Origin: Aquificaceae bacterium
Lineage (GTDB): Bacteria > Aquificota > Aquificia > Aquificales > Aquificaceae
Assembly: GCA_025057455.1 (NCBI GenBank)
Contig: JANWWY010000007.1
Location: 1 to 51,394 of the forward strand
Direction: 5' to 3'
DNA: 51,394 nucleotides
In this document: positions 1-51,394 of the stretch, piece after piece
How the letters are laid out: every line of letters begins with the position of its first letter
Numbering within the stretch: the first letter of the stretch is position 1
Program-made: the position numbers and the translations under genes
The notes under the pieces: model-generated
Databases searched by the model: none
What the model was told of the DNA's origin: nothing
The model's input: the letters and a program-made list of their open reading frames with translations, nothing else

Positions 1-1
1 A

Positions 2-67
2 AAGGAAGCTGGCAGGAATAGGGTAGTGAGGTTTAAGCCTGAGTTTTGGAAGGAGGATCAATATTAG
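2..67 (+). CDS. C-terminal end of a probable GGDEF (diguanylate cyclase-like) protein, partial
   Basis: An open frame enters from the left edge and stops at TAG 65-67, giving 21 residues that begin KEAGRNRVV. That string closely matches the last conserved block of GGDEF domains (an A-K-x-A-G-R-N-x-V pattern), so the upstream gene probably ends in a diguanylate cyclase domain. The active-site GGDEF motif lies outside the window, so activity cannot be judged. The stop is 12 bases before the mutS2 start on the same strand. The call rests on a very short match and could be wrong. Confidence 0.5.
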   Translation, partial: KEAGRNRVVRFKPEFWKEDQY

Positions 68-79
68 AATATTCTACAG

Positions 80-2338
80 ATGAGGGAAAGGGACTTAATA
101 AAGCTTGAGTTTTTTCAGCTTTTGGAAAGGATAAAGGTATATGCCAATTCAAAAGCTACAGAAAGGTTTATAGACAACACAAGACCCACTACCGAAAAAC
201 AGGCTTTGGAGGATACCATAAGACTTGTTGAAGACTTCATGAAGGTATCTAAGAACCTCAATCTCTACAATTTTGAAGATGCGGAAGACCTTATAAAAAG
301 GACATCCATAAAGGATTATGTGATAACTGTGGAAGAGGCTCTAACCCTTTTAAAGATTATGAGGCTTGTAAAGGAACTTAGAAAGTCTCTGGGTGAAAAG
401 GTGCAAGAATACAAGAGCTTAGCTCAGCTGACAAAGAGCCTTTATCTCTTCAATTCTTTGGAAAGTGCCATTGAGTCTGTTGTAGACCCAAGGGGTTTTG
501 TTAAGGATTCCGCCAGCGAGGACCTTAAAGATATAAGAAGTAAGATAAGAGATACGGAGAAGGAGATTCTTAAGAGGCTTGAGTCGGTTTTTTCAAGACC
601 TGATGCGGACAGAGTTTTCTCTGACAAGTTTGTGGCCTACAAAAATGGTAGGTATGTTTTGCCGGTAAAGACTTCTGAGGTAAAAAAGATTGTGGGGGTT
701 GTGCACGGAACTTCATCTTCTGGCTTTACCACTTACGTAGAGCCTCAAAGTGTCATAGAACTCAACAACAGGCTCGCAACCTTGAGGGACGAGGAGGAAG
801 ATGAAGTAAAACGAATCCTCAGAAATCTGACATCTTACATAGGAGAACAATCTCATAAACTCCTGGAAGCCTTCAGAACTTTGGTAAGGGTAGACTATCT
901 TTATGCCCTGAGCAGGTTTTCCGAAGAATACCACGGAAAGTTTCCTAAAATTGGCAACCACGTAGAACTGATTGGTGTAAGACACCCTATGCTCGTTTTC
1001 ATAAGAGAGGACACGGTGCCAGTGGACATAGTCATAAAGGGGAAAAGAGGGCTTTTGCTCACAGGACCTAACACGGGGGGCAAAACAGTAGCTTTAAAGA
1101 CTCTGGGGCTATGCAGTCTTCTCTTTCAGTCAGGCATACCCATACCTGTAGAGGAAGCCACATTACCCATATTTGAGAAAATATTCGTGGACATAGGAGA
1201 TGAGCAAAGCATAGAACAAAACCTCTCAACTTTTTCTTCTCACATGACCAACATAGCGGAGTTCTTGCCCTTTGTGGATGACAAGACTCTGGTGCTTTTG
1301 GACGAGCTGGGTTCAGGAACTGACCCTGTAGAGGGTTCAGCCTTGGGTATAGCCTTGCTGGAATACCTAAGAGAAAAAAGAGCCTTTACCTTTGCCACAA
1401 CTCATCACACACCCATAAAGGTTTATGCCCTCAACTCCGACTACTACACTCCTGCAAGCACCCTCTTTGATAAAGAGAGTCTAAAACCGCTATACAAAAT
1501 AGTTTACGATGCTGTTGGCGAAAGCATGGCCTTTGTGGTAGCTCAGAGGTGTGGCGTGCCAGAGGAAGTAGTCCGAAAGGCAAGAGAGTTTCTCCCTTCA
1601 GGCTTTGAAGAATACTTTACCGCAAGGCAGACCCTTGAGGAGTACATACAAGAGTACAGGGAAAAACTAAAAGAGCTGGACGAGGAAAGAAAGAGGCTTG
1701 AAGAGCTTTTCATAGAGCAAGAGAGAAAGACAGAAGAGCTTGAAAGGAGGAAAAGGGAAGAAATCAAAAAAGCTGTTGAAGAGATAAAGAGTAGGTTTGA
1801 GGAATTTCTCTTAGAGGCTCAAAGTCATGTAAGGAGTTTAAGAGACAGACAAAGGCTAAAGGAGCTTTTCAGGGAAAGGGTAGAAAGCCTTTACGGAGAG
1901 GAGGAGTTAACTATACAGGTGGGTGATTGGGTTGAATTTATGGGGTCAAAGGGCAAGGTAGTTGAGCTAAGGGACGACAGAGCCAGCGTGCTTTTTGGGG
2001 GTGTGAAGGCTTGGGTCAGGTTATCTGACCTAAAAAGGGCAGAACCACCACCAGAAGAAAAAGTCGTAGAAAAGGTGCTTGAGTTTAAAAAAAGCTCTCC
2101 ATCGGAGATAAACCTAACTGGGTTTACTGTAGAGGAAGCATTAACAAAGTTAGAGCTTTTTCTTCAGGAAGCCCACAGTATGGGGCTCAAGTCCGTAAAG
2201 ATTATCCACGGATATGGGACGTTGAAAAAGGCGGTTCAGGAGTTTCTCTCCTCTTCACCCTTGGTAGTGTTTCACAGAGAGGGTTATCCAAAAGAGGGAG
2301 GTGCGGGCACCTCCCTCGTATACCTTAACAAAGATTAG
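80..2338 (+). CDS. mutS2: MutS2 family ATPase with C-terminal Smr domain
   Basis: 752 residues, normal for MutS2, a MutS-related ATPase linked to suppression of recombination and to ribosome rescue. An N-terminal core domain (about 1-290) precedes the ABC-type ATPase with Walker A GPNTGGKT at 329-336 and the Walker B/signature stretch DELGSGTDP near 410. A charged coiled coil spans about 515-600 and an Smr domain lies at about 670-752. In the Smr domain the usual acidic LDLR/DLRG motif reads INLTG (Asn678) and HGxGxG is reduced to HGYGT (710-714), so its nuclease activity is uncertain. The ATG at 80 has the SD-like AAGGAGGA far away (50-57), whereas TAGAAT at 65-70 lies close upstream, so a near-leaderless start is possible. 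The 3' end overlaps convergent sqr by 4 bases. Confidence 0.95.
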   Translation: MRERDLIKLEFFQLLERIKVYANSKATERFIDNTRPTTEKQALEDTIRLVEDFMKVSKNLNLYNFEDAEDLIKRTSIKDYVITVEEALTLLKIMRLVKELRKSLGEKVQEYKSLAQLTKSLYLFNSLESAIESVVDPRGFVKDSASEDLKDIRSKIRDTEKEILKRLESVFSRPDADRVFSDKFVAYKNGRYVLPVKTSEVKKIVGVVHGTSSSGFTTYVEPQSVIELNNRLATLRDEEEDEVKRILRNLTSYIGEQSHKLLEAFRTLVRVDYLYALSRFSEEYHGKFPKIGNHVELIGVRHPMLVFIREDTVPVDIVIKGKRGLLLTGPNTGGKTVALKTLGLCSLLFQSGIPIPVEEATLPIFEKIFVDIGDEQSIEQNLSTFSSHMTNIAEFLPFVDDKTLVLLDELGSGTDPVEGSALGIALLEYLREKRAFTFATTHHTPIKVYALNSDYYTPASTLFDKESLKPLYKIVYDAVGESMAFVVAQRCGVPEEVVRKAREFLPSGFEEYFTARQTLEEYIQEYREKLKELDEERKRLEELFIEQERKTEELERRKREEIKKAVEEIKSRFEEFLLEAQSHVRSLRDRQRLKELFRERVESLYGEEELTIQVGDWVEFMGSKGKVVELRDDRASVLFGGVKAWVRLSDLKRAEPPPEEKVVEKVLEFKKSSPSEINLTGFTVEEALTKLELFLQEAHSMGLKSVKIIHGYGTLKKAVQEFLSSSPLVVFHREGYPKEGGAGTSLVYLNKD

Positions 2339-3627
2339 CAGGCAGAGCCTGGGGAGCCAGAACAGTTGGAACACAGATGTATGGGATGTACCTTCAAAAG
2401 CAGTTCAAGACCCTTCTCCTCAAACCACGGTGACACGTCACCGCGCCTTACCTTCCAAAGGAAGTATTTTTCGAAAATAGACTTTACGTAGTGCATCACG
2501 GCACCCTTTCTGTAGAGTACCGCAGACCTTGGTGGTAAGACTGGGTCTGCAAAGAAGGCCATAGCATCACCACCCATATCCGCTATGCATATGGCTGACA
2601 GCTCTGGAGCGTATCTGTCTGGGTTGTTCCTTATATCGTTGACTATGTTGTGAGCCACAGCAAGTGCCATCTGCTCTATCATCATACCTGTTTTAGGTGC
2701 ACCCGTTGGTATGGGCGTTTGCTCTACAGGGGGTATTGCGGTAACGACACCTACTCCGAATATGTTCTTGTATGTGGGATTTTGAAAACACCTGTTGACT
2801 ATAACCATTTTGTTGGCTGGGTTTGCAACTTTATCGCCGGCGGACTGTACCACCTCAGGTCCCATAAACCTAGGCATGAGCATGGAAAGCTTAGCGGGCT
2901 GTTCGTAGGTTTTCCCTTCAAGGTCTTCGTATATAACCTTATCGGCCTCTACCTTGGTAATTTTTACGTTGGAGACCCACTTTATGCTCCTTTCTGCCAT
3001 TAAGTCTTCCATTAGCCTTCTTGAAGGTCCTACACCCCCAAGACCCATATGTCCCACGTAGGGTTCAGAGGTTATGTAAGTTATGGGCACCTTGTGCCTA
3101 ATCCCCCTTTTTCTTAATTCATGATGGAGCATAAAGGCAAACTCGTAGGCAGGACCAAAACAGCTAACGCCCGGTATTGCACCAACCACAACGGGACCTG
3201 GGTCCTTGTAAAAGCCTTCCAGCTTCTTCTGGAGCTCCACGGCATGCTCGGCGGTACAAACTGACGTAGAATACTGTTCCTGACCCTCTGCACCAAAGAC
3301 CAGCTTCGGACCTGTGGCTATAACAAGATAGTCGTACTCTACGCTTTTACCACCTTTTGTTTTTACCTTGTTAGCCTCCGGGTCTATGCTTTCTGCATCT
3401 TCGTTTATAAACTCTATACCGTGCTTTGGAAGCAATCCAGCCAAGGGTATGCTTATGTCTTCAAACCTTCTCCAGCCAAGGGCAAGATGGGGGTAAGAGG
3501 GTGTAAAGCCAAAGTAGGGTCTTCCCGAAATCACGGTAACCCTTAGGTTTTTGTGCAACTTCTTGAGGTTATAAGCGGTAGCTATACCACCTATGCCACC
3601 ACCTATGACTACCACATGCTTTTCCAT
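2335..3627 (-). CDS. sqr: Sulfide:quinone oxidoreductase, Aquifex type
   Basis: 430-residue flavoprotein that oxidises sulfide to polysulfur and passes electrons to the quinone pool at the periplasmic face of the membrane. It opens with the FAD-binding Rossmann motif GGGIGGIATA (9-18). Cysteines fall at 124, 156 and 347, the positions known in Aquifex aeolicus SQR: 156 and 347 carry the polysulfide chain and 124 is the flavin-linked residue. The C-terminus is Cys/Gly/Ser rich (CSNCSGSPGSAC), and there is no signal peptide. ATG at 3627 follows a good SD (GGAGG, plus-strand 3635-3639). It is divergent from petABC, whose product would reoxidise the quinol formed here. Confidence 0.97.
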   Translation of the reverse strand: MEKHVVVIGGGIGGIATAYNLKKLHKNLRVTVISGRPYFGFTPSYPHLALGWRRFEDISIPLAGLLPKHGIEFINEDAESIDPEANKVKTKGGKSVEYDYLVIATGPKLVFGAEGQEQYSTSVCTAEHAVELQKKLEGFYKDPGPVVVGAIPGVSCFGPAYEFAFMLHHELRKRGIRHKVPITYITSEPYVGHMGLGGVGPSRRLMEDLMAERSIKWVSNVKITKVEADKVIYEDLEGKTYEQPAKLSMLMPRFMGPEVVQSAGDKVANPANKMVIVNRCFQNPTYKNIFGVGVVTAIPPVEQTPIPTGAPKTGMMIEQMALAVAHNIVNDIRNNPDRYAPELSAICIADMGGDAMAFFADPVLPPRSAVLYRKGAVMHYVKSIFEKYFLWKVRRGDVSPWFEEKGLELLLKVHPIHLCSNCSGSPGSAC

Positions 3628-3784
3628 AACCTAACCTCCGTACAGTAATTTAGCATGTCTTATAATTATATAAGTTTTTGCTTATAATGGTAGGAAAAGG
3701 TAAATAAAATGTAAAAATATATGTGGAACATGCACCTTGGATTATATAATTAAAATGTTATGAACTTTATCAGGAGGTAATGTC
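3628..3784. promoter_or_regulatory. Divergent sqr / petABC promoter region
   Basis: 157-base A+T-rich spacer between two divergent respiratory units. On the plus strand TATAAT at 3745-3750 is a plausible -10 for petA, followed by the SD AGGAGGT at 3772-3778. On the minus strand TATAAT (plus 3665-3670) is a plausible -10 for sqr, 37 bases before its ATG. No convincing -35 is seen for either. The stretch 3659-3674 is a near-palindrome of TTATAA-like sequence and might be an operator, but this is only a guess. Confidence 0.55.
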
Positions 3785-4303
3785 ATGGAAACCTCAAGAA
3801 GAGACCTTCTTGGTCTCGCAATAGGTGGGCTTGGAGCCTTAGGAGTCGTAGGCGTCCTCTACCCCATTGTAAAAACCCTTGCACCAAGTGCCGCATCCCT
3901 CGCTGGCGCCCTTGTGGAAGTGGATATAAGCAGTATTCCAGAGGGACAGATAAGGACGGTCTCTTGGAAGGGTAAGCCCGTTTTCATAGTTAGGCTTCCC
4001 CAGGGGTTTCAATGGTCTGGTAAGCCAAAAGAGGAAAAGAACTCCAAGCTACTCCAGGGTCAGGGAATTTTTGCTCTCGTTGCAGTTTGCACGCATCTTG
4101 GCTGTGTTCCACTATGGAAACCTCAGGGTGAGGCTGAATTTAACTATCCAGTATTCCATTGCCCCTGCCACGGAGGCTTCTACTCACCATGGGGTGATGT
4201 GATAGCGGGTCCACCTCCAAGGTCCTTGCATTTGCCTCCTCAGGCAATAAAGGATGGCAAGCTCGTAATAGGTGAGGCAGGCTTTATAAAAGAGCTTACA
4301 TAA
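3785..4303 (+). CDS. petA: Rieske iron-sulfur subunit of cytochrome bc1
   Basis: 172 residues. The N-terminus ETSRRDLLG is a twin-arginine motif followed by a hydrophobic segment (about 11-34) that serves as membrane anchor, as in other bc1 Rieske proteins exported by Tat. The 2Fe-2S site is complete: C102-T-H104-L-G-C107 and C126-P-C128-H129. The two loop cysteines 107 and 128 are available for the structural disulfide. It takes an electron from quinol at the Qo site and hands it to cytochrome c1. It is first in the petA-petB-petC operon with a strong SD. Confidence 0.96.
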   Translation: METSRRDLLGLAIGGLGALGVVGVLYPIVKTLAPSAASLAGALVEVDISSIPEGQIRTVSWKGKPVFIVRLPQGFQWSGKPKEEKNSKLLQGQGIFALVAVCTHLGCVPLWKPQGEAEFNYPVFHCPCHGGFYSPWGDVIAGPPPRSLHLPPQAIKDGKLVIGEAGFIKELT

Positions 4304-4316
4304 AGGAGGTGTAAAT

Positions 4317-5528
4317 ATGCTTGGAAGAATAGGAAGGTGGATAGACGAAAGGGCTCACCTATCTGAGCTTTGGCAGTCTCAGATGGTGGACTACAAAGTC
4401 CCCAAAAACCTAACCTTCCCCTACGCCTTTGGTATAATGGCATTGGTTGCCTTTGCCATTCAGGTCATCTCCGGTATCTTCCTCACCATGTACTATCAAC
4501 CTAACGTACATACAGCTTTTGATAGTGCCAATTACACCATAATGAAAGAAGTCCCATTCATGTGGCTTGTAAGGCATGTGCACGCAGCGGGTGCAAACTT
4601 TTTCCTTGCGGTAGTTTACCTTCACATATTCACTGGTATATACTATAACGCGTACAAAAAGCCGAGAGAGCTCACTTGGATAGTGGGTTGGGTCATATAC
4701 TTTGTCCTGCTTACAACAGCCTTGACGGGCTATCTACTTCCTTGGGGTCAGCTTTCCTACTGGGGCATGGTGGTAACCGCAGAAATACCCACCTCCATAG
4801 ACTCAGCTCCCATAATCGGTAAGTTAAAAATAGGTGAAACCATATCCATATGGATGAAGGGAGGATACGAAATAGGGCAGATAACCTTAGGAAGGTTCTT
4901 TGGTCTTCATATATGGCTTCTGCCCCTAATACTTCTTCTACTACTGAGCATACATCTTTACCTGGTGCGTGCCGCTGGCATATCCAATCCAGAAGGAATA
5001 GAAATAGACAAGAAAAAGGAAGGCGTACCCTTTCATCCCTACATGACGCTCAAAGAGGGTGCCTATGTGATGGGCTATCTTGCGGTATTCTTCTTCTTTG
5101 TGTTCTTCCATATGAGCCACTTCCTGCCTGCGGATAACTATGACCCGGCAGACCCCTTCAAGACGCCCGCACACATAGCTCCCGAGTGGTATTTACTTGC
5201 TTACTACACCATATTTAGGTCAATACCCGATAAGTTTTTGGGCTTTGTCGCCTTTAACCTTACGTTAGTTCTGCTACTTTTACTTCCTTTCCTTGACTTT
5301 TCACCTCTAAAGAGTGCCAGGAGGAGACCTCTCTTCCTTATTATGTTCATAGTGTTTGTAATATCTTCCATGGTGCTAACCGTATTGGGAACCATGCCAC
5401 CTACTCCTACGAACGCTTTGCTGGGTCTTATATTTACCGCTACTCTTTTTGCCTTCTTCCTATCACTACCCATAATATCCCTGATAGAGTGGGGCTGGTA
5501 CAAAGCCAGAGGAGGTGAGAAGAAATGA
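4317..5528 (+). CDS. petB: Cytochrome b of the bc1 complex (unsplit)
   Basis: 403 residues with about eight hydrophobic segments, the full-length unsplit cytochrome b. Heme ligands are H89/H103 in helix B and H198/H213 in helix D. The pairs are 14 and 15 apart, so helix D has the b6-type spacing (14 intervening residues) rather than the mitochondrial 13. The Qo-site motif is PEWY within HIAPEWYLLAYY. The start has AAGGAGG just upstream in the 13-base gap after petA. The stop overlaps the petC start as ATGA. It is the quinol-oxidising core subunit and would accept electrons delivered by Sqr. Confidence 0.97.
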   Translation: MLGRIGRWIDERAHLSELWQSQMVDYKVPKNLTFPYAFGIMALVAFAIQVISGIFLTMYYQPNVHTAFDSANYTIMKEVPFMWLVRHVHAAGANFFLAVVYLHIFTGIYYNAYKKPRELTWIVGWVIYFVLLTTALTGYLLPWGQLSYWGMVVTAEIPTSIDSAPIIGKLKIGETISIWMKGGYEIGQITLGRFFGLHIWLLPLILLLLLSIHLYLVRAAGISNPEGIEIDKKKEGVPFHPYMTLKEGAYVMGYLAVFFFFVFFHMSHFLPADNYDPADPFKTPAHIAPEWYLLAYYTIFRSIPDKFLGFVAFNLTLVLLLLLPFLDFSPLKSARRRPLFLIMFIVFVISSMVLTVLGTMPPTPTNALLGLIFTATLFAFFLSLPIISLIEWGWYKARGGEKK

Positions 5529-6157
5529 TTAAGACTGTATTCTTTACAGGGATAACCCTTATCTTTTTCTACATTATATGGATTCACAACATCTTTGCCC
5601 ATCGTGAAAAGTACGAAATGCCCGCCCAATACGCAAAAATAGCGGATGATGTCAAGAGCTACGCAAAAGAGGGTAAACAACTCTTTGAACAGAATTGTCA
5701 AGCCTGTCATTCTGTTAGATACGATGCGGTCTATATAAGCTCAGTGCAGGCAAACCCCAAACTCCAAACACTCCAGGAAAAGTACGGGAAAGTGCTTCCA
5801 AGGGATGTTTACGAAGCTGTCTTTTATGAGGACCTCATGGCTCTCAAACAATCCTTTGGAAAGGTGCCTCCAGACCTATCTACTATTTATTTAGTCAAGG
5901 GGAAGGAGTATCTGTTTAACTTTACCTTGGAACCTCAAAAGGTTTTGCCTGGCACATCTATGCCAGCGGTCATGACAGGAAGACCAGAAGAAACCGCAAA
6001 GATAATCGCCTACCTGAAATCTGTGGCAGAGCCGAGCCCAGAGGAAAAGAACAAAAGGATGCTAATGGGTGTGGGCACCATCGCCTACCTTATAGTTATG
6101 GGAGTCCTCCTCTGGCTGTGGAGGGGCAGAATCCTTAGGAAGATGGGCTTGCACTAA
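5525..6157 (+). CDS. petC: Cytochrome c1-type monoheme subunit of bc1
   Basis: 210 residues with an N-terminal hydrophobic segment (about 5-22), one heme c site C58-Q-A-C61-H62 and a likely sixth ligand Met146 in GTSMPA. A second membrane helix spans about 184-203 near the C-terminus. It is shorter than mitochondrial c1 but has the same order of heme motif, Met and C-terminal anchor. It is translationally coupled to petB by a 4-base ATGA overlap. Its 3' end overlaps the convergent glycosylase gene by 23 bases. It should pass electrons from the Rieske centre to a soluble cytochrome c. Confidence 0.93.
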   Translation: MIKTVFFTGITLIFFYIIWIHNIFAHREKYEMPAQYAKIADDVKSYAKEGKQLFEQNCQACHSVRYDAVYISSVQANPKLQTLQEKYGKVLPRDVYEAVFYEDLMALKQSFGKVPPDLSTIYLVKGKEYLFNFTLEPQKVLPGTSMPAVMTGRPEETAKIIAYLKSVAEPSPEEKNKRMLMGVGTIAYLIVMGVLLWLWRGRILRKMGLH

Positions 6158-6785
6158 GGCAGAAACTATTTAAGGGGCACTCCCCACACAGGGGCGTGCT
6201 CCTACAAAATCTCTTCGCATGCTCGTCGATAAGTGCGTGGAATTCCTTGTAAACTTGTAAATCCTCTGGTAAGTTTGACTGGAAAAAAAGTCTGAGCTTT
6301 TCATAATTTCCGTCAATCCCCATAAATCTTTTCATAAACCTTTGCGTGTACTTGTCTATCACAAAGCTTAGCCTGTTTCCAGCGTATAGAAGTATGGCAT
6401 CTGCAGTTTCCCTACCTATGCCCTCAACCCTTAAAAGCTCGTCCCTTTCTACCCAGCATACCCTTTCCGTAGGATTAAAGAATTCCGCTACATGCTTTAA
6501 CCTTGTGGCTTTAAGATTGTAAAAGCCTGCAGGCTTTATAAGTTCCTTTAGTTTTTCCTCATTGGACCACCTTACAAAGCTCAGGCTTAACTCTCCCTCT
6601 CTCTTTAGATTTTCCAAAGCTTTCTCTACATTCTTCCAGCTTGTGTTTTGAGTTAGCACCGCACCTATTATTACTTCGTCCCTTGGGTCTGTTCCCCTTG
6701 AAAGGTGATACTCCACATCTACGGGCCACCAGCCCTGAGGACCGTATAGCTCAAGGAAAAGATAGTAGAGCCTTTCTAACTTCAT
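6135..6785 (-). CDS. Endonuclease III-like HhH-GPD DNA glycosylase with Fe-S cluster motif
   Basis: 216 residues from ATG 6785, which has a GGGAGAGG SD 8-10 bases upstream; ATGs at 6794, 6809 and 6827 are in frame but less well placed. The N-terminus (LYGPQGWWPVD) and LTQNTSW block match the thermophile branch of the Nth/MutY superfamily. The helix-hairpin-helix reads VEGIGRETA, where the lyase Lys of EndoIII (GxGRKTA) is Glu126. The catalytic Asp is kept as Asp144 (VIDKY). The C-terminal cluster motif is C-x5-C-x2-C-x5-C. This suggests a monofunctional base glycosylase; the substrate is unknown. It overlaps the upstream kinase-like gene by 35 bases. Confidence 0.88.
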   Translation of the reverse strand: MKLERLYYLFLELYGPQGWWPVDVEYHLSRGTDPRDEVIIGAVLTQNTSWKNVEKALENLKREGELSLSFVRWSNEEKLKELIKPAGFYNLKATRLKHVAEFFNPTERVCWVERDELLRVEGIGRETADAILLYAGNRLSFVIDKYTQRFMKRFMGIDGNYEKLRLFFQSNLPEDLQVYKEFHALIDEHAKRFCRSTPLCGECPLNSFCLSASPSS

Positions 6786-7338
6786 GGTAAACATCCTCTC
6801 CCTTTGCATACCTTCTTCCCAGAGCAATAGCCTCCTCAGGTTTTATAAAGCCTTCCCTTGAAAGAAGCTGCAAAAACTGGCTTAGGTTGTGCCTCTTTCT
6901 CACCTTTAGACTTCCTCTTTCAAAGTCTACTAGATATACCTCAAGACCGTCCCCTATAAGTGTGTTCTTGTCAAGCCTATGAAGCTCGTCCTTGTTTATG
7001 CCAAGCCTGTCAAGAGTCTCAATAAGGTCAAGCACTTTAAGATATACAACGACCTTCTGACTGTGATTTAAGCTAACCTTTTCTATAGGCTTGCCTTTTA
7101 TAAACTCGTACAGGATGAAGTCTTCACCGCTGGTAATAATTTGAGGAAAGCCTTTTATGCCCTTCAAAAGTTCTAATATTTGTGCTTCCTTTCTTATTGC
7201 TCTTTCTCTGTCTTTGTCCTTTGCCACTTTTATGGCTACCTCCGCCCCACGCCAGAGTGCCTTGTATATGTATCCTCGCCAGCCTTTACTGAAAAGCTCT
7301 AAATTCTCCAAACTACCCCTTAGCTCTTCAAACTTCAC
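6751..7338 (-). CDS. Small protein kinase-like protein (COG2112 type)
   Basis: 195 residues starting at GTG 7338. It shows a minimal kinase fold: the Lys of AIKVAK, a Glu helix (RKEAQILELL), the catalytic-loop-like HRLDKNTLIG and a DFERG in place of DFG. This matches the predicted Ser/Thr kinase family COG2112, which is common in archaea and thermophiles and has no established substrate. The start lies inside the end of the copper-chaperone gene (11-base overlap) and its end overlaps the glycosylase gene. All of mobA through the glycosylase is therefore likely one transcript. Kinase activity is inferred from motifs only. Confidence 0.75.
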   Translation of the reverse strand: MKFEELRGSLENLELFSKGWRGYIYKALWRGAEVAIKVAKDKDRERAIRKEAQILELLKGIKGFPQIITSGEDFILYEFIKGKPIEKVSLNHSQKVVVYLKVLDLIETLDRLGINKDELHRLDKNTLIGDGLEVYLVDFERGSLKVRKRHNLSQFLQLLSREGFIKPEEAIALGRRYAKGEDVYHEVRKALLSFP

Positions 7339-7540
7339 CCACTACCCTGTAGCCCCATTCTTCGACCGCAGACTTAAGCATATGAAAGGGTATGTCTTCC
7401 TCCGATTGAACACGTACCTTGCCCTCTTCCAAACTTACTTCCACGTGAGATACGCCCTCAAGGGAGAAAATAGCCCTCTTTACAGTTTCAGCACAATGCT
7501 GACAGGTCATTCCCTCAACCTTAAAAACCTTTTCCGCCAT
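7328..7540 (-). CDS. Copper chaperone / HMA domain protein
   Basis: 70 residues forming a single heavy-metal-associated domain with the metal site G-M-T-C13-Q-H-C16. The ferredoxin-like fold pattern is complete, and the size equals CopZ-type chaperones. It is probably cytosolic and delivers Cu(I) to a P-type ATPase, but no such ATPase is in this window. It overlaps mobA by 20 bases at its start and the kinase-like gene by 11 at its end. Confidence 0.88.
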   Translation of the reverse strand: MAEKVFKVEGMTCQHCAETVKRAIFSLEGVSHVEVSLEEGKVRVQSEEDIPFHMLKSAVEEWGYRVVGEV

Positions 7541-8123
7541 AGGATTTTAATATATGCTCAAGGTCCTGCTTAGTGTTTATGTTAATAAATGAGACTAACT
7601 CTGGGTCTTCCTCCAATATTTCACCTTCATCTAACTCTTTATGAGGTACACTCTCCACGAAATCAACCACCTTTTTGCCCCCAGAGCTTATGTAAGCTTC
7701 AACCATGGGTAAAAGACTCTTGTAGTATACACCGGGCAAGGGATAAAGCCTCCCCTTTATTCTGAAAACTGTCAGAGGTGGCTCAGATTTATGTACTAAC
7801 TTCTTTATTACACCGTCTTTTAGAGCTGGCATGTCTCCAGCTACTATGAGACACCTGTCCTCCCCGAGGCTTTTGACGGCAGTGTATATGCCCGAAAGGG
7901 CAAGCTGCTCCTCCAATAAGTCCTCTAATATCTCCACCCCTTTCAAAAAGTGGAACTTTCTTCTGTCCTTAGTTAGAAGGTATACTCTTTTACAATGCCC
8001 CTTAAGGGCATCCATTGTATGTTCTATAAGCTTCTTCCCACCTAAGCTGTATAGAAGCTTATCCTCGCCAAAACGCCTACTCTGTCCTCCTGCTAATACA
8101 AAGCAATCAATCATCCGCTCCAT
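7521..8123 (-). CDS. mobA: Molybdenum cofactor guanylyltransferase
   Basis: 200 residues with the nucleotidyltransferase signature LAGGQSRRFGEDK (10-22) and a D-M motif in VAGDMPAL, as in MobA. MobA attaches GMP to molybdopterin to form the guanine dinucleotide cofactor used by DMSO-reductase-family enzymes. Start ATG 8123 has AGGA close upstream; an ATG three codons later is an alternative. A sulfite-oxidase-fold enzyme is encoded at 41876-42481, but that family normally uses the non-dinucleotide cofactor, so its link to MobA is weak. Confidence 0.88.
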   Translation of the reverse strand: MERMIDCFVLAGGQSRRFGEDKLLYSLGGKKLIEHTMDALKGHCKRVYLLTKDRRKFHFLKGVEILEDLLEEQLALSGIYTAVKSLGEDRCLIVAGDMPALKDGVIKKLVHKSEPPLTVFRIKGRLYPLPGVYYKSLLPMVEAYISSGGKKVVDFVESVPHKELDEGEILEEDPELVSFININTKQDLEHILKSYGGKGF

Positions 8124-8206
8124 TTTTCCTAACCATACTTATTCACACTTAATGAAGATAAGCTAAAAGCTTAGAAATAGCCTCGGACTTATAGTCAAAA
8201 GTGGTC

Positions 8207-9139
8207 CTACTCCCTCGTAATGAGCTTAGCACCGTTAGGGAGTCTTTCAATCCTTTCCCCCAAATTCTTTGGTACGTAGACATAAGTGCCAGCTGGTATG
8301 AGATTCCTTTTTATGTGTGGGTTGAGGTCCCTAAAGAGGCTTTCCCTCAATCCCGCCCTGGCTATTATCTCTTCGGCCGGCGTGTCTTTTTCTACGGTTT
8401 TACTCGTCACATATAAACCTTCAACTCTTACGGAAAGTTCGTACTTTTCTGGGTCCCTTGCAAGAAGCAAGACTGCAAAAAAGGCTGGAACATAGTTTCT
8501 GGTTTCTTCTGGGAGAAATCTCTGGGTAGACCAGAAATCTACACCGCCTGTTCTTCTTGCTACACAGTTCTCACCACAGTTGTAGCTAGCAAGGGCAAGT
8601 TCCCAGCTTCCAAACATACTATAAAGGTCCTTTAAATACCTCATGGCGGCGTCAGTGGCCTTTATCACATCAAACCTTTCATCCACATACTGGTCCACTC
8701 TTAAACCGTAACGCCTTGCGGTAGAGGGTATAAACTGCCACAGCCCTGCGGCACCAGACTTAGAGACTGCAAAGTTGTTAAAGGCACTCTCTATAACTGG
8801 CAAGAGAGCAAGCTCTTCTGGAAGGGCATGCTTCTGAACTATAGGCTTTATTATAGGCATGTAGTAGTTTGCCCTTTGAAGGGCAGACTCAAAGGATTTT
8901 TTGTTGGAAAGGTAGTAATCCATAAACCTTTTTATCTCTTCTCTATTTGGTATAGGTATACCAAAGGTTTGTGCTTCCCTCTGTATAAACTTCTCCTCCT
9001 CCTCGGAAAAATAGTGATTACCCTTTTGGACCACACTTACGTGATTGCTTACCTTAGGCAACGCAGTCTGCCTTACTACGGGCGTGCAAGAACTTAAAAG
9101 GTTCATAAAGATAAGTACGGACAAAACCCCTCTTTTCAT
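8207..9139 (-). CDS. Lytic transglycosylase lipoprotein (MltD/Slt-like)
   Basis: 310 residues with a lipoprotein signal (lipobox LLSSC, Cys18). The SLT domain has the catalytic Glu in PVIESAFNNFAVS, followed by SGAAGLWQFIPSTARRYGL and the ASYNCGE block. The C-terminal region (about 250-300) resembles a divergent LysM-like module (NPHIKRNLIPAGTYVYVP). It would cleave peptidoglycan glycan strands non-hydrolytically from the cell envelope. A minus-strand TATAAT (plus 9157-9162) and the SD GAGGGGG precede the ATG. It is divergent from rlmN. Confidence 0.9.
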   Translation of the reverse strand: MKRGVLSVLIFMNLLSSCTPVVRQTALPKVSNHVSVVQKGNHYFSEEEEKFIQREAQTFGIPIPNREEIKRFMDYYLSNKKSFESALQRANYYMPIIKPIVQKHALPEELALLPVIESAFNNFAVSKSGAAGLWQFIPSTARRYGLRVDQYVDERFDVIKATDAAMRYLKDLYSMFGSWELALASYNCGENCVARRTGGVDFWSTQRFLPEETRNYVPAFFAVLLLARDPEKYELSVRVEGLYVTSKTVEKDTPAEEIIARAGLRESLFRDLNPHIKRNLIPAGTYVYVPKNLGERIERLPNGAKLITRE

Positions 9140-9200
9140 GATTTCCCCCTCACTTTATTATACTTCTTTATTCGCCAAAGGTGTTATAAATTTAATAGCC
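9140..9200. promoter_or_regulatory. Divergent transglycosylase / rlmN promoters
   Basis: 61-base spacer. Minus-strand TATAAT (9157-9162) precedes the SD-bearing transglycosylase start. Plus-strand TGTTATAAA contains an extended -10 (TG at 9182-9183, TATAAA at 9185-9190) that ends 10 bases before the rlmN ATG. No SD lies in that interval, so rlmN mRNA would have only a few untranslated bases. Confidence 0.5.
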
Positions 9201-10244
9201 ATGGAACTGCTTACTTCATATACCTTAGGTGAGTTGAAAAACAGGCTTCAAGCCATAGGCTTGGAGCCTTACAGAGCAAACCAGGTTCTCCTTTGGGTCT
9301 ACAAGAAGTTTGAAACCAATTTTCAAAACATGACAGACCTATCCAAAGCACACCGTGACATGCTTTCCAAACATTTTAGAATTCATACCTTAGAACCTAT
9401 AGAAAGGGTGAGAGCCAACGACTCAATTAAGTATCTGTTTAGAACGGAGGACAATCATATTATAGAAACGGTTCTGATTTTTGAAAAGGACCACCTTACT
9501 CTTTGCCTTTCTTCCCAAGTGGGCTGTGCGGTGGGGTGTAAGTTCTGTGCCACCGCTAAGGATGGACTACTGAGGAACCTAAGTACTGCGGAAATTATAG
9601 ACCAGTATCTTTGGGTTCAAAAGGATACCGCTCAAAGGATAAGGAATGTGGTCTTCATGGGAATGGGAGAACCTCTCGCCAACTACGAAGCTCTGAGAAA
9701 GGCTGTGGAGATACTCATAAGCCCTTGGGGTATAGATTTGTCTAAAAGAAGAGTAAGCATATCCACCAGCGGTCTTGTTTCCCAGCTCAGGAGGATGGCT
9801 CAAGACCCACTACTGAGGGAGGTCAATCTTGCAGTTTCCATAAACGCACCCAATCAGCAGTTAAGAGAGTTTCTTATGCCTATAAGTAAGACCAATAGCC
9901 TAAAAGACCTCATGAAAGTTCTTGCAGACTTCCCCTACCCACCAGACAGGAGGATAATGTTAGAATATGTGCTTATAAGTGGTGTAAACGACTCAAAGAA
10001 TCATGCGGAAGAGCTTGCAAAGCTTTTAAAGCCATACAGAAGAAAGTTTAAGGTAAACCTAATTCCCTACAACCCTGACCCGAACATTCCCTTCGAAAGA
10101 CCATCCATGGATAGGGTATACGCCTTTCAGGAAGTTTTAAGAAGTCACAACATATCAACCTTTATAAGGATTAGTAAGGGCATAGAGGTTTTTGGTGCCT
10201 GCGGGCAGTTGAGAAGTAAAAGGCTTGAGCTTGTGGTAAAATAA
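9201..10244 (+). CDS. rlmN: Dual-specificity 23S rRNA/tRNA adenine-C2 methyltransferase
   Basis: 347 residues from ATG 9201; the frame is open further upstream but that part has no homology-like content and overlaps the divergent promoter. The radical-SAM motif is C-x3-C-x2-C in GCAVGCKFCAT, preceded by LSSQVG. Other family blocks are ISTSGL, NLAVSINAPN and the C-terminal FGACGQLR Cys used in methyl transfer. RlmN methylates A2503 of 23S rRNA and A37 of some tRNAs. lepB follows after 5 bases. Confidence 0.95.
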   Translation: MELLTSYTLGELKNRLQAIGLEPYRANQVLLWVYKKFETNFQNMTDLSKAHRDMLSKHFRIHTLEPIERVRANDSIKYLFRTEDNHIIETVLIFEKDHLTLCLSSQVGCAVGCKFCATAKDGLLRNLSTAEIIDQYLWVQKDTAQRIRNVVFMGMGEPLANYEALRKAVEILISPWGIDLSKRRVSISTSGLVSQLRRMAQDPLLREVNLAVSINAPNQQLREFLMPISKTNSLKDLMKVLADFPYPPDRRIMLEYVLISGVNDSKNHAEELAKLLKPYRRKFKVNLIPYNPDPNIPFERPSMDRVYAFQEVLRSHNISTFIRISKGIEVFGACGQLRSKRLELVVK

Positions 10245-10249
10245 GAAAG

Positions 10250-10933
10250 GTGCGTTCAATTCCCAAGTGGCTTAGAGAACTATTAATAGTGATAATCGTG
10301 GTCTTACTCATAAGAGCCTTTTTAGTTCAGGCTTATAACATACCCTCCGGCTCAATGAAACCAACCCTTCTTGTGGGGGACTTTATACTGGTCAACAAGC
10401 TTGTGTATAGGTTTTCGGAGCCTCAAAGGGGCGACATAGTAGTTTTCAAATGGCCTCTTAATCCAAACATAGACTTTATAAAAAGAATAATTGGCATGCC
10501 TGGGGATACTATAGAGGTTAGGGGTGAAAAAGTATTCTTAAACGGTCAAGAAGTTCCACTAAGGCTGATTGAAAGTATGGAAGAAGACGGCATCACAAAA
10601 CTCATATACGAAGAAGTTCTTCCCAATGGTTTAAAACACAAAATAGCTCTCTACGATAGTCCCTTGATTGAGAGGAGGAACGTGTACATAAAAATTCCAG
10701 AGGGTTATTACTTTGTAATGGGTGACAATAGAGATAACAGCGAGGATAGTAGATACTGGGGTTTACTGCCAAAGGAAAACATAGTAGGAAAGGCTTTTGT
10801 TATATATTTTTCGGGTGATATACCGCCCTTGGAAACTACCGATGTGAACATTCTCACAGGCTTTAGACAACTTTTCTACGCTCTTTTGAACCCACGCATT
10901 GAAAGAATAGGTAAGCCCCTCATAGAGCAATAG
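10250..10933 (+). CDS. lepB: Signal peptidase I
   Basis: 227 residues starting with GTG; the SD-like AAGAAAGG overlaps the rlmN stop. One N-terminal membrane helix (about 9-26) is followed by box B with catalytic Ser (PSGSMKPTLLVGD), box D with general-base Lys (KRIIGMPGDT) and box E (GDNRDNSEDSRYWG). It removes signal peptides from Sec-exported proteins on the outer face of the membrane. The 3' end overlaps the convergent uncharacterised gene by 14 bases. Confidence 0.96.
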   Translation: MRSIPKWLRELLIVIIVVLLIRAFLVQAYNIPSGSMKPTLLVGDFILVNKLVYRFSEPQRGDIVVFKWPLNPNIDFIKRIIGMPGDTIEVRGEKVFLNGQEVPLRLIESMEEDGITKLIYEEVLPNGLKHKIALYDSPLIERRNVYIKIPEGYYFVMGDNRDNSEDSRYWGLLPKENIVGKAFVIYFSGDIPPLETTDVNILTGFRQLFYALLNPRIERIGKPLIEQ

Positions 10934-12632
10934 GTATCCCCATACTATAAAAGTGGTTTATGGCTTCCTTTAGGATTCTTGGTTTGATATTTTTTGAATA
11001 CATGATACCCAAAATTAGGGAGGGCAATCCCTGAGCTTCCACAAAGATTCGTGTAATTTTTCCATCTTCCATGTAAATAAAAGAGTTTAGGTCTTCCATC
11101 AAACTTTCCCATTCCGCATCCTCAAGGTTAACCCTTAAAAGACCTATCAGGCTCTCGCAAGCTTGTAGAAGAAGCTTCTCATCAAGGCTGTAAGCATCCT
11201 CACGGACAACAAATTTGTCTAACTCTGTAAGTATAAGCCTTATGTCTTCTTGAGAGAGGAGAGGATTTCCTAACATAGGACGCACAGAAAAAACTCTTTG
11301 TCCTTCCAACCTTTTAATAAAGGATTTTACAGCCTCTCCCGAAGGTATGATATGCCCCGTATAGAGAAACACATCTTTTAAATCTACGCTCCTTAGGGGG
11401 TTGAACTCCTCTGGCGAGCAAAGGGAGCTGAGAAACCTCCCAGTAAAGAGGTATCCCCTTCCCTCTTCAAGGACAGCATAGCTTCCAGCCTCTGGTAAGA
11501 AGGGCATTGGCAGAAATTTTAAGATGTCTCCAGTAGCCAACTTAAGCATTCCCCTTGGAAAGGACTCTACAGTCTTTATTCTTGCCTTAGGAATGCCCAT
11601 GGCATTAAGCTTATGGGCTATGCTCATGGAAGTTATTACGAAAGCCTTTTGGTTTGCCTGAAGGAAGCTTAAAACCCCAGAGGCTTCATCTACTCCAGAG
11701 CCCATCAGTATAAGCCCCCTCACAGCGCTTATAGACCCTACAATCTGTTCAAGTTTTGTCCTTATGATGATGTAATCCTGTTCTGTTCCCAAGTTTATAA
11801 GTAGTGGGACCCTTATGCTATCCTTTGAGTATATGCGTAGGTAAGCGTTTTTTTGAAAAAGCCCCCTAGTATCCTCTACACCTACCCAATAAAAGTCCTC
11901 GTCCAACTGTATAGGCTGGCTTAGGTCCGCTTTTTGTTCAACGGCAGCATGCACCAAAGCTGGAACTATTTTCTCCTCCTGCTCAACCACAGTCCTTGTC
12001 CGTTGGTAGAAAAGCCTTTCAAAGAAATCTCGGTTATCTTTTACCGCCCATATCACTGAAAGAGACTCCCCTTCCAAAGGCATAAGCTTAACCTTTACAT
12101 CTTCTCCCAACAGCTTTATAAAAGCTTCCGTGTGGCAATCAGCGCCCTCTATAGTACCTTCCCTGATGATAAGGGAGCAGGAGGAGCTTTCCCCCTGTAT
12201 GGTCAAGTATGCACTAACACCCATTCGCAAGGCTCCAAGAAGTACGCTTATAGGACCAATAGCTTCAAGATGGGCTGGCTCCTTCGGAATTTTGCTTATG
12301 CTTACCATCTTCGTTAAAAGTTCCATAGGATTGAAGGGCAAAACAATCCAATTAAATTCCCTAAGACCATACCTCCTGAGCTTTTCCGTGTCCTCCTCAC
12401 TTTCTACGAAAAAAATAGGAGAAATGTACTTTCCAACATCAAGTATCTTGAACCAAAAATGCAGGTCTTCTACAGTTAAAAGAATAACCTCGGGCGATGT
12501 TACCTGGAGAAGGTCAAAAGCCTTTTCTTCACTAAGGGCTATGAGCAGCCTATGACCAGTTACGTTGAATATATCCGCCAGAAGAGAAGCATACTGTTTT
12601 TTCTTGTCCAAGAGAAGACACAAAACACCCAT
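10920..12632 (-). CDS. Pseudo-receiver / DUF4388-like / degenerate flavodiiron-type MBL fusion protein
   Basis: 570 residues, function unknown. Residues 1-115 follow a response-regulator receiver pattern, but the phospho-acceptor position is Thr53 (ILLTVED) and the switch Lys is replaced (VLPFNP). Residues 120-190 resemble DUF4388/PatA N-terminal modules. Residues 241-460 follow the flavodiiron/ODP metallo-beta-lactamase fold, but the ligands look lost: HxExD reads GSGVDEASG (311-319), the later Asp is Arg399 (FTGRF), and the P-x-HG loop is PMLGNP. The last 110 residues are helical with no match I recognise. It looks like a non-enzymatic signalling protein. The start overlaps the 82-aa gene stop as TGATG. 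Confidence 0.7.
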   Translation of the reverse strand: MGVLCLLLDKKKQYASLLADIFNVTGHRLLIALSEEKAFDLLQVTSPEVILLTVEDLHFWFKILDVGKYISPIFFVESEEDTEKLRRYGLREFNWIVLPFNPMELLTKMVSISKIPKEPAHLEAIGPISVLLGALRMGVSAYLTIQGESSSCSLIIREGTIEGADCHTEAFIKLLGEDVKVKLMPLEGESLSVIWAVKDNRDFFERLFYQRTRTVVEQEEKIVPALVHAAVEQKADLSQPIQLDEDFYWVGVEDTRGLFQKNAYLRIYSKDSIRVPLLINLGTEQDYIIIRTKLEQIVGSISAVRGLILMGSGVDEASGVLSFLQANQKAFVITSMSIAHKLNAMGIPKARIKTVESFPRGMLKLATGDILKFLPMPFLPEAGSYAVLEEGRGYLFTGRFLSSLCSPEEFNPLRSVDLKDVFLYTGHIIPSGEAVKSFIKRLEGQRVFSVRPMLGNPLLSQEDIRLILTELDKFVVREDAYSLDEKLLLQACESLIGLLRVNLEDAEWESLMEDLNSFIYMEDGKITRIFVEAQGLPSLILGIMYSKNIKPRILKEAINHFYSMGIPIAL

Positions 12633-12880
12633 CAGTAAACCTCCCCCTTTTCACTGGCTATTTTTAGTAGTCCTAATTGTTCCCTAAGGATGTTCATCGA
12701 TTGTACTAACATAAAAAAGGCGTGCTCTACTTTGAGTAGAGCGGACTGAAAGGAAAGGTCATCCTCCAAAACCCTCAGCTCTCTAAATCTTCTGTACAGT
12801 TCATCTATCTCTGTACCACAGGAAAGCAGGGTTTTTAGAACCTCTTCTGATAGCTCTATGGATTCTTTTCGTGTATCCAT
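12632..12880 (-). CDS. Small helical protein of unknown function
   Basis: 82 residues, almost entirely predicted helix, with Glu/Leu-rich heptad-like spacing (about 8-65). No signal peptide or metal motif is present, and I do not recognise a family. The SD AGGAGGTAGG precedes ATG 12880. It overlaps the 134-aa gene by 25 bases and abuts the pseudo-receiver/MBL gene by a 1-base TGATG overlap, so the three are translationally coupled and likely act together. Confidence 0.7.
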   Translation of the reverse strand: MDTRKESIELSEEVLKTLLSCGTEIDELYRRFRELRVLEDDLSFQSALLKVEHAFFMLVQSMNILREQLGLLKIASEKGEVY

Positions 12881-13260
12881 ATATTACCTACCTCCTCTCC
12901 TGCTACTCTTGGCATATTATACCTACTAAAGAGTATGGATTCAATCATTCTAAACTCGTAATCTTCTAAATTTTCCAAATAGACCCTTTTAAAGTCTTCC
13001 CCTTGTTCTACTCTTAACCTTACATCCCCTTCAGTACCACCTGAATACATATCTCCACCACCAGCCATGAAGCCCACACCTATGCAAAGGGTAAGGAAAT
13101 CAATACTTTCCGCTACCAACCTGGGTTTTTCCACGTTTCTCTGCATTTTTATGTATGTGCATAGGGCCAAACCTATTCTCATTAGATTTTCTGGAGTAAA
13201 AGGATAGATGCCAGGCACACCCTGAAGGTAGTTTTTCTCAAACAGTTTCTTCAATTGCAC
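12856..13260 (-). CDS. Uncharacterised protein with possible truncated phosphohexomutase domain I
   Basis: 134 residues starting at GTG 13260, with GGAGGAGG upstream. No firm family call. The N-terminus (GVPGIYPFTPENLMRIGLAL) resembles the start of phosphomannomutase/phosphoglucomutase domain I (R-G-V-x-G ... T-x-E-x-x-x-x-I-G-x-A). The end (MIESILF...EEVGNI) resembles the end of that domain. The catalytic T-A-S-H-N-P loop is absent; a Gly-rich stretch GFMAGGGDMYSGGTEGD lies in the middle. If related, it cannot be a working mutase. It overlaps tlyA by 23 bases. Confidence 0.65.
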   Translation of the reverse strand: MQLKKLFEKNYLQGVPGIYPFTPENLMRIGLALCTYIKMQRNVEKPRLVAESIDFLTLCIGVGFMAGGGDMYSGGTEGDVRLRVEQGEDFKRVYLENLEDYEFRMIESILFSRYNMPRVAGEEVGNIWIHEKNP

Positions 13261-14014
13261 TTTTTAAGGCCTCCTCCGTATTTTGTATGTCTTCAATGGA
13301 CCACCCTGCCAAAAGAAAAAATTCCTCATTACCCTTTGTGCCTCTTGGTTTTGCCTTCATTATACCCCCCACCTTTAGCCCCAATGACCTTAGCAAATCT
13401 ATTACTCTCGCTACCGCCATTTTTTTATCTTCCTCGCTCCTAACTATACCTTTTTTTACCTTCTTGGGACCTACCTCAAACTGTGGTTTCACCAAGACAA
13501 GTAAAAGCCCATCCTCCTTCAAGAATTTTAGCACATGAGGAATTATCTTTTTTACCGAAATGAAGGAAACATCTATAGTTATTAGGTCCACCTTTTCGGG
13601 CACATGCCTTTCCGTTAAATTTCTTGCGTCAGTCTCTTCGTAAAGCGCAACCCTTTTGTCTTGTCTAAGATGTGGGTCCATCTGTCCCTTCCCTACATCC
13701 ACAGCATAAACCTTCTTTACACCGTGCATAAGAAGACACTGGGTGAACCCCCCCGTTGAAGAACCCACATCCAAGGCTACCATGCCATTTACATCTAAAT
13801 GGAACCTTTGCAGAGCTCCTTCAAGTTTGTAGCCAGCTCTCGAAACATACTTAGGGGGTTCTTTTACCTCTACCTTCTGTCCTTCCTTTACGTTGGTTCC
13901 GGGCTTGCTTACCAGTTTGCCATCTACTGACACAAGCCCAGCCATTATCATGGCTTGAGCCTTTTCTCTTGTGGGCGCGTAGCCTTTCTCTACAAGGTAT
14001 AGGTCAAGCCTCAA
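13238..14014 (-). CDS. tlyA: TlyA-family rRNA 2'-O-methyltransferase
   Basis: 258 residues with an N-terminal S4 RNA-binding domain ([19 protein letters not shown]) and an FtsJ-like Rossmann methyltransferase with SAM motif ALDVGSSTGGFTQCLL. TlyA proteins methylate cytidines in 16S and 23S rRNA; the family is often labelled hemolysin. Translation starts at TTG 14014, overlapping the yggT stop as TTGA. Its position behind the alpha ribosomal operon fits a ribosome-modification role. Confidence 0.92.
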   Translation of the reverse strand: MRLDLYLVEKGYAPTREKAQAMIMAGLVSVDGKLVSKPGTNVKEGQKVEVKEPPKYVSRAGYKLEGALQRFHLDVNGMVALDVGSSTGGFTQCLLMHGVKKVYAVDVGKGQMDPHLRQDKRVALYEETDARNLTERHVPEKVDLITIDVSFISVKKIIPHVLKFLKEDGLLLVLVKPQFEVGPKKVKKGIVRSEEDKKMAVARVIDLLRSLGLKVGGIMKAKPRGTKGNEEFFLLAGWSIEDIQNTEEALKSAIEETV

Positions 14015-14250
14015 AGCCTCAGAAGATGTTTTATTAAATACAAAATAAAAAGCAAAATAACGGGCGAAAAGTCGAAGCCACCGGCGGGCGGAAGCACTTT
14101 TCTTATAGGCTCAAGCATGGGGGATATGAGTTTATCAACAAGTTCATAAGGTTTGCTATCCCGCACTTTTGGTATCCATGAGCCTAACGCGTGTAAAAAC
14201 ACAAGTATGATGAGCAAGTTTAATACGAGAGAGATTATGCCCTTTATCAT
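14011..14250 (-). CDS. YggT family membrane protein
   Basis: 79 residues with two hydrophobic segments (about 3-23 and 60-78) separated by the conserved loop [23 protein letters not shown], diagnostic of YggT/Ycf19-type proteins. The role is poorly defined; relatives are linked to membrane or division functions. It is coupled to rplQ by an ATGA overlap and to tlyA by a TTGA overlap. Confidence 0.88.
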
Positions 14251-14603
14251 TCTACCAGCTCAAGGAGGGCAAGTTCACAACCATCACCCTTTCTTCTATC
14301 TGGTAGTTTTACGATTCTGGTGTAGCCTCCCTGCCTGTCTTCAAACCTGGGAGCCACTTCCTCAAAGAGCCTCTTGACAACCTTTCTGTCTGGTAGTATT
14401 TGCAGTGCAAGCCTGCGTGAGTGTAAATCTCCTTTCTTTCCCAAGGTTATCAATCTCTCTACAAGGGGTTTTACAGCTTTTGCCCTTTGAAGGGATGTTT
14501 CCACCCTTTCTTCCATTATAAGAGCTCTCGCCAAAGACCTGTATAGTGCAAGTCTTTGTTCCTTTGTCCTATCAAAATGCTTTTTCTTAACCCTGTGTCT
14601 CAT
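14247..14603 (-). CDS. rplQ: Ribosomal protein L17
   Basis: 118 residues beginning [17 protein letters not shown], the bL17 signature, with the conserved [12 protein letters not shown] block. Large-subunit protein near the exit tunnel. It directly follows rpoA (3-base gap), as in most bacteria, and is the last canonical gene of the alpha operon here. Confidence 0.97.
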
Positions 14604-14606
14604 CCC

Positions 14607-15560
14607 TTACCTCCTGCTTTCTATGTCCATACCCAAGTAAAGTCCCATCTGCCTCAGGGCTTCCTTTATCTCGTTTATGGCTTTCCTTCCCACATTTTTG
14701 GTACCCTTTAAATCTTCCTCTGTTAGCTTTATTAGGTCTCCTATGGTGGTTATACCCATTCTCTTTATGGAGTTTAACGCTCTTTGGGATACATCCAATT
14801 CCTCAATGGGAAGGCTTAACTTTTCCGCCAGTTCGTCCACAGCCCCCACTGGTTCTTCCACCACTGGTACTTCGTAAGATATGTTTTCAATGGCGTTAAA
14901 GTTTCTCACTATTAGTTGGACCGCTTCTTTTATTACCTCTTCTGGAGTCTTTGTTCCATCTGTGTAGACTTCCATGATAAGCCTGTCGTAATCGCTTCTC
15001 TTTTCCACTCTGGTCTTTTCTACCCTGTAGGCTACCTGCCGGACAGGCGAGAAGTCCGCATCAACAAGAATCCAGCCTACTTCACCCAATACCTCCATTT
15101 CCTCCGTAGGGATATAACCAAAGCCCCTTTCTATCCGAATCTCCATGTTAACTTCCTTGCTTGGGTCTGTAATAGTTAAAATCTTCTGGTCTGGGTTTAT
15201 TATCTCCACATTGGGAGGAAGGCTTATGTCCTTTGCGTAGACCACTCCTTCGCCCTTCTTTTTCAGATATAGGATTTCAACATCAGAATCTGTTAGTTTA
15301 AACCTAACCTTTTTAAGGTTTGCGATTATTTCCAGCGTGTCTTCCTGGACCCCCTCTATGGAAGAAAACTCGTGGTATACACCGTATATTTTCAGGGCTG
15401 TCAAGGCAGTGCCTTGTATGGAAGAGAGTAAGGTTCTTCTCAGAGAATTGCCCACTGTTATGCCAAAGCCCCTTTCCAGGGGTTCCACAACAAACCTGCC
15501 ATAATTTTTTGTCCTCTCTTCCCAATAAACCTTTGAAGGGAAAAGAAACTCTCTTAACAT
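14607..15560 (-). CDS. rpoA: RNA polymerase alpha subunit
   Basis: 317 residues. The N-terminal assembly domain carries the GFGITVGNSLRRTLLSS motif. A linker follows, and the C-terminal domain has helix-hairpin-helix segments (NSIKRMGITTIGDL, GRKAINEIKEAL) that contact UP elements and activators. Length and domain order are normal. It lies between rpsD and rplQ in the alpha operon. Confidence 0.98.
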   Translation of the reverse strand: MLREFLFPSKVYWEERTKNYGRFVVEPLERGFGITVGNSLRRTLLSSIQGTALTALKIYGVYHEFSSIEGVQEDTLEIIANLKKVRFKLTDSDVEILYLKKKGEGVVYAKDISLPPNVEIINPDQKILTITDPSKEVNMEIRIERGFGYIPTEEMEVLGEVGWILVDADFSPVRQVAYRVEKTRVEKRSDYDRLIMEVYTDGTKTPEEVIKEAVQLIVRNFNAIENISYEVPVVEEPVGAVDELAEKLSLPIEELDVSQRALNSIKRMGITTIGDLIKLTEEDLKGTKNVGRKAINEIKEALRQMGLYLGMDIESRR

Positions 15561-15572
15561 ATTTTTTCCTCC

Positions 15573-16202
15573 TTAAACCCTTGAGTAGAACTCTATTATG
15601 TACTGGAGGTTTACAGGAACTTCCAGCTGTATATCCCTTGGCAGGTCAATTACCTTACCCCTAAAGTTCTCCTTGTCCAGCTCTAACCAAGATGGAACGC
15701 TCCGAGGGTCTAAGTTTTCTAAGTTTTGAAGTAGCTGGGGTATGTCCCTCGAAGAAGGTTTGACCTCTATTATATCGCCGGGTTCTACTCTGTAGGATGG
15801 TATGTCAACCTTTCTGCCGTTTACGAGAAAGTGACCGTGGGCTATCCACTGTCTTGCCTGTCTTCTCGTGTTGGCAAAGCCCAGCCTGTATACCACATTG
15901 TCAAGCCTTCTTTCAAGAAGTTGAAGTAGCACCTGTCCAGTATTACCCTTTGACCTGGATGCTTCGTCAAAGTATCTCTTAAATTGCTTTTCTCTAAGAC
16001 CACCGTAAAGGAATTTGAGCTTTTGTTTTTCCATAAGACGCACACCAAACTCTGTGAGCTTTCTCCTTCTTCCCTTTGTCCTTCCATGCTGACCGGGTGG
16101 GAAATTTCTCCTTGCCAGAGTTTTGGGAGCACTTTTCTTACCAGATACTACAACGCCCAACCTTCTATCTATCCTTGATTGAGGACCTATGTATCTACCC
16201 AT
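15573..16202 (-). CDS. rpsD: Ribosomal protein S4, cysteine-free form
   Basis: 209 residues with the S4 RNA-binding domain ([20 protein letters not shown] ... HFLVNG). The N-terminus ([16 protein letters not shown]) has no CxxC, and the whole protein lacks cysteine, so it is the non-zinc form. Primary 16S rRNA binder that nucleates small-subunit assembly and often autoregulates the alpha operon. It sits between rpsK and rpoA. Confidence 0.98.
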
Positions 16203-16205
16203 GCT

Positions 16206-16595
16206 TTAAACCCTCCTCTTGGCTGGTGGTCTGCATCCGTTGTGAGGTATGGGTGTAACATCCCTTATGGCTTTTATCTTTATGCCGGCAGCGTATATGG
16301 CTCTTAGGGCAGACTCTCTTCCCGCTCCTGCTCCCTTTATCCTAACTTCAGCCTCTTGGAGTCCATATTCTTGAATGGCTCTTTTAGCTGCCTTTTGAGC
16401 TGCAAGCTGTGCTGCATAGGGGGTGCTTTTTCTAGTGCCTTTAAAACCAACAGTTCCGCCACTCTCCCAGACAAGGGTATTACCCTGCTTGTCTGTTATG
16501 TTTATTATCGTGTTGTTAAAAGTGCTAAGTATATTTACTATACCTTCCGTAACTGTCCTCTTTTGCTTTTTCTGTGGTTGTTTTTTTCTTGCCAT
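16206..16595 (-). CDS. rpsK: Ribosomal protein S11
   Basis: 129 residues with the conserved [14 protein letters not shown] region and the C-terminal [18 protein letters not shown] signature. Platform protein of the small subunit near the mRNA exit. It lies between rpsM and rpsD with short gaps. Confidence 0.98.
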
Positions 16596-16606
16596 CTATT
16601 GCCTCC

Positions 16607-16987
16607 TTACTTGACTATTTTCTTCTTGGTTCCACCAACAGTCTTTCTCTTACCCTTTCTGGTTCGTGAGTTTGTTCTGGTTTGCTGACCTCTAACCGGA
16701 AGACCTCTCACATGCCTTATTCCCCTGTAGCAACCCATGTCTATAAGCTTTTTTATGTTCATCTGGACTTCCCTTCTGAGGTCACCTTCTACTGTGTAGT
16801 TCTGCTCTATGAACTTACGCACTGTGTTAAGCTCTTCCGGGCTCAGTTCACCGAGCCTTTTGTTGCAGGGTATACCCGTCTTTTCGCATATTTCTTTAGC
16901 TCTTGACCATCCAATGCCGTATAGGTAAGTAAGGGCGACTTCCAACTTTTTACCGTCAGGAAGGTCCACACCTGCTATCCTTGCCAT
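16607..16987 (-). CDS. rpsM: Ribosomal protein S13
   Basis: 126 residues starting [14 protein letters not shown], with the helix-hairpin-helix [15 protein letters not shown] and the basic C-terminal tail [19 protein letters not shown]. Head protein of the small subunit contacting P-site tRNA and L5. It follows rpmJ with an 11-base gap that carries the SD. Confidence 0.98.
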
Positions 16988-16998
16988 CTTTTACCTCC

Positions 16999-17115
16999 TT
17001 AGCTACCCTGTCTTTGCTTGTGCTTTGGGTTCTCGCATATTACCATAACCCTTCCTTTTCTCCTTATCACCTTGCACTTGGCACATATGGGCTTTACAGA
17101 AGGTTTTACCTTCAT
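16999..17115 (-). CDS. rpmJ: Ribosomal protein L36 (zinc form)
   Basis: 38-residue protein: [19 protein letters not shown] at the start, KHKQRQGS at the end. C11-x2-C14, C27 and H32 form the zinc site of the C+ form. Start ATG 17115 has AAGGAGG 5 bases upstream. A promoter-like TGGTATAAT lies only about 25 bases upstream, so rpmJ may head its own transcript for rpsM-rpsK-rpsD-rpoA-rplQ. Confidence 0.97.
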
Positions 17116-17138
17116 GTTTACCTCCTTGCAAGCTAAAA

Positions 17139-17147
17139 ATTATACCA
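17139..17147 (-). promoter_or_regulatory. Extended -10 promoter upstream of rpmJ
   Basis: On the minus strand the sequence reads TGG-TATAAT followed by TTTTAGCTTGCA, in the 36-base gap between infA and rpmJ. The same TATAATTTTTAGCTTG string occurs upstream of rplN, at the head of the cluster. No clear -35 is seen; the TGn extension would compensate. Confidence 0.6.
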
Positions 17148-17151
17148 TAAA

Positions 17152-17383
17152 TCATCCTCTGTAGATAATCCTACCCCTTGTAAGGTCGTAGGGGGAGAGT
17201 TCAACCTTTACTTTATCACCGGGCAGTATCCTTATAAAGTGAATGCGCATCTTACCAGAAACGTGGGCTAATACCTCATGCCCCGTTTCTAACTTTACCC
17301 TGAACATAGCATTGGGCAACGCTTCAAGCACCTCACCCTCAAGCACAATGCCCTTTTCCTTGTGTTTTTCTTCTCCCTTTTTC

Positions 17384-17391
<8 letters not shown>
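17152..17391 (-). CDS. infA: Translation initiation factor IF-1
   Basis: 79 residues, S1/OB fold with the family blocks [37 protein letters not shown] and [11 protein letters not shown]. The N-terminal extension [14 protein letters not shown] is short and basic. It blocks the A site during initiation. Its start overlaps the map stop by 8 bases. Confidence 0.98.
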
Positions 17392-20094
<2,703 letters not shown>

Positions 20095-20098
<4 letters not shown>

Positions 20099-20541
20099 TT
20101 CAGCTCCTCGCAGGTGCCACCTAAGGCCTCAATTTTTTGCCTTGCGGACTGGGAAAAGGCATGAGCTTTGACCCTAAGGGGCTTTGTCAGTTCTCCGTCA
20201 CCCAGAATCTTGACGGGCAGTCCCTTTTTTACCAAACCTTTTTCCAAAAGCTTCTCTGGATTGACTTCTTCACCCTTCTGGAAGTATTTTTCCAGAGTCT
20301 TTAGATTAACCACGGAATATTCCACTTTGTTTAGGGGTCTAAACCCCCTCTTGGGAACCCTTTTATGAAGGGGTGTTTGACCGCCTTCAAACCAGGAAGG
20401 AAGCCTCCTATCACCGGAGCGAGTTTTCTGCCCCTTATGACCCTTACCGCAGGTTTTACCAAGACCAGAACCTATACCTCTTCCCACCCTCCTTTTTTCC
20501 TTGGTGGCACCCTGGTTAGGAGCAAGCTCATGCAGTTTCAT
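20095..20541 (-). CDS. rplO: Ribosomal protein L15
   Basis: 148 residues beginning [20 protein letters not shown], with the Gly/Arg-rich N-terminal arm ([19 protein letters not shown]) and [17 protein letters not shown]. Late-assembly large-subunit protein. Start overlaps the rpmD stop by 4 bases. Confidence 0.98.
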
Positions 20542-20723
20542 CCTTCCACCTCCTCTACCTGTAGAAGATGAATAGCCTTGCGCACGTTTCCCCTCACTAC
20601 GGGAGTATCCTCCAGTATGACCTCTTGACCTATTTTTCTTAAGCCCAAACTCTTAACCGCTTTTATTTGCGCTTCTGGCTTACCAGCCAAACCTCTTAGT
20701 AGCTTAATCCTTAGTTTAGCCAT
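20538..20723 (-). CDS. rpmD: Ribosomal protein L30
   Basis: 61 residues, the short bacterial form, with [20 protein letters not shown] and the C-terminal [13 protein letters not shown]. It lies between rpsE and rplO in the spc order. Confidence 0.97.
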
Positions 20724-20734
20724 CCTAATCCTCC

Positions 20735-21322
20735 TTAGGGTATGCGCAGGTCTCTTGCGTATATGTTGTACCTTTTCCTTAGAACCTCTACTTGAATATC
20801 TCTTTCTTTTGCTACCTCTTCAAGAGACCTTAACTTTAGGAGCGCGTCAAAGACAGCCCTTACCACATTATTAGGGTTAGTGCTACCTTGAAGCTTTGTT
20901 AGCACATCCGTGTATCCAGCCAGTTCAAATATGGGCTTCGCAGCACCACCAGCCACTATACCCGTTCCACGCCTTGCAGGTATAACCTTTATAGTAGTAG
21001 GTCCGTAATGCCCCACAACATCGTGAGGGACAGTACCATTTTCTATAGGCACTCTTATTATGTGCTTTTTACCGTCCTCTATAGCCTTAGCTATAGCTAT
21101 GGGCACCTCCCTTGCTTTCCCAAGCCCAAAGCCCACATAGCCCCTTTTGTCCCCAACTATGACCAAAGCACTAAAGGAAAACCTCTTTCCTCCCTTTGTA
21201 ACCCTAGTAGTTCTCTTGGCGTATATGAGCCTTTCTTCTATCTGCAGTTGGTCTTCTACCTCCGCTATTCTCTGAAGGCTTCTCTTCTCATCAATCAACT
21301 TTTCAATGGATATGCCACCCAT
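20735..21322 (-). CDS. rpsE: Ribosomal protein S5
   Basis: 195 residues with the dsRBD-like N-terminal half (RVTKGGKRFSFSALVVVGD-type block) and the C-terminal NPNNVVRAVFDALLKL. It shapes the mRNA entry site and decoding fidelity. The last 30 residues (EEVAKERDIQVEVLRKRYN...) extend slightly beyond the E. coli length. Confidence 0.98.
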   Translation of the reverse strand: MGGISIEKLIDEKRSLQRIAEVEDQLQIEERLIYAKRTTRVTKGGKRFSFSALVIVGDKRGYVGFGLGKAREVPIAIAKAIEDGKKHIIRVPIENGTVPHDVVGHYGPTTIKVIPARRGTGIVAGGAAKPIFELAGYTDVLTKLQGSTNPNNVVRAVFDALLKLRSLEEVAKERDIQVEVLRKRYNIYARDLRIP

Positions 21323-21333
21323 AACAACCTCCT

Positions 21334-21711
21334 TTAAAATTCAAGTCCAAGCTCTCTGCATTTATCCGCAAAGGCTTTTATCTTGCCGTGATAGAGAAAA
21401 CCACCCCTGTCAAAAACCACTTTTCTTATGCCCTTTTCCAAGGACCTCTTTACCAACAACTCGGCTACCTTTTGCACATCCTCTATAGACTTTCCACCTC
21501 TTTTGCCAGCAAGTTGGACAAATTCCTTGTCTATAGAAGAAGCGGAAACCAAAGTTTTAGACTCACCACCAGAATCGTCAACTATCTGTGCGTAAAAGGC
21601 GTTAAGGCTCCTGTATATGCAAAGCCTTGGTCTTTCTGGAGTTCCAAATATTTTTTTCCTTATCCTCTTGTGTCTCCTTTCTCTTTTTTCGTGTCTACTT
21701 AGCTTTGCCAT
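21334..21711 (-). CDS. rplR: Ribosomal protein L18
   Basis: 125 residues: KIFGTPERPRLCIYRSLNAFYAQIVDD and the terminal VVFDRGGFLYHGKIKAFAD identify uL18, the 5S rRNA-binding protein. The basic N-terminus (KRERRHKRIRKK-like) is normal. It sits between rplF and rpsE. Confidence 0.98.
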   Translation of the reverse strand: MAKLSRHEKRERRHKRIRKKIFGTPERPRLCIYRSLNAFYAQIVDDSGGESKTLVSASSIDKEFVQLAGKRGGKSIEDVQKVAELLVKRSLEKGIRKVVFDRGGFLYHGKIKAFADKCRELGLEF

Positions 21712-21722
21712 CCCTTACCTCC

Positions 21723-22277
21723 TTACTTCTTGCCACCTTTACCCTTACCGGCAGATTTGCCAGCCTTTAGCCTTAGCACCTCACCCTCATAGCGTATACC
21801 CTTACCCTTGTAGACATTAGGCTTTCGGAAAGCCCTTATCTGGGAGCATACTTGACCCACCCTTTGCTTATCTATTCCGCTCACGTATATCTTGTTTTCT
21901 TTTACCTCTATCTTTACATCGGGAGGAATAGGGTATATAACTGGATGAGACAAGCCAAGACTGAGCTCCAGAGTATTTCCCTTTACCGCTGCCCTGTATC
22001 CAAGACCTACCACTTCCAAAACCTTAGTGAATCCCTCTGTAACGCCCCTTATCATGTTCCTTATGAGCGCTGCAGTGGTGCCATGCATGGCTCTGTGGAA
22101 GGGCTCATCGCTGGGTCTTTCCACCCTTATGGTGTTTCCTTCAACTTGAACCCTTATTTCGGGATGAATATTCATGGAAAGCTTACCCTTTGGACCTTCA
22201 ACTCTCAGCTCTCCATCCTGAAGGTTTACCCTTACATTCTGTGGTATCTCTATGGGTTTCTTACCTATCCTTGACAT
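21723..22277 (-). CDS. rplF: Ribosomal protein L6
   Basis: 184 residues from ATG 22277 ([12 protein letters not shown], the family's usual start); GGTGAGGTG lies just upstream and overlaps the rpsH stop region. A start five codons earlier would overlap rpsH and lacks an SD. Two L6 repeats are present, with the C-terminal [19 protein letters not shown]. The tail is Lys/Gly-rich. Confidence 0.97.
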
Positions 22278-22285
22278 GTTGCACC

Positions 22286-22693
22286 TCACCATACATATGC
22301 TATAAGTTCTCCACCTTTGCCAAGCTTGCGGGCTTCGTGGTCGGTTATCAAACCCGCATCGGTGGATACTATGGCTATACCAAGGCCCCTTTCCACGTAG
22401 GGTATCCTGTGCTTTGGCACGTATATCCTTCTTCCGGGCTTTGAGACCCTCTTAAGTTCAGATATAACACTCCTTTCTTTTTTGGGGTCTGAGTACTTGA
22501 GATGAACCCTTAGGGTATACTGAGTGCCCCTTTTACCTTCCTCTATCCTTTCCCAGTCTTTTATGTAGCCTTCTTTTTTGAGAAGTTCAAGGATAGCTTC
22601 CTTTAGCTTGGAAGAGGGCACATCCACATAGTCCATGCGTCTTCTTATGGCGTTCTTGATGGCGGAAAAAAGGTCTGCCACTGGATCCATCAC
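22286..22693 (-). CDS. rpsH: Ribosomal protein S8
   Basis: 135 residues. The N-terminus [16 protein letters not shown] and C-terminal [21 protein letters not shown] are uS8 signatures. It binds the central domain of 16S rRNA and is the classic spc-operon repressor in E. coli; whether it regulates here is not visible. Two consecutive ATG codons occur at the start. Confidence 0.98.
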
Positions 22694-22701
22694 TAACCTC
22701 C

Positions 22702-22890
22702 TTACCAGCTTGCCTTTCTAACACCTGGAAGCTCACCCTTGAGGGCAAGCTCTCTGAAACATAGCCTGCACATTCCAAAATGCCTTATAAAACCTCTTGG
22801 TCTTCCACACAGGGGACACCTGTTCTTCTGCCTAACTGCATACTTTGGAAAATGCATAACATCCTTGGCTACTTTTGCCTTTCTTGGCAT
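22702..22890 (-). CDS. rpsN: Ribosomal protein S14, zinc type
   Basis: 62 residues, the short zinc-binding form: C25-P-L-C28 and C41-R-L-C44 flank [12 protein letters not shown]. The C-terminus [11 protein letters not shown] is diagnostic. It lies between rplE and rpsH. Confidence 0.97.
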
Positions 22891-22891
22891 G

Positions 22892-23461
22892 TTAACCTCC
22901 TACGCTCCTTATGGGAAGTCCGAGCAAGGAAAGAAGCCAAAAGGCTTCCTCGTCGGTCTTTGCTGTGGTATGGATGATTATGTCCATACCCCTTATGGCA
23001 TCAACCTTTTCGTAGTCTATTTCTGGAAACACTATCTGTTCCGCTATACCAAAGGCGTAATTACCTCTTCCATCAAAGGAACGAGGGTTCAAACCCTTAA
23101 AGTCTTTAACTCTTGGAAGGGCTACAGAAATCAGCTTGTCCAGAAAATCCCACATCCTCTCCTTTCTGAGGGTAACCTTTAGACCCACTGGCATGCCTTT
23201 TCTCAGTTTAAAGCCAGCCTCAGATTTTTTGGCTCTTCTGACAGTTGGCTGTTGACCGGTTATCGCTTTCATATCTTCCATAGCCCTTTCAAGTTGTTTT
23301 ATGTCCCCAACCGCTTCACCTACACCCATGTTAACCACTATCTTTACTATCCTTGGCACTTCCATGGGATTCTTGTAACCAAAGCGGTTGATAAGCTGAG
23401 GAACTACCTCATCCTTATACTTGTTGTAAAGTCTCGGTATGTATTTGGTTTCTATACTCAT
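22892..23461 (-). CDS. rplE: Ribosomal protein L5
   Basis: 189 residues with NVGVGEA-type block ([14 protein letters not shown]), [21 protein letters not shown] and the terminal [20 protein letters not shown]. It binds 5S rRNA and bridges to S13. Start overlaps the rplX stop by 4 bases. Confidence 0.98.
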
Positions 23462-23817
23462 CTTTTAGCCCTCACTTTTTCTCTTATCAAGTCTATGTTC
23501 TCGTTGCATTTTTTGCAGTATCTGTACTTTCTTAAGGTGTCTCCCTCCATCACGGTCCTTATGCCTACCCTCGTGGGTTTGCTACACTTTGGACAGAGAA
23601 TCATTACGTTGCTTATGTGTATGGGTGCCTCTATCTGGTATATACCACCCTCTCTAACGTTGGGTATTTCCTTCACGTGTTTTTTTACGAGGTTTACATC
23701 TTTAACAATAATTTTGTTCTCCTCCCTAATAACCTTTATAACTTCGCCGGTTTTGCCCCTTTCTCTGCCTCTCATCACCACTACAGTATCGCCCTTCTTT
23801 ATCCTCTGAGCCATCAC
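23458..23817 (-). CDS. rplX: Ribosomal protein L24 with C-terminal zinc-ribbon-like motif
   Basis: 119 residues. The KOW-containing N-terminal part ([23 protein letters not shown]) is standard. The C-terminal part carries two cysteine pairs, C-P-K-C and C-K-K-C, about 25 residues apart, as in some L24 proteins. It overlaps rplN (4 bases) and rplE (4 bases). Two adjacent ATG codons are possible starts. Confidence 0.97.
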
Positions 23818-24179
23818 ACCACCTCCGGAGCCAAGGATGCCAGCTTGGTAAATCCTCTGTTTCTAACTTCCCTTGCTATTGGACCAAGTATACGCGTTCC
23901 AAGTGGCTCTCCGTATTGATTTAGCAGCACTACCGCGTTGTCGTCAAACTTTATATAACTGCCGTCGGGCCGTCTCACTTCCTTTTTTGTCCTTACCACA
24001 ACCGCCCTGTATACTTTGCCCTTCTTCGCTGGGCTGTTGGGTGCAGCCACCTTAACTGTGATGGTAACCACGTCACCCACGGTTGCGTACTTCCTGGGAG
24101 CGTAAGGTATACCTATTATCTGAACCTTCTTGGCACCCGAATTGTCCGCCACATTTGCATAGCTCTGTCTCTGTATCAT
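23814..24179 (-). CDS. rplN: Ribosomal protein L14
   Basis: 121 residues: [19 protein letters not shown] and the C-terminal [16 protein letters not shown] identify uL14. It is the first gene of this cluster. rpsQ, rpmC and rplP, which precede it in many bacteria, are not here; a divergent ATPase gene lies upstream instead. The S10-type genes must therefore sit elsewhere. Confidence 0.98.
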
Positions 24180-24373
24180 AGCATTCCACCTCTGCTACAA
24201 GCTAAAAATTATAGCATACAAAAGCATAAAATAAAAAGCAAGCTATAGCTACCTTAGGTCCTTGCTCAGGACTTTTATAGGGTTTTAAATTATAAACCAC
24301 TATAAAGCGGTGTGTCAAGTGGTAAACTCTGTATCTTAATGGCTCTTGCAGTAGACTATATTTTTTAAGAATT
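24180..24373. promoter_or_regulatory. Divergent promoter region of the rplN cluster and ArsA-type gene
   Basis: 194-base A+T-rich spacer. On the minus strand TGC-TATAAT (plus 24208-24216) followed by TTTTAGCTTG gives an extended -10 for the ribosomal cluster, with a leader of about 20 bases carrying a weak GAGGTGG SD. On the plus strand TATATT (24357-24362) ends 11 bases before the ArsA ATG with no SD. A perfect 10-base palindrome AGCTATAGCT sits at 24241-24250, and a 6-bp stem (GGTCCT/AGGACT) followed by TTTTAT lies near 24268-24288. No other gene is seen here. Confidence 0.55.
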
Positions 24374-25561
24374 ATGAGGATACTATTGTTTTCTGGAAAG
24401 GGTGGAGTTGGTAAGACTACTGTATCGGCCGCCACCGCTTATAGACTTGCAAGTCTTGGATACAAAACCATAGTGGTTTCCTTAGATCCGGCTCATAGCC
24501 TTGGGGATGCCTTTGATATTCCTGAGGAAGAAAAAACGAGAGCCAGAGGACTGCCCATAAGGATATCCGAGAACCTCTACCTTCAGGAAATAGACATTCA
24601 AGAAGAAGTGGATAGATATTGGGGAGATGTCTACAGATTTCTTGAGCTTTTGTTTAATACCACTGGTTTAGACCAGGTGGTTTCCGAGGAGCTTGCCATA
24701 CTCCCTGGCATGGAAGAGGTCACAAGCCTTCTGTACGTAAACAAGTACTACAAGGAAGGCGAGTTTGATGCACTGGTGTTGGACCTGCCCCCTACTGGGG
24801 AGTCTCTTAGATTTGTTTCCATGCCCACAGTGCTAAAGTGGTACATGAGAAAGATATTCAATGTGGAGAGGACCATACTAAAGGTGGCAAGACCCGTGGC
24901 TCGTAGGCTTACCGATGTGCCACTGCCCGATGATGAGTACTTTAGAGCCCTTGAAAACTTTTACGAAAAGTTGAAAGGTGTAGACGAAATTTTAATAGAC
25001 CCAGAAAAAACCTCCGTAAGGCTGGTGGCAAACCCAGAAAAGATGGTGCTAAAGGAAAGTCAGAGGGCGTTCATGTACTTTAGCCTCTTTGGTGTGAATG
25101 TAGACGCAGTCATAGTAAACAAGGTACTGCCACCAACCGTAGAAAGTTGTGAACACTTTTCTAAATGGGTCCTGACTCAGAAAAAACACCTTGAAGATAT
25201 GCATGCCCTCTTTTATCCCGTCCCAGTTTTTACAGTTCCCCTGATGGAAGATGAGGTGGTAGGGGAAGAGAGGCTCAAAATCCTTTCTAACCTAATATAC
25301 GGTGATACAGACCCTATAACAGTTCTTCACAGGGAAAAGCCCTACGAGTTTGTGGAGCAGGATGGAGATTATATTGTAAAGCTAAAGGCTCCTTTTCTGA
25401 CAAAGGAAGGGCTATCCGTGCTAAAAAGTGATGGTGAAATAGTCATAAGGTGGAAAAACTTCAAAAGTCATGTGCTCTTACCGAGAAAGTTGAAGGATTA
25501 CGAGCCAAGGGGAGCAAAAATTGAGGATGGATATCTGAAAATATTTTTACTAAGAAGTTGA
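24374..25561 (+). CDS. ArsA/Get3-family ATPase
   Basis: 395 residues with the deviant Walker A GKGGVGKTT (8-16), the switch I block DPAHSLGDAF and the switch II region VLDLPPTGESLRF. A single ATPase unit is followed by a C-terminal segment (about 305-395) that resembles the HSP20-like domain of bacterial ArsA homologues. No other ars genes are near, so arsenite pumping is not supported; a role in chaperoning membrane proteins or in another client system is possible. Probably leaderless. Convergent with the UDG gene (12-base overlap). Confidence 0.88.
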   Translation: MRILLFSGKGGVGKTTVSAATAYRLASLGYKTIVVSLDPAHSLGDAFDIPEEEKTRARGLPIRISENLYLQEIDIQEEVDRYWGDVYRFLELLFNTTGLDQVVSEELAILPGMEEVTSLLYVNKYYKEGEFDALVLDLPPTGESLRFVSMPTVLKWYMRKIFNVERTILKVARPVARRLTDVPLPDDEYFRALENFYEKLKGVDEILIDPEKTSVRLVANPEKMVLKESQRAFMYFSLFGVNVDAVIVNKVLPPTVESCEHFSKWVLTQKKHLEDMHALFYPVPVFTVPLMEDEVVGEERLKILSNLIYGDTDPITVLHREKPYEFVEQDGDYIVKLKAPFLTKEGLSVLKSDGEIVIRWKNFKSHVLLPRKLKDYEPRGAKIEDGYLKIFLLRS

Positions 25562-26227
25562 TAGGAGCTGTTTTGCCCTCTTTAGGTCTTCCACAAATTC
25601 CCTCTCTGCGTTTGGATTTCTTAGTATGTAGGCGGGGTGGTAGGTAAGCAGGACCTTTATGTTTCTGTTGTAGGGGTAATCAAAAAGCTGACCCCTGTGC
25701 TTTGTGACCTGTAAGTTCTTGCCCAGTATGCCCTCTAAGGCTGTGGAGCCAAGACACACAATAAGTCTTGGTTTTATTATCTCTACCTCTTTCTTTAGGT
25801 AGGGTAAACAGCTCTGCATTTCCTTTGGCGTGGGTTTTCTGTTGCCGGGCGGTCTTGATTTGACCACATTGGTTATGTAAACCTCCTCCCTTTTGAGACC
25901 TACCTCTTCCAGCTTCTGGTTTAGGTATCTGCCCGCCCTTCCCACAAAGGGCCTTTTTTGCTGGTCTTCTTCTTCACCTGGTGCTTCTCCTACGAACAAC
26001 ACTAAGGAATAAGGATTCCCCTCACCGAAAACATAACCGCTGGCACCTTCATAGAGTATGCATTTCCTTTCCCTTTCAACAGTCTCATATAGCTCCTTTA
26101 GCCTTTTCTCTTTATCTTCTTCCTCTTCTACACTGGTTTTTGCATGCTGGATTCCCTGCGCATCAAGGTAAAGACTATCAAAGCCTATCTCCGATAGGGC
26201 TAATAGGGTAGCGTAAATCCCTCTCAC
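25550..26227 (-). CDS. Family-4-type uracil-DNA glycosylase with incomplete Fe-S cysteines
   Basis: 225 residues with the family-4 motif GEAPGEEED, the block RPFVGRAGRYLN and C-terminal YHPAYILRN. Enzymes of this family remove uracil from DNA and normally bind a 4Fe-4S cluster through C-x2-C, V-K-C-R-P-P and one later Cys. Here the first Cys of the pair is Glu (ERKC) and VKC is Ser (VKSRPP), leaving two of four ligands. The extended N-terminus (about 45 residues) matches some longer family members. It starts at GTG 26227, eight bases after TATAAT (26241-26236), probably leaderless. Confidence 0.88.
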   Translation of the reverse strand: MRGIYATLLALSEIGFDSLYLDAQGIQHAKTSVEEEEDKEKRLKELYETVERERKCILYEGASGYVFGEGNPYSLVLFVGEAPGEEEDQQKRPFVGRAGRYLNQKLEEVGLKREEVYITNVVKSRPPGNRKPTPKEMQSCLPYLKKEVEIIKPRLIVCLGSTALEGILGKNLQVTKHRGQLFDYPYNRNIKVLLTYHPAYILRNPNAEREFVEDLKRAKQLLSTS

Positions 26228-26452
26228 AGTCTTAAATTATAACAAGGGACCCAATGGGTCCCTTGGGAGGAGGGTCTCCTCTCCCCCACAAACCCCCTCC
26301 TGTGCTTTTGAACTTTCCTCAAAACTTCATACATGAAGGTTATAACCCAGAATTTGGGTTTTCAAGTTGCACGCTGTAATCCTTTTGTAGTTATGGATGT
26401 AATGGTGTTTGTAGCTGTTTCTCGGCGACAATTGGTAAAATAATGGACGTAA
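26228..26452. other. Hairpin-rich divergent spacer
   Basis: 225 bases between udg (-) and the membrane regulator (+). Five inverted repeats follow one another: 26243-26265 (10-bp perfect stem, 3-base loop), 26265-26283 (8 bp with one GU, 3-base loop), 26306-26324 (6 bp), 26325-26338 (6 bp, 2-base spacer) and 26344-26360 (6 bp, followed by TTTC). The first, read on the minus strand, is followed by TTATAATTT and could terminate an RNA from that strand. TATAAT for udg is at 26236-26241. An extended -10 (TGG-TAAAAT, 26433-26441) precedes the regulator. No open frame of note is seen. Confidence 0.5.
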
Positions 26453-27739
26453 ATGATAATTTTGATAATCCTCGGGGCTTTTGTATTCTGGATTGTTTCC
26501 TTTCCTATGGGCGGACCACTCTTAGATAATCTTGATTTACTCCCCTACTTTCTTTTAGGGCACATAGCGGGCTTTGCACTAAACCTACTTACCAAAGCCA
26601 TATTCCCAAAGGTGTATCCCTTCCTAGTTATAGCTACGGGAGTTCTAACGGTTTTTTATCCTACAACGGAACAAGAATTGAAACCATTGGTTATGTCTCT
26701 AATAGGTTTCTCTTCCTCCTACTTTCTTACGGAAAACTTTAAGGAATTAGGGATACTTGGTTTAAGTTTTGGGAATCTTGCCATGTTACTGTTGTTACAT
26801 GCACCTCTACATCAAGATTACAAGTTCTTAATCCTGGGACTAATGCCTTCCCTTAGTTTTATAGGAAAACCCAATTTTGTTCACGACGAGCAAGCGGTAA
26901 CCAAATCTACTTGGATAAGACTGTTACCGAGATTTTTTCTGTTATATCTGACGGGTGGGCTTATGTATGGAGTTCTTATGAAGGTCTACCACAGGGAGGC
27001 TTTCCTTTTAGGCATGGAGGTGGTTTTCTACGCCTTTGCTGTATTTGCTTGTTTTCTCCTTTTAATTAATCGAGTGTCTGAAGAGCTTTTAATAACGCTG
27101 TCCATGCTTGCCTTTGCGCTAAGTTTCTTCCTCATGCATTTTGAAAATAAGATAACTCTAAACTTTTCCATGTATGGAATTCAAATAGGTTTTGGATTTG
27201 CGGATGCATTTGTGCTTTATAGTCTGGTTAGGTTAAGAAACCCCCTAACTGCCTTTCCTGTTGGCTTTGGCGTTATCTGCCTTGCAATACTTACAGGATA
27301 TTTTGTTTTCAAAAATATGGGGAATACCAAGTATGTGATAGCACTTGGGAACCTTTTGCTGGTAAGCATCGCCGTATATCTCGTGTACACAAAAAAGTCA
27401 AGGAGTGAGGAAACTCCAATGAGCCAAGAGGCATCCCAAGTTGAAATCACAGAGCAATCGGAGACAGAATACGCGCAGAAGACGCCCGAAAACTTCCTAA
27501 AGGAACTGTGTGAAAGTAGGGCACCTTACAAAAAGGAGCTTTCAAAGAGAGAAAAGGGAGTATTAGTCCTTTTGTTGAAAGGTCTTATTTACCATGATAT
27601 AAGTCAGGCTTTGGGTATATCCGTATCCGCCGTTAGGGAATATGCAAGAAGGGTATTAGAAAAGCTGGGACTTAGAAAAGAAGAGCTGTTAAACATGTAT
27701 GAGGAGTGGAAAAAGAATAAAAGAATAAGGATTCTATGA
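26453..27739 (+). CDS. Membrane-anchored LuxR-type transcription regulator
   Basis: 428 residues. About ten hydrophobic segments fill residues 1-310 (probable polytopic membrane domain, no family I recognise). A polar linker follows (about 312-350), then a LuxR/GerE-type helix-turn-helix at about 368-415 (LSKREKGVLVLLLKGL ... DISQALGISVSAVREYARRVLEKLGL). This architecture suggests a sensor that keeps its DNA-binding domain at the membrane, as in membrane LuxR proteins of other phyla. No cognate kinase is adjacent. The start has no good SD; TAAAAT ends 11 bases upstream. Signal and targets are unknown. Confidence 0.8.
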   Translation: MIILIILGAFVFWIVSFPMGGPLLDNLDLLPYFLLGHIAGFALNLLTKAIFPKVYPFLVIATGVLTVFYPTTEQELKPLVMSLIGFSSSYFLTENFKELGILGLSFGNLAMLLLLHAPLHQDYKFLILGLMPSLSFIGKPNFVHDEQAVTKSTWIRLLPRFFLLYLTGGLMYGVLMKVYHREAFLLGMEVVFYAFAVFACFLLLINRVSEELLITLSMLAFALSFFLMHFENKITLNFSMYGIQIGFGFADAFVLYSLVRLRNPLTAFPVGFGVICLAILTGYFVFKNMGNTKYVIALGNLLLVSIAVYLVYTKKSRSEETPMSQEASQVEITEQSETEYAQKTPENFLKELCESRAPYKKELSKREKGVLVLLLKGLIYHDISQALGISVSAVREYARRVLEKLGLRKEELLNMYEEWKKNKRIRIL

Positions 27740-27744
27740 TGGAA

Positions 27745-27876
27745 TAGGATAAAACATCCTAAAGCCAAGAATCAGTCGCTAAACATGAAAAAAGCCCTAA
27801 CTGTCCCTTGCGTCTGCGTGGCTTATCCTGTTAGTCGGCTTGACACATATTGATTCAGGAGCTGAATTAGGATAAG
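27745..27876 (-). terminator. Structured 3' region after the nuoEF operon
   Basis: Convergent spacer between the membrane regulator and the small secreted-protein gene. Inverted repeats: TAGGAT/ATCCTA (27745-27761); CTTATCCT (27822-27829) with AGGATAAG (27869-27876) enclosing GATTCAG/CTGAATT (27852-27868). On the minus strand AAGCC ... GGCTTTTTT ends in a T6 run near 27787-27792. The simplest reading is a bidirectional or minus-strand terminator of unusual size; an RNA with its own function is possible. No gene is seen in the interval. Confidence 0.4.
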
Positions 27877-27885
27877 GTTTAAATA

Positions 27886-28125
27886 CTATCTCTTAAATAG
27901 GTCTTCTATCCAAGACCTTTCAAAGCACTTTATCCCTTCTTCGTAGGATTGACTCTTTTCTAAGCAGGCTTTTATACCATCCAGCCTCCTTATTCCCAAG
28001 CCTTTACATAGACTCCAAAAGTATTTGCAATACTCCTTGTCCCTTAAAGGATTCGTTGGACATTCCCTACTCTCTTGAGGATAAGCGTATGAAATTAGAA
28101 GGAAAAAGATTAAGAATATATTCAT
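27886..28125 (-). CDS. Small secreted cysteine-rich protein of unknown function
   Basis: 79 residues: a signal peptide (MNIFLIFFLLISYAYP, cleavage near residue 16) and a mature part of about 62 residues with five cysteines (ECP, YCKY, LCKG, ACLEK, KCFER). No heme CxxCH and no family I recognise. Start overlaps the nuoF stop as ATGA, so it is co-translated with nuoEF although exported. It may be a periplasmic disulfide-stabilised protein. Confidence 0.65.
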   Translation of the reverse strand: MNIFLIFFLLISYAYPQESRECPTNPLRDKEYCKYFWSLCKGLGIRRLDGIKACLEKSQSYEEGIKCFERSWIEDLFKR

Positions 28126-29393
28126 ACCTTTATCCTTTTCTTATACCTTTCCCACTCTTCTGGAAACTTTTGTATTGTTTGTTTTATAAGCCTTCCGGCA
28201 ACAGCACCTAACCCACATATGGATGTAGGCTGTATGTAGGAGTTTACAAACTCAAAACCTTCCCAATCCATTCCGTTGGCATGCTCCTGGATTAGCTTCT
28301 CGAGCAAATTTGCCTGCTCGTAAGTTCCTACTCTGCAGGGTGTACATTGACCACAACTTTCGTGTGCGTAAAACTCCGCAACCCACAAACAAGCCTTTAC
28401 TATATCGTCCTCCTCTGTCAACACTATTACCGTTCCAGTTCCACCAAAACCAAAGGGTGAGTAGTCCATGGGTGTATCCAGTTCTTCCGCAGAAAAGCAG
28501 TCCAACGCACCAGAAAAGACAGCTTTAACTTTCCTGTTGCCTATTGTTCCTCCTGCGTACTTAAATATCACTTCTCTGAGTGTGGTATTCATGGGAAGTT
28601 CGTACACTCCCGGCTTTTTTACCTTTCCGCTCACTGGAAAGAGCTTGGGTCCTGGGTAGTCGCTGGGACCTATGTACCTGTATTCTTCCCAACCCATACC
28701 CACTATAAGAGGGATGTTGCACAAGGTTTCCACATTGTTTACGACAGTAGGCCTACCAAATAGACCATACTGCACCGGATAGGGAGGCTTTATTCTTGGC
28801 ATACCTCTTTTGCCCTCAAGGGACTCAATAAGGGCACTTTCTTCACCACATATGTAAGCCCCAGCACCACGCGCCACGTAAATTTCTAAATCAAAGCCCG
28901 AGCCTAATATGTTCTTACCCAGAAAGCCTCTTTTCTTTGCCTCATCTATGGCGTCCCTCAGTATGTAGTAGCCCGCAGGGTATTCACCCCTTATGTAAAT
29001 AAAGGCTTCATTGGCACCCAGTGCGTAGGCTGAAATGACCATGCCTTCTATGAGCAGGTGAGGGTCCCTTTCCATGAGTATCCTATCCTTGAAGGTGCCT
29101 GGCTCAGACTCGTCTGCGTTGCATATGAGATATCTGGGAGCAGGGTTTTGCACCGCAAACTTCCACTTCCTGCCAGTAGGGAAGCCGGCACCACCACGAC
29201 CTCTTAGCTGGCTTTTGTCCACCCACTCTATTATTTCCATAGGGTTCATGTTGAGGGCTTTTTCCAATGCCTGATATCCCCCGTCCTTTAGATAGTCCTC
29301 TATAGTATGAACCCGGGGTTTTTTCGCCCTCTTAAGAAGCAGGTTTAGAGTTGTCTCCGCATATATTTCAGGCGTAACGGGATAGGATTTCAT
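28122..29393 (-). CDS. nuoF: NADH dehydrogenase flavoprotein NuoF (FMN and 4Fe-4S subunit)
   Basis: 423 residues from ATG 29393, which has AAGGAG 7 bases upstream; an ATG 7 codons earlier lacks a spaced SD. Motifs: GRGGAGFPTGRKW (NADH/FMN site), ICNADESEPGTFKDR, GAYICGEESALIESLEG and the 4Fe-4S site ESCGQCTPCRVGT with a distant Cys (SICGLGA). It accepts hydride from NADH. Only nuoE accompanies it here; the remaining complex I genes are not in the window, so it may serve complex I from afar or another NAD-linked oxidoreductase. Confidence 0.96.
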   Translation of the reverse strand: MKSYPVTPEIYAETTLNLLLKRAKKPRVHTIEDYLKDGGYQALEKALNMNPMEIIEWVDKSQLRGRGGAGFPTGRKWKFAVQNPAPRYLICNADESEPGTFKDRILMERDPHLLIEGMVISAYALGANEAFIYIRGEYPAGYYILRDAIDEAKKRGFLGKNILGSGFDLEIYVARGAGAYICGEESALIESLEGKRGMPRIKPPYPVQYGLFGRPTVVNNVETLCNIPLIVGMGWEEYRYIGPSDYPGPKLFPVSGKVKKPGVYELPMNTTLREVIFKYAGGTIGNRKVKAVFSGALDCFSAEELDTPMDYSPFGFGGTGTVIVLTEEDDIVKACLWVAEFYAHESCGQCTPCRVGTYEQANLLEKLIQEHANGMDWEGFEFVNSYIQPTSICGLGAVAGRLIKQTIQKFPEEWERYKKRIKV

Positions 29394-29838
29394 GGAGTTT
29401 CTCCTTTGATTCAAACTTGTAAGTATCGTTATCTACCATAAAGCAAGGTGCTTCGGAGCAAGCACCTATACACTGCACACCCAAAAGTTTAAACTTACCG
29501 TCCCTTGTCACCTCTCCAAGTCCAACTCCGAGAAGCTCTCTCAGTGCGTCCAGCACCTTCTGAGAATTCATGAGGTTGCATACGACGCTTATGCACACCC
29601 TTATTCTGTGTCTTGCGGGTTCACCCCTGTCAAACATGTCGTAAAAGGAAACCACATTCTCCACGTGGCTCAATGGTAGCTCCAGAAGCTTTGCCAGTTC
29701 CTGCAAGGCAAAATCTGGTATGTGTCCGTAGTGGTCTTGAACCTCATGAAGGCAAACGAGTATAGCCTGTTCCTTTCTCGGAAAGTAGCTCACATGCTCC
29801 CTTAGCCTCTGCAAGAGCTCCTCGGACAGCATAGTCAT
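29368..29838 (-). CDS. nuoE: NADH dehydrogenase 2Fe-2S subunit NuoE
   Basis: 156 residues, thioredoxin-like 2Fe-2S protein. The cluster ligands are two Cys in VCISVVCNL and two in QCIGACSEAPC. The N-terminal helical part contains YFPRKEQAILVCLHEVQDHYGHIP. It pairs with NuoF as the NADH-input module. Start ATG 29838 shares one base with the preceding stop (TAATG), and its end overlaps nuoF by 26 bases. Confidence 0.95.
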   Translation of the reverse strand: MTMLSEELLQRLREHVSYFPRKEQAILVCLHEVQDHYGHIPDFALQELAKLLELPLSHVENVVSFYDMFDRGEPARHRIRVCISVVCNLMNSQKVLDALRELLGVGLGEVTRDGKFKLLGVQCIGACSEAPCFMVDNDTYKFESKEKLHEILSRYA

Positions 29839-30680
29839 TAGCTTAACACCTCGTCGCTGAAAATTATATGAGGCATATCAGCTTTGATTATACCCTTTTC
29901 TACACCCTTTTGTAGCAAAAGTTTTACCGCTTGTCTGCCATCCTCGCCGTAGTCCAAGGTTCTTTCGTTCACATACATGCTTACAAACCTTTTAGTTTTC
30001 TGCAAGTCGTCTCTTATGTCCCTGGCATACTCCAGTGCAAAGCTAAGAGCCTCTTCCCAGTGGTTTAAGGCGTACTCTATGCTTGCTCTCATGAGCCTTT
30101 CAAACTTTCTTATGTTTTCCATGCCTAAATCTCTCCTTATAACATTACAACCAAGAGGCAGGGGCAAGCCCGTTTGCTCCTTCCACCACTTACCTAAGTC
30201 AACAAACTTCTTTAAACCTTTCTCTTCGTAGCTAAGCTGTCCTTCGTGTATTACAAGTCCCGCATCTACCAAACCCTCCAAAACCGCCTCTATTATGCGG
30301 TCAAAGGGTAGGACCACCTCTTCAAACTCTGGCTCGTAAAGTTTTAGAAGAAGGTAGGCGGTAGTTAGCCTTCCTGGAACTGCTACTTTTTTACCCTTTA
30401 TAGTGTTCAAGCTTTGTATGGAAACCACAATGGGACCGTAGCCGTCACCGACGCTTCCTCCACTGGGAAGCACCAAGTATTTGTCCGCTATGTATGGATA
30501 GGCATGAAAGGACACTGCAGAGACTTCGTAAGTACCCTTGAGGGCTTCACGATTTAGGGTTTCAATGTCCGCAAGCACATGTTCAACTTCAAAACCCTCC
30601 ATGTCTATTTTACCCATGGTCATCGCATAAAACATAAAGGCATCGTCCGAGTCAGGACTATGGGCTACTCTTATCCTCAT
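29838..30680 (-). CDS. MqnD-like menaquinone biosynthesis protein
   Basis: 280 residues, periplasmic-binding-protein-like fold without a signal peptide. The N-terminal SPDSDDAFMFYAMTMG resembles the SPxPNDTF pattern of MqnD (1,4-dihydroxy-6-naphthoate synthase, futalosine pathway), and GYGPIVVS and GLVIHEGQLSYEEKGL match the same family. Aquificaceae make menaquinone-derived quinones, so the role fits, and the adjacent NADH module delivers electrons to quinone. A related MqnA-type or unassigned member cannot be excluded. It overlaps lpxD by 23 bases. Confidence 0.72.
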   Translation of the reverse strand: MRIRVAHSPDSDDAFMFYAMTMGKIDMEGFEVEHVLADIETLNREALKGTYEVSAVSFHAYPYIADKYLVLPSGGSVGDGYGPIVVSIQSLNTIKGKKVAVPGRLTTAYLLLKLYEPEFEEVVLPFDRIIEAVLEGLVDAGLVIHEGQLSYEEKGLKKFVDLGKWWKEQTGLPLPLGCNVIRRDLGMENIRKFERLMRASIEYALNHWEEALSFALEYARDIRDDLQKTKRFVSMYVNERTLDYGEDGRQAVKLLLQKGVEKGIIKADMPHIIFSDEVLS

Positions 30681-31650
30681 GCCTCTTCTCCTTAAATAGC
30701 TCTGGCAGTTTTAAAAGGTATGCGTAGATTCTTTTCCACTTGGACCATTCCATTGCTGGAATGGCACCACCGTATACCTTTCCTCCCTCCAAGCTTTTGG
30801 AAACGCCCGCCTTGGCAGAGATTATTGCCCTGTCGCCTATATGCACGTGGTCTGCAACACCCACCTGACCGGCCATAACAACTCCTCTTTCAGTTTTTAC
30901 GCTACCACCAACACCTACCTGAGCTACCAATATATTCTCTTCACCTATACTGCAGTTATGACCCACCTGCACCAGATTATCTATTTTTGTATTTCTTCCT
31001 ACTCTGGTTTCGTCTATAAGCGCTCTGTCTATGCATGAGTTTGCTCCTATTTCCACAAAGTCTTCAATGACCACCTTTCCTATGTGGTTCAGTTTGAGAA
31101 TGCCTTCCTGTCCCACGTAGTATCCAAAGCCGTCCGCACCTATCACAGACCCACTGTGTATTCTAACACCTTTACCTATTATGCAACCTGTGTATATGTG
31201 GACGCCGCTGAAAAGCACGCTGTTTTTTCCTATCTTTACATCGTCGCCTATGTAGCAGAAGGGATAGACCTTTACACCATCTTCTAAGACCGCACCCCTT
31301 CCCACATAGACAAAAGGTCCTATGTAAACATCCTTACCAATGGATACATCCTCTTCTATGTATGCTTTTTCAGATATTCCCGATGGATGCCTTTCAGGAT
31401 AAAAATGGGCTAAAAACTTGGCTAATGCCTGCCTAACATTTTTGACCTTTACATAATTGGGAAAGTCTACCTCCTGAGAGACCACAAGGGCAACCTTTAG
31501 TCCCTTAAGCTTTTCCACATGTTCTTTATCTTGACAGAATACAAGGCTACCCTCCGTGGGATTTTCTGGTGAGGATAGTCCTGATACCTCAAAGTTGCCG
31601 TCACCCTTTAGCTCACCTTGAAGAAAATATGAAACTTCCAGGAGCTTCAT
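30658..31650 (-). CDS. lpxD: UDP-3-O-acylglucosamine N-acyltransferase
   Basis: 330 residues from ATG 31650, which overlaps the skp-like stop as ATGA; an in-frame start 25 codons earlier lies inside that gene. The N-terminal uridine-binding domain is followed by a left-handed beta-helix of hexapeptide repeats (GKDVYIGPFVYVGRGAVL ...). The catalytic His region is GADGFGYY and the ACP contact is near NTKIDNLVQVGHNC. It adds the N-linked acyl chain of lipid A. Confidence 0.94.
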   Translation of the reverse strand: MKLLEVSYFLQGELKGDGNFEVSGLSSPENPTEGSLVFCQDKEHVEKLKGLKVALVVSQEVDFPNYVKVKNVRQALAKFLAHFYPERHPSGISEKAYIEEDVSIGKDVYIGPFVYVGRGAVLEDGVKVYPFCYIGDDVKIGKNSVLFSGVHIYTGCIIGKGVRIHSGSVIGADGFGYYVGQEGILKLNHIGKVVIEDFVEIGANSCIDRALIDETRVGRNTKIDNLVQVGHNCSIGEENILVAQVGVGGSVKTERGVVMAGQVGVADHVHIGDRAIISAKAGVSKSLEGGKVYGGAIPAMEWSKWKRIYAYLLKLPELFKEKRHEDKSSP

Positions 31651-32132
31651 TTTTGCTGGTCCAACCTCTGAATTACCTCCTTGGTTATGTCTATTTCTGG
31701 GGATACGTATACGAAGGCGGAACAATCAAGAACACCCGTAAACCCTTGCTTTTTAGCCAAATCCTCCGCTATGCTCTTTACCTTGCTGGTTATTTCCGCT
31801 TCCATTTTCCCTTTTATCTCTGATATTTCCTTCTGGGCCTTTTGCTGAAGCTCCATACCTTCAGACTCGACCTTCTGGTATTCCTTTATCTTCTGTTCTC
31901 TCACGTTCTGGGCTATACCCTTACTCTCTATCTGCTTTCTCAGGTCTTCCAGCTTTTTGTTTATCTGGTCAAGCTGTTTCTGGTATTCGTCTACCTTTGC
32001 CCTAAGCTGAGTTTCTTTTGCCTTGACCATCTGGGATTCAGATAAAATCCTGTTGGGGTCTGCGCAAGCAAATTTCTGCTCGGTAAAACCAAAGCCTGAA
32101 AGAGCAAGTAAGACTAAAAGGGATTTTTTCAT
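31647..32132 (-). CDS. OmpH/Skp-family periplasmic chaperone
   Basis: 161 residues with a signal peptide (MKKSLLVLLALSGFGFT) and a mature protein dominated by a charged coiled coil (about 42-125). It begins FACADPNRILSES, a match to the Skp start (A-x-V-D-x-x-x-I-L). Skp trimers hold unfolded outer-membrane proteins in the periplasm. skp next to lpxD is a widespread gene order. The SD AGGAGG precedes the ATG. Confidence 0.88.
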   Translation of the reverse strand: MKKSLLVLLALSGFGFTEQKFACADPNRILSESQMVKAKETQLRAKVDEYQKQLDQINKKLEDLRKQIESKGIAQNVREQKIKEYQKVESEGMELQQKAQKEISEIKGKMEAEITSKVKSIAEDLAKKQGFTGVLDCSAFVYVSPEIDITKEVIQRLDQQK

Positions 32133-32164
32133 AGTTTACCTCCTATCAAAATCATAGCACACCC

Positions 32165-33403
32165 TTATACTGCCTCCCTCATCACATAAACTGGCTTCAG
32201 TCTGTTTCTTACGGTTTCTCCACTTACCACAACTTTTTTAACACTCTTGAGGGAAGGTAATTCAAACATAACATCCAGCATTAGTTCTTCCACTATTGCC
32301 CTTAGTCCCCTCGCCCCAGTTTTCCTTCTTATGGCTTCCTTTGCTATTTCCGCAAGGGCATCTTCTGTAAACTCAAGTTCCACACCTTCCATCTCAAAAA
32401 GCTTTTTATACTGCTTTACGAGAGCATTCTTTGGTTCTGACAAAACCCTTATTAGGTCCTCTTCCGTTAGCTCATCCAGTACTGCTATGACTGGTAGTCT
32501 TCCAACAAGCTCTGGTATAAGCCCAAAGTGCACAAGGTCATCTACCTCCACAAACTGAAGGGGGTTTTCACCCTTTTCAAACTTCTTTATCTGGGCTTCA
32601 AAGCCTACTACAGACTTGCCTAACCTGCGTTTTACTATTTCCTCAAGTCCAACGAAAGCTCCACCGCATATGAAAAGTATGTCTGTGGTGTCCACCTGTA
32701 TAAACTCCTGATGGGGATGTTTCCTTCCACCCTGTGGTGGGACGTTAGCTACGGTGCCTTCTATAATCTTTAAAAGGGCTTGCTGTACGCCTTCACCGGA
32801 TACATCTCTGGTTATGGACGGGTTTATGCCCGATTTCTTAGCAATCTTATCTATCTCATCTATGTAAACTATACCCTTCTGTGCCATGTTTACATCGTAC
32901 CCGCAGTTTTGCAAAAGCCTTACAAGCACATTTTCCACGTCCTCGCCCACATAGCCCGCCTCTGTAAGACTGGTGGCATCAGCAATGGCAAAGGGCACGT
33001 TTATTATTTTGGCAAGGGTTTTTGCCAGCAGTGTTTTGCCAGAGCCCGTGGGTCCTATAAGTAGGATGTTGCTCTTTTCTACTTCTACATCATCCAGACT
33101 TATACCCAATTCCTTGGTTCTTATCCTCTTGTAGTGATTGTATACCGCTACAGAAAGCACCTTTTTTGCCCTCTCTTGACCTATAACGTATTGGTCAAGC
33201 TCCCTTTTTATCTCCTCTGGTGTGGGTAAGTCTCTGGACACATACTGACTTAGCTGTCTCTTCTGCTCCTTTATTATTGAATTGCAAGCCTCCACACATC
33301 TATCGCATATGTAAGTATCGTTTGGTCCTGCTATAAGGAGCAAAACTTCGCTCTTTGACCTACCGCAAAAAGAACAATAGTTATCTTGCTTCTTTTTTGT
33401 CAT
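32165..33403 (-). CDS. clpX: ClpX, ATPase subunit of ClpXP
   Basis: 412 residues. N-terminal zinc-binding domain C10-x2-C13 ... C33-x2-C36. AAA+ domain with Walker A GPTGSGKT (117-124), Walker [11 protein letters not shown], the pore loop GYVGEDVE and sensor motif GARGLRAI. It unfolds tagged substrates and feeds them to ClpP. It follows clpP by one base in the conserved tig-clpP-clpX order. Confidence 0.98.
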
Positions 33404-33404
33404 G

Positions 33405-34001
33405 TTAGCTTCTCTTCTCTATTACCTTATCAACAATACCGTATTCCATGGCCTCCTGAGCAGACATAAAATAATCTCTTTCCACGTCTCTTTCAATTTT
33501 TTCAAGGGGCTGTCCTGTGTGCTTTGCTAATATCTGGTTGAGTATGTTCTTTATCCTCTTTATCTCCTCTGCGTGTATGATTATGTCCGTAGCCTGTCCA
33601 GATATACCACCTAAGGGCTGGTGTATCATTACCCTGGCATGGGGCAGAGCGTATCTTTTCCCCTTTGCACCCGCCGCAAGAAGCACTGCACCCATAGAGG
33701 CGGCCTGTCCCATGCATATGGTAACCACATCGGGTTTTATGTATTGCATGGTGTCGTAGATAGCCATGCCAGCAGTTACAGAACCACCGGGGGAGTTTAT
33801 GTACATGTATATATCCTTTTCTGGGTCTTGTGCCTCCAAAAATAGAAGCTGTGCCACTATAAGGTTTGATACGTGGTCATCTATGGGAAAGCCAAGGAGC
33901 ACAATTCTATCTTGCAGAAGCCTTGAGTATATGTCGTAAGCCCTTTCACCCCTGGGTGTTTGCTCTATAACTATGGGAACAAGCTGGTCAAGTATTTTCA
34001 T
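33405..34001 (-). CDS. clpP: ClpP protease subunit
   Basis: 198 residues from ATG 34001, with AAGGAGG 6 bases upstream inside the tig 3' end (14-base overlap); an ATG eight codons earlier is less well spaced. The Ser-His-Asp triad is S102 (GQAASMGA), H127 (MIHQPLGG) and D176. The propeptide is very short. It forms the tetradecameric protease chamber. Confidence 0.97.
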
Positions 34002-35283
34002 TTTGTTCCTCCTTTTTCTCCTCAATCTCTTTAACTGACACTCTGGAAATTATATCTTCTAAGGCTTTTTCTCTCCTTAGGTCTTCTTGGAGAACGGGTA
34101 TCAGGTTTTCCCCTTGCAAGTATTCTCTCATATCCTCTGTGGATTTGCCGTAAGCCTTTGCAAGCTCTTCTATTTTCCTACTGATTTCTTCTTCGCCTAC
34201 CTGAATGCCCTTTTGACTTGCATACTTATCAAGGATAAACCTGAGCTTTATGTTTAAAACCGCTTGAGGAAGTAGTTCTTGAGCCATGGACTTGTAGTCT
34301 AAATACTTTGGGTCTATTCCCCACGCTGAAAGCTCTCGTGCCCTTATCTGCACAAGGTGAGAAAGCTCTCTTTGTAGTAGGGTCTTGGGGACATCAAACT
34401 GGTGCATCTGAACCAGCTTTAGGGCCACTGCATCCATAATCATACCACGCCTTATGTTTTCCAGATTAGCCTTTATCTCTTCCCTAATCCTTTCTTCCGC
34501 TTCATTCCAGGTCTCACCTAGTCCAAGCTCCTTTGCAAACTCATCGTTTACTTCTGGAAGTATCTTTTCCTTTACACTCTTTACCCTTATCTCCACCCTT
34601 GCCTTTCCTGCGGGTCTACCTTCCGTGTCATAGAGGGTAAGCTCTTCCAAAACAAAGCTATCACCTTCCTTCTTACCGAGGAGAGCCTTTTCTATTTCTT
34701 CCCTAAAGGTTTTTGAACCGATAATGCCTGAAGTCTCTCCGTCCGTAGTTTCCCCACTTTCCATATCTTCTACCCTGTAGTCCACAACCACAAGGTCACC
34801 TTCCCTTACCTCTCTATCCACCGGCTCCCATATAGCATGTTCTTCCCTGAGCTCTTCAATCCTCTCCTTCACCATATCTTCGCTAAACTCTACTTTCTTT
34901 ATTTCCACTTCCAGGCTATCAAGGTTTTGGAGTTCAAACTCTGGGGGAACCTCAAAGGAGATGGTATAGTTTAACCTTTGAGAAAGTTCTTCCAACTGGA
35001 CCTTTTCCAGATATATGTCCGCAACTGGCTTTAAACCGCTCTCTTGAATGGCACTTGCCAATGTAACATTTGCCACCCTCTTGCCCACTTCCTCCTGTAT
35101 GTAATCCTTAAACTTTGCCCTTATTATCCATAGGGGTGCCTTACCCTTTCTGAAGCCCTCCACTTCCGCATGCTCTTTCAAATAGTTATAAACTTCGTCA
35201 AGAGCGGACTTTACTATGTCGCCCTCTATTTGCACATTAAGAGCTCTAAAAAGCCCTTCTCTGCTTTCTACGCTTACCTTCAT
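33988..35283 (-). CDS. tig: Trigger factor
   Basis: 431 residues from ATG 35283, 5 bases after AAGGAGG; an in-frame start at 35328 would translate through the tRNA-Leu gene and is rejected. Domain order: ribosome-binding domain with a degenerate signature ([12 protein letters not shown]), a PPIase-like domain ([13 protein letters not shown] ...) and a helical C-terminal chaperone domain. Nascent-chain chaperone at the exit tunnel. The SD begins only a few bases after the tRNA 3' end. Confidence 0.95.
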
Positions 35284-35301
35284 GTAAACCTCCTTCTGTA
35301 A

Positions 35302-35384
35302 TGCGGGTGGAGGGAGTCGAACCCTCACGGGCTAAGCCCACAGGATCCTAAGTCCTGCGCGTCTGCCAGTTCCGCCACACCCGC
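35302..35384 (-). tRNA. tRNA-Leu (anticodon UAG)
   Basis: Acceptor stem GCGGGTG/CACCCGC with discriminator A. The anticodon stem CAGGA/TCCTG encloses the loop CTTAGGA, giving UAG. The long variable arm TGGGCTTAGCCCG and T arm GAGGGTTCGACTCCC are as expected for class II leucine tRNA. No CCA is encoded. It lies 18 bases upstream of tig on the same strand. Confidence 0.95.
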
Positions 35385-35397
35385 TCAGGAATAAAAA

Positions 35398-35403
35398 ATT
35401 ATA
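35398..35403 (-). promoter_or_regulatory. -10 element for the tRNA-Leu/tig transcript
   Basis: Minus-strand TATAAT followed by TTTTTTATTCCTGA ends 13 bases before the tRNA 5' end. It would give one transcript carrying tRNA-Leu, tig and possibly clpP-clpX and further genes. The -35 is not obvious. Confidence 0.55.
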
Positions 35404-35440
35404 ACCTGCTTTTTATCAATTTAATACAGTTGCAATGCCC

Positions 35441-35446
35441 TATATT
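35441..35446 (+). promoter_or_regulatory. -10-like element of the GlcF-like gene
   Basis: TATATT on the plus strand ends 10 bases before ATG 35457. The sequence between (TACATAGACC) contains no SD, so the mRNA would be almost leaderless. Confidence 0.45.
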
Positions 35447-35456
35447 TACATAGACC

Positions 35457-36650
35457 ATGGAAAAGTTCGTAGAGCTGTCCCTTGACCTGGCACAAAAGTG
35501 CGTAAAGTGTGGACTTTGCAAGTCTGTATGTCCTACCTATCCTTACATCCAAGAAGAGGGTGGTTTCGCCAGAGGCAGGCTTGCTCTGGCAGAGATGGTG
35601 GTGAGGGGTGAATTGCCCCTAACAGAGGAGGTTTCCAAACAGTGGGACCAGTGTGCCATGTGCAGAAGGTGCGAATGGATATGTCCTAACAACGTGGAGT
35701 ACAAGGAGATAATTACCAAGGCAAAAGATATGCAGAGAGAAACCACAGGTCAGGGGATTGTAAAAAGCCTTGGTCTTAAAAGTCTGGAACTACTCCAATC
35801 AAAGTTAGGTAGGAAGGCGGTAAAGGTGGCAGGCATGCTCATGGACCCTCTCCCTTTTGCAGAGCTGAAGGTTCCCTTCCCAACGGGTGCGGTAAAGTTT
35901 ATGCCAAAGCCCACCGCAAAAGCCTTCGGATTAAGGGGGAAGGTATTCAAAGCAGAGGAAGAAAAAGGTAAGCTACTCTTCTTTACCGGCTGTATGATAG
36001 ATGCCTTCTACGGAAAAACTGGCGAAAACGTCATAAAGCTTATGAACAAGGCTGGCTATACGGTCATAGTTCCAGAGGATATAAAATGTTGTGGTGCACC
36101 CCATTACTACTCTGGCAACATACCAGCCTTTGAAAGACTGAAGAATCACAACTTAGAAGAAATGAGCAAACACAACTTTGATGCCATAGTGGTAGCCTGT
36201 CCTACCTGCGGTGGTGCTTTGCAGGAAGACTATGGCATTGAAAAACCCGTTTACGACTTTGCCCAGATAGTCCAAGAAAGCAGTCTGAAGTTTAAAGGTT
36301 CTGGAAACAGGCTAACCTTCCACGTTCCCTGTCATTCCTACAGTGCTATGAAGGTAAGCGACAGGGTCTTTTATGAGCTAACGGAAAGGATAGAAGGAGA
36401 CCAAGTAAAAAAAGCGGAAAAGGACAAATCCTGTTGTGGTTTTGCTGGTCTTTTTTCTATAACAAATCCCCGCATGTCGGAACAAATTCAAAGAGAAAAA
36501 GTGGAAGACCTAAGAAAAACAGAAGCGGACCTCGTGCTTACCACATGTCCCGGTTGTGTTTTGAACCTTAAGGATGGAGTAAAAAGGCACAAGGTAAACC
36601 AAGAAGTCCTGCACCTTGCGGACTATCTTGCTGAGACTTTACAAGAGTGA
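35457..36650 (+). CDS. GlcF-like iron-sulfur oxidoreductase (two 4Fe-4S, two CCG domains)
   Basis: 397 residues. Two ferredoxin clusters are at C15/C18/C21/C25 and C66/C69/C72/C76, each ending CP. Two CCG domains follow: FTGCMIDAFYG ... IKCCGAPHYYSGN with ACPTCGGAL, and VPCHSYSAMK ... SCCGFAGLF with TCPGC. This is the layout of glycolate oxidase subunit GlcF and of HdrD/LutA-like electron carriers. No flavin partner (GlcD/E) is adjacent, so the electron donor is unknown. Probably leaderless. Confidence 0.88.
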   Translation: MEKFVELSLDLAQKCVKCGLCKSVCPTYPYIQEEGGFARGRLALAEMVVRGELPLTEEVSKQWDQCAMCRRCEWICPNNVEYKEIITKAKDMQRETTGQGIVKSLGLKSLELLQSKLGRKAVKVAGMLMDPLPFAELKVPFPTGAVKFMPKPTAKAFGLRGKVFKAEEEKGKLLFFTGCMIDAFYGKTGENVIKLMNKAGYTVIVPEDIKCCGAPHYYSGNIPAFERLKNHNLEEMSKHNFDAIVVACPTCGGALQEDYGIEKPVYDFAQIVQESSLKFKGSGNRLTFHVPCHSYSAMKVSDRVFYELTERIEGDQVKKAEKDKSCCGFAGLFSITNPRMSEQIQREKVEDLRKTEADLVLTTCPGCVLNLKDGVKRHKVNQEVLHLADYLAETLQE

Positions 36651-36656
36651 TACAAT
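36648..36656 (+). promoter_or_regulatory. Extended -10 of galE built on the upstream stop codon
   Basis: TGATACAAT: the TGA stop of the GlcF-like gene also supplies the TGn of an extended -10 (TACAAT 36651-36656). A TTGCTG at 36628-36633 gives a 17-base spacer. The hexamer ends 6 bases before the galE ATG with no SD, so transcription could begin at the start codon. Confidence 0.55.
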
Positions 36657-36662
36657 TCTTAT

Positions 36663-37640
36663 ATGCGAATATTAGTGACGGGGGGAGCTGGATACATAGG
36701 GTCTCACATGGTAAAGCTTTTGGGAGAGGGAGGATACGATGTTCTTACAGTGGATAATCTGTCAGAGGGAAGTCCTCAGTTTGTCCTATATGGTGCTCTC
36801 AGAGTGGTGGACCTTCTCAACTTTAAGGCTTTGGAGGAAGTCCTTTTGGAGTTTAAACCTCATGCGGTTATACACTTTGCCGCAAAGGTAAAGGTGCCAG
36901 AAAGCGTAAAAAAACCGCTTTTGTATTATGAGAACAACCTAATGGGAACTGTAAACCTACTGCAGGCAATGGAGAGAGCTGGGGTAAAGTATCTTATCTT
37001 CTCTTCTACTGCGGCGGTCTATGGAATACCTCAGAGGATGCCCGTGAAGGAGGAAGACCCTACAAATCCCATAAATCCCTACGGATGGAGTAAGCTCTTT
37101 GCGGAAAGAGCTATAAGAGATTACTCTTACAGCACTGGTATAAAGTACGCAATTCTACGATACTTTAACGTAGCTGGAGCAGACCCAGAGGGAAGGATAG
37201 GGCAGGTTAGCAAAGAACCCACACACCTTATCCTAAGGGCGGTAAAGGTAGCCACAGGTCAGATACCATACATAGAGGTCTTCGGCGCAGACTACAACAC
37301 CTCCGACGGCACATGCATAAGGGATTATGTGCACGTTATGGACCTCTGCGAGGCACACTTAAGGGCTTTAGAGCATCTGATTGCTGGTGGTGAAAGTGAC
37401 GTTTTTAACATAGGCTACGGCAGAGGTTATACAGTCTTGGAAGTTATCAACAAGGTAAAGGAAGTTTCCAAGGTTGATTTTGAGGTGCGTTATGCATCCA
37501 GGCGTGAAGGAGACCCTCCAGCTCTTGTGGCAGACAGCACAAAAGCCAAAGAAATCCTTCAGTGGAAACCTAAGTATGACGACCTTGAATTTATAATAAA
37601 GACCGCACTCAACTGGGAAAGGAAATATATTAATAGATAA
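36663..37640 (+). CDS. galE: UDP-glucose 4-epimerase
   Basis: 325 residues, short-chain dehydrogenase fold: NAD motif GGAGYIGS (7-14), catalytic Ser/Thr region FSSTAAVYG and Y-x-x-x-K in NPYGWSKLFAE. The C-terminal substrate-binding part (FNVAGADPEGRIGQ, RREGDPPALVAD) matches GalE. It interconverts UDP-glucose and UDP-galactose for envelope sugars. The stop shares one base with the next start (TAATG). Confidence 0.93.
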   Translation: MRILVTGGAGYIGSHMVKLLGEGGYDVLTVDNLSEGSPQFVLYGALRVVDLLNFKALEEVLLEFKPHAVIHFAAKVKVPESVKKPLLYYENNLMGTVNLLQAMERAGVKYLIFSSTAAVYGIPQRMPVKEEDPTNPINPYGWSKLFAERAIRDYSYSTGIKYAILRYFNVAGADPEGRIGQVSKEPTHLILRAVKVATGQIPYIEVFGADYNTSDGTCIRDYVHVMDLCEAHLRALEHLIAGGESDVFNIGYGRGYTVLEVINKVKEVSKVDFEVRYASRREGDPPALVADSTKAKEILQWKPKYDDLEFIIKTALNWERKYINR

Positions 37641-37948
37641 TGGAATTGGAAATTCTTGAAAGGCTCAAGGAAATAAGGGACCCCGAAATTCCCTTAGACA
37701 TAGTAAGTCTTGGTCTTATATATGGGGTGCAGGTCAAAAACAGTGTTGCCTACATTGATATGACCCTTACAGTTCCCTCTTGCCCTGCAAAGGGTTTCTT
37801 TGCCCAACATATTAGGGAGCATATACTGAGAAACTTCCCACAACTGACCGATGTTGTGGTAAACTTTTTGTTTGAGCCTGCTTGGAGCAAGGATAAAATC
37901 TCAGAGGAAGGATTGCAAAAGCTCAGGAGTATGGGATGGAATATCTGA
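37640..37948 (+). CDS. MIP18/DUF59 family Fe-S assembly-type protein
   Basis: 102 residues beginning with the DUF59 block IRDPEIPLDIVSLGLIYGV and containing TVPSCPAKGFF, whose Cys is the conserved reactive one. Relatives include SufT and PaaD, which help load iron-sulfur clusters. Coupled to galE (TAATG) and overlaps the V4R gene by 13 bases. Confidence 0.88.
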   Translation: MELEILERLKEIRDPEIPLDIVSLGLIYGVQVKNSVAYIDMTLTVPSCPAKGFFAQHIREHILRNFPQLTDVVVNFLFEPAWSKDKISEEGLQKLRSMGWNI

Positions 37949-38421
37949 AGGATAAGTTTAGAGCTTTGGCAGAAGCCATAGAGAGAGAATCTGTGCTTGT
38001 TCATAGGGCGGCGCTGGTAGACGGCTATAGGGACATCCACAAGCTTAGCAAGTTAGGAATAGAGAGAGTGATAAAGAAAGCCACCGAGTTTGGTGGACGA
38101 AAAGGAGCCAGGATACTCAAAGAAAGATACGGTATATACACGGACAGGTTAGATGAAGCTCTGGATGTGCTTACCGTCATAGCGGAATCTTCAAGACTTT
38201 TAGACGTTTTTGAGTATGACCTTGACAAGATGGAGATAAGAGTTGACGGCTCTATTCTTGTGGAGGCCGTGGGTGAGAGCAAGAATCCCGTGTGCGAGCC
38301 TATGGCTGGATTCTTTGAAGGCTTTTTGAGCGAGCTTATAGAAAAGAAGCTAAGCGTCAAAGAAATAAAGTGTAAAGCACAAGGATACGAAAGGTGTATC
38401 TTTAAGATAAACATCAAATAG
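37936..38421 (+). CDS. V4R-domain protein
   Basis: 161 residues. The C-terminal half carries the 4-vinyl-reductase (V4R) pattern: PVCEPMAGFFEGFLSEL and KEIKCKAQGYERCIFKI, including conserved cysteines. V4R domains bind small hydrophobic or tetrapyrrole-related molecules and often sense or deliver them. There is no DNA-binding or catalytic domain; the N-terminal half is helical. Overlap with the DUF59 gene suggests joint function in cofactor or Fe-S handling, which is inference. Confidence 0.8.
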   Translation: MEYLKDKFRALAEAIERESVLVHRAALVDGYRDIHKLSKLGIERVIKKATEFGGRKGARILKERYGIYTDRLDEALDVLTVIAESSRLLDVFEYDLDKMEIRVDGSILVEAVGESKNPVCEPMAGFFEGFLSELIEKKLSVKEIKCKAQGYERCIFKINIK

Positions 38422-38422
38422 C

Positions 38423-38821
38423 ATGGCTGTCATAAGGGTAAAGACCACAAAACATACTAGCTTTGTAAACATAACAAGTCAAGTAAGGGAGATAGTAAGA
38501 GCCTCCGGCGTAAAATCTGGTTTGTGCCTTATCTACGTGCCTCACACTACCGCCTGCGTCTTTATAAACGAGGGTGCAGACCCAGATGTGATAAGGGACA
38601 TAGCCTACTCTGTGGAAAAACTTATTCCGTGGAGAGATAATTATGCTCACTCTGAGGGCAACTCTGCAGCTCATATAAGGAGTGCCATAATAGGCAACTC
38701 AAGGGTTATCCCTGTAGAAGATGGAGACCTTATGTTGGGCACTTGGGAAGCCGTATTTCTTGCGGAGTTTGACGGACCAAGGGAAAGGAAAGTTATCGTT
38801 AAGGTTTTAAAGGAGGAGTAG
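38423..38821 (+). CDS. YjbQ family protein (UPF0047)
   Basis: 132 residues with family blocks YVPHTTACVFINEGADPDV and EGNSAAHIRSAIIGNS, plus LGTWEAVFLAEFDGPRER. YjbQ proteins have been shown to have a side activity of thiamine phosphate synthase; the physiological role is unclear. It begins one base after the V4R stop and ends at the rseP SD (AAAGGAGGAG). Confidence 0.92.
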   Translation: MAVIRVKTTKHTSFVNITSQVREIVRASGVKSGLCLIYVPHTTACVFINEGADPDVIRDIAYSVEKLIPWRDNYAHSEGNSAAHIRSAIIGNSRVIPVEDGDLMLGTWEAVFLAEFDGPRERKVIVKVLKEE

Positions 38822-38822
38822 T

Positions 38823-40118
38823 ATGGAGTATTTAGTGGCATTTCTGGTTTTAGTTGGGGTGCTAATATGGTTTCATGAATTGGGACATTTTCTTATGGCT
38901 AAGCTCTTTGGTGTTAAGGTAGAGATATTTTCCATAGGCTTTGGTCCTGTGCTTTTAAATAAAAAGATTGGCGAAACAGAGTATAGAGTGTCCGCACTTC
39001 CTCTTGGGGGCTTCGTTAAGCTGTACGGAGAAGAGGAAAGCTTGCAGGACCCAAGAGCCTTTTCAGCCAAACCTAACTGGCAAAAGATTCTAATAGCCTT
39101 TGGTGGTCCACTGTTTAACCTAATACTGGCGGTATTGCTGTTTGGTCTCTTGTCTGCGGTAAACAAAAAGGTGCCAAGCTACCAGTTTGAAAAACCCCTT
39201 GTAGGCCATGTTGCAGAGGGTAGCCTGGCACACACCATGGGCATAAAGGAAAGAGATACGATATTAGAGATAAACTCTGTAAGAGTTGAAACCTGGAAGG
39301 ATGTGGAAAAGGTTGTCTTTAGAAACATGCTCAGTCAAGACTGGAGGGTGGTAGTTCTCAGGGATGGAAAACAGGTTGAGCTACGCACAAGGGGAAGCAT
39401 TACCAGGTCTGGGGGATTTGGTGCGGAACCAATCCTTCCCGCAGTCATAGGTAAGGTTTTAGAAAACACACCAGCCTATCAGGTTGGGCTTAAAGAAGGT
39501 GACAGGGTCCTCAAGGTAAACGGCACAGAGGTTGTGGACTGGTATGACATGGTGAAAAAGGTAAGGGAATCCAAAGACAAACCCATAACCCTAACTGTAA
39601 AAAGGGGAGAACTCATAGAAGAAAAGACTGTGGTGCCAAAGGTTGACCCAAGGACAGGCTTGCCCATACTTGGCGTATCCCCGCACATCCAGATGGTTGA
39701 GGTAGAAAGACCTTTCCATCAGGCTATGCTTGATGGCGTAGAGAGAACCTACATGCTTAGTCTTCTTTCTGTAAGGGCTGTGTGGAGTCTCATAACGGGT
39801 GGTCTGTCCATTAAAACTCTTGGTGGACCAATTGCCATAGCCCAGCTGGCTGGCGAGTCCGCACAGCAGGGTATTCTGCCCTTCATAGGCATGATGGCTT
39901 TTATATCCGTTCAGCTGGCTGTATTCAACCTTATACCCCTACCAGTTCTTGATGGTGGCTTGATACTCCTTTTCCTGATAGAATCACTCAGAAGAAAACC
40001 ACTTTCTCCCAAGTTTAAAGAGGTATGGGTAAAGGCCGGCTACGCCATAATAATAGCCTTGGCAGGCTTTGTGATAATAAACGATATACTGAGAATATTA
40101 AGTGGGGGAAGGCTCTAA
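38823..40118 (+). CDS. rseP: RseP site-2 intramembrane zinc metalloprotease
   Basis: 431 residues. HELGH at 18-22 lies in the first membrane helix. The third zinc ligand block is [11 protein letters not shown] near the C-terminus. Two PDZ domains lie in the periplasmic part (about 125-195 and 208-280), each with a GLxEGD-like start. It performs regulated intramembrane proteolysis, for example of anti-sigma factors, and signal-peptide clean-up. Its stop overlaps the convergent transaldolase by 4 bases. Confidence 0.95.
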
Positions 40119-40771
40119 AAAGGTCTTCCTGGCACCTTTTCCCAATCCTTTATGAACAGTTCAATGCCCTTGTCAGTAAGAGGATGGTAGAAGAGTTTTT
40201 TCATAACTTCAAAGGGCATGGTGCATATGTCAGCACCTATAAGGGCCGCCTCTACCACATGCATGGGATGTCTCACGCTTGCCACAATGATTTGGGTATC
40301 TGTTATATCGTAGTTGTCAAATATCTGCTTTATTTCCCTTATTATCTTCATACCATCGCTGGATGCATCATCAAGCCTGCCTATGAAAGGTGATACAAAA
40401 CTGGCTCCAGCCTTTGCCGCTATGAGTGCCTGTGCGGGAGAGAAGACAAGGGTTACGTTGGTGGGTATGCCTTCAGACTCAAGGATTTGCACAGCTTTCA
40501 TTCCTTCGGGCGTCATGGGTATTTTTACAACCACATTGTCCCCCAATTCCGCCAGGAATTTCCCTTCCTTTACCATGCCTTCCGCATCCTTGGAAACGGT
40601 TTCTAAGCTTACAGGACCGTCAACAAGTTGGAGGATTTCCTTGGCAACCTCCATAAAGGGTCTTCCCGTCTTTGCTATCAGTGTTGGGTTTGTGGTAACA
40701 CCGTCCAATATGCCCCATTCAAGAGCTTGCTTTATTTCCTCCACATTACCCGTATCCAAGAAAAATTGCAT
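40115..40771 (-). CDS. tal: Transaldolase (TalC/Fsa-like short form)
   Basis: 218 residues, the single-domain TIM-barrel form: [31 protein letters not shown], Schiff-base Lys in [15 protein letters not shown] and [11 protein letters not shown]. The pentose phosphate branch transfers dihydroxyacetone units; some relatives are fructose-6-phosphate aldolases. SD AGGAGG precedes the ATG 3 bases after the thioredoxin gene. Confidence 0.94.
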
Positions 40772-40774
40772 GAC

Positions 40775-41143
40775 TTATACCTCCTGAAGTATTCTCTGAT
40801 GCCTTACTACACCAACGAATACCTTCTTAATTATACCATCCTTTATCACCAAGGTTGTGGGCGTAGCCACGATGCCCATGTCTTGAGCCAACCTGAAACC
40901 CTCGGGTGTTGCTAAGTTCGCTTCCAAAACCCTTATCTTTTCCTTTAGCTTTTCCACTTCAGGCTTCATCAGCTTGCATGCACCGCACCTTTCTGAATAA
41001 AAGTAAACAACTCCATTGTCCAATCCCTTAAACTCCCTTCCTTGCATCCTTTTACTCCTAATACCAGCATAAATCTTAAGCGTCATCATAAAGCCAAAGA
41101 AGAGAGCCAAAAACAGGGCTATTAACTTAAGAAGGCTTTCCAT
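40775..41143 (-). CDS. Membrane-anchored thioredoxin-like protein
   Basis: 122 residues: one N-terminal membrane helix (about 4-26) followed by a thioredoxin fold with YSERCGACKLMKPE (CGAC active site) and the cis-Pro VATPTTLVI. The predicted orientation places the redox domain either in the periplasm or the cytosol; positive charges after the helix favour the cytosol. It lies between the pseudouridine synthase (1-base gap) and the transaldolase. Confidence 0.8.
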   Translation of the reverse strand: MESLLKLIALFLALFFGFMMTLKIYAGIRSKRMQGREFKGLDNGVVYFYSERCGACKLMKPEVEKLKEKIRVLEANLATPEGFRLAQDMGIVATPTTLVIKDGIIKKVFVGVVRHQRILQEV

Positions 41144-41144
41144 A

Positions 41145-41900
41145 CTACACCCTCCTAATTCCGTCCAGCCCTAAAGCTTGCCTTAGCTTTTTCAATTCTT
41201 CTTTTGTTAAGTCCCTCCACTGACCTGGCTTTAGGCTTCCCAGCTCTATGGGTCCAATGGCAACCCTTTTTAGCCTTACAACCTTATGACCAAAGTGGGA
41301 GACGAACCTCTTTACTATGTGCTTTCTTCCTTCGTGGAATACGATTTGTAGAAGGCTTTTTCCCTCCTTGTGTTTTATAAGCCTTACGCTGTCTGGTTTT
41401 GCAAAACCATCCTCAAGCATGGCACCCTTTTGCATTCTTTCCACTGTTTCCTTGCTCACCTTTCCGAGTACCCATACAAGGTATGTCTTTGGTAGTTTGT
41501 GTCTTGGATGCATTATCCTGTTTGCCAGTTCCCCATCGTTGGTAAGTATCAAAAGTCCCTCGGCGTTGTAGTCAAGCCTTCCAGCTGGGTACACCCTTTC
41601 TGGCACGTCCTTTATAAGCTCCCGAATGGTCTTCTTTCCATCTTTTGGCTGACCCAATGAGGTCAGATAACAGCAAGGCTTGTACAAGATTATGTACCTG
41701 TGCGTGGTTGGTTTTACCTCCCTTCCGTCCACCTCTATCGCGTCCTCTTGCGGGTCTACTCTCCACCCAAGCTCCTTGACCACAAGTCCGTTTACCTTCA
41801 CCCTTCCCTGAAGTATGAGCTCGTCCGCCTTTCTCCGAGAGGCTATGCCACACATGGAAAGATATCGGTTGAGCCTTACCAGTACCTTTCCTCCTTCCAT
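41145..41900 (-). CDS. RsuA/RluB-family pseudouridine synthase
   Basis: An N-terminal S4 domain (RLNRYLSMCGIASRRKADELI) is followed by the catalytic domain with Asp in GRLDYNAEGLLILTNDG and the RKHIVKRF block. It isomerises uridines in rRNA; RluB-type (23S) is likely. The start is ambiguous. ATG 41900 gives 251 residues (chosen), but a CTG at 41882 lies 7 bases after GGAGGAAAGGTA and yields the family's usual N-terminus directly (x-V-R-L-N). It overlaps the upstream molybdoenzyme gene. Confidence 0.9.
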   Translation of the reverse strand: MEGGKVLVRLNRYLSMCGIASRRKADELILQGRVKVNGLVVKELGWRVDPQEDAIEVDGREVKPTTHRYIILYKPCCYLTSLGQPKDGKKTIRELIKDVPERVYPAGRLDYNAEGLLILTNDGELANRIMHPRHKLPKTYLVWVLGKVSKETVERMQKGAMLEDGFAKPDSVRLIKHKEGKSLLQIVFHEGRKHIVKRFVSHFGHKVVRLKRVAIGPIELGSLKPGQWRDLTKEELKKLRQALGLDGIRRV

Positions 41901-42481
41901 GGGTCTCCTCGCATGTTGTATCCCCTTTGCTCCCAAAAACCTGGCACATCCTCCTCCATAAGCTCTATGGCATGAACATACTTGGCACTTTTCCAGGCAT
42001 AGAGCTTTGGAACTACAAGCCTGAGAGGATAGCCATGCCTTAGGGGAATGGGACTGTTGTTCATCTTGTAAGCCAAAATAGTATCCTCCTCAAACAAGTA
42101 CTCTATGGGCATGTTGGTTGTATATCCCTCAAGACAGTGAATCATGGCATACTTAGCTCTTGGGTCTGGCTGAGCAAGGTTTAGAATGTAGGAGGTCTGA
42201 ACGCCTTCCCACTGTATCTCCTTTACGCTCCAGCGAGTTACACAGTGAAAGTCAGCAATAAGCTCCACAGAAGGAAGCTCAAGAAGCTCTGCGTACGTAA
42301 ACTCTAAGGGATTTCTTACCAAACCAAACACCTTGAAGCGATATTTTTCTATGTCCCACTGGGGAATGCTTTCAACTATGTCGTAAACTATGGGTGCGGA
42401 AATCCACCTCTGACCGGGTGGAAGCCTATCCTCTCTTAGATTTATAGGGCTTACAATCCTTTTTTTCTCCATAGCATACAT
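41876..42481 (-). CDS. Sulfite-oxidase-fold molybdopterin protein
   Basis: 201 residues, one SuoX-type molybdopterin domain: DFHCVTRWSVKEIQWEGV holds the Cys expected to ligate Mo, and GYPLRLVVPKLYAWKSAKYV is the family's C-terminal block. No Tat or Sec signal and no heme domain are present, so it is probably cytoplasmic, unlike YedY/MsrP. The substrate is unknown. Start ATG 42481 has AGGAG 11 bases upstream; ATG 42472 is an alternative. Confidence 0.88.
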   Translation of the reverse strand: MYAMEKKRIVSPINLREDRLPPGQRWISAPIVYDIVESIPQWDIEKYRFKVFGLVRNPLEFTYAELLELPSVELIADFHCVTRWSVKEIQWEGVQTSYILNLAQPDPRAKYAMIHCLEGYTTNMPIEYLFEEDTILAYKMNNSPIPLRHGYPLRLVVPKLYAWKSAKYVHAIELMEEDVPGFWEQRGYNMRGDPWKEERYW

Positions 42482-42550
42482 AATGATAAGCTCTCCTATT
42501 ACAAGGGCAAGGCATGTTAAAGCATAGTCCTCGCAGTACAGTTAAAGGTT

Positions 42551-42886
42551 TTATTTTTCCTTCTTCTTTATGTTAAACTCCACATCCTTGTAGTAGGAGG
42601 GTTTAAAGAATATCCAATCCTTTAGGTTCTCTGGAGTTCTTGCGTAGCATACTTCGCACAAAAGACCTTTCTCCGTTAGCTTTGAATTGTCGTCACAACA
42701 CTCTGTTAGGTTCCAAAATTCGTAGTTGTCGTGAAATATAAGCTTTTCACAGCCCAGACATCTGTATAGCTTACAGCCCTTAGAAGACAAAAAGTCCTCA
42801 AGTTCCATATCCTCTGGCAGTTTTTCAAGCTCAAAAACCGTCTTGAGAAATTCCTTCTGTCTTTCTTCAAGGTCTTTTACCAGCAT
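42551..42886 (-). CDS. Zinc-ribbon-like protein of unknown function
   Basis: 111 residues. Cysteine pattern: C-x4-C-x2-C (GCKLYRCLGCEK), C-C (TECCDDN) and C-x2-C (LLCEVCYAR), which suggests one or two zinc-binding knuckles. The N-terminus is an acidic helix and the C-terminus is Lys-rich. I do not recognise the family. It lies 12 bases after lptB and upstream of the molybdoenzyme gene on the same strand. No SD-rich start is evident. Confidence 0.7.
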   Translation of the reverse strand: MLVKDLEERQKEFLKTVFELEKLPEDMELEDFLSSKGCKLYRCLGCEKLIFHDNYEFWNLTECCDDNSKLTEKGLLCEVCYARTPENLKDWIFFKPSYYKDVEFNIKKKEK

Positions 42887-42898
42887 GCTTTAAATATA

Positions 42899-43615
42899 CT
42901 ACCAGCTAAAGTCCTTGCCAAGATAGACCTCTTTTACGTCTTCTCTCATGCTTACCTCGTAGGGGTCCCCTTCCGCAAGGATTTTACCATCGCTTATTAT
43001 GTATACCCTGTTTACCATCCTTATGGTTTCTCTTACATTGTGGTCTGTTATCAGAATGCCTATACCTTGGAGCTTTAAACCCAATATAATGGACCTTATG
43101 TCTGAAATCATTATGGGGTCTATACCCGTAAAAGGCTCGTCAAAAAATATATACTTGGGCTTTGGTATGAGTGCCCTTGCTACCTCTAACCTTCTTTTTT
43201 GACCCCCCGAGAGTTTACCCGCTTTTTGGTTTTTTAGTTCAAAGAGACCAAAATCCGTTAGCAGTTCTTCAGCTCTTGCCATCTGAGACTCTCTTCCTTC
43301 CTCAAAAAACTCTAAGAATATGAGAAGGTTTTCAAGCACCGTGAGCTCCTCAAAAAGAGTATGCTCTTGAGGTAAAAAGGTAATGCCCTTCCTCGCCCTT
43401 TTGTACGCCGGAAGATGAGTAATATCCTCGCCATCAAGCTCAATACTCCCGTAGTCCACGGAGACAAAACCTACGAGGCAGTTAAAGAGGGTGGTCTTTC
43501 CCGCTCCGTTGGGACCCAAGAGACCTACTATCTCACCACGTTTTAAGTCCAAATCCACACCCTTTAAAACTTCCCTCTTTTTGTAATACTTCTTTATTCC
43601 TCTTGCAGTCAACAC
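42899..43615 (-). CDS. lptB: LptB, ATPase of lipopolysaccharide export
   Basis: 238 residues, ABC ATPase: Walker A GLLGPNGAGKTT, Q-loop FLPQE, signature KLSGGQKRR, Walker B YIFFDEPFTGIDP and H-loop ITDHNVRET. The EVYLG C-terminus is typical of LptB. With LptFGC it drives LPS to the outer membrane. Start GTG 43615 or TTG 43612; no SD. TAAAAT on the minus strand lies about 9 bases upstream, so it may be leaderless. The gap to the divergent rhomboid gene is only 23 bases. Confidence 0.93.
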   Translation of the reverse strand: MLTARGIKKYYKKREVLKGVDLDLKRGEIVGLLGPNGAGKTTLFNCLVGFVSVDYGSIELDGEDITHLPAYKRARKGITFLPQEHTLFEELTVLENLLIFLEFFEEGRESQMARAEELLTDFGLFELKNQKAGKLSGGQKRRLEVARALIPKPKYIFFDEPFTGIDPIMISDIRSIILGLKLQGIGILITDHNVRETIRMVNRVYIISDGKILAEGDPYEVSMREDVKEVYLGKDFSW

Positions 43616-43638
43616 AAGAAAGATTTTAAACTATTGCC

Positions 43639-44298
43639 ATGATACCCATAAGGGATTTAAATCCCCACAGAAGTTTTCCTGTGGTGAACTTTTCCATAAT
43701 CCTTTTGTGTTCCCTCATGTGGCTTTATGAAGTTAGCCTCTCTGAGGAGAAGTTGGAGCTTTTTATATTTGATTATGGGCTTGTGCCTGTTAATTTATTT
43801 GATAGACCTCAAACCCTTCTGACACATATGTTTTTGCATGGTAGCTGGCTTCACATAATCGGGAACATGTGGTTTCTTTGGGTCTTTGGTGATAACGTAG
43901 AAGACAGGTTAGGTAGGTTTAAATATATTATCTTCTACATACTCTGTGGGCTTGGGGCAGCCCTTATACAAACATTGATAAGTTTTATCTTTGGTGGTGC
44001 CAACATACCCATGGTGGGTGCAAGCGGGGCCATAAGCGGAGTTTTAGGTGCATACCTTTGGCTCTTTCCCCATGCCAGAATACTGGCATTGGTACCCATA
44101 TTTTTCTTTCTTACCTTTATGGAGCTTCCTGCGGTCTTTTTCATAGGCATGTGGATACTTATACAGATAATAAACGGTCTTATAACTCTGCCCTTTGCGG
44201 GTATGGGTGGCGTTGCATGGTTTGCCCACATAGGAGGCTTTTTTGTAGGCTACTTCCTGGCTAAGGCTTTTTACAAGAAAAGGTTCTACTATATGTAA
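43639..44298 (+). CDS. Rhomboid-family intramembrane serine protease
   Basis: 219 residues with six hydrophobic segments. Catalytic Ser129 is in MVGASGAISGVLGAY, catalytic His198 in WFAHIGGFFVGY, and the oxyanion Asn76 in HIIGNMWFLWVFGDNVE. It cleaves membrane proteins within the bilayer; substrates are unknown. The start has no SD and is separated from divergent lptB by 23 bases. Confidence 0.93.
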   Translation: MIPIRDLNPHRSFPVVNFSIILLCSLMWLYEVSLSEEKLELFIFDYGLVPVNLFDRPQTLLTHMFLHGSWLHIIGNMWFLWVFGDNVEDRLGRFKYIIFYILCGLGAALIQTLISFIFGGANIPMVGASGAISGVLGAYLWLFPHARILALVPIFFFLTFMELPAVFFIGMWILIQIINGLITLPFAGMGGVAWFAHIGGFFVGYFLAKAFYKKRFYYM

Positions 44299-44322
44299 CT
44301 TTGTTACTGACATCCCCCGTAG

Positions 44323-44362
44323 GCACCTCCAGAATATTGGTATAACCAGAAAAAGGAGGTGC
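44323..44362 (+). promoter_or_regulatory. SD-sequestering stem / extended -10 upstream of the P460 gene
   Basis: GCACCTCC (44323-44330) is the exact complement of GGAGGTGC (44355-44362), which contains the SD of the P460 gene (ATG 44367). A smaller stem TGGT/ACCA (44338-44348) nests inside. In RNA read through from the rhomboid gene the SD would be paired. The inner segment also contains TGG-TATAAC (44338-44346), an extended -10 whose transcripts would start near 44353 and lack the left arm, leaving the SD free. Confidence 0.55.
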
Positions 44363-44366
44363 AATC

Positions 44367-44840
44367 ATGAAAGGATTTCTTTTCTTAGGTTTGATGGCTG
44401 GTTTTAGCCTTGCTCTTGCAGAAGCCTTTAAGGTGGCACCAGAAAAGTACAGAGCCTGGAACCATGTAAAAAGCATGGTAATCTTTGACCAAAAGCATCC
44501 CCTTTTCAACCCCTTTAGCGGTATACATCATGTTTACGTAAACGAAAAGGGACTGGGAGCTATAAAGAAGGATGGAAAGAGGAGCTTTCCTGATGGAACT
44601 GTAATAGCTATAGTCTTCTACGAGCATGTGCTTGACAATGGTGCTTACATGGAAGGTGCAAAGAGAATAGAAGCCTTCATGGTAAAGGACAGCAAAAAGT
44701 ACAAAGCTACTGACGGCTGGGGCTATTTTGGTTATGATGGTAAGGGGAACAATTTGATAAAGGACATGGCTAAGGATTGTCATGCATGCCACGCACAGGT
44801 GAAGGACAAGGATTTTGTTTTTTCTGTCTGGACAAAGTAG
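44367..44840 (+). CDS. Cytochrome P460 family protein
   Basis: 157 residues with a signal peptide (about 1-19). The fold blocks EKYRAWNHVKSMVIFD, GIHHVYVNEKG and TVIAIVFYEHV match the P460/c'-beta family. Heme c is attached through C138-H-A-C141-H142 near the C-terminus. Family members oxidise hydroxylamine or bind NO and other small ligands in the periplasm; which applies here is not decidable. The stop is 2 bases from the convergent crp stop. Confidence 0.88.
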   Translation: MKGFLFLGLMAGFSLALAEAFKVAPEKYRAWNHVKSMVIFDQKHPLFNPFSGIHHVYVNEKGLGAIKKDGKRSFPDGTVIAIVFYEHVLDNGAYMEGAKRIEAFMVKDSKKYKATDGWGYFGYDGKGNNLIKDMAKDCHACHAQVKDKDFVFSVWTK

Positions 44841-44842
44841 TA

Positions 44843-45466
44843 TTAACTGCGGGCTTCAGCCCGCCTTCTTAAGCCTTCAACGTCCTTTATAAAAACCTTT
44901 CCCCTGCAAAGACCGATAAGCCCTTCTCTTTCTAAATCCTTCAGAGTTCTACTAACAACCACCCTCACGCTTCCCACATCCCTGGCGATTTCCTCGTGGG
45001 TCTTTTGGATAAAACCTTCCTTTGCGTACATTAACAAGTACTTAGCCAATCTTTCCTCAACGCGCTCAGATATGTATGAGTTTATCTTGCCCAAGACTGA
45101 AAGAAGATTTTTAGATAAAACTTTCATGAACAGAGACCTCCACCATCGGTTTTCTTCAAACAAGCTTATGGCAATGTCTGGGGGAATCATGTAGATTAGA
45201 GAATCTTCTTCCGCCCTTGTGTAGGCAGGGTATTCTGTGCCTGCATAAAGGGTTAGCATGGCAATTATGCACATTTGCCCAGGCATCAGGTCGTATAGGT
45301 TTATCTCCCTGCCAGAATCGGATATGAGAAAAACCCTTAGACTTCCCCGCTCAAGATAAGGGACACCTGTGCAATAGCTACCCTCGGAGAACAGAAGGAC
45401 TCCTTTTTTCACCTTATGTGGTATCAAACCTAACTCAAGTAGACTTTTTCTTCCCTCCACCTTCAT
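44843..45466 (-). CDS. Crp/Fnr-family transcription regulator
   Basis: 207 residues: an N-terminal cyclic-nucleotide-binding-like beta-barrel (about 10-115), a dimerisation helix and a C-terminal winged helix (TQKTHEEIARDVGSVRVVVSRTLKDLEREGLI). No Fnr-type N-terminal cysteine cluster is present, and the cAMP phosphate-binding block is poor, so the effector is unknown. ATG 45466 lies 7 bases after minus-strand TATATT and has no SD. It faces ridA across 17 bases. Confidence 0.9.
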   Translation of the reverse strand: MKVEGRKSLLELGLIPHKVKKGVLLFSEGSYCTGVPYLERGSLRVFLISDSGREINLYDLMPGQMCIIAMLTLYAGTEYPAYTRAEEDSLIYMIPPDIAISLFEENRWWRSLFMKVLSKNLLSVLGKINSYISERVEERLAKYLLMYAKEGFIQKTHEEIARDVGSVRVVVSRTLKDLEREGLIGLCRGKVFIKDVEGLRRRAEARS

Positions 45467-45483
45467 GGGTTAAAATATAACTT
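45467..45483. promoter_or_regulatory. 17-base divergent crp / ridA promoter
   Basis: The whole gap is GGGTTAAAATATAACTT. It holds TAAAAT for ridA (45471-45476, 7 bases before ATG) and, on the other strand, TATATT for crp (45479-45474, 7 bases before ATG). There is no room for an SD on either side, so both mRNAs would be leaderless and their -35 regions would lie inside the opposite gene. Confidence 0.5.
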
Positions 45484-45870
45484 ATGTTGCCCATCTTCAC
45501 AGACAAAGCACCCAAACCCTTAGGTCCTTACTCTCAGGCAGTCTTGGCAGGTGGTTTTCTGTTTCTGTCTGGGCAGATAGGAATAGACCCAGAAACCGGA
45601 GAGCTAAAGGAAGGCTTCAAACATCAAGCCCAGCAAGTGTTTAAAAACATACAAGCCATTCTTGAGTCCGCAAGAGCAAAGAAGGAAAACATCGTAAGAG
45701 TTGTGGTATACATAAAAGACATTAACCTCTTTAAGGAATTCAATGAGCTATACGAGGAATTTTTCAAGGATATAGCGGTAAAGCCTGCGAGGACTACTGT
45801 AGAGGTAAGTAAACTCCCTTTTGGGGCGCTGGTGGAGTTGGAGATAACCGCCTACCTTGGCGAGAGATAA
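45484..45870 (+). CDS. ridA: RidA family enamine/imine deaminase
   Basis: 128 residues with the family blocks APKPLGPYSQAVLAGGFLFLSGQIGIDP, the substrate Arg in KPARTTVEVSKLPFGALVEIE-type C-terminus and QVFKNIQAIL. It hydrolyses reactive 2-aminoacrylate and related enamines. dnaB follows after 9 bases, and its -10-like element overlaps the ridA stop. Confidence 0.95.
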   Translation: MLPIFTDKAPKPLGPYSQAVLAGGFLFLSGQIGIDPETGELKEGFKHQAQQVFKNIQAILESARAKKENIVRVVVYIKDINLFKEFNELYEEFFKDIAVKPARTTVEVSKLPFGALVELEITAYLGER

Positions 45871-45879
45871 TTTATAAAA

Positions 45880-47280
45880 ATGATGTCTTTTGACCTTGAA
45901 CCCCCTCATGACGAGCTTGCGGAGAGGGCTGTGCTTGGTGCCATCATTGCAGACCCTGAAAGTATGCCCACAGTCCTTGAAAATCTTAGGGAAGAGGACT
46001 TTTACTTTGAAACCCACAGACTGCTATTTTCCTTGCTTTACAAGCTTTGGGAAGATAAGGGAAAAGACTGGGATGATATTGTTTTGAGGGAGTACATAGA
46101 AAAGAGAGGGCTAAAGGGTAAGATAGATTTTTCGCTCATATACGCTTTGGTGGAAGAGGCAGCAACAGGTAGCCTCTTGGAAGAAGCCATAAGGAGTGTT
46201 AAGGAAAAGTCTGGGCTGAGGCGCCTCATGGACCTTTCCCTCCATGTTCTTAAAGGAATACGGGAAGAGCCAGACCTTACAAATTTGTTGGAATTTTTAA
46301 ACGCAAAAATAATAGAAATATCGGAAAAACAACTCATAAGCCAATATTGGCACATAAGGGAGGTAGCCAAAGAGGTGATAGAAGTCATAGAAAAGCATAG
46401 AAGACAGGAAAAGCTCATCACAGGGAGACCTACCGGCTTTCTTGACCTTGACACGCTTACCACAGGTTTTCATCCCTCTGACCTTGTTATAGTGGCAGCA
46501 AGACCCGGCATGGGTAAGAGTAGCTTTATGCTATCCATGGCTTTGCACATTGCCATCGAGGAGAGGTTGCCCGTTGCCATATATTCTCTTGAAATGAGTA
46601 AAGAACAGCTGGTTATGAGAGCTCTGTCTATGCTTTCTGGTGTGCCCCTTCAGAACATCAGAAGAGGCTTTATAAATGAAGAAGACAGGAACAAGCTCAT
46701 ATCCGCAGCATTGGAACTTTCCAGATGCGATGTGTACATAGATGACACTCCAAGTCTTTCCACCACAGACCTTAGAATAAAAACCAGAAAACTAAAAAAG
46801 GAAAAGGGTATAGAAGCGGTATTTGTGGATTACCTTCAGCTTCTTAGACCCCCAACCAGAAGGGCCTCCCGCCAGGAAGAGGTGGCGGAAATATCAAGGA
46901 ACTTAAAGGCTCTTGCTAAAGAACTGACCTTGCCCGTTGTTGCCTTAGCTCAGCTTTCCCGTCAGGTGGAACACAGGTCCGACAAAAGACCTCAAATGGC
47001 AGACCTGAGAGAATCTGGACAGATAGAGCAGGATGCAGACCTTATCATCTTCATACACAGACCAGAGTATTACAAAAAAAATCCGTCTCCAGAGGAACAA
47101 GGCATAGCGGAGATAATAGTAGCAAAGCAGAGGCAAGGTCCTACTGGCATAGTAAAGGTGGCTTTCATAAAGGATACCGCCAGTTTCAAGCCCCTTATGG
47201 CAGGTGGTCCCTCCCTCGTAGAAAGCTACGAGCCTGATGTGGAAGACTTTTCAGAGGAAGACTTTGACCTTGACTTTTAG
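45880..47280 (+). CDS. dnaB: Replicative DNA helicase DnaB
   Basis: 466 residues. The N-terminal collar domain (PPHDELAERAVLGAII ...) is followed by the RecA-like helicase with Walker A ARPGMGKS (207-214), the H1a/H3 blocks YSLEMSKEQLVMR and VDYLQLL, and the C-terminal ESGQIEQDADL. No intein is present. ATG 45880 or 45883; there is no SD, and GATAAT (45866-45871) overlaps the ridA stop. Confidence 0.97.
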   Translation: MMSFDLEPPHDELAERAVLGAIIADPESMPTVLENLREEDFYFETHRLLFSLLYKLWEDKGKDWDDIVLREYIEKRGLKGKIDFSLIYALVEEAATGSLLEEAIRSVKEKSGLRRLMDLSLHVLKGIREEPDLTNLLEFLNAKIIEISEKQLISQYWHIREVAKEVIEVIEKHRRQEKLITGRPTGFLDLDTLTTGFHPSDLVIVAARPGMGKSSFMLSMALHIAIEERLPVAIYSLEMSKEQLVMRALSMLSGVPLQNIRRGFINEEDRNKLISAALELSRCDVYIDDTPSLSTTDLRIKTRKLKKEKGIEAVFVDYLQLLRPPTRRASRQEEVAEISRNLKALAKELTLPVVALAQLSRQVEHRSDKRPQMADLRESGQIEQDADLIIFIHRPEYYKKNPSPEEQGIAEIIVAKQRQGPTGIVKVAFIKDTASFKPLMAGGPSLVESYEPDVEDFSEEDFDLDF

Positions 47281-47282
47281 CT

Positions 47283-47288
47283 TATAAT
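47283..47288 (+). promoter_or_regulatory. -10 element of yicC
   Basis: A perfect TATAAT in the 15-base gap between dnaB and yicC, ending exactly 7 bases before the yicC ATG. No SD is present. Transcription from it would begin at or next to the start codon. Confidence 0.55.
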
Positions 47289-47295
47289 CATTCAC

Positions 47296-48144
47296 ATGCT
47301 TAGCATGACTGGCTTTGGGTCCGGAGTTTGCGAAAACGAAAAGTGGACCGTGAACGTGTTCGCAAAAAGCCTAAACGGTAAAACTCTTGAAGTTTTCATA
47401 AAGTCCAACTACAACCTCATGTCCTTAGAGTTTTCCATAAGAAAAATGGTAAGGGAGTTTGTTAGGCGTGGAAGCGTTAGCCTGCACATAGATGTGAGAA
47501 AAAAGGGCATTTCAGAGCCGGTAAACCTTGAAAACCTGCTCACCAACATAAACTTTTTCAAGATAGTTAGGGAAAAAGTTGGGCTTGATGTAAGTGACGA
47601 TGTGATTTTACAGCTCTCAGCCAGATACTCAGAGGCACCAAGGGAAGAAATAGACCCCCTTTTGGAAGAGGCTACATCCTGTGCTCTTATCCAAGCACTG
47701 AAGGAGCTTGTGAGCAGAAAAGCTGAGGAAGGTCAGCATATGAGAAAGGATATGGAAGAAAGGCTAAAGACTATAGAAAGCCTTCTTCAAGAGCTTTTAA
47801 GAAGCAAAGAGCAGGTCTACGAGAGGGTAAAGAGGAGGGTCCTTGAAAAGGCTGAAGAGCTTGGTCTTTCTGAAAACAGGTCTCTCGTGCTTAACGAAAT
47901 ATCCTTGATACTTTCTAAAATGGATGTGGAAGAGGAAATAACAAGGCTAAGAGTTCACCTAGAAAGGTGCAGGGAGATTATGGGTTTGGATGAGGATGTG
48001 GGCAGGAAGTTGGAGTTTTTGTTTCAGGAGATGCATAGGGAAATAACAACCCTTTCCAACAAACTGCCGGAGCTTTCTCACATTGCTGTGGAAATAAAGA
48101 CGGAGATAGACAGGCTAAAACAACAGGTGGCAAATGTGGAATAG
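47296..48144 (+). CDS. yicC: YicC family endoribonuclease-like protein
   Basis: 282 residues: N-terminal MLSMTGFGSG signature, middle VRRGSVSLHIDV and the C-terminal DUF1732 block (EMHREITTLSNKL ... HIAVEIKTEIDRLKQQVANVE) typical of YicC. E. coli YicC is reported to be an endoribonuclease involved in sRNA turnover. It may be leaderless. A tRNA transcript follows. Confidence 0.94.
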   Translation: MLSMTGFGSGVCENEKWTVNVFAKSLNGKTLEVFIKSNYNLMSLEFSIRKMVREFVRRGSVSLHIDVRKKGISEPVNLENLLTNINFFKIVREKVGLDVSDDVILQLSARYSEAPREEIDPLLEEATSCALIQALKELVSRKAEEGQHMRKDMEERLKTIESLLQELLRSKEQVYERVKRRVLEKAEELGLSENRSLVLNEISLILSKMDVEEEITRLRVHLERCREIMGLDEDVGRKLEFLFQEMHREITTLSNKLPELSHIAVEIKTEIDRLKQQVANVE

Positions 48145-48149
48145 TGTAG

Positions 48150-48155
48150 TATAAT
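48150..48155 (+). promoter_or_regulatory. -10 of the tRNA-Gly/tRNA-Cys/rpsT transcript
   Basis: TATAAT 13 bases before tRNA-Gly, preceded by TGTAG, with A+T-rich sequence after it. It would give an RNA carrying both tRNAs and rpsT. No good -35 is visible within the yicC end. Confidence 0.55.
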
Positions 48156-48168
48156 ATATAGATGCACA

Positions 48169-48240
48169 GCGGGCGTAGCTCAGTGGTGGAGCGGCTGCTT
48201 GCCATGCAGCAGGTCGCGGGTTCGAGTCCCGTCGCCCGCT
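48169..48240 (+). tRNA. tRNA-Gly (anticodon GCC)
   Basis: Acceptor GCGGGCG/CGCCCGC, D arm GCTCAGTGGTGGAGC, anticodon stem CTGCT/GGCAG-type enclosing TTGCCAT, T arm GCGGGTTCGAGTCCCGT. CCA is not encoded; TTTT follows and the next tRNA starts 5 bases later. Confidence 0.96.
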
Positions 48241-48244
48241 TTTT

Positions 48245-48316
48245 GGCAACGTGGCCGAGCGGCTAGGCGAGGGACTGCAAATCCCTTTTACGGCGGTTCG
48301 AATCCGCCCGTTGCCT
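48245..48316 (+). tRNA. tRNA-Cys (anticodon GCA)
   Basis: Acceptor GGCAACG/CGTTGCC with discriminator T. The anticodon loop CTGCAAA lies between GGGA/TCCC, and the T arm is GGCGGTTCGAATCCGCC. No CCA encoded. rpsT begins 30 bases downstream with its SD in between. Confidence 0.96.
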
Positions 48317-48345
48317 TGTGAAGAAGGTATTTAAGGAGGTACATA

Positions 48346-48624
48346 ATGCCTAACACTAAGCAGGCTGAAAAGCGTGTAAGAAGAGATGCAAAGAGGAGGC
48401 TGCGTAACAGGTATCATCTATCAAGGATGAGGACTTACATAAAGAAGTTTAGGAAAATGGTAGAAAGTGGTCAGCTTGAAGAGGCAAAGCAGTTTTTACC
48501 AGAGGTTATAAGCATTGTATATCATACCGCTTCAAAAGGTGTAATACACAAAAACGAGGCAGCGAGAAGGGCTTCAAGGATTACCCAGCTTCTTAATAAA
48601 GCCCTTAAAAAGGTTCAAGGGTAG
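48346..48624 (+). CDS. rpsT: Ribosomal protein S20
   Basis: 92 residues starting MPNTKQAEKRVRRDAKRR, a helical basic protein with the family end HKNEAARRASRITQLLNKAL. SD AAGGAGG precedes ATG. It is likely released from a tRNA-containing transcript by tRNA processing. Its 3' end overlaps convergent murJ by 51 bases, an unusually long overlap. Confidence 0.96.
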   Translation: MPNTKQAEKRVRRDAKRRLRNRYHLSRMRTYIKKFRKMVESGQLEEAKQFLPEVISIVYHTASKGVIHKNEAARRASRITQLLNKALKKVQG

Positions 48625-50064
48625 ATAAGCTAAAGGCTCCTTTAAAAGAAGGAGCAGAAGCCAGTAGAGCATCCCGGCGGTTGGTATAGCATACAAAATA
48701 TCAATATGGTTGGGCTTTATAAGTAAAAGGTATAAGCACATAACAAAAGTGGCCACCAGTCCCCTGAGAGCGGATGCCCAATAAGCTTTGCCGTCTATGT
48801 GCCTCTCTTTCCAAAAGTAAAGAAGAAAGAGAAAGCCGGCAAGGGAAGAGCTTGCAGTTCCAAGGGCAAGCCCTACAACCCCTAATTTTAATACAAAGGC
48901 AAAAACAAAAGCTAAAAGCCCTTCAGAAATAACAGAAAAAAGAGAGGAAAAAACAGGCGTTTTTGTATTACCTTTTGCAAAATACACGCTTGCCAAAACC
49001 TTTTGAAGAGAAAAAAATGTCAAACCCAGAGAATAAACAGCCAAGACCTTGCCAGCTATGAGAATATCCTCTTGAGAAAACCTGCCTCTGCCGTAAAGAA
49101 GGGCTATTATCTGCTCTGATAGAACTACAAGCCCACCGCTGGCGGGAAGTGCCAGAAGTGTTACAAACCTGAAGGCAAGGGTGGTATTGCTCCTTGGGTC
49201 ACTACCAACGGACAATGCGGAAAGTAGAGAGTTTGCCATACCAACCGAAAGGGCACCCAAAGGGAGCTGAAAAATCCTGTTGGCATAGTAAAGGTAAGAT
49301 ATGGCACCAAGAGCCAAAAAGGATGCCATAAAGGTATCTATGAAAAAGGAAAGCTGAGCCACACCAAAGCCCATAAGCGCAGGCATAAGCCTCTTTAGAA
49401 GGAGGTTTAGGTCTTTGTCCCTTTCAAGAGTAAGCCTTGGTATAAGACCGTGGGAATAAGCGGAGGGAATGTGAAAGAGAAGCTGTGCAAGACCGCCCAG
49501 CACTACACCGGTCACAAGGGCTATGTAGCCAAACTTTTCAGCTCCTATTGCGACGCAGAGAGCCATAACGAGGTTAAAAACAGCCTGAGCAAAAGCAGGA
49601 ACAAAGAAAACACCTCTTGTGTTTAGCACAGCCATAAAAAAGGCACTAAGACCCACGAAAAAAAGGTAGCTAAACAAAAACTTAGCCATAAACACAGCCA
49701 GCTCAAAATAGTCCTTGTTTGCTATGCCCGGTGCTATAAGCCTTATTATCCACTCTGTAAAGACTATACCCAAAAGGGTAACGAGGAGGTTAAAGAGAGT
49801 ATAGTAGGTAAACACAGAACTCAAGAAGGCTCTTTCTGTGCTTTCCCTATATCGCTTGGCAAAAATGGGAATGAAGGCGGCGTTGAAACCACCCTCACCA
49901 AACAACCTTCGGAGCGTATTGGGAAGTCTGAAGGCTATAAAAAAGGCATCTGTTATATGAGAAACACCAAAATGGTAGGCTATAAGGGCATCCCTTACAT
50001 AGCCGAGGACCCTGCTAAGAAGGGTGGCAATTGAAAAGGATATAGAATGCTTTATTAAACCCAT
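48574..50064 (-). CDS. murJ: Lipid II flippase MurJ
   Basis: 496 residues with about 14 membrane helices. The N-terminus (SFSIATLLSRVLGYVRDALIAYHFG) and RLPNTLRRLFGEGGFNAAFIPIF are MurJ signatures, including conserved Arg residues of the cavity. It moves lipid II across the inner membrane. Its ATG lies 8 bases after the encoded CCA of tRNA-Leu(GAG) with no SD (AAAAGCCA), so processing of the tRNA would leave an almost leaderless mRNA. Confidence 0.95.
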   Translation of the reverse strand: MGLIKHSISFSIATLLSRVLGYVRDALIAYHFGVSHITDAFFIAFRLPNTLRRLFGEGGFNAAFIPIFAKRYRESTERAFLSSVFTYYTLFNLLVTLLGIVFTEWIIRLIAPGIANKDYFELAVFMAKFLFSYLFFVGLSAFFMAVLNTRGVFFVPAFAQAVFNLVMALCVAIGAEKFGYIALVTGVVLGGLAQLLFHIPSAYSHGLIPRLTLERDKDLNLLLKRLMPALMGFGVAQLSFFIDTFMASFLALGAISYLYYANRIFQLPLGALSVGMANSLLSALSVGSDPRSNTTLAFRFVTLLALPASGGLVVLSEQIIALLYGRGRFSQEDILIAGKVLAVYSLGLTFFSLQKVLASVYFAKGNTKTPVFSSLFSVISEGLLAFVFAFVLKLGVVGLALGTASSSLAGFLFLLYFWKERHIDGKAYWASALRGLVATFVMCLYLLLIKPNHIDILYAIPTAGMLYWLLLLLLKEPLAYLPLNLFKGFIKKLGNP

Positions 50065-50072
50065 TGGCTTTT

Positions 50073-50159
50073 TGGTGCCGGAGGCGGGAGTCGAACCCGC
50101 ACGCCCTCACGGGCACTGCCCCCTCAAGACAGCGCGTCTGCCAGTTCCGCCACTCCGGC
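50073..50159 (-). tRNA. tRNA-Leu (anticodon GAG), CCA encoded
   Basis: Acceptor GCCGGAG/CTCCGGC, discriminator A and an encoded CCA (50075-50073). The anticodon stem CTGTC/GGCAG encloses TTGAGGG, giving GAG. The variable arm is long (TGCCCGTGAGGGCG) and the T arm is GCGGGTTCGACTCCCGC. It sits directly upstream of murJ. Confidence 0.95.
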
Positions 50160-50180
50160 TTAGGTATATTATTATACACC
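50160..50180. promoter_or_regulatory. Overlapping divergent promoters of thiE and tRNA-Leu/murJ
   Basis: A 21-base gap. On the minus strand TATAAT (50176-50171) serves the tRNA. On the plus strand TATATT (50165-50170) or TATTAT (50167-50172) serves thiE, ending 8-10 bases before ATG. The stretch 50163-50180 is a near-palindrome (GGTATATTATTATACACC), so the two -10s share bases. Confidence 0.5.
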
Positions 50181-50774
50181 ATGGATTTGACACTGCCAAG
50201 ACTTTACGCCATCACAGATAGAAAAAGATACCCCGATTGGTTAGAAAGGTTGGAAAAACTTCTAAAGAAGGGCATAAGAATGGTTCAGCTCAGAGAAAAA
50301 GAAATCTCAGGTGCGGAATACTACAGGCTTGCCCTACAAGTTAGAGAACTAACAGGAGCGTACAATGCGCTACTTTTTATAAACGACCGATTAGACATAG
50401 CGATGGCGGTGGGAGCGGATGGCGTCCACTTGCCAGACAGTAGCTTACCTCCTAAGGTGGTAAAGGATATAAACCCTAAGATTTTGGTAGGCTATTCCGC
50501 TCACAGTATTGATAAGGCTCTTTGGGCACAGAGCCAAGGCGCAGACTTTGTGACTCTGAGCCCCATCTTCAAAACCCAATCCCATCCAGAAGTTGAGCCT
50601 ATAGGTTTGCAAAAACTAAAAGAAGCATCTGAAAAGCTTTCCATTCCAGTGTATGCCCTAGGTGGTATAACGTGGGAAAAAATAAGGCTTTGCTACAAAA
50701 ACGGAGCCTACGGTGTGGCGGGCATAGGCATGTTTTTTGACCATGTTGATAGTGATTGGGGGTCCAACGGGTAG
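50181..50774 (+). CDS. thiE: Thiamine phosphate synthase
   Basis: 197 residues from ATG 50181; in-frame upstream starts would read through the antisense of tRNA-Leu and are rejected. TIM-barrel blocks: RLYAITDRKRYPDW, MVQLREKEISGAEYY, LFINDRLDIAMAVGADGVHLPDSSL, SAHSIDKALWAQSQGADFVTLSPIF and YALGGITWEKI. It couples the pyrimidine and thiazole phosphates. It overlaps miaA by 32 bases. Confidence 0.93.
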   Translation: MDLTLPRLYAITDRKRYPDWLERLEKLLKKGIRMVQLREKEISGAEYYRLALQVRELTGAYNALLFINDRLDIAMAVGADGVHLPDSSLPPKVVKDINPKILVGYSAHSIDKALWAQSQGADFVTLSPIFKTQSHPEVEPIGLQKLKEASEKLSIPVYALGGITWEKIRLCYKNGAYGVAGIGMFFDHVDSDWGSNG

Positions 50775-51394
50775 CGGTAAATCAGAGGTATGCTGTGTCT
50801 TGGCTAAGAGAATAGGGGGAGAGATTATAAGTGCGGACTCTATGTGCGTCTACAGGCAAATGAACATAGGCACAGCCAAGCCTCTGCAGTGCATGAAAGA
50901 GGTAAAACATCATCTTATTGATGTGGTTGATATGGGAGAGCTGTTTGATGCAAAGATGTTCGAAGAGAAAGCCGTTAGAGCAATACAGGAAGTAAAAAAA
51001 GCTGGCAAAATACCTATAGTATGCGGTGGCACTTACCTTTACCTACAGGCACTTTTATACGGCATTGAAGAGACGCCACCACCAGATTGGGAACTAAGAA
51101 AAAGGCTTTACCATATAGTTCAGAAAAAGGGAAGTGAGTATCTATACAAAAAACTCAAAGCGGTGGACCCTGCCTATGCCTGTAAAATATCCCCGCAGGA
51201 CGCAAGGAGAATAGTTAGAGCTTTAGAAGTCTTTATAAATTCTTCCAAGCCCTTTTCTTCTTTTCATAGATGGGGCAGTCCAAAGCTTGAATTTTTAGGC
51301 TTTTACCTTTCATGGAGCTGGGAAAGCCTCAGCAAAAGGATAGAAGAGAGAGCCAAGCGTATGTTAGAACAAGGTCTTTTGGACGAAGTCAAAG
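50743..51394 (+). CDS. miaA: tRNA dimethylallyltransferase, partial (right edge)
   Basis: The open frame runs off the window after 217 codons. P-loop GGPTGSGKSE (near residue 6), ISADSMCVYRQMNIGTAKP, HHLIDVVD and VCGGTYLYLQALLYGI are MiaA signatures. It isopentenylates A37 of tRNAs reading UNN codons. Start is ATG 50743 within the thiE end; TTG 50746 and GTG 50752 are alternatives, and no SD decides. Confidence 0.95.
   Translation, partial: MLIVIGGPTGSGKSEVCCVLAKRIGGEIISADSMCVYRQMNIGTAKPLQCMKEVKHHLIDVVDMGELFDAKMFEEKAVRAIQEVKKAGKIPIVCGGTYLYLQALLYGIEETPPPDWELRKRLYHIVQKKGSEYLYKKLKAVDPAYACKISPQDARRIVRALEVFINSSKPFSSFHRWGSPKLEFLGFYLSWSWESLSKRIEERAKRMLEQGLLDEVK

Follow-up and report, generated by a model that had tools for sequence, protein, structure and literature searches.

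The cytochrome P460 gene of a heat-loving Aquificaceae bacterium lies close behind a rhomboid gene on the same strand, and an inverted repeat between the two covers its Shine-Dalgarno (SD) sequence. This raises the question of whether translation of P460 depends on where its mRNA begins. A sequence-only reading of the window, by which we mean the whole stretch of 51,394 nucleotides that was analyzed, had proposed that RNA entering from the rhomboid gene is silent for the cytochrome and that RNA from a dedicated promoter is translated, with an RNA thermometer as the alternative.

The SD of P460 lies in a stable predicted hairpin

The P460 gene (44367 to 44840, plus strand, ATG at 44367) encodes 157 amino acids and matches Pfam PF16694 (E 1e-30). 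The rhomboid-family membrane protease gene upstream (43639 to 44298, plus strand; PF01694, E 3e-35) ends in a stop codon at 44296 to 44298, and the 68-nt gap between the two genes holds the operator, the promoter, the predicted transcription start, and the SD. Within this gap, GCACCTCC (44323 to 44330) and GGAGGTGC (44355 to 44362), the latter being the SD of P460, are exact reverse complements over 8 bp. Nested inside this outer stem, TGGT (44338 to 44341) faces ACCA (44345 to 44348) across a 3-nt loop. Thus, every element of the hairpin described in the sequence-only reading was confirmed, including the identity of the right arm with the SD.

The predicted stem has a folding energy of -18.6 kcal/mol, and 0 of 200 shuffles of the 53-nt segment were as stable (z = -5.3); for a longer, 92-nt segment, the z score was only -1.55. 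In the long RNA, the SD sits in the 3' strand of this stable predicted helix, and the predicted energy needed to open it (14.7 kcal/mol) ranked first in a sample of 512 genes that covered two genomes of the genus. When the P460 RNA was made to begin 26 nt before the ATG, the opening cost was about 1.4 kcal/mol. The genomic backgrounds in this analysis were drawn from five genomes, each represented by 20 stretches no longer than 20 kb.

As bare DNA, the 8-bp repeat is unremarkable, because chance gives similar counts: GC-rich perfect 8-bp inverted repeats with a loop of 15 to 35 nt occur once in the window and 0 to 3 times in Markov simulations. A stem that coincides with an SD is rarer. We found a Watson-Crick 8-bp stem on the SD in 2 of 257 SD-bearing genes sampled from the window's genome (about 1%). 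The evidence here is comparative. Separately, a second gene of this genome (L147:16812-17321, minus strand), which has a Tat-like leader, carries an 8-bp ATACCTCC/GGAGGTAT stem on its SD with CATAT/ATATG nested inside.

A conserved, predicted promoter would place the left arm outside P460's own mRNA

Seven genus sequences, the window included, carry a palindrome, TGTAAC-N3-GTTAC, upstream of P460, with one or two changes in some. It is followed by CAGACA, CTGACA, or CGGACA and then, after exactly 17 bp, by CATAAT, CAGAAT, GAAAAT, or TAAACT, so that the relatives' common pattern after the palindrome is NNGACA-17 bp-CANAAT. In the window, the palindrome GTAACTTTGTTAC (44295 to 44307) overlaps the rhomboid stop codon. 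The -35-like hexamer CTGACA (44307 to 44312, plus strand) aligns with CAGACA and CGGACA of the relatives, and the -10-like hexamer CAGAAT (44330 to 44335, plus strand), 17 bp from it, corresponds to CATAAT in four relatives. From this -10, we predict a transcription start at 44342, plus or minus 1 to 2 nt, in the hairpin loop. The left arm lies within the -35/-10 spacer, its last base being the first base of the -10, and would therefore be absent from P460's own mRNA. The predicted starts in the genus sequences all fall downstream of the left arm.

A dyad about 41 bp upstream of the start is the geometry of class-II Crp/Fnr promoters. In all seven genus sequences, the palindrome (center at 44301 in the window) precedes the predicted start by about 41 bp, near -41.5, with the -10 at the proper distance. 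On sequence grounds, P460 appears to have a promoter of the class-II Crp/Fnr kind, with its start near 44342. A Crp/Fnr-type regulator gene (44843 to 45466, minus strand; PF13545 and PF00027), convergent with P460, adjoins it, and the recognition helix of its product, GSVRVVV, is invariant in the relatives; the fuller form, GSVRVVVSR, recalls that of NtcA. The proposed activator at GTAACTTTGTTAC is probably the product of this gene. The putative site GTAAC-N3-GTTAC differs from class-II Crp/Fnr promoters in general by its odd-numbered spacing and its single copy in each genome.

The exact palindrome is present as a single copy in each of four genus genomes, always 70 to 72 nt before the P460 ATG, and degenerate forms stand upstream of P460 in 7 of the 8 P460-bearing genomes of the genus. 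Those single exact copies, each beside a convergent Crp-type gene, resemble a single-site regulon. In another genus of the family (L009 to L015), the region before P460 contains an FNR/NNR-like box, TTGACATATATCAA, together with the inverted repeat CTGAAAA...TTTTCAG. There the convergent neighbor looks by eye to be of the HxlR type rather than Crp, a possible regulator swap.

The sequence-only reading had placed the promoter elsewhere, at an extended -10, TGGTATAAC (44338 to 44346), within the nested stem (44338 to 44348). This is weak promoter evidence because the window contains TGNTATAAY 7 times where 3.0 would be expected. Neither the nested stem nor TGGTATAAC is conserved in the relatives, and we retain the latter only as a secondary possibility. 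The dedicated promoter named earlier was probably the wrong one, the conserved CTGACA-17-CAGAAT taking its place, but the consequence drawn from it survives: RNA starting at the predicted position, about 44342, would still exclude the left arm.

Pairing of the spacer with the ribosome-binding site recurs in relatives that share the rhomboid context

In four loci of the genus (the window, L005, L006, and L007), the rhomboid gene ends 65 to 69 nt before P460. The two genes are separated in L002, L003, and L004 by a gene in reverse orientation that encodes about 353 amino acids (clear in L002 and L003). L008 was left out of the comparison because its upstream region is different and has no recognizable SD. 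The lowest-energy fold joins the spacer to the region of the ribosome-binding site (RBS) in 7 of 7 genus loci, with left arms and registers that differ. L005 pairs GCACCTTCTGAG with CTCAGGAGGTGC (12 pairs, one of them G-U), L006 pairs GCCTCCTT with AAGGAGGT, and L007 pairs GACC-CGCGCC with GGTGCGGTC. Duplex energies in the rhomboid loci are -16.3 (window), -23.7 (L005), -16.1 (L006), and -15.6 kcal/mol (L007); with the reversed gene between, they are -11.6, -9.6, and -8.2 kcal/mol (L002 to L004).

We combined the P values of L005, L006, and L007 by Fisher's method, leaving out the window, where the stem was first found. The combined P was 4e-5 to 3e-6 when shuffled or random spacers served as the null, 0.0011 to 0.0036 by SD opening energy, and 0.0018 when each relative was compared with position-matched genes from its own genome. 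Across all nulls, the three relatives that keep the same upstream gene keep the pairing at P values of 0.004 to 3e-6. By position-matched duplex, no gene in the respective genome samples outranks the window or L005, and L007 alone is marginal, not significant in most tests. Pairing is weak in L002 to L004 (P = 0.01 to 0.2), and it is absent outside the genus at two loci with divergent neighbors (L035 and L036).

The spacers are close to independent samples because the proteins are well diverged, but L002 to L004 form one clade, and the inner branches of the tree are weakly supported. The correlation with the rhomboid context rests on few events, since it compares four sequences that have this context with one clade that does not. 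Column-by-column covariation of the two arms in a MAFFT alignment was not significant. The arms therefore did not covary in relatives as the sequence-only reading had asked; stems form instead in other registers and with other left-arm sequences. A null result for in-register covariation is expected if registers drift and is equally expected by chance. Across the genomes, we found no excess of SD-hiding stems downstream of codirectional genes.

Three further observations concern individual loci. L013, a more distant relative, has an 11-bp SD complement: TCACCTCTTTC, upstream of its FNR-like box, complements GAAGGAGGTGA of the RBS despite a divergent upstream gene. L014, which has a codirectional neighbor, lacks such an SD complement. 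The P460 gene of L016 (G049:C54) is interrupted by an in-frame TAG close to where the match begins, which points to a pseudogene or an assembly error. The contig of L031, titled "Acidobacteria bacterium isolate J001," shares its P460 position with the window-genus contig of L005 and is probably a mislabeled record.

A hairpin that would silence read-through RNA

We put the probability at about 60% that the hairpin keeps rhomboid RNA shut and leaves own-promoter RNA open. The comparison supports this central idea of the sequence-only reading, as the pairing recurs in three relatives with the rhomboid context and is weak elsewhere; the promoter it named is probably not the right one. A Crp/Fnr-type activator would turn P460 on by binding GTAACTTTGTTAC, which precedes the predicted start near 44342 by about 41 bp. 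The resulting mRNA would have its 5' end in the hairpin loop and leave its SD unpaired. Rhomboid RNA would also enter P460, because no terminator-like site was seen between the rhomboid stop and P460. Such read-through RNA would additionally carry the left arm, transcribed from the -35/-10 spacer, which would pair with the SD and block ribosome binding. Since the left arm would mask the SD in read-through RNA, we propose that synthesis of the cytochrome is confined to times when the P460 promoter itself is active. The silencing arm may have been placed in the spacer because this is the only stretch near the SD free of the operator and the -10. Translational coupling to the rhomboid gene was set aside, because the left arm, at 44323, should be out of reach for a ribosome on the stop codon at 44296 to 44298.

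A more tentative extension, to which we give rather less than an even chance, is that the promoter spacer is under a double code. Complementarity to the RBS would be selected while sequence and register drift, and the constraint would relax when a change of gene order ends read-through. If so, a compact thermophile genome would be insulating a Crp-type regulon of one gene without a terminator.

Other explanations for the hairpin

The spacer may simply happen to complement the SD, without function. We consider this unlikely, yet it is the contender that we take most seriously: GC-rich 8-bp inverted repeats arise at random about 1 to 3 times per window length, about 1% of SD-bearing genes have an 8-bp stem on the SD, 2.4% of the genes sampled reach -15 kcal/mol or better in a position-matched duplex, and the covariation test was not significant. 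Chance fits poorly, however, with pairing that recurs in three independent relatives with unlike arm sequences and with the top ranks of the window and L005. Template switching, a quasipalindrome mutation that yields perfect inverted repeats without selection, would account for exact or nearly exact arms of 8 and 12 bp with unlike sequences in different species. It leaves unexplained both why pairing is weak in the clade that has the inserted gene and why the arm occupies the one stretch left free between operator and -10, and we assign it a very slight probability indeed.

The stem might instead serve the rhomboid mRNA, in protection or processing of its 3' end, or act as an operator in DNA, the SD being included incidentally. 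Its position directly past the rhomboid stop, where no other terminator is present, agrees with a role for the rhomboid mRNA. However, no T tract follows the stem, arm sequences and spacing vary among relatives in a way that does not suit a DNA operator, and the 3' arm is the SD region in 4 of 4 rhomboid contexts; these points leave such roles a slim chance. The thermometer offered in the sequence-only reading, or another 5' untranslated region switch, would put the main P460 start before the left arm and have heat or a ligand open the stem. An SD in a stem and a thermophilic family are what it would call for, but the conserved promoter spans the left arm, and close relatives keep this promoter while their stem weakens. 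The hairpin region matched no Rfam family. A thermometer is further disfavored because opening the long RNA is predicted to cost 6.3 kcal/mol even at 75°C; the cost is still 3.7 kcal/mol at 85°C, and the stem is not predicted to melt. We regard this switch as hardly likely.

Comparison with known systems

A literature search on RNA control of cytochrome P460 in Aquificales found nothing on point. Fold-back inhibition of the Tn10/IS10 transposase also separates two RNAs, as external read-through RNA hides the start region and the element's own RNA does not. It differs from P460 in that it protects a mobile element and its sequence is fixed by the element's end.

In phage T4 gene e (lysozyme), as in soc, 49, and I-TevI, a helix holds the SD in its 3' strand, and the DNA for the 5' strand contains a dedicated late promoter; for gene e, late transcripts without the 5' strand are translated, whereas the long early ones stay silent (PMC3014915). 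P460 has the same anatomy, with the SD in the 3' strand and a promoter across the 5' strand, the P460 start being a predicted one. The T4 genes are timed by a phage sigma factor, and their structure and silencing were measured, whereas P460 is a bacterial cytochrome gene with a predicted Crp/Fnr-type promoter and a predicted fold. In Bacillus subtilis sigG (spoIIIG), a large hairpin has been proposed to block translation of spoIIG read-through RNA, and it cannot form in own-promoter RNA (PMC5942855). Like P460, sigG is a cellular gene with a hairpin that is proposed to act against read-through, in its case from an upstream operon, and that would be excluded from own-promoter RNA. The sigG hairpin has more than 20 pairs and serves sporulation timing, whereas those of the P460 type have 8 to 12 pairs inside one promoter spacer.

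If our reading is true, such hairpins can be retained by function and not by sequence, and alignment-based RNA searches would therefore miss them. More cases could be found by a simple scan of promoter spacers against the RBS downstream of codirectional genes that lack terminators. The arrangement of T4 gene e and sigG would then also serve an ordinary metabolic gene in a deep-branching thermophile. The silencing hairpin is apparently a known trick, that of T4 lysozyme and Bacillus sigG, used in a new place.

Follow-up and report, generated by a model that had tools for sequence, protein, structure and literature searches.

The window, a stretch of 51,394 nucleotides, is contig 64 of the genome of a heat-loving Aquificaceae bacterium (G000; 1.42 Mb, 66 contigs, 99.7% complete). 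ARAGORN located four tRNA genes in it, which stand in three units with the protein genes tig, rpsT and murJ:

35398..35403, minus strand: -10 box TATAAT of the tRNA-Leu(UAG)/tig unit, 13 nt before the tRNA (sequence)
35302..35384, minus strand: tRNA-Leu(UAG), CCA not encoded (ARAGORN, Rfam)
35284..35301, minus strand: tRNA-Leu(UAG)-tig spacer of 18 nt with Shine-Dalgarno AGGAGG (sequence)
33988..35283, minus strand: tig (trigger factor), ATG at 35283 (Pfam Trigger_N and Trigger_C)
48127..48155, plus strand: promoter-like GTGGCA-17-TATAAT of the tRNA-Gly/tRNA-Cys/rpsT unit (sequence motif)
48168..48241, plus strand: tRNA-Gly(GCC), CCA not encoded (ARAGORN, Rfam)
48245..48316, plus strand: tRNA-Cys(GCA), CCA not encoded (ARAGORN, Rfam)
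48317..48345, plus strand: tRNA-Cys-rpsT spacer of 29 nt with Shine-Dalgarno AGGAGG (sequence)
48346..48624, plus strand: rpsT (ribosomal protein S20), ATG at 48346 (Pfam Ribosomal_S20p)
50171..50199, minus strand: promoter-like TTGGCA-17-TATAAT of the tRNA-Leu(GAG)/murJ unit (sequence motif)
50073..50159, minus strand: tRNA-Leu(GAG) including the encoded CCA (ARAGORN; genome search 46.8 bits)
50065..50072, minus strand: tRNA-Leu(GAG)-murJ spacer of 8 nt, without Shine-Dalgarno or -10 box (sequence)
48574..50064, minus strand: murJ (lipid II flippase), ATG at 50064 (Pfam MurJ, NCBIfam TIGR01695)

The tRNA-gene distances given by the first-pass annotation (18 nt for tig, 29 nt for rpsT and 8 nt for murJ) were borne out by ARAGORN and the sequence. 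For tig, whose case it had given as 35283-35384, the -10 box that it had placed upstream of tRNA-Leu(UAG) and the Shine-Dalgarno in the spacer were also seen in the sequence. Leu(GAG) is the sole CCA-encoding tRNA among the four, so that its discriminator base lies 11 nt from the murJ ATG. It was missed by cmscan at Rfam gathering thresholds, which reported the other three, despite scoring above the cut-off in the genome search; beyond the tRNAs, the Rfam scan of the window yielded nothing. When folded at 37 °C, the murJ leader formed no cloverleaf and was no more stable than shuffled sequences (z -0.82).

A TATAAT box precedes tRNA-Leu(UAG), tRNA-Gly and tRNA-Leu(GAG). The latter two also have a -35-like hexamer at 17 nt, which in the case of tRNA-Gly falls within the 3' end of the preceding ORF; none was found ahead of tRNA-Leu(UAG). 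No terminator-like site was detected between tRNA and gene in the window. ORFs recognised as clpP and clpX from their translations (not by family search) follow tig on the same strand.

Two arrangements at the edges of these units are noted here. The rpsT (plus) and murJ (minus) genes overlap tail to tail at 48574-48624, so that two tRNA-led units run into each other. In 17 of the 21 genomes of this family that were compared, the two genes share 18-45 bp, leaving the stop codons aside. The gap between tRNA-Leu(GAG) and the ATG of an opposite-strand thiE-like gene (named from its translation only) is just 21 bp, at 50160-50181. The divergent -10 boxes of the two overlap, and the thiE-like mRNA is probably leaderless.

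Conservation and promoter placement of the tRNA-led units

We searched 41 genomes, that is, G000 and 40 relatives: 25 from its own family (f1), which we took as Aquificaceae, and seven and nine from the sister families f2 and f3. The genes tig, rpsT and murJ were each present in 39 of the 41, and up to 30 loci per gene were compared. A tRNA-Leu lay directly upstream of tig in 20 of 21 f1 loci (exception G019), with the anticodon UAG in 19 and CAG in G014; no tRNA preceded tig in the seven f2 and two f3 loci. The rpsT gene was tRNA-led in 15 of 23 f1 loci and not in the remaining eight f1 or in seven f2 loci. Gly-Cys was the leader in all 12 loci compared from the window's own genus, and other leaders were Cys alone (G019), His (G016) and a four-tRNA cluster (G014). 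For murJ, a tRNA-Leu led the gene in 10 of 21 f1 loci (GAG in eight, CAA in two), 11 had no tRNA, and none of nine f3 loci had one.

A Shine-Dalgarno was kept in all 35 tRNA-led tig and rpsT loci; the tRNA-tig spacer of G016 is 22 nt long. The tRNA-led murJ loci differ in this respect: nine of ten have no Shine-Dalgarno of at least 4 nt (G005 has AGGA), and in all ten the discriminator stands 8-12 nt before the start codon.

In 44 of 45 units (tig 20/20, rpsT 15/15, murJ 9/10), an exact TATAAT was present no more than 40 nt ahead of the first tRNA, mostly 10-14 nt before it; with one mismatch allowed, it was found in all ten murJ units. Between the tRNA 5' end and the ATG, no exact TATAAT occurred in any of these 45 loci. 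Conserved internal promoters for the three genes were also sought with one mismatch and were rejected, as such a hexamer appeared in four of the 45 loci and was not shared. Among rpsT loci, 11 of 15 without a tRNA had an exact TATAAT no more than 80 nt from the start codon, in contrast to 0 of 15 that are tRNA-led (Fisher P=5×10−5). The same element was rare near tRNA-less tig (3/10) and murJ (1/11), several of which may be internal genes of operons, and it is therefore only for rpsT that the promoter-swap control is clear.

The first-pass annotation had further argued that no separate promoter fits between tRNA and gene. This stands for the window insofar as the tig, rpsT and murJ spacers hold no -10-like hexamer, but lack of room is unsound as a general argument, since spacers of 16-25 nt elsewhere do hold such boxes. 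In G000, carA, accA, rpiB and a class-II lysyl/aspartyl/asparaginyl-tRNA-synthetase-type gene have spacers of 16-24 nt with a -10-like hexamer 6-7 nt before the ATG. In the tRNA-led loci, the anatomy is conserved, the promoter element sits ahead of the tRNA and no conserved promoter lies in between. On this sequence evidence, co-transcription from the tRNA promoter appears well supported, and the view that tig, rpsT and murJ would have no promoter of their own and be led by that of the tRNA is supported.

Spacer classes behind Aquificaceae tRNAs

We then considered all ARAGORN tRNAs in the examined stretches of four genomes, G000 and G016 (f1), G027 (f2) and G036 (f3), and scored an ATG-started ORF of at least 55 aa within 33 nt of the discriminator as a close gene. 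G016 is probably A. aeolicus VF5: its HARP gene (607513-608067) adjoins the aq_880 entry at 608075 (PMC4227106). A close gene was found for 18 of 41 tRNAs in G000, 15 of 41 in G016 (which has 43), five of 34 in G027 and six of 36 in G036. The proportion was higher in f1 (33/82) than in the sister families (11/70; Fisher P=0.001), and the difference held for genes within 14 nt (17/82 versus 2/70; P=0.0009), where the sister-family counts are raw ORFs taken without a homology check and G027 is covered for 34 of its 39 tRNAs. These results are an indication, from two genomes against two and not from a survey, that the close tRNA-gene habit is genome-wide in Aquificaceae.

Two units were added by hand (tuf, which tRNA-Thr precedes at a contig end of G000, and tig of G016), raising the counts to 19/41 and 16/41. 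The resulting 35 cases from both genomes, with one GTG ORF behind tRNA-Val(UAC) left out, fall into three spacer classes: short ones, longer ones with a Shine-Dalgarno and longer ones with a -10 box of their own. Short spacers (7-14 nt; 17 cases) contain a 4-nt Shine-Dalgarno in four cases and a weak -10-like hexamer in one. Among the 18 long spacers (16-33 nt), eight have a Shine-Dalgarno, including those of tig and rpsT, nine a -10-like hexamer at 6-8 nt from the ATG, and one, by the criteria used, has neither. When the letters of the long spacers were shuffled, such a hexamer arose in 1.35 cases on average, and nine were never reached in 5000 trials. The long spacers bearing a -10 box look as expected for leaderless mRNAs with a promoter of their own. 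In the window, a -10-like hexamer also lies within 16 nt of the start codon in 12 of 70 crudely called genes (examples are 25550-26227(-), 36663-37640(+) and 47296-48144(+)), which suggests that leaderless mRNAs may be frequent.

Spacer lengths were clustered, with 14 of 35 at 9-12 nt (binomial P=3×10−5 against a uniform distribution over 1-33 nt, which is a crude null; the classes had been seen before testing). An exact TATAAT lay 9-17 nt upstream of the tRNA in 13 of the 17 short-spacer units. All ten short-spacer genes of G000 were recognisable: queC, a macro-domain protein, dut, gyrB, dcd, a YmdB-like phosphoesterase, murJ, minC, secE and a CDP-alcohol phosphatidyltransferase-like gene. 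The seven of G016 matched models for a RecF/RecN/SMC N-terminal domain, a zinc-ribbon domain, the NiFe-hydrogenase small subunit, quinolinate phosphoribosyltransferase, porphobilinogen deaminase, ribose-phosphate pyrophosphokinase and Mur ligase. Most of the G000 profile matches begin in the first ten residues, which supports the assigned starts of those genes.

A published transcript bears on this class. In the dRNA-seq data of PMC4227106, Table 3 lists t06;43 (383154-383390, minus strand) under the label 'recN; tRNA'. Mapped on G016, this stretch begins 4 nt ahead of tRNA-Thr(CGU), runs through the tRNA and its 10-nt spacer and takes in 151 nt of recN. It agrees with co-transcription of a short-spacer unit, with the caveat that the counts are low (9/2) and that reads of separate RNAs could have been joined. 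No good -10 box is present at the usual place ahead of this tRNA, and no comment on tRNA-mRNA units was found in the accessible part of PMC4227106.

tRNA-processing enzymes

Genes for the protein-only RNase P, HARP, were detected in all 25 f1 genomes, and RNase P RNA was found in none of them. That Aquificaceae have HARP and no RNase P RNA was already known, as far as the accessible parts of PMC4227106 and PMC10941002 go. The tRNA 3' side presented a different picture, as a full-length RNase Z match was obtained in none of the 25 f1 genomes. With the NCBIfam RNase Z model, f1 gave partial matches only (the best, in G020, at 50.9 bits), and the incomplete f1 genome G011 gave no match, even partial. 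The same model scored 264-275 bits in all seven f2 genomes and 271-291 bits in four of nine f3 genomes. A further query, a sister-family protein of 326 aa that matches 1y44 (B. subtilis-type RNase Z) best in the PDB, revealed a second RNase Z-like protein in all nine f3 genomes.

A metallo-β-lactamase (MBL) protein of G000, L024:2049-2804(-), was considered as RNase Z and rejected, with 50 bits against a cut-off of 293 and weak PDB matches. In the MBL protein of G016, profile positions 1-150 and 203-302 were matched adjacently, so that about 50 positions are missing. CCA is encoded in seven of 41 tRNAs in G000 and in 32 of 41 in G016; 34 of the 41 G000 tRNAs are thus without it, yet a full-length RNase Z match was obtained only in the sister families. 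Given that no full-length RNase Z was matched and that few tRNAs of G000 encode CCA, f1 must form tRNA 3' ends otherwise. Candidates for 3' processing are the MBL relative of about 250 aa, RNase E/G or some other route.

Proposed formation of mRNA 5' ends and comparison with known systems

Taken together, we think it probable that one transcript from the tRNA promoter carries both tRNA and protein gene, that the tRNA is cut out and that an mRNA is thereby set free. Transcription would start a few nucleotides before the tRNA, and the primary transcript would consist of a short 5' leader, the tRNA or tRNAs, a short spacer and the protein gene or genes. The 5' side of the tRNA would be cut by HARP and its 3' side by a putative nuclease, and excision would release an mRNA that begins in the spacer. 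The leaders released for tig and rpsT would have up to 18 and 29 nt, respectively, and carry a Shine-Dalgarno; that of murJ would have at most 8 nt, carry none and be translated like a leaderless mRNA. We infer the two cuts, the nuclease on the 3' side, the precise 5' end and the mode of murJ initiation, and hold it likely that tRNA excision makes the mRNA 5' ends. Weighing against this model are the lack of a full-length RNase Z match in f1, a promoter-swap argument that is clear-cut for rpsT alone, and the t06;43 entry, whose counts are low (9/2) and which may join reads of separate RNAs.

Alternatively, the protein genes could be bystanders of a compact genome that use a strong tRNA promoter, and processing would then free tRNA and mRNA alike and have no regulatory meaning. 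We give this about an even chance. By a crude gene caller, 44 of 53 same-strand gene pairs in the window are 22 nt or less apart or overlap. Partners also vary by genus, Leu(UAA) leading dcd in G000 and nadC in G016, and Thr(CGU) leading dut and a recN-like gene, and tig and rpsT have kept a full Shine-Dalgarno. Mere packing accounts less well for the retention of tRNA-Leu before tig in 20 of 21 f1 loci and for the clustering of short-class spacers at 9-12 nt.

An RNase E/G-type cut inside the spacer, followed by trimming of the tRNA 3' end, could instead make the mRNA 5' end. The lack of a full-length RNase Z match in all 25 f1 genomes favours such a route, as do the Aquificae homologues of 466-470 aa listed in the accessible part of PMC3071783 and the title of a published study on A. 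aeolicus RNA processing by RNase E/G. A cut of this kind could, however, remove the Shine-Dalgarno, which none of the 35 tRNA-led tig and rpsT loci lacks, and we regard it as possible but somewhat doubtful. Far less probable, in our judgement, is transcription of tig, rpsT and murJ from promoters of their own within tRNA or spacer, giving leaderless or short-leader mRNAs, as is proposed for accA, rpiB and others in G000. Of the 18 long spacers of G000 and G016, nine do contain a -10-like hexamer at 6-8 nt from the ATG, and a high frequency of leaderless genes has been predicted for Aquificae (PMC3160421, in its accessible part), but no exact TATAAT lies between tRNA 5' end and ATG in 45 of 45 tRNA-led loci, and its one-mismatch form, in four of the 45, is not shared.

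Within the model of tRNA-promoter transcription and excision, the suggestion of the first-pass annotation that gene output could track tRNA maturation is a hypothesis. A full Shine-Dalgarno behind the tRNA weakens it for tig and rpsT, and it is stronger for murJ, whose spacer is mostly without one. The footprint of the 30S subunit is normally larger than the 8-12 nt between discriminator and start codon in the murJ class. A folded tRNA would thus be too close for 30S binding, and it is plausible that the tRNA is removed before initiation in this class. Its removal would leave 5-9 nt ahead of the murJ start codon if CCA is encoded and 11-12 nt if it is not. Leaderless genes make up 20.7-32.4% in the two of five Aquificae genomes where they were detected, according to the accessible part of PMC3160421, and with such genes predicted to be common in Aquificae, a near-leaderless murJ mRNA could be translated.

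In its strongest form, this idea holds that Aquificaceae require excision for many mRNAs, that the tRNA blocks the start codon, that the 3' enzyme is non-canonical and that gene output goes with the flux of tRNA maturation. Removal of a folded tRNA would make the start codon 7-14 nt behind it accessible and yield a near-leaderless mRNA. The genes concerned would be murJ, gyrB, dut, dcd, minC, queC, secE and others in G000, and the recN-like gene, hemC, nadC, prs and the Mur ligase gene in G016. We consider this form unlikely as a whole; if true, it would amount to tRNA punctuation in bacteria that by its nature also gates translation.

Should the excision model hold, tRNA processing would form many mRNA 5' ends in a bacterial family that has a protein-only RNase P and no full-length RNase Z match. 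The units would then allow a direct test of translation gating by removal of a 5' tRNA and provide substrates for finding the tRNA 3' enzyme. If co-transcription alone is true, it corrects the annotation of transcription units and 5' UTRs in Aquificaceae. No published description of this pattern was found among titles and the beginnings of abstracts, a scope outside which most subscription literature lies.

Operons of tRNA and mRNA are known from E. coli (thrU-tyrU-glyT-thrT-tufB and metY-nusA). The units described here resemble them, since same-strand tRNAs directly upstream head a protein-coding unit and, by sequence, a single promoter lies upstream of the tRNA; the tRNA-Thr before tuf in G000 is a further likeness. 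Unlike in E. coli, about half of the tRNAs of G000 closely precede genes, and there is a class of 7-14-nt spacers, mostly without Shine-Dalgarno. The units also recall mitochondrial tRNA punctuation, as described in the accessible part of PMC10941002, in that tRNA excision would make RNA ends. They differ from it by their many separate promoters, by tRNAs that stand only at the 5' side, by partly longer spacers and by the lack of a full-length RNase Z match. With the leaderless mRNAs of Aquificae (PMC3160421, accessible part), the murJ class mostly shares the lack of a Shine-Dalgarno and would share a start codon near the 5' end. The spacer class with -10 boxes fits that type, whereas the murJ-class 5' end would come from processing and not from a transcription start. 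While tRNA-mRNA operons as such are already known, their scale in Aquificaceae and the short-spacer class may be new.
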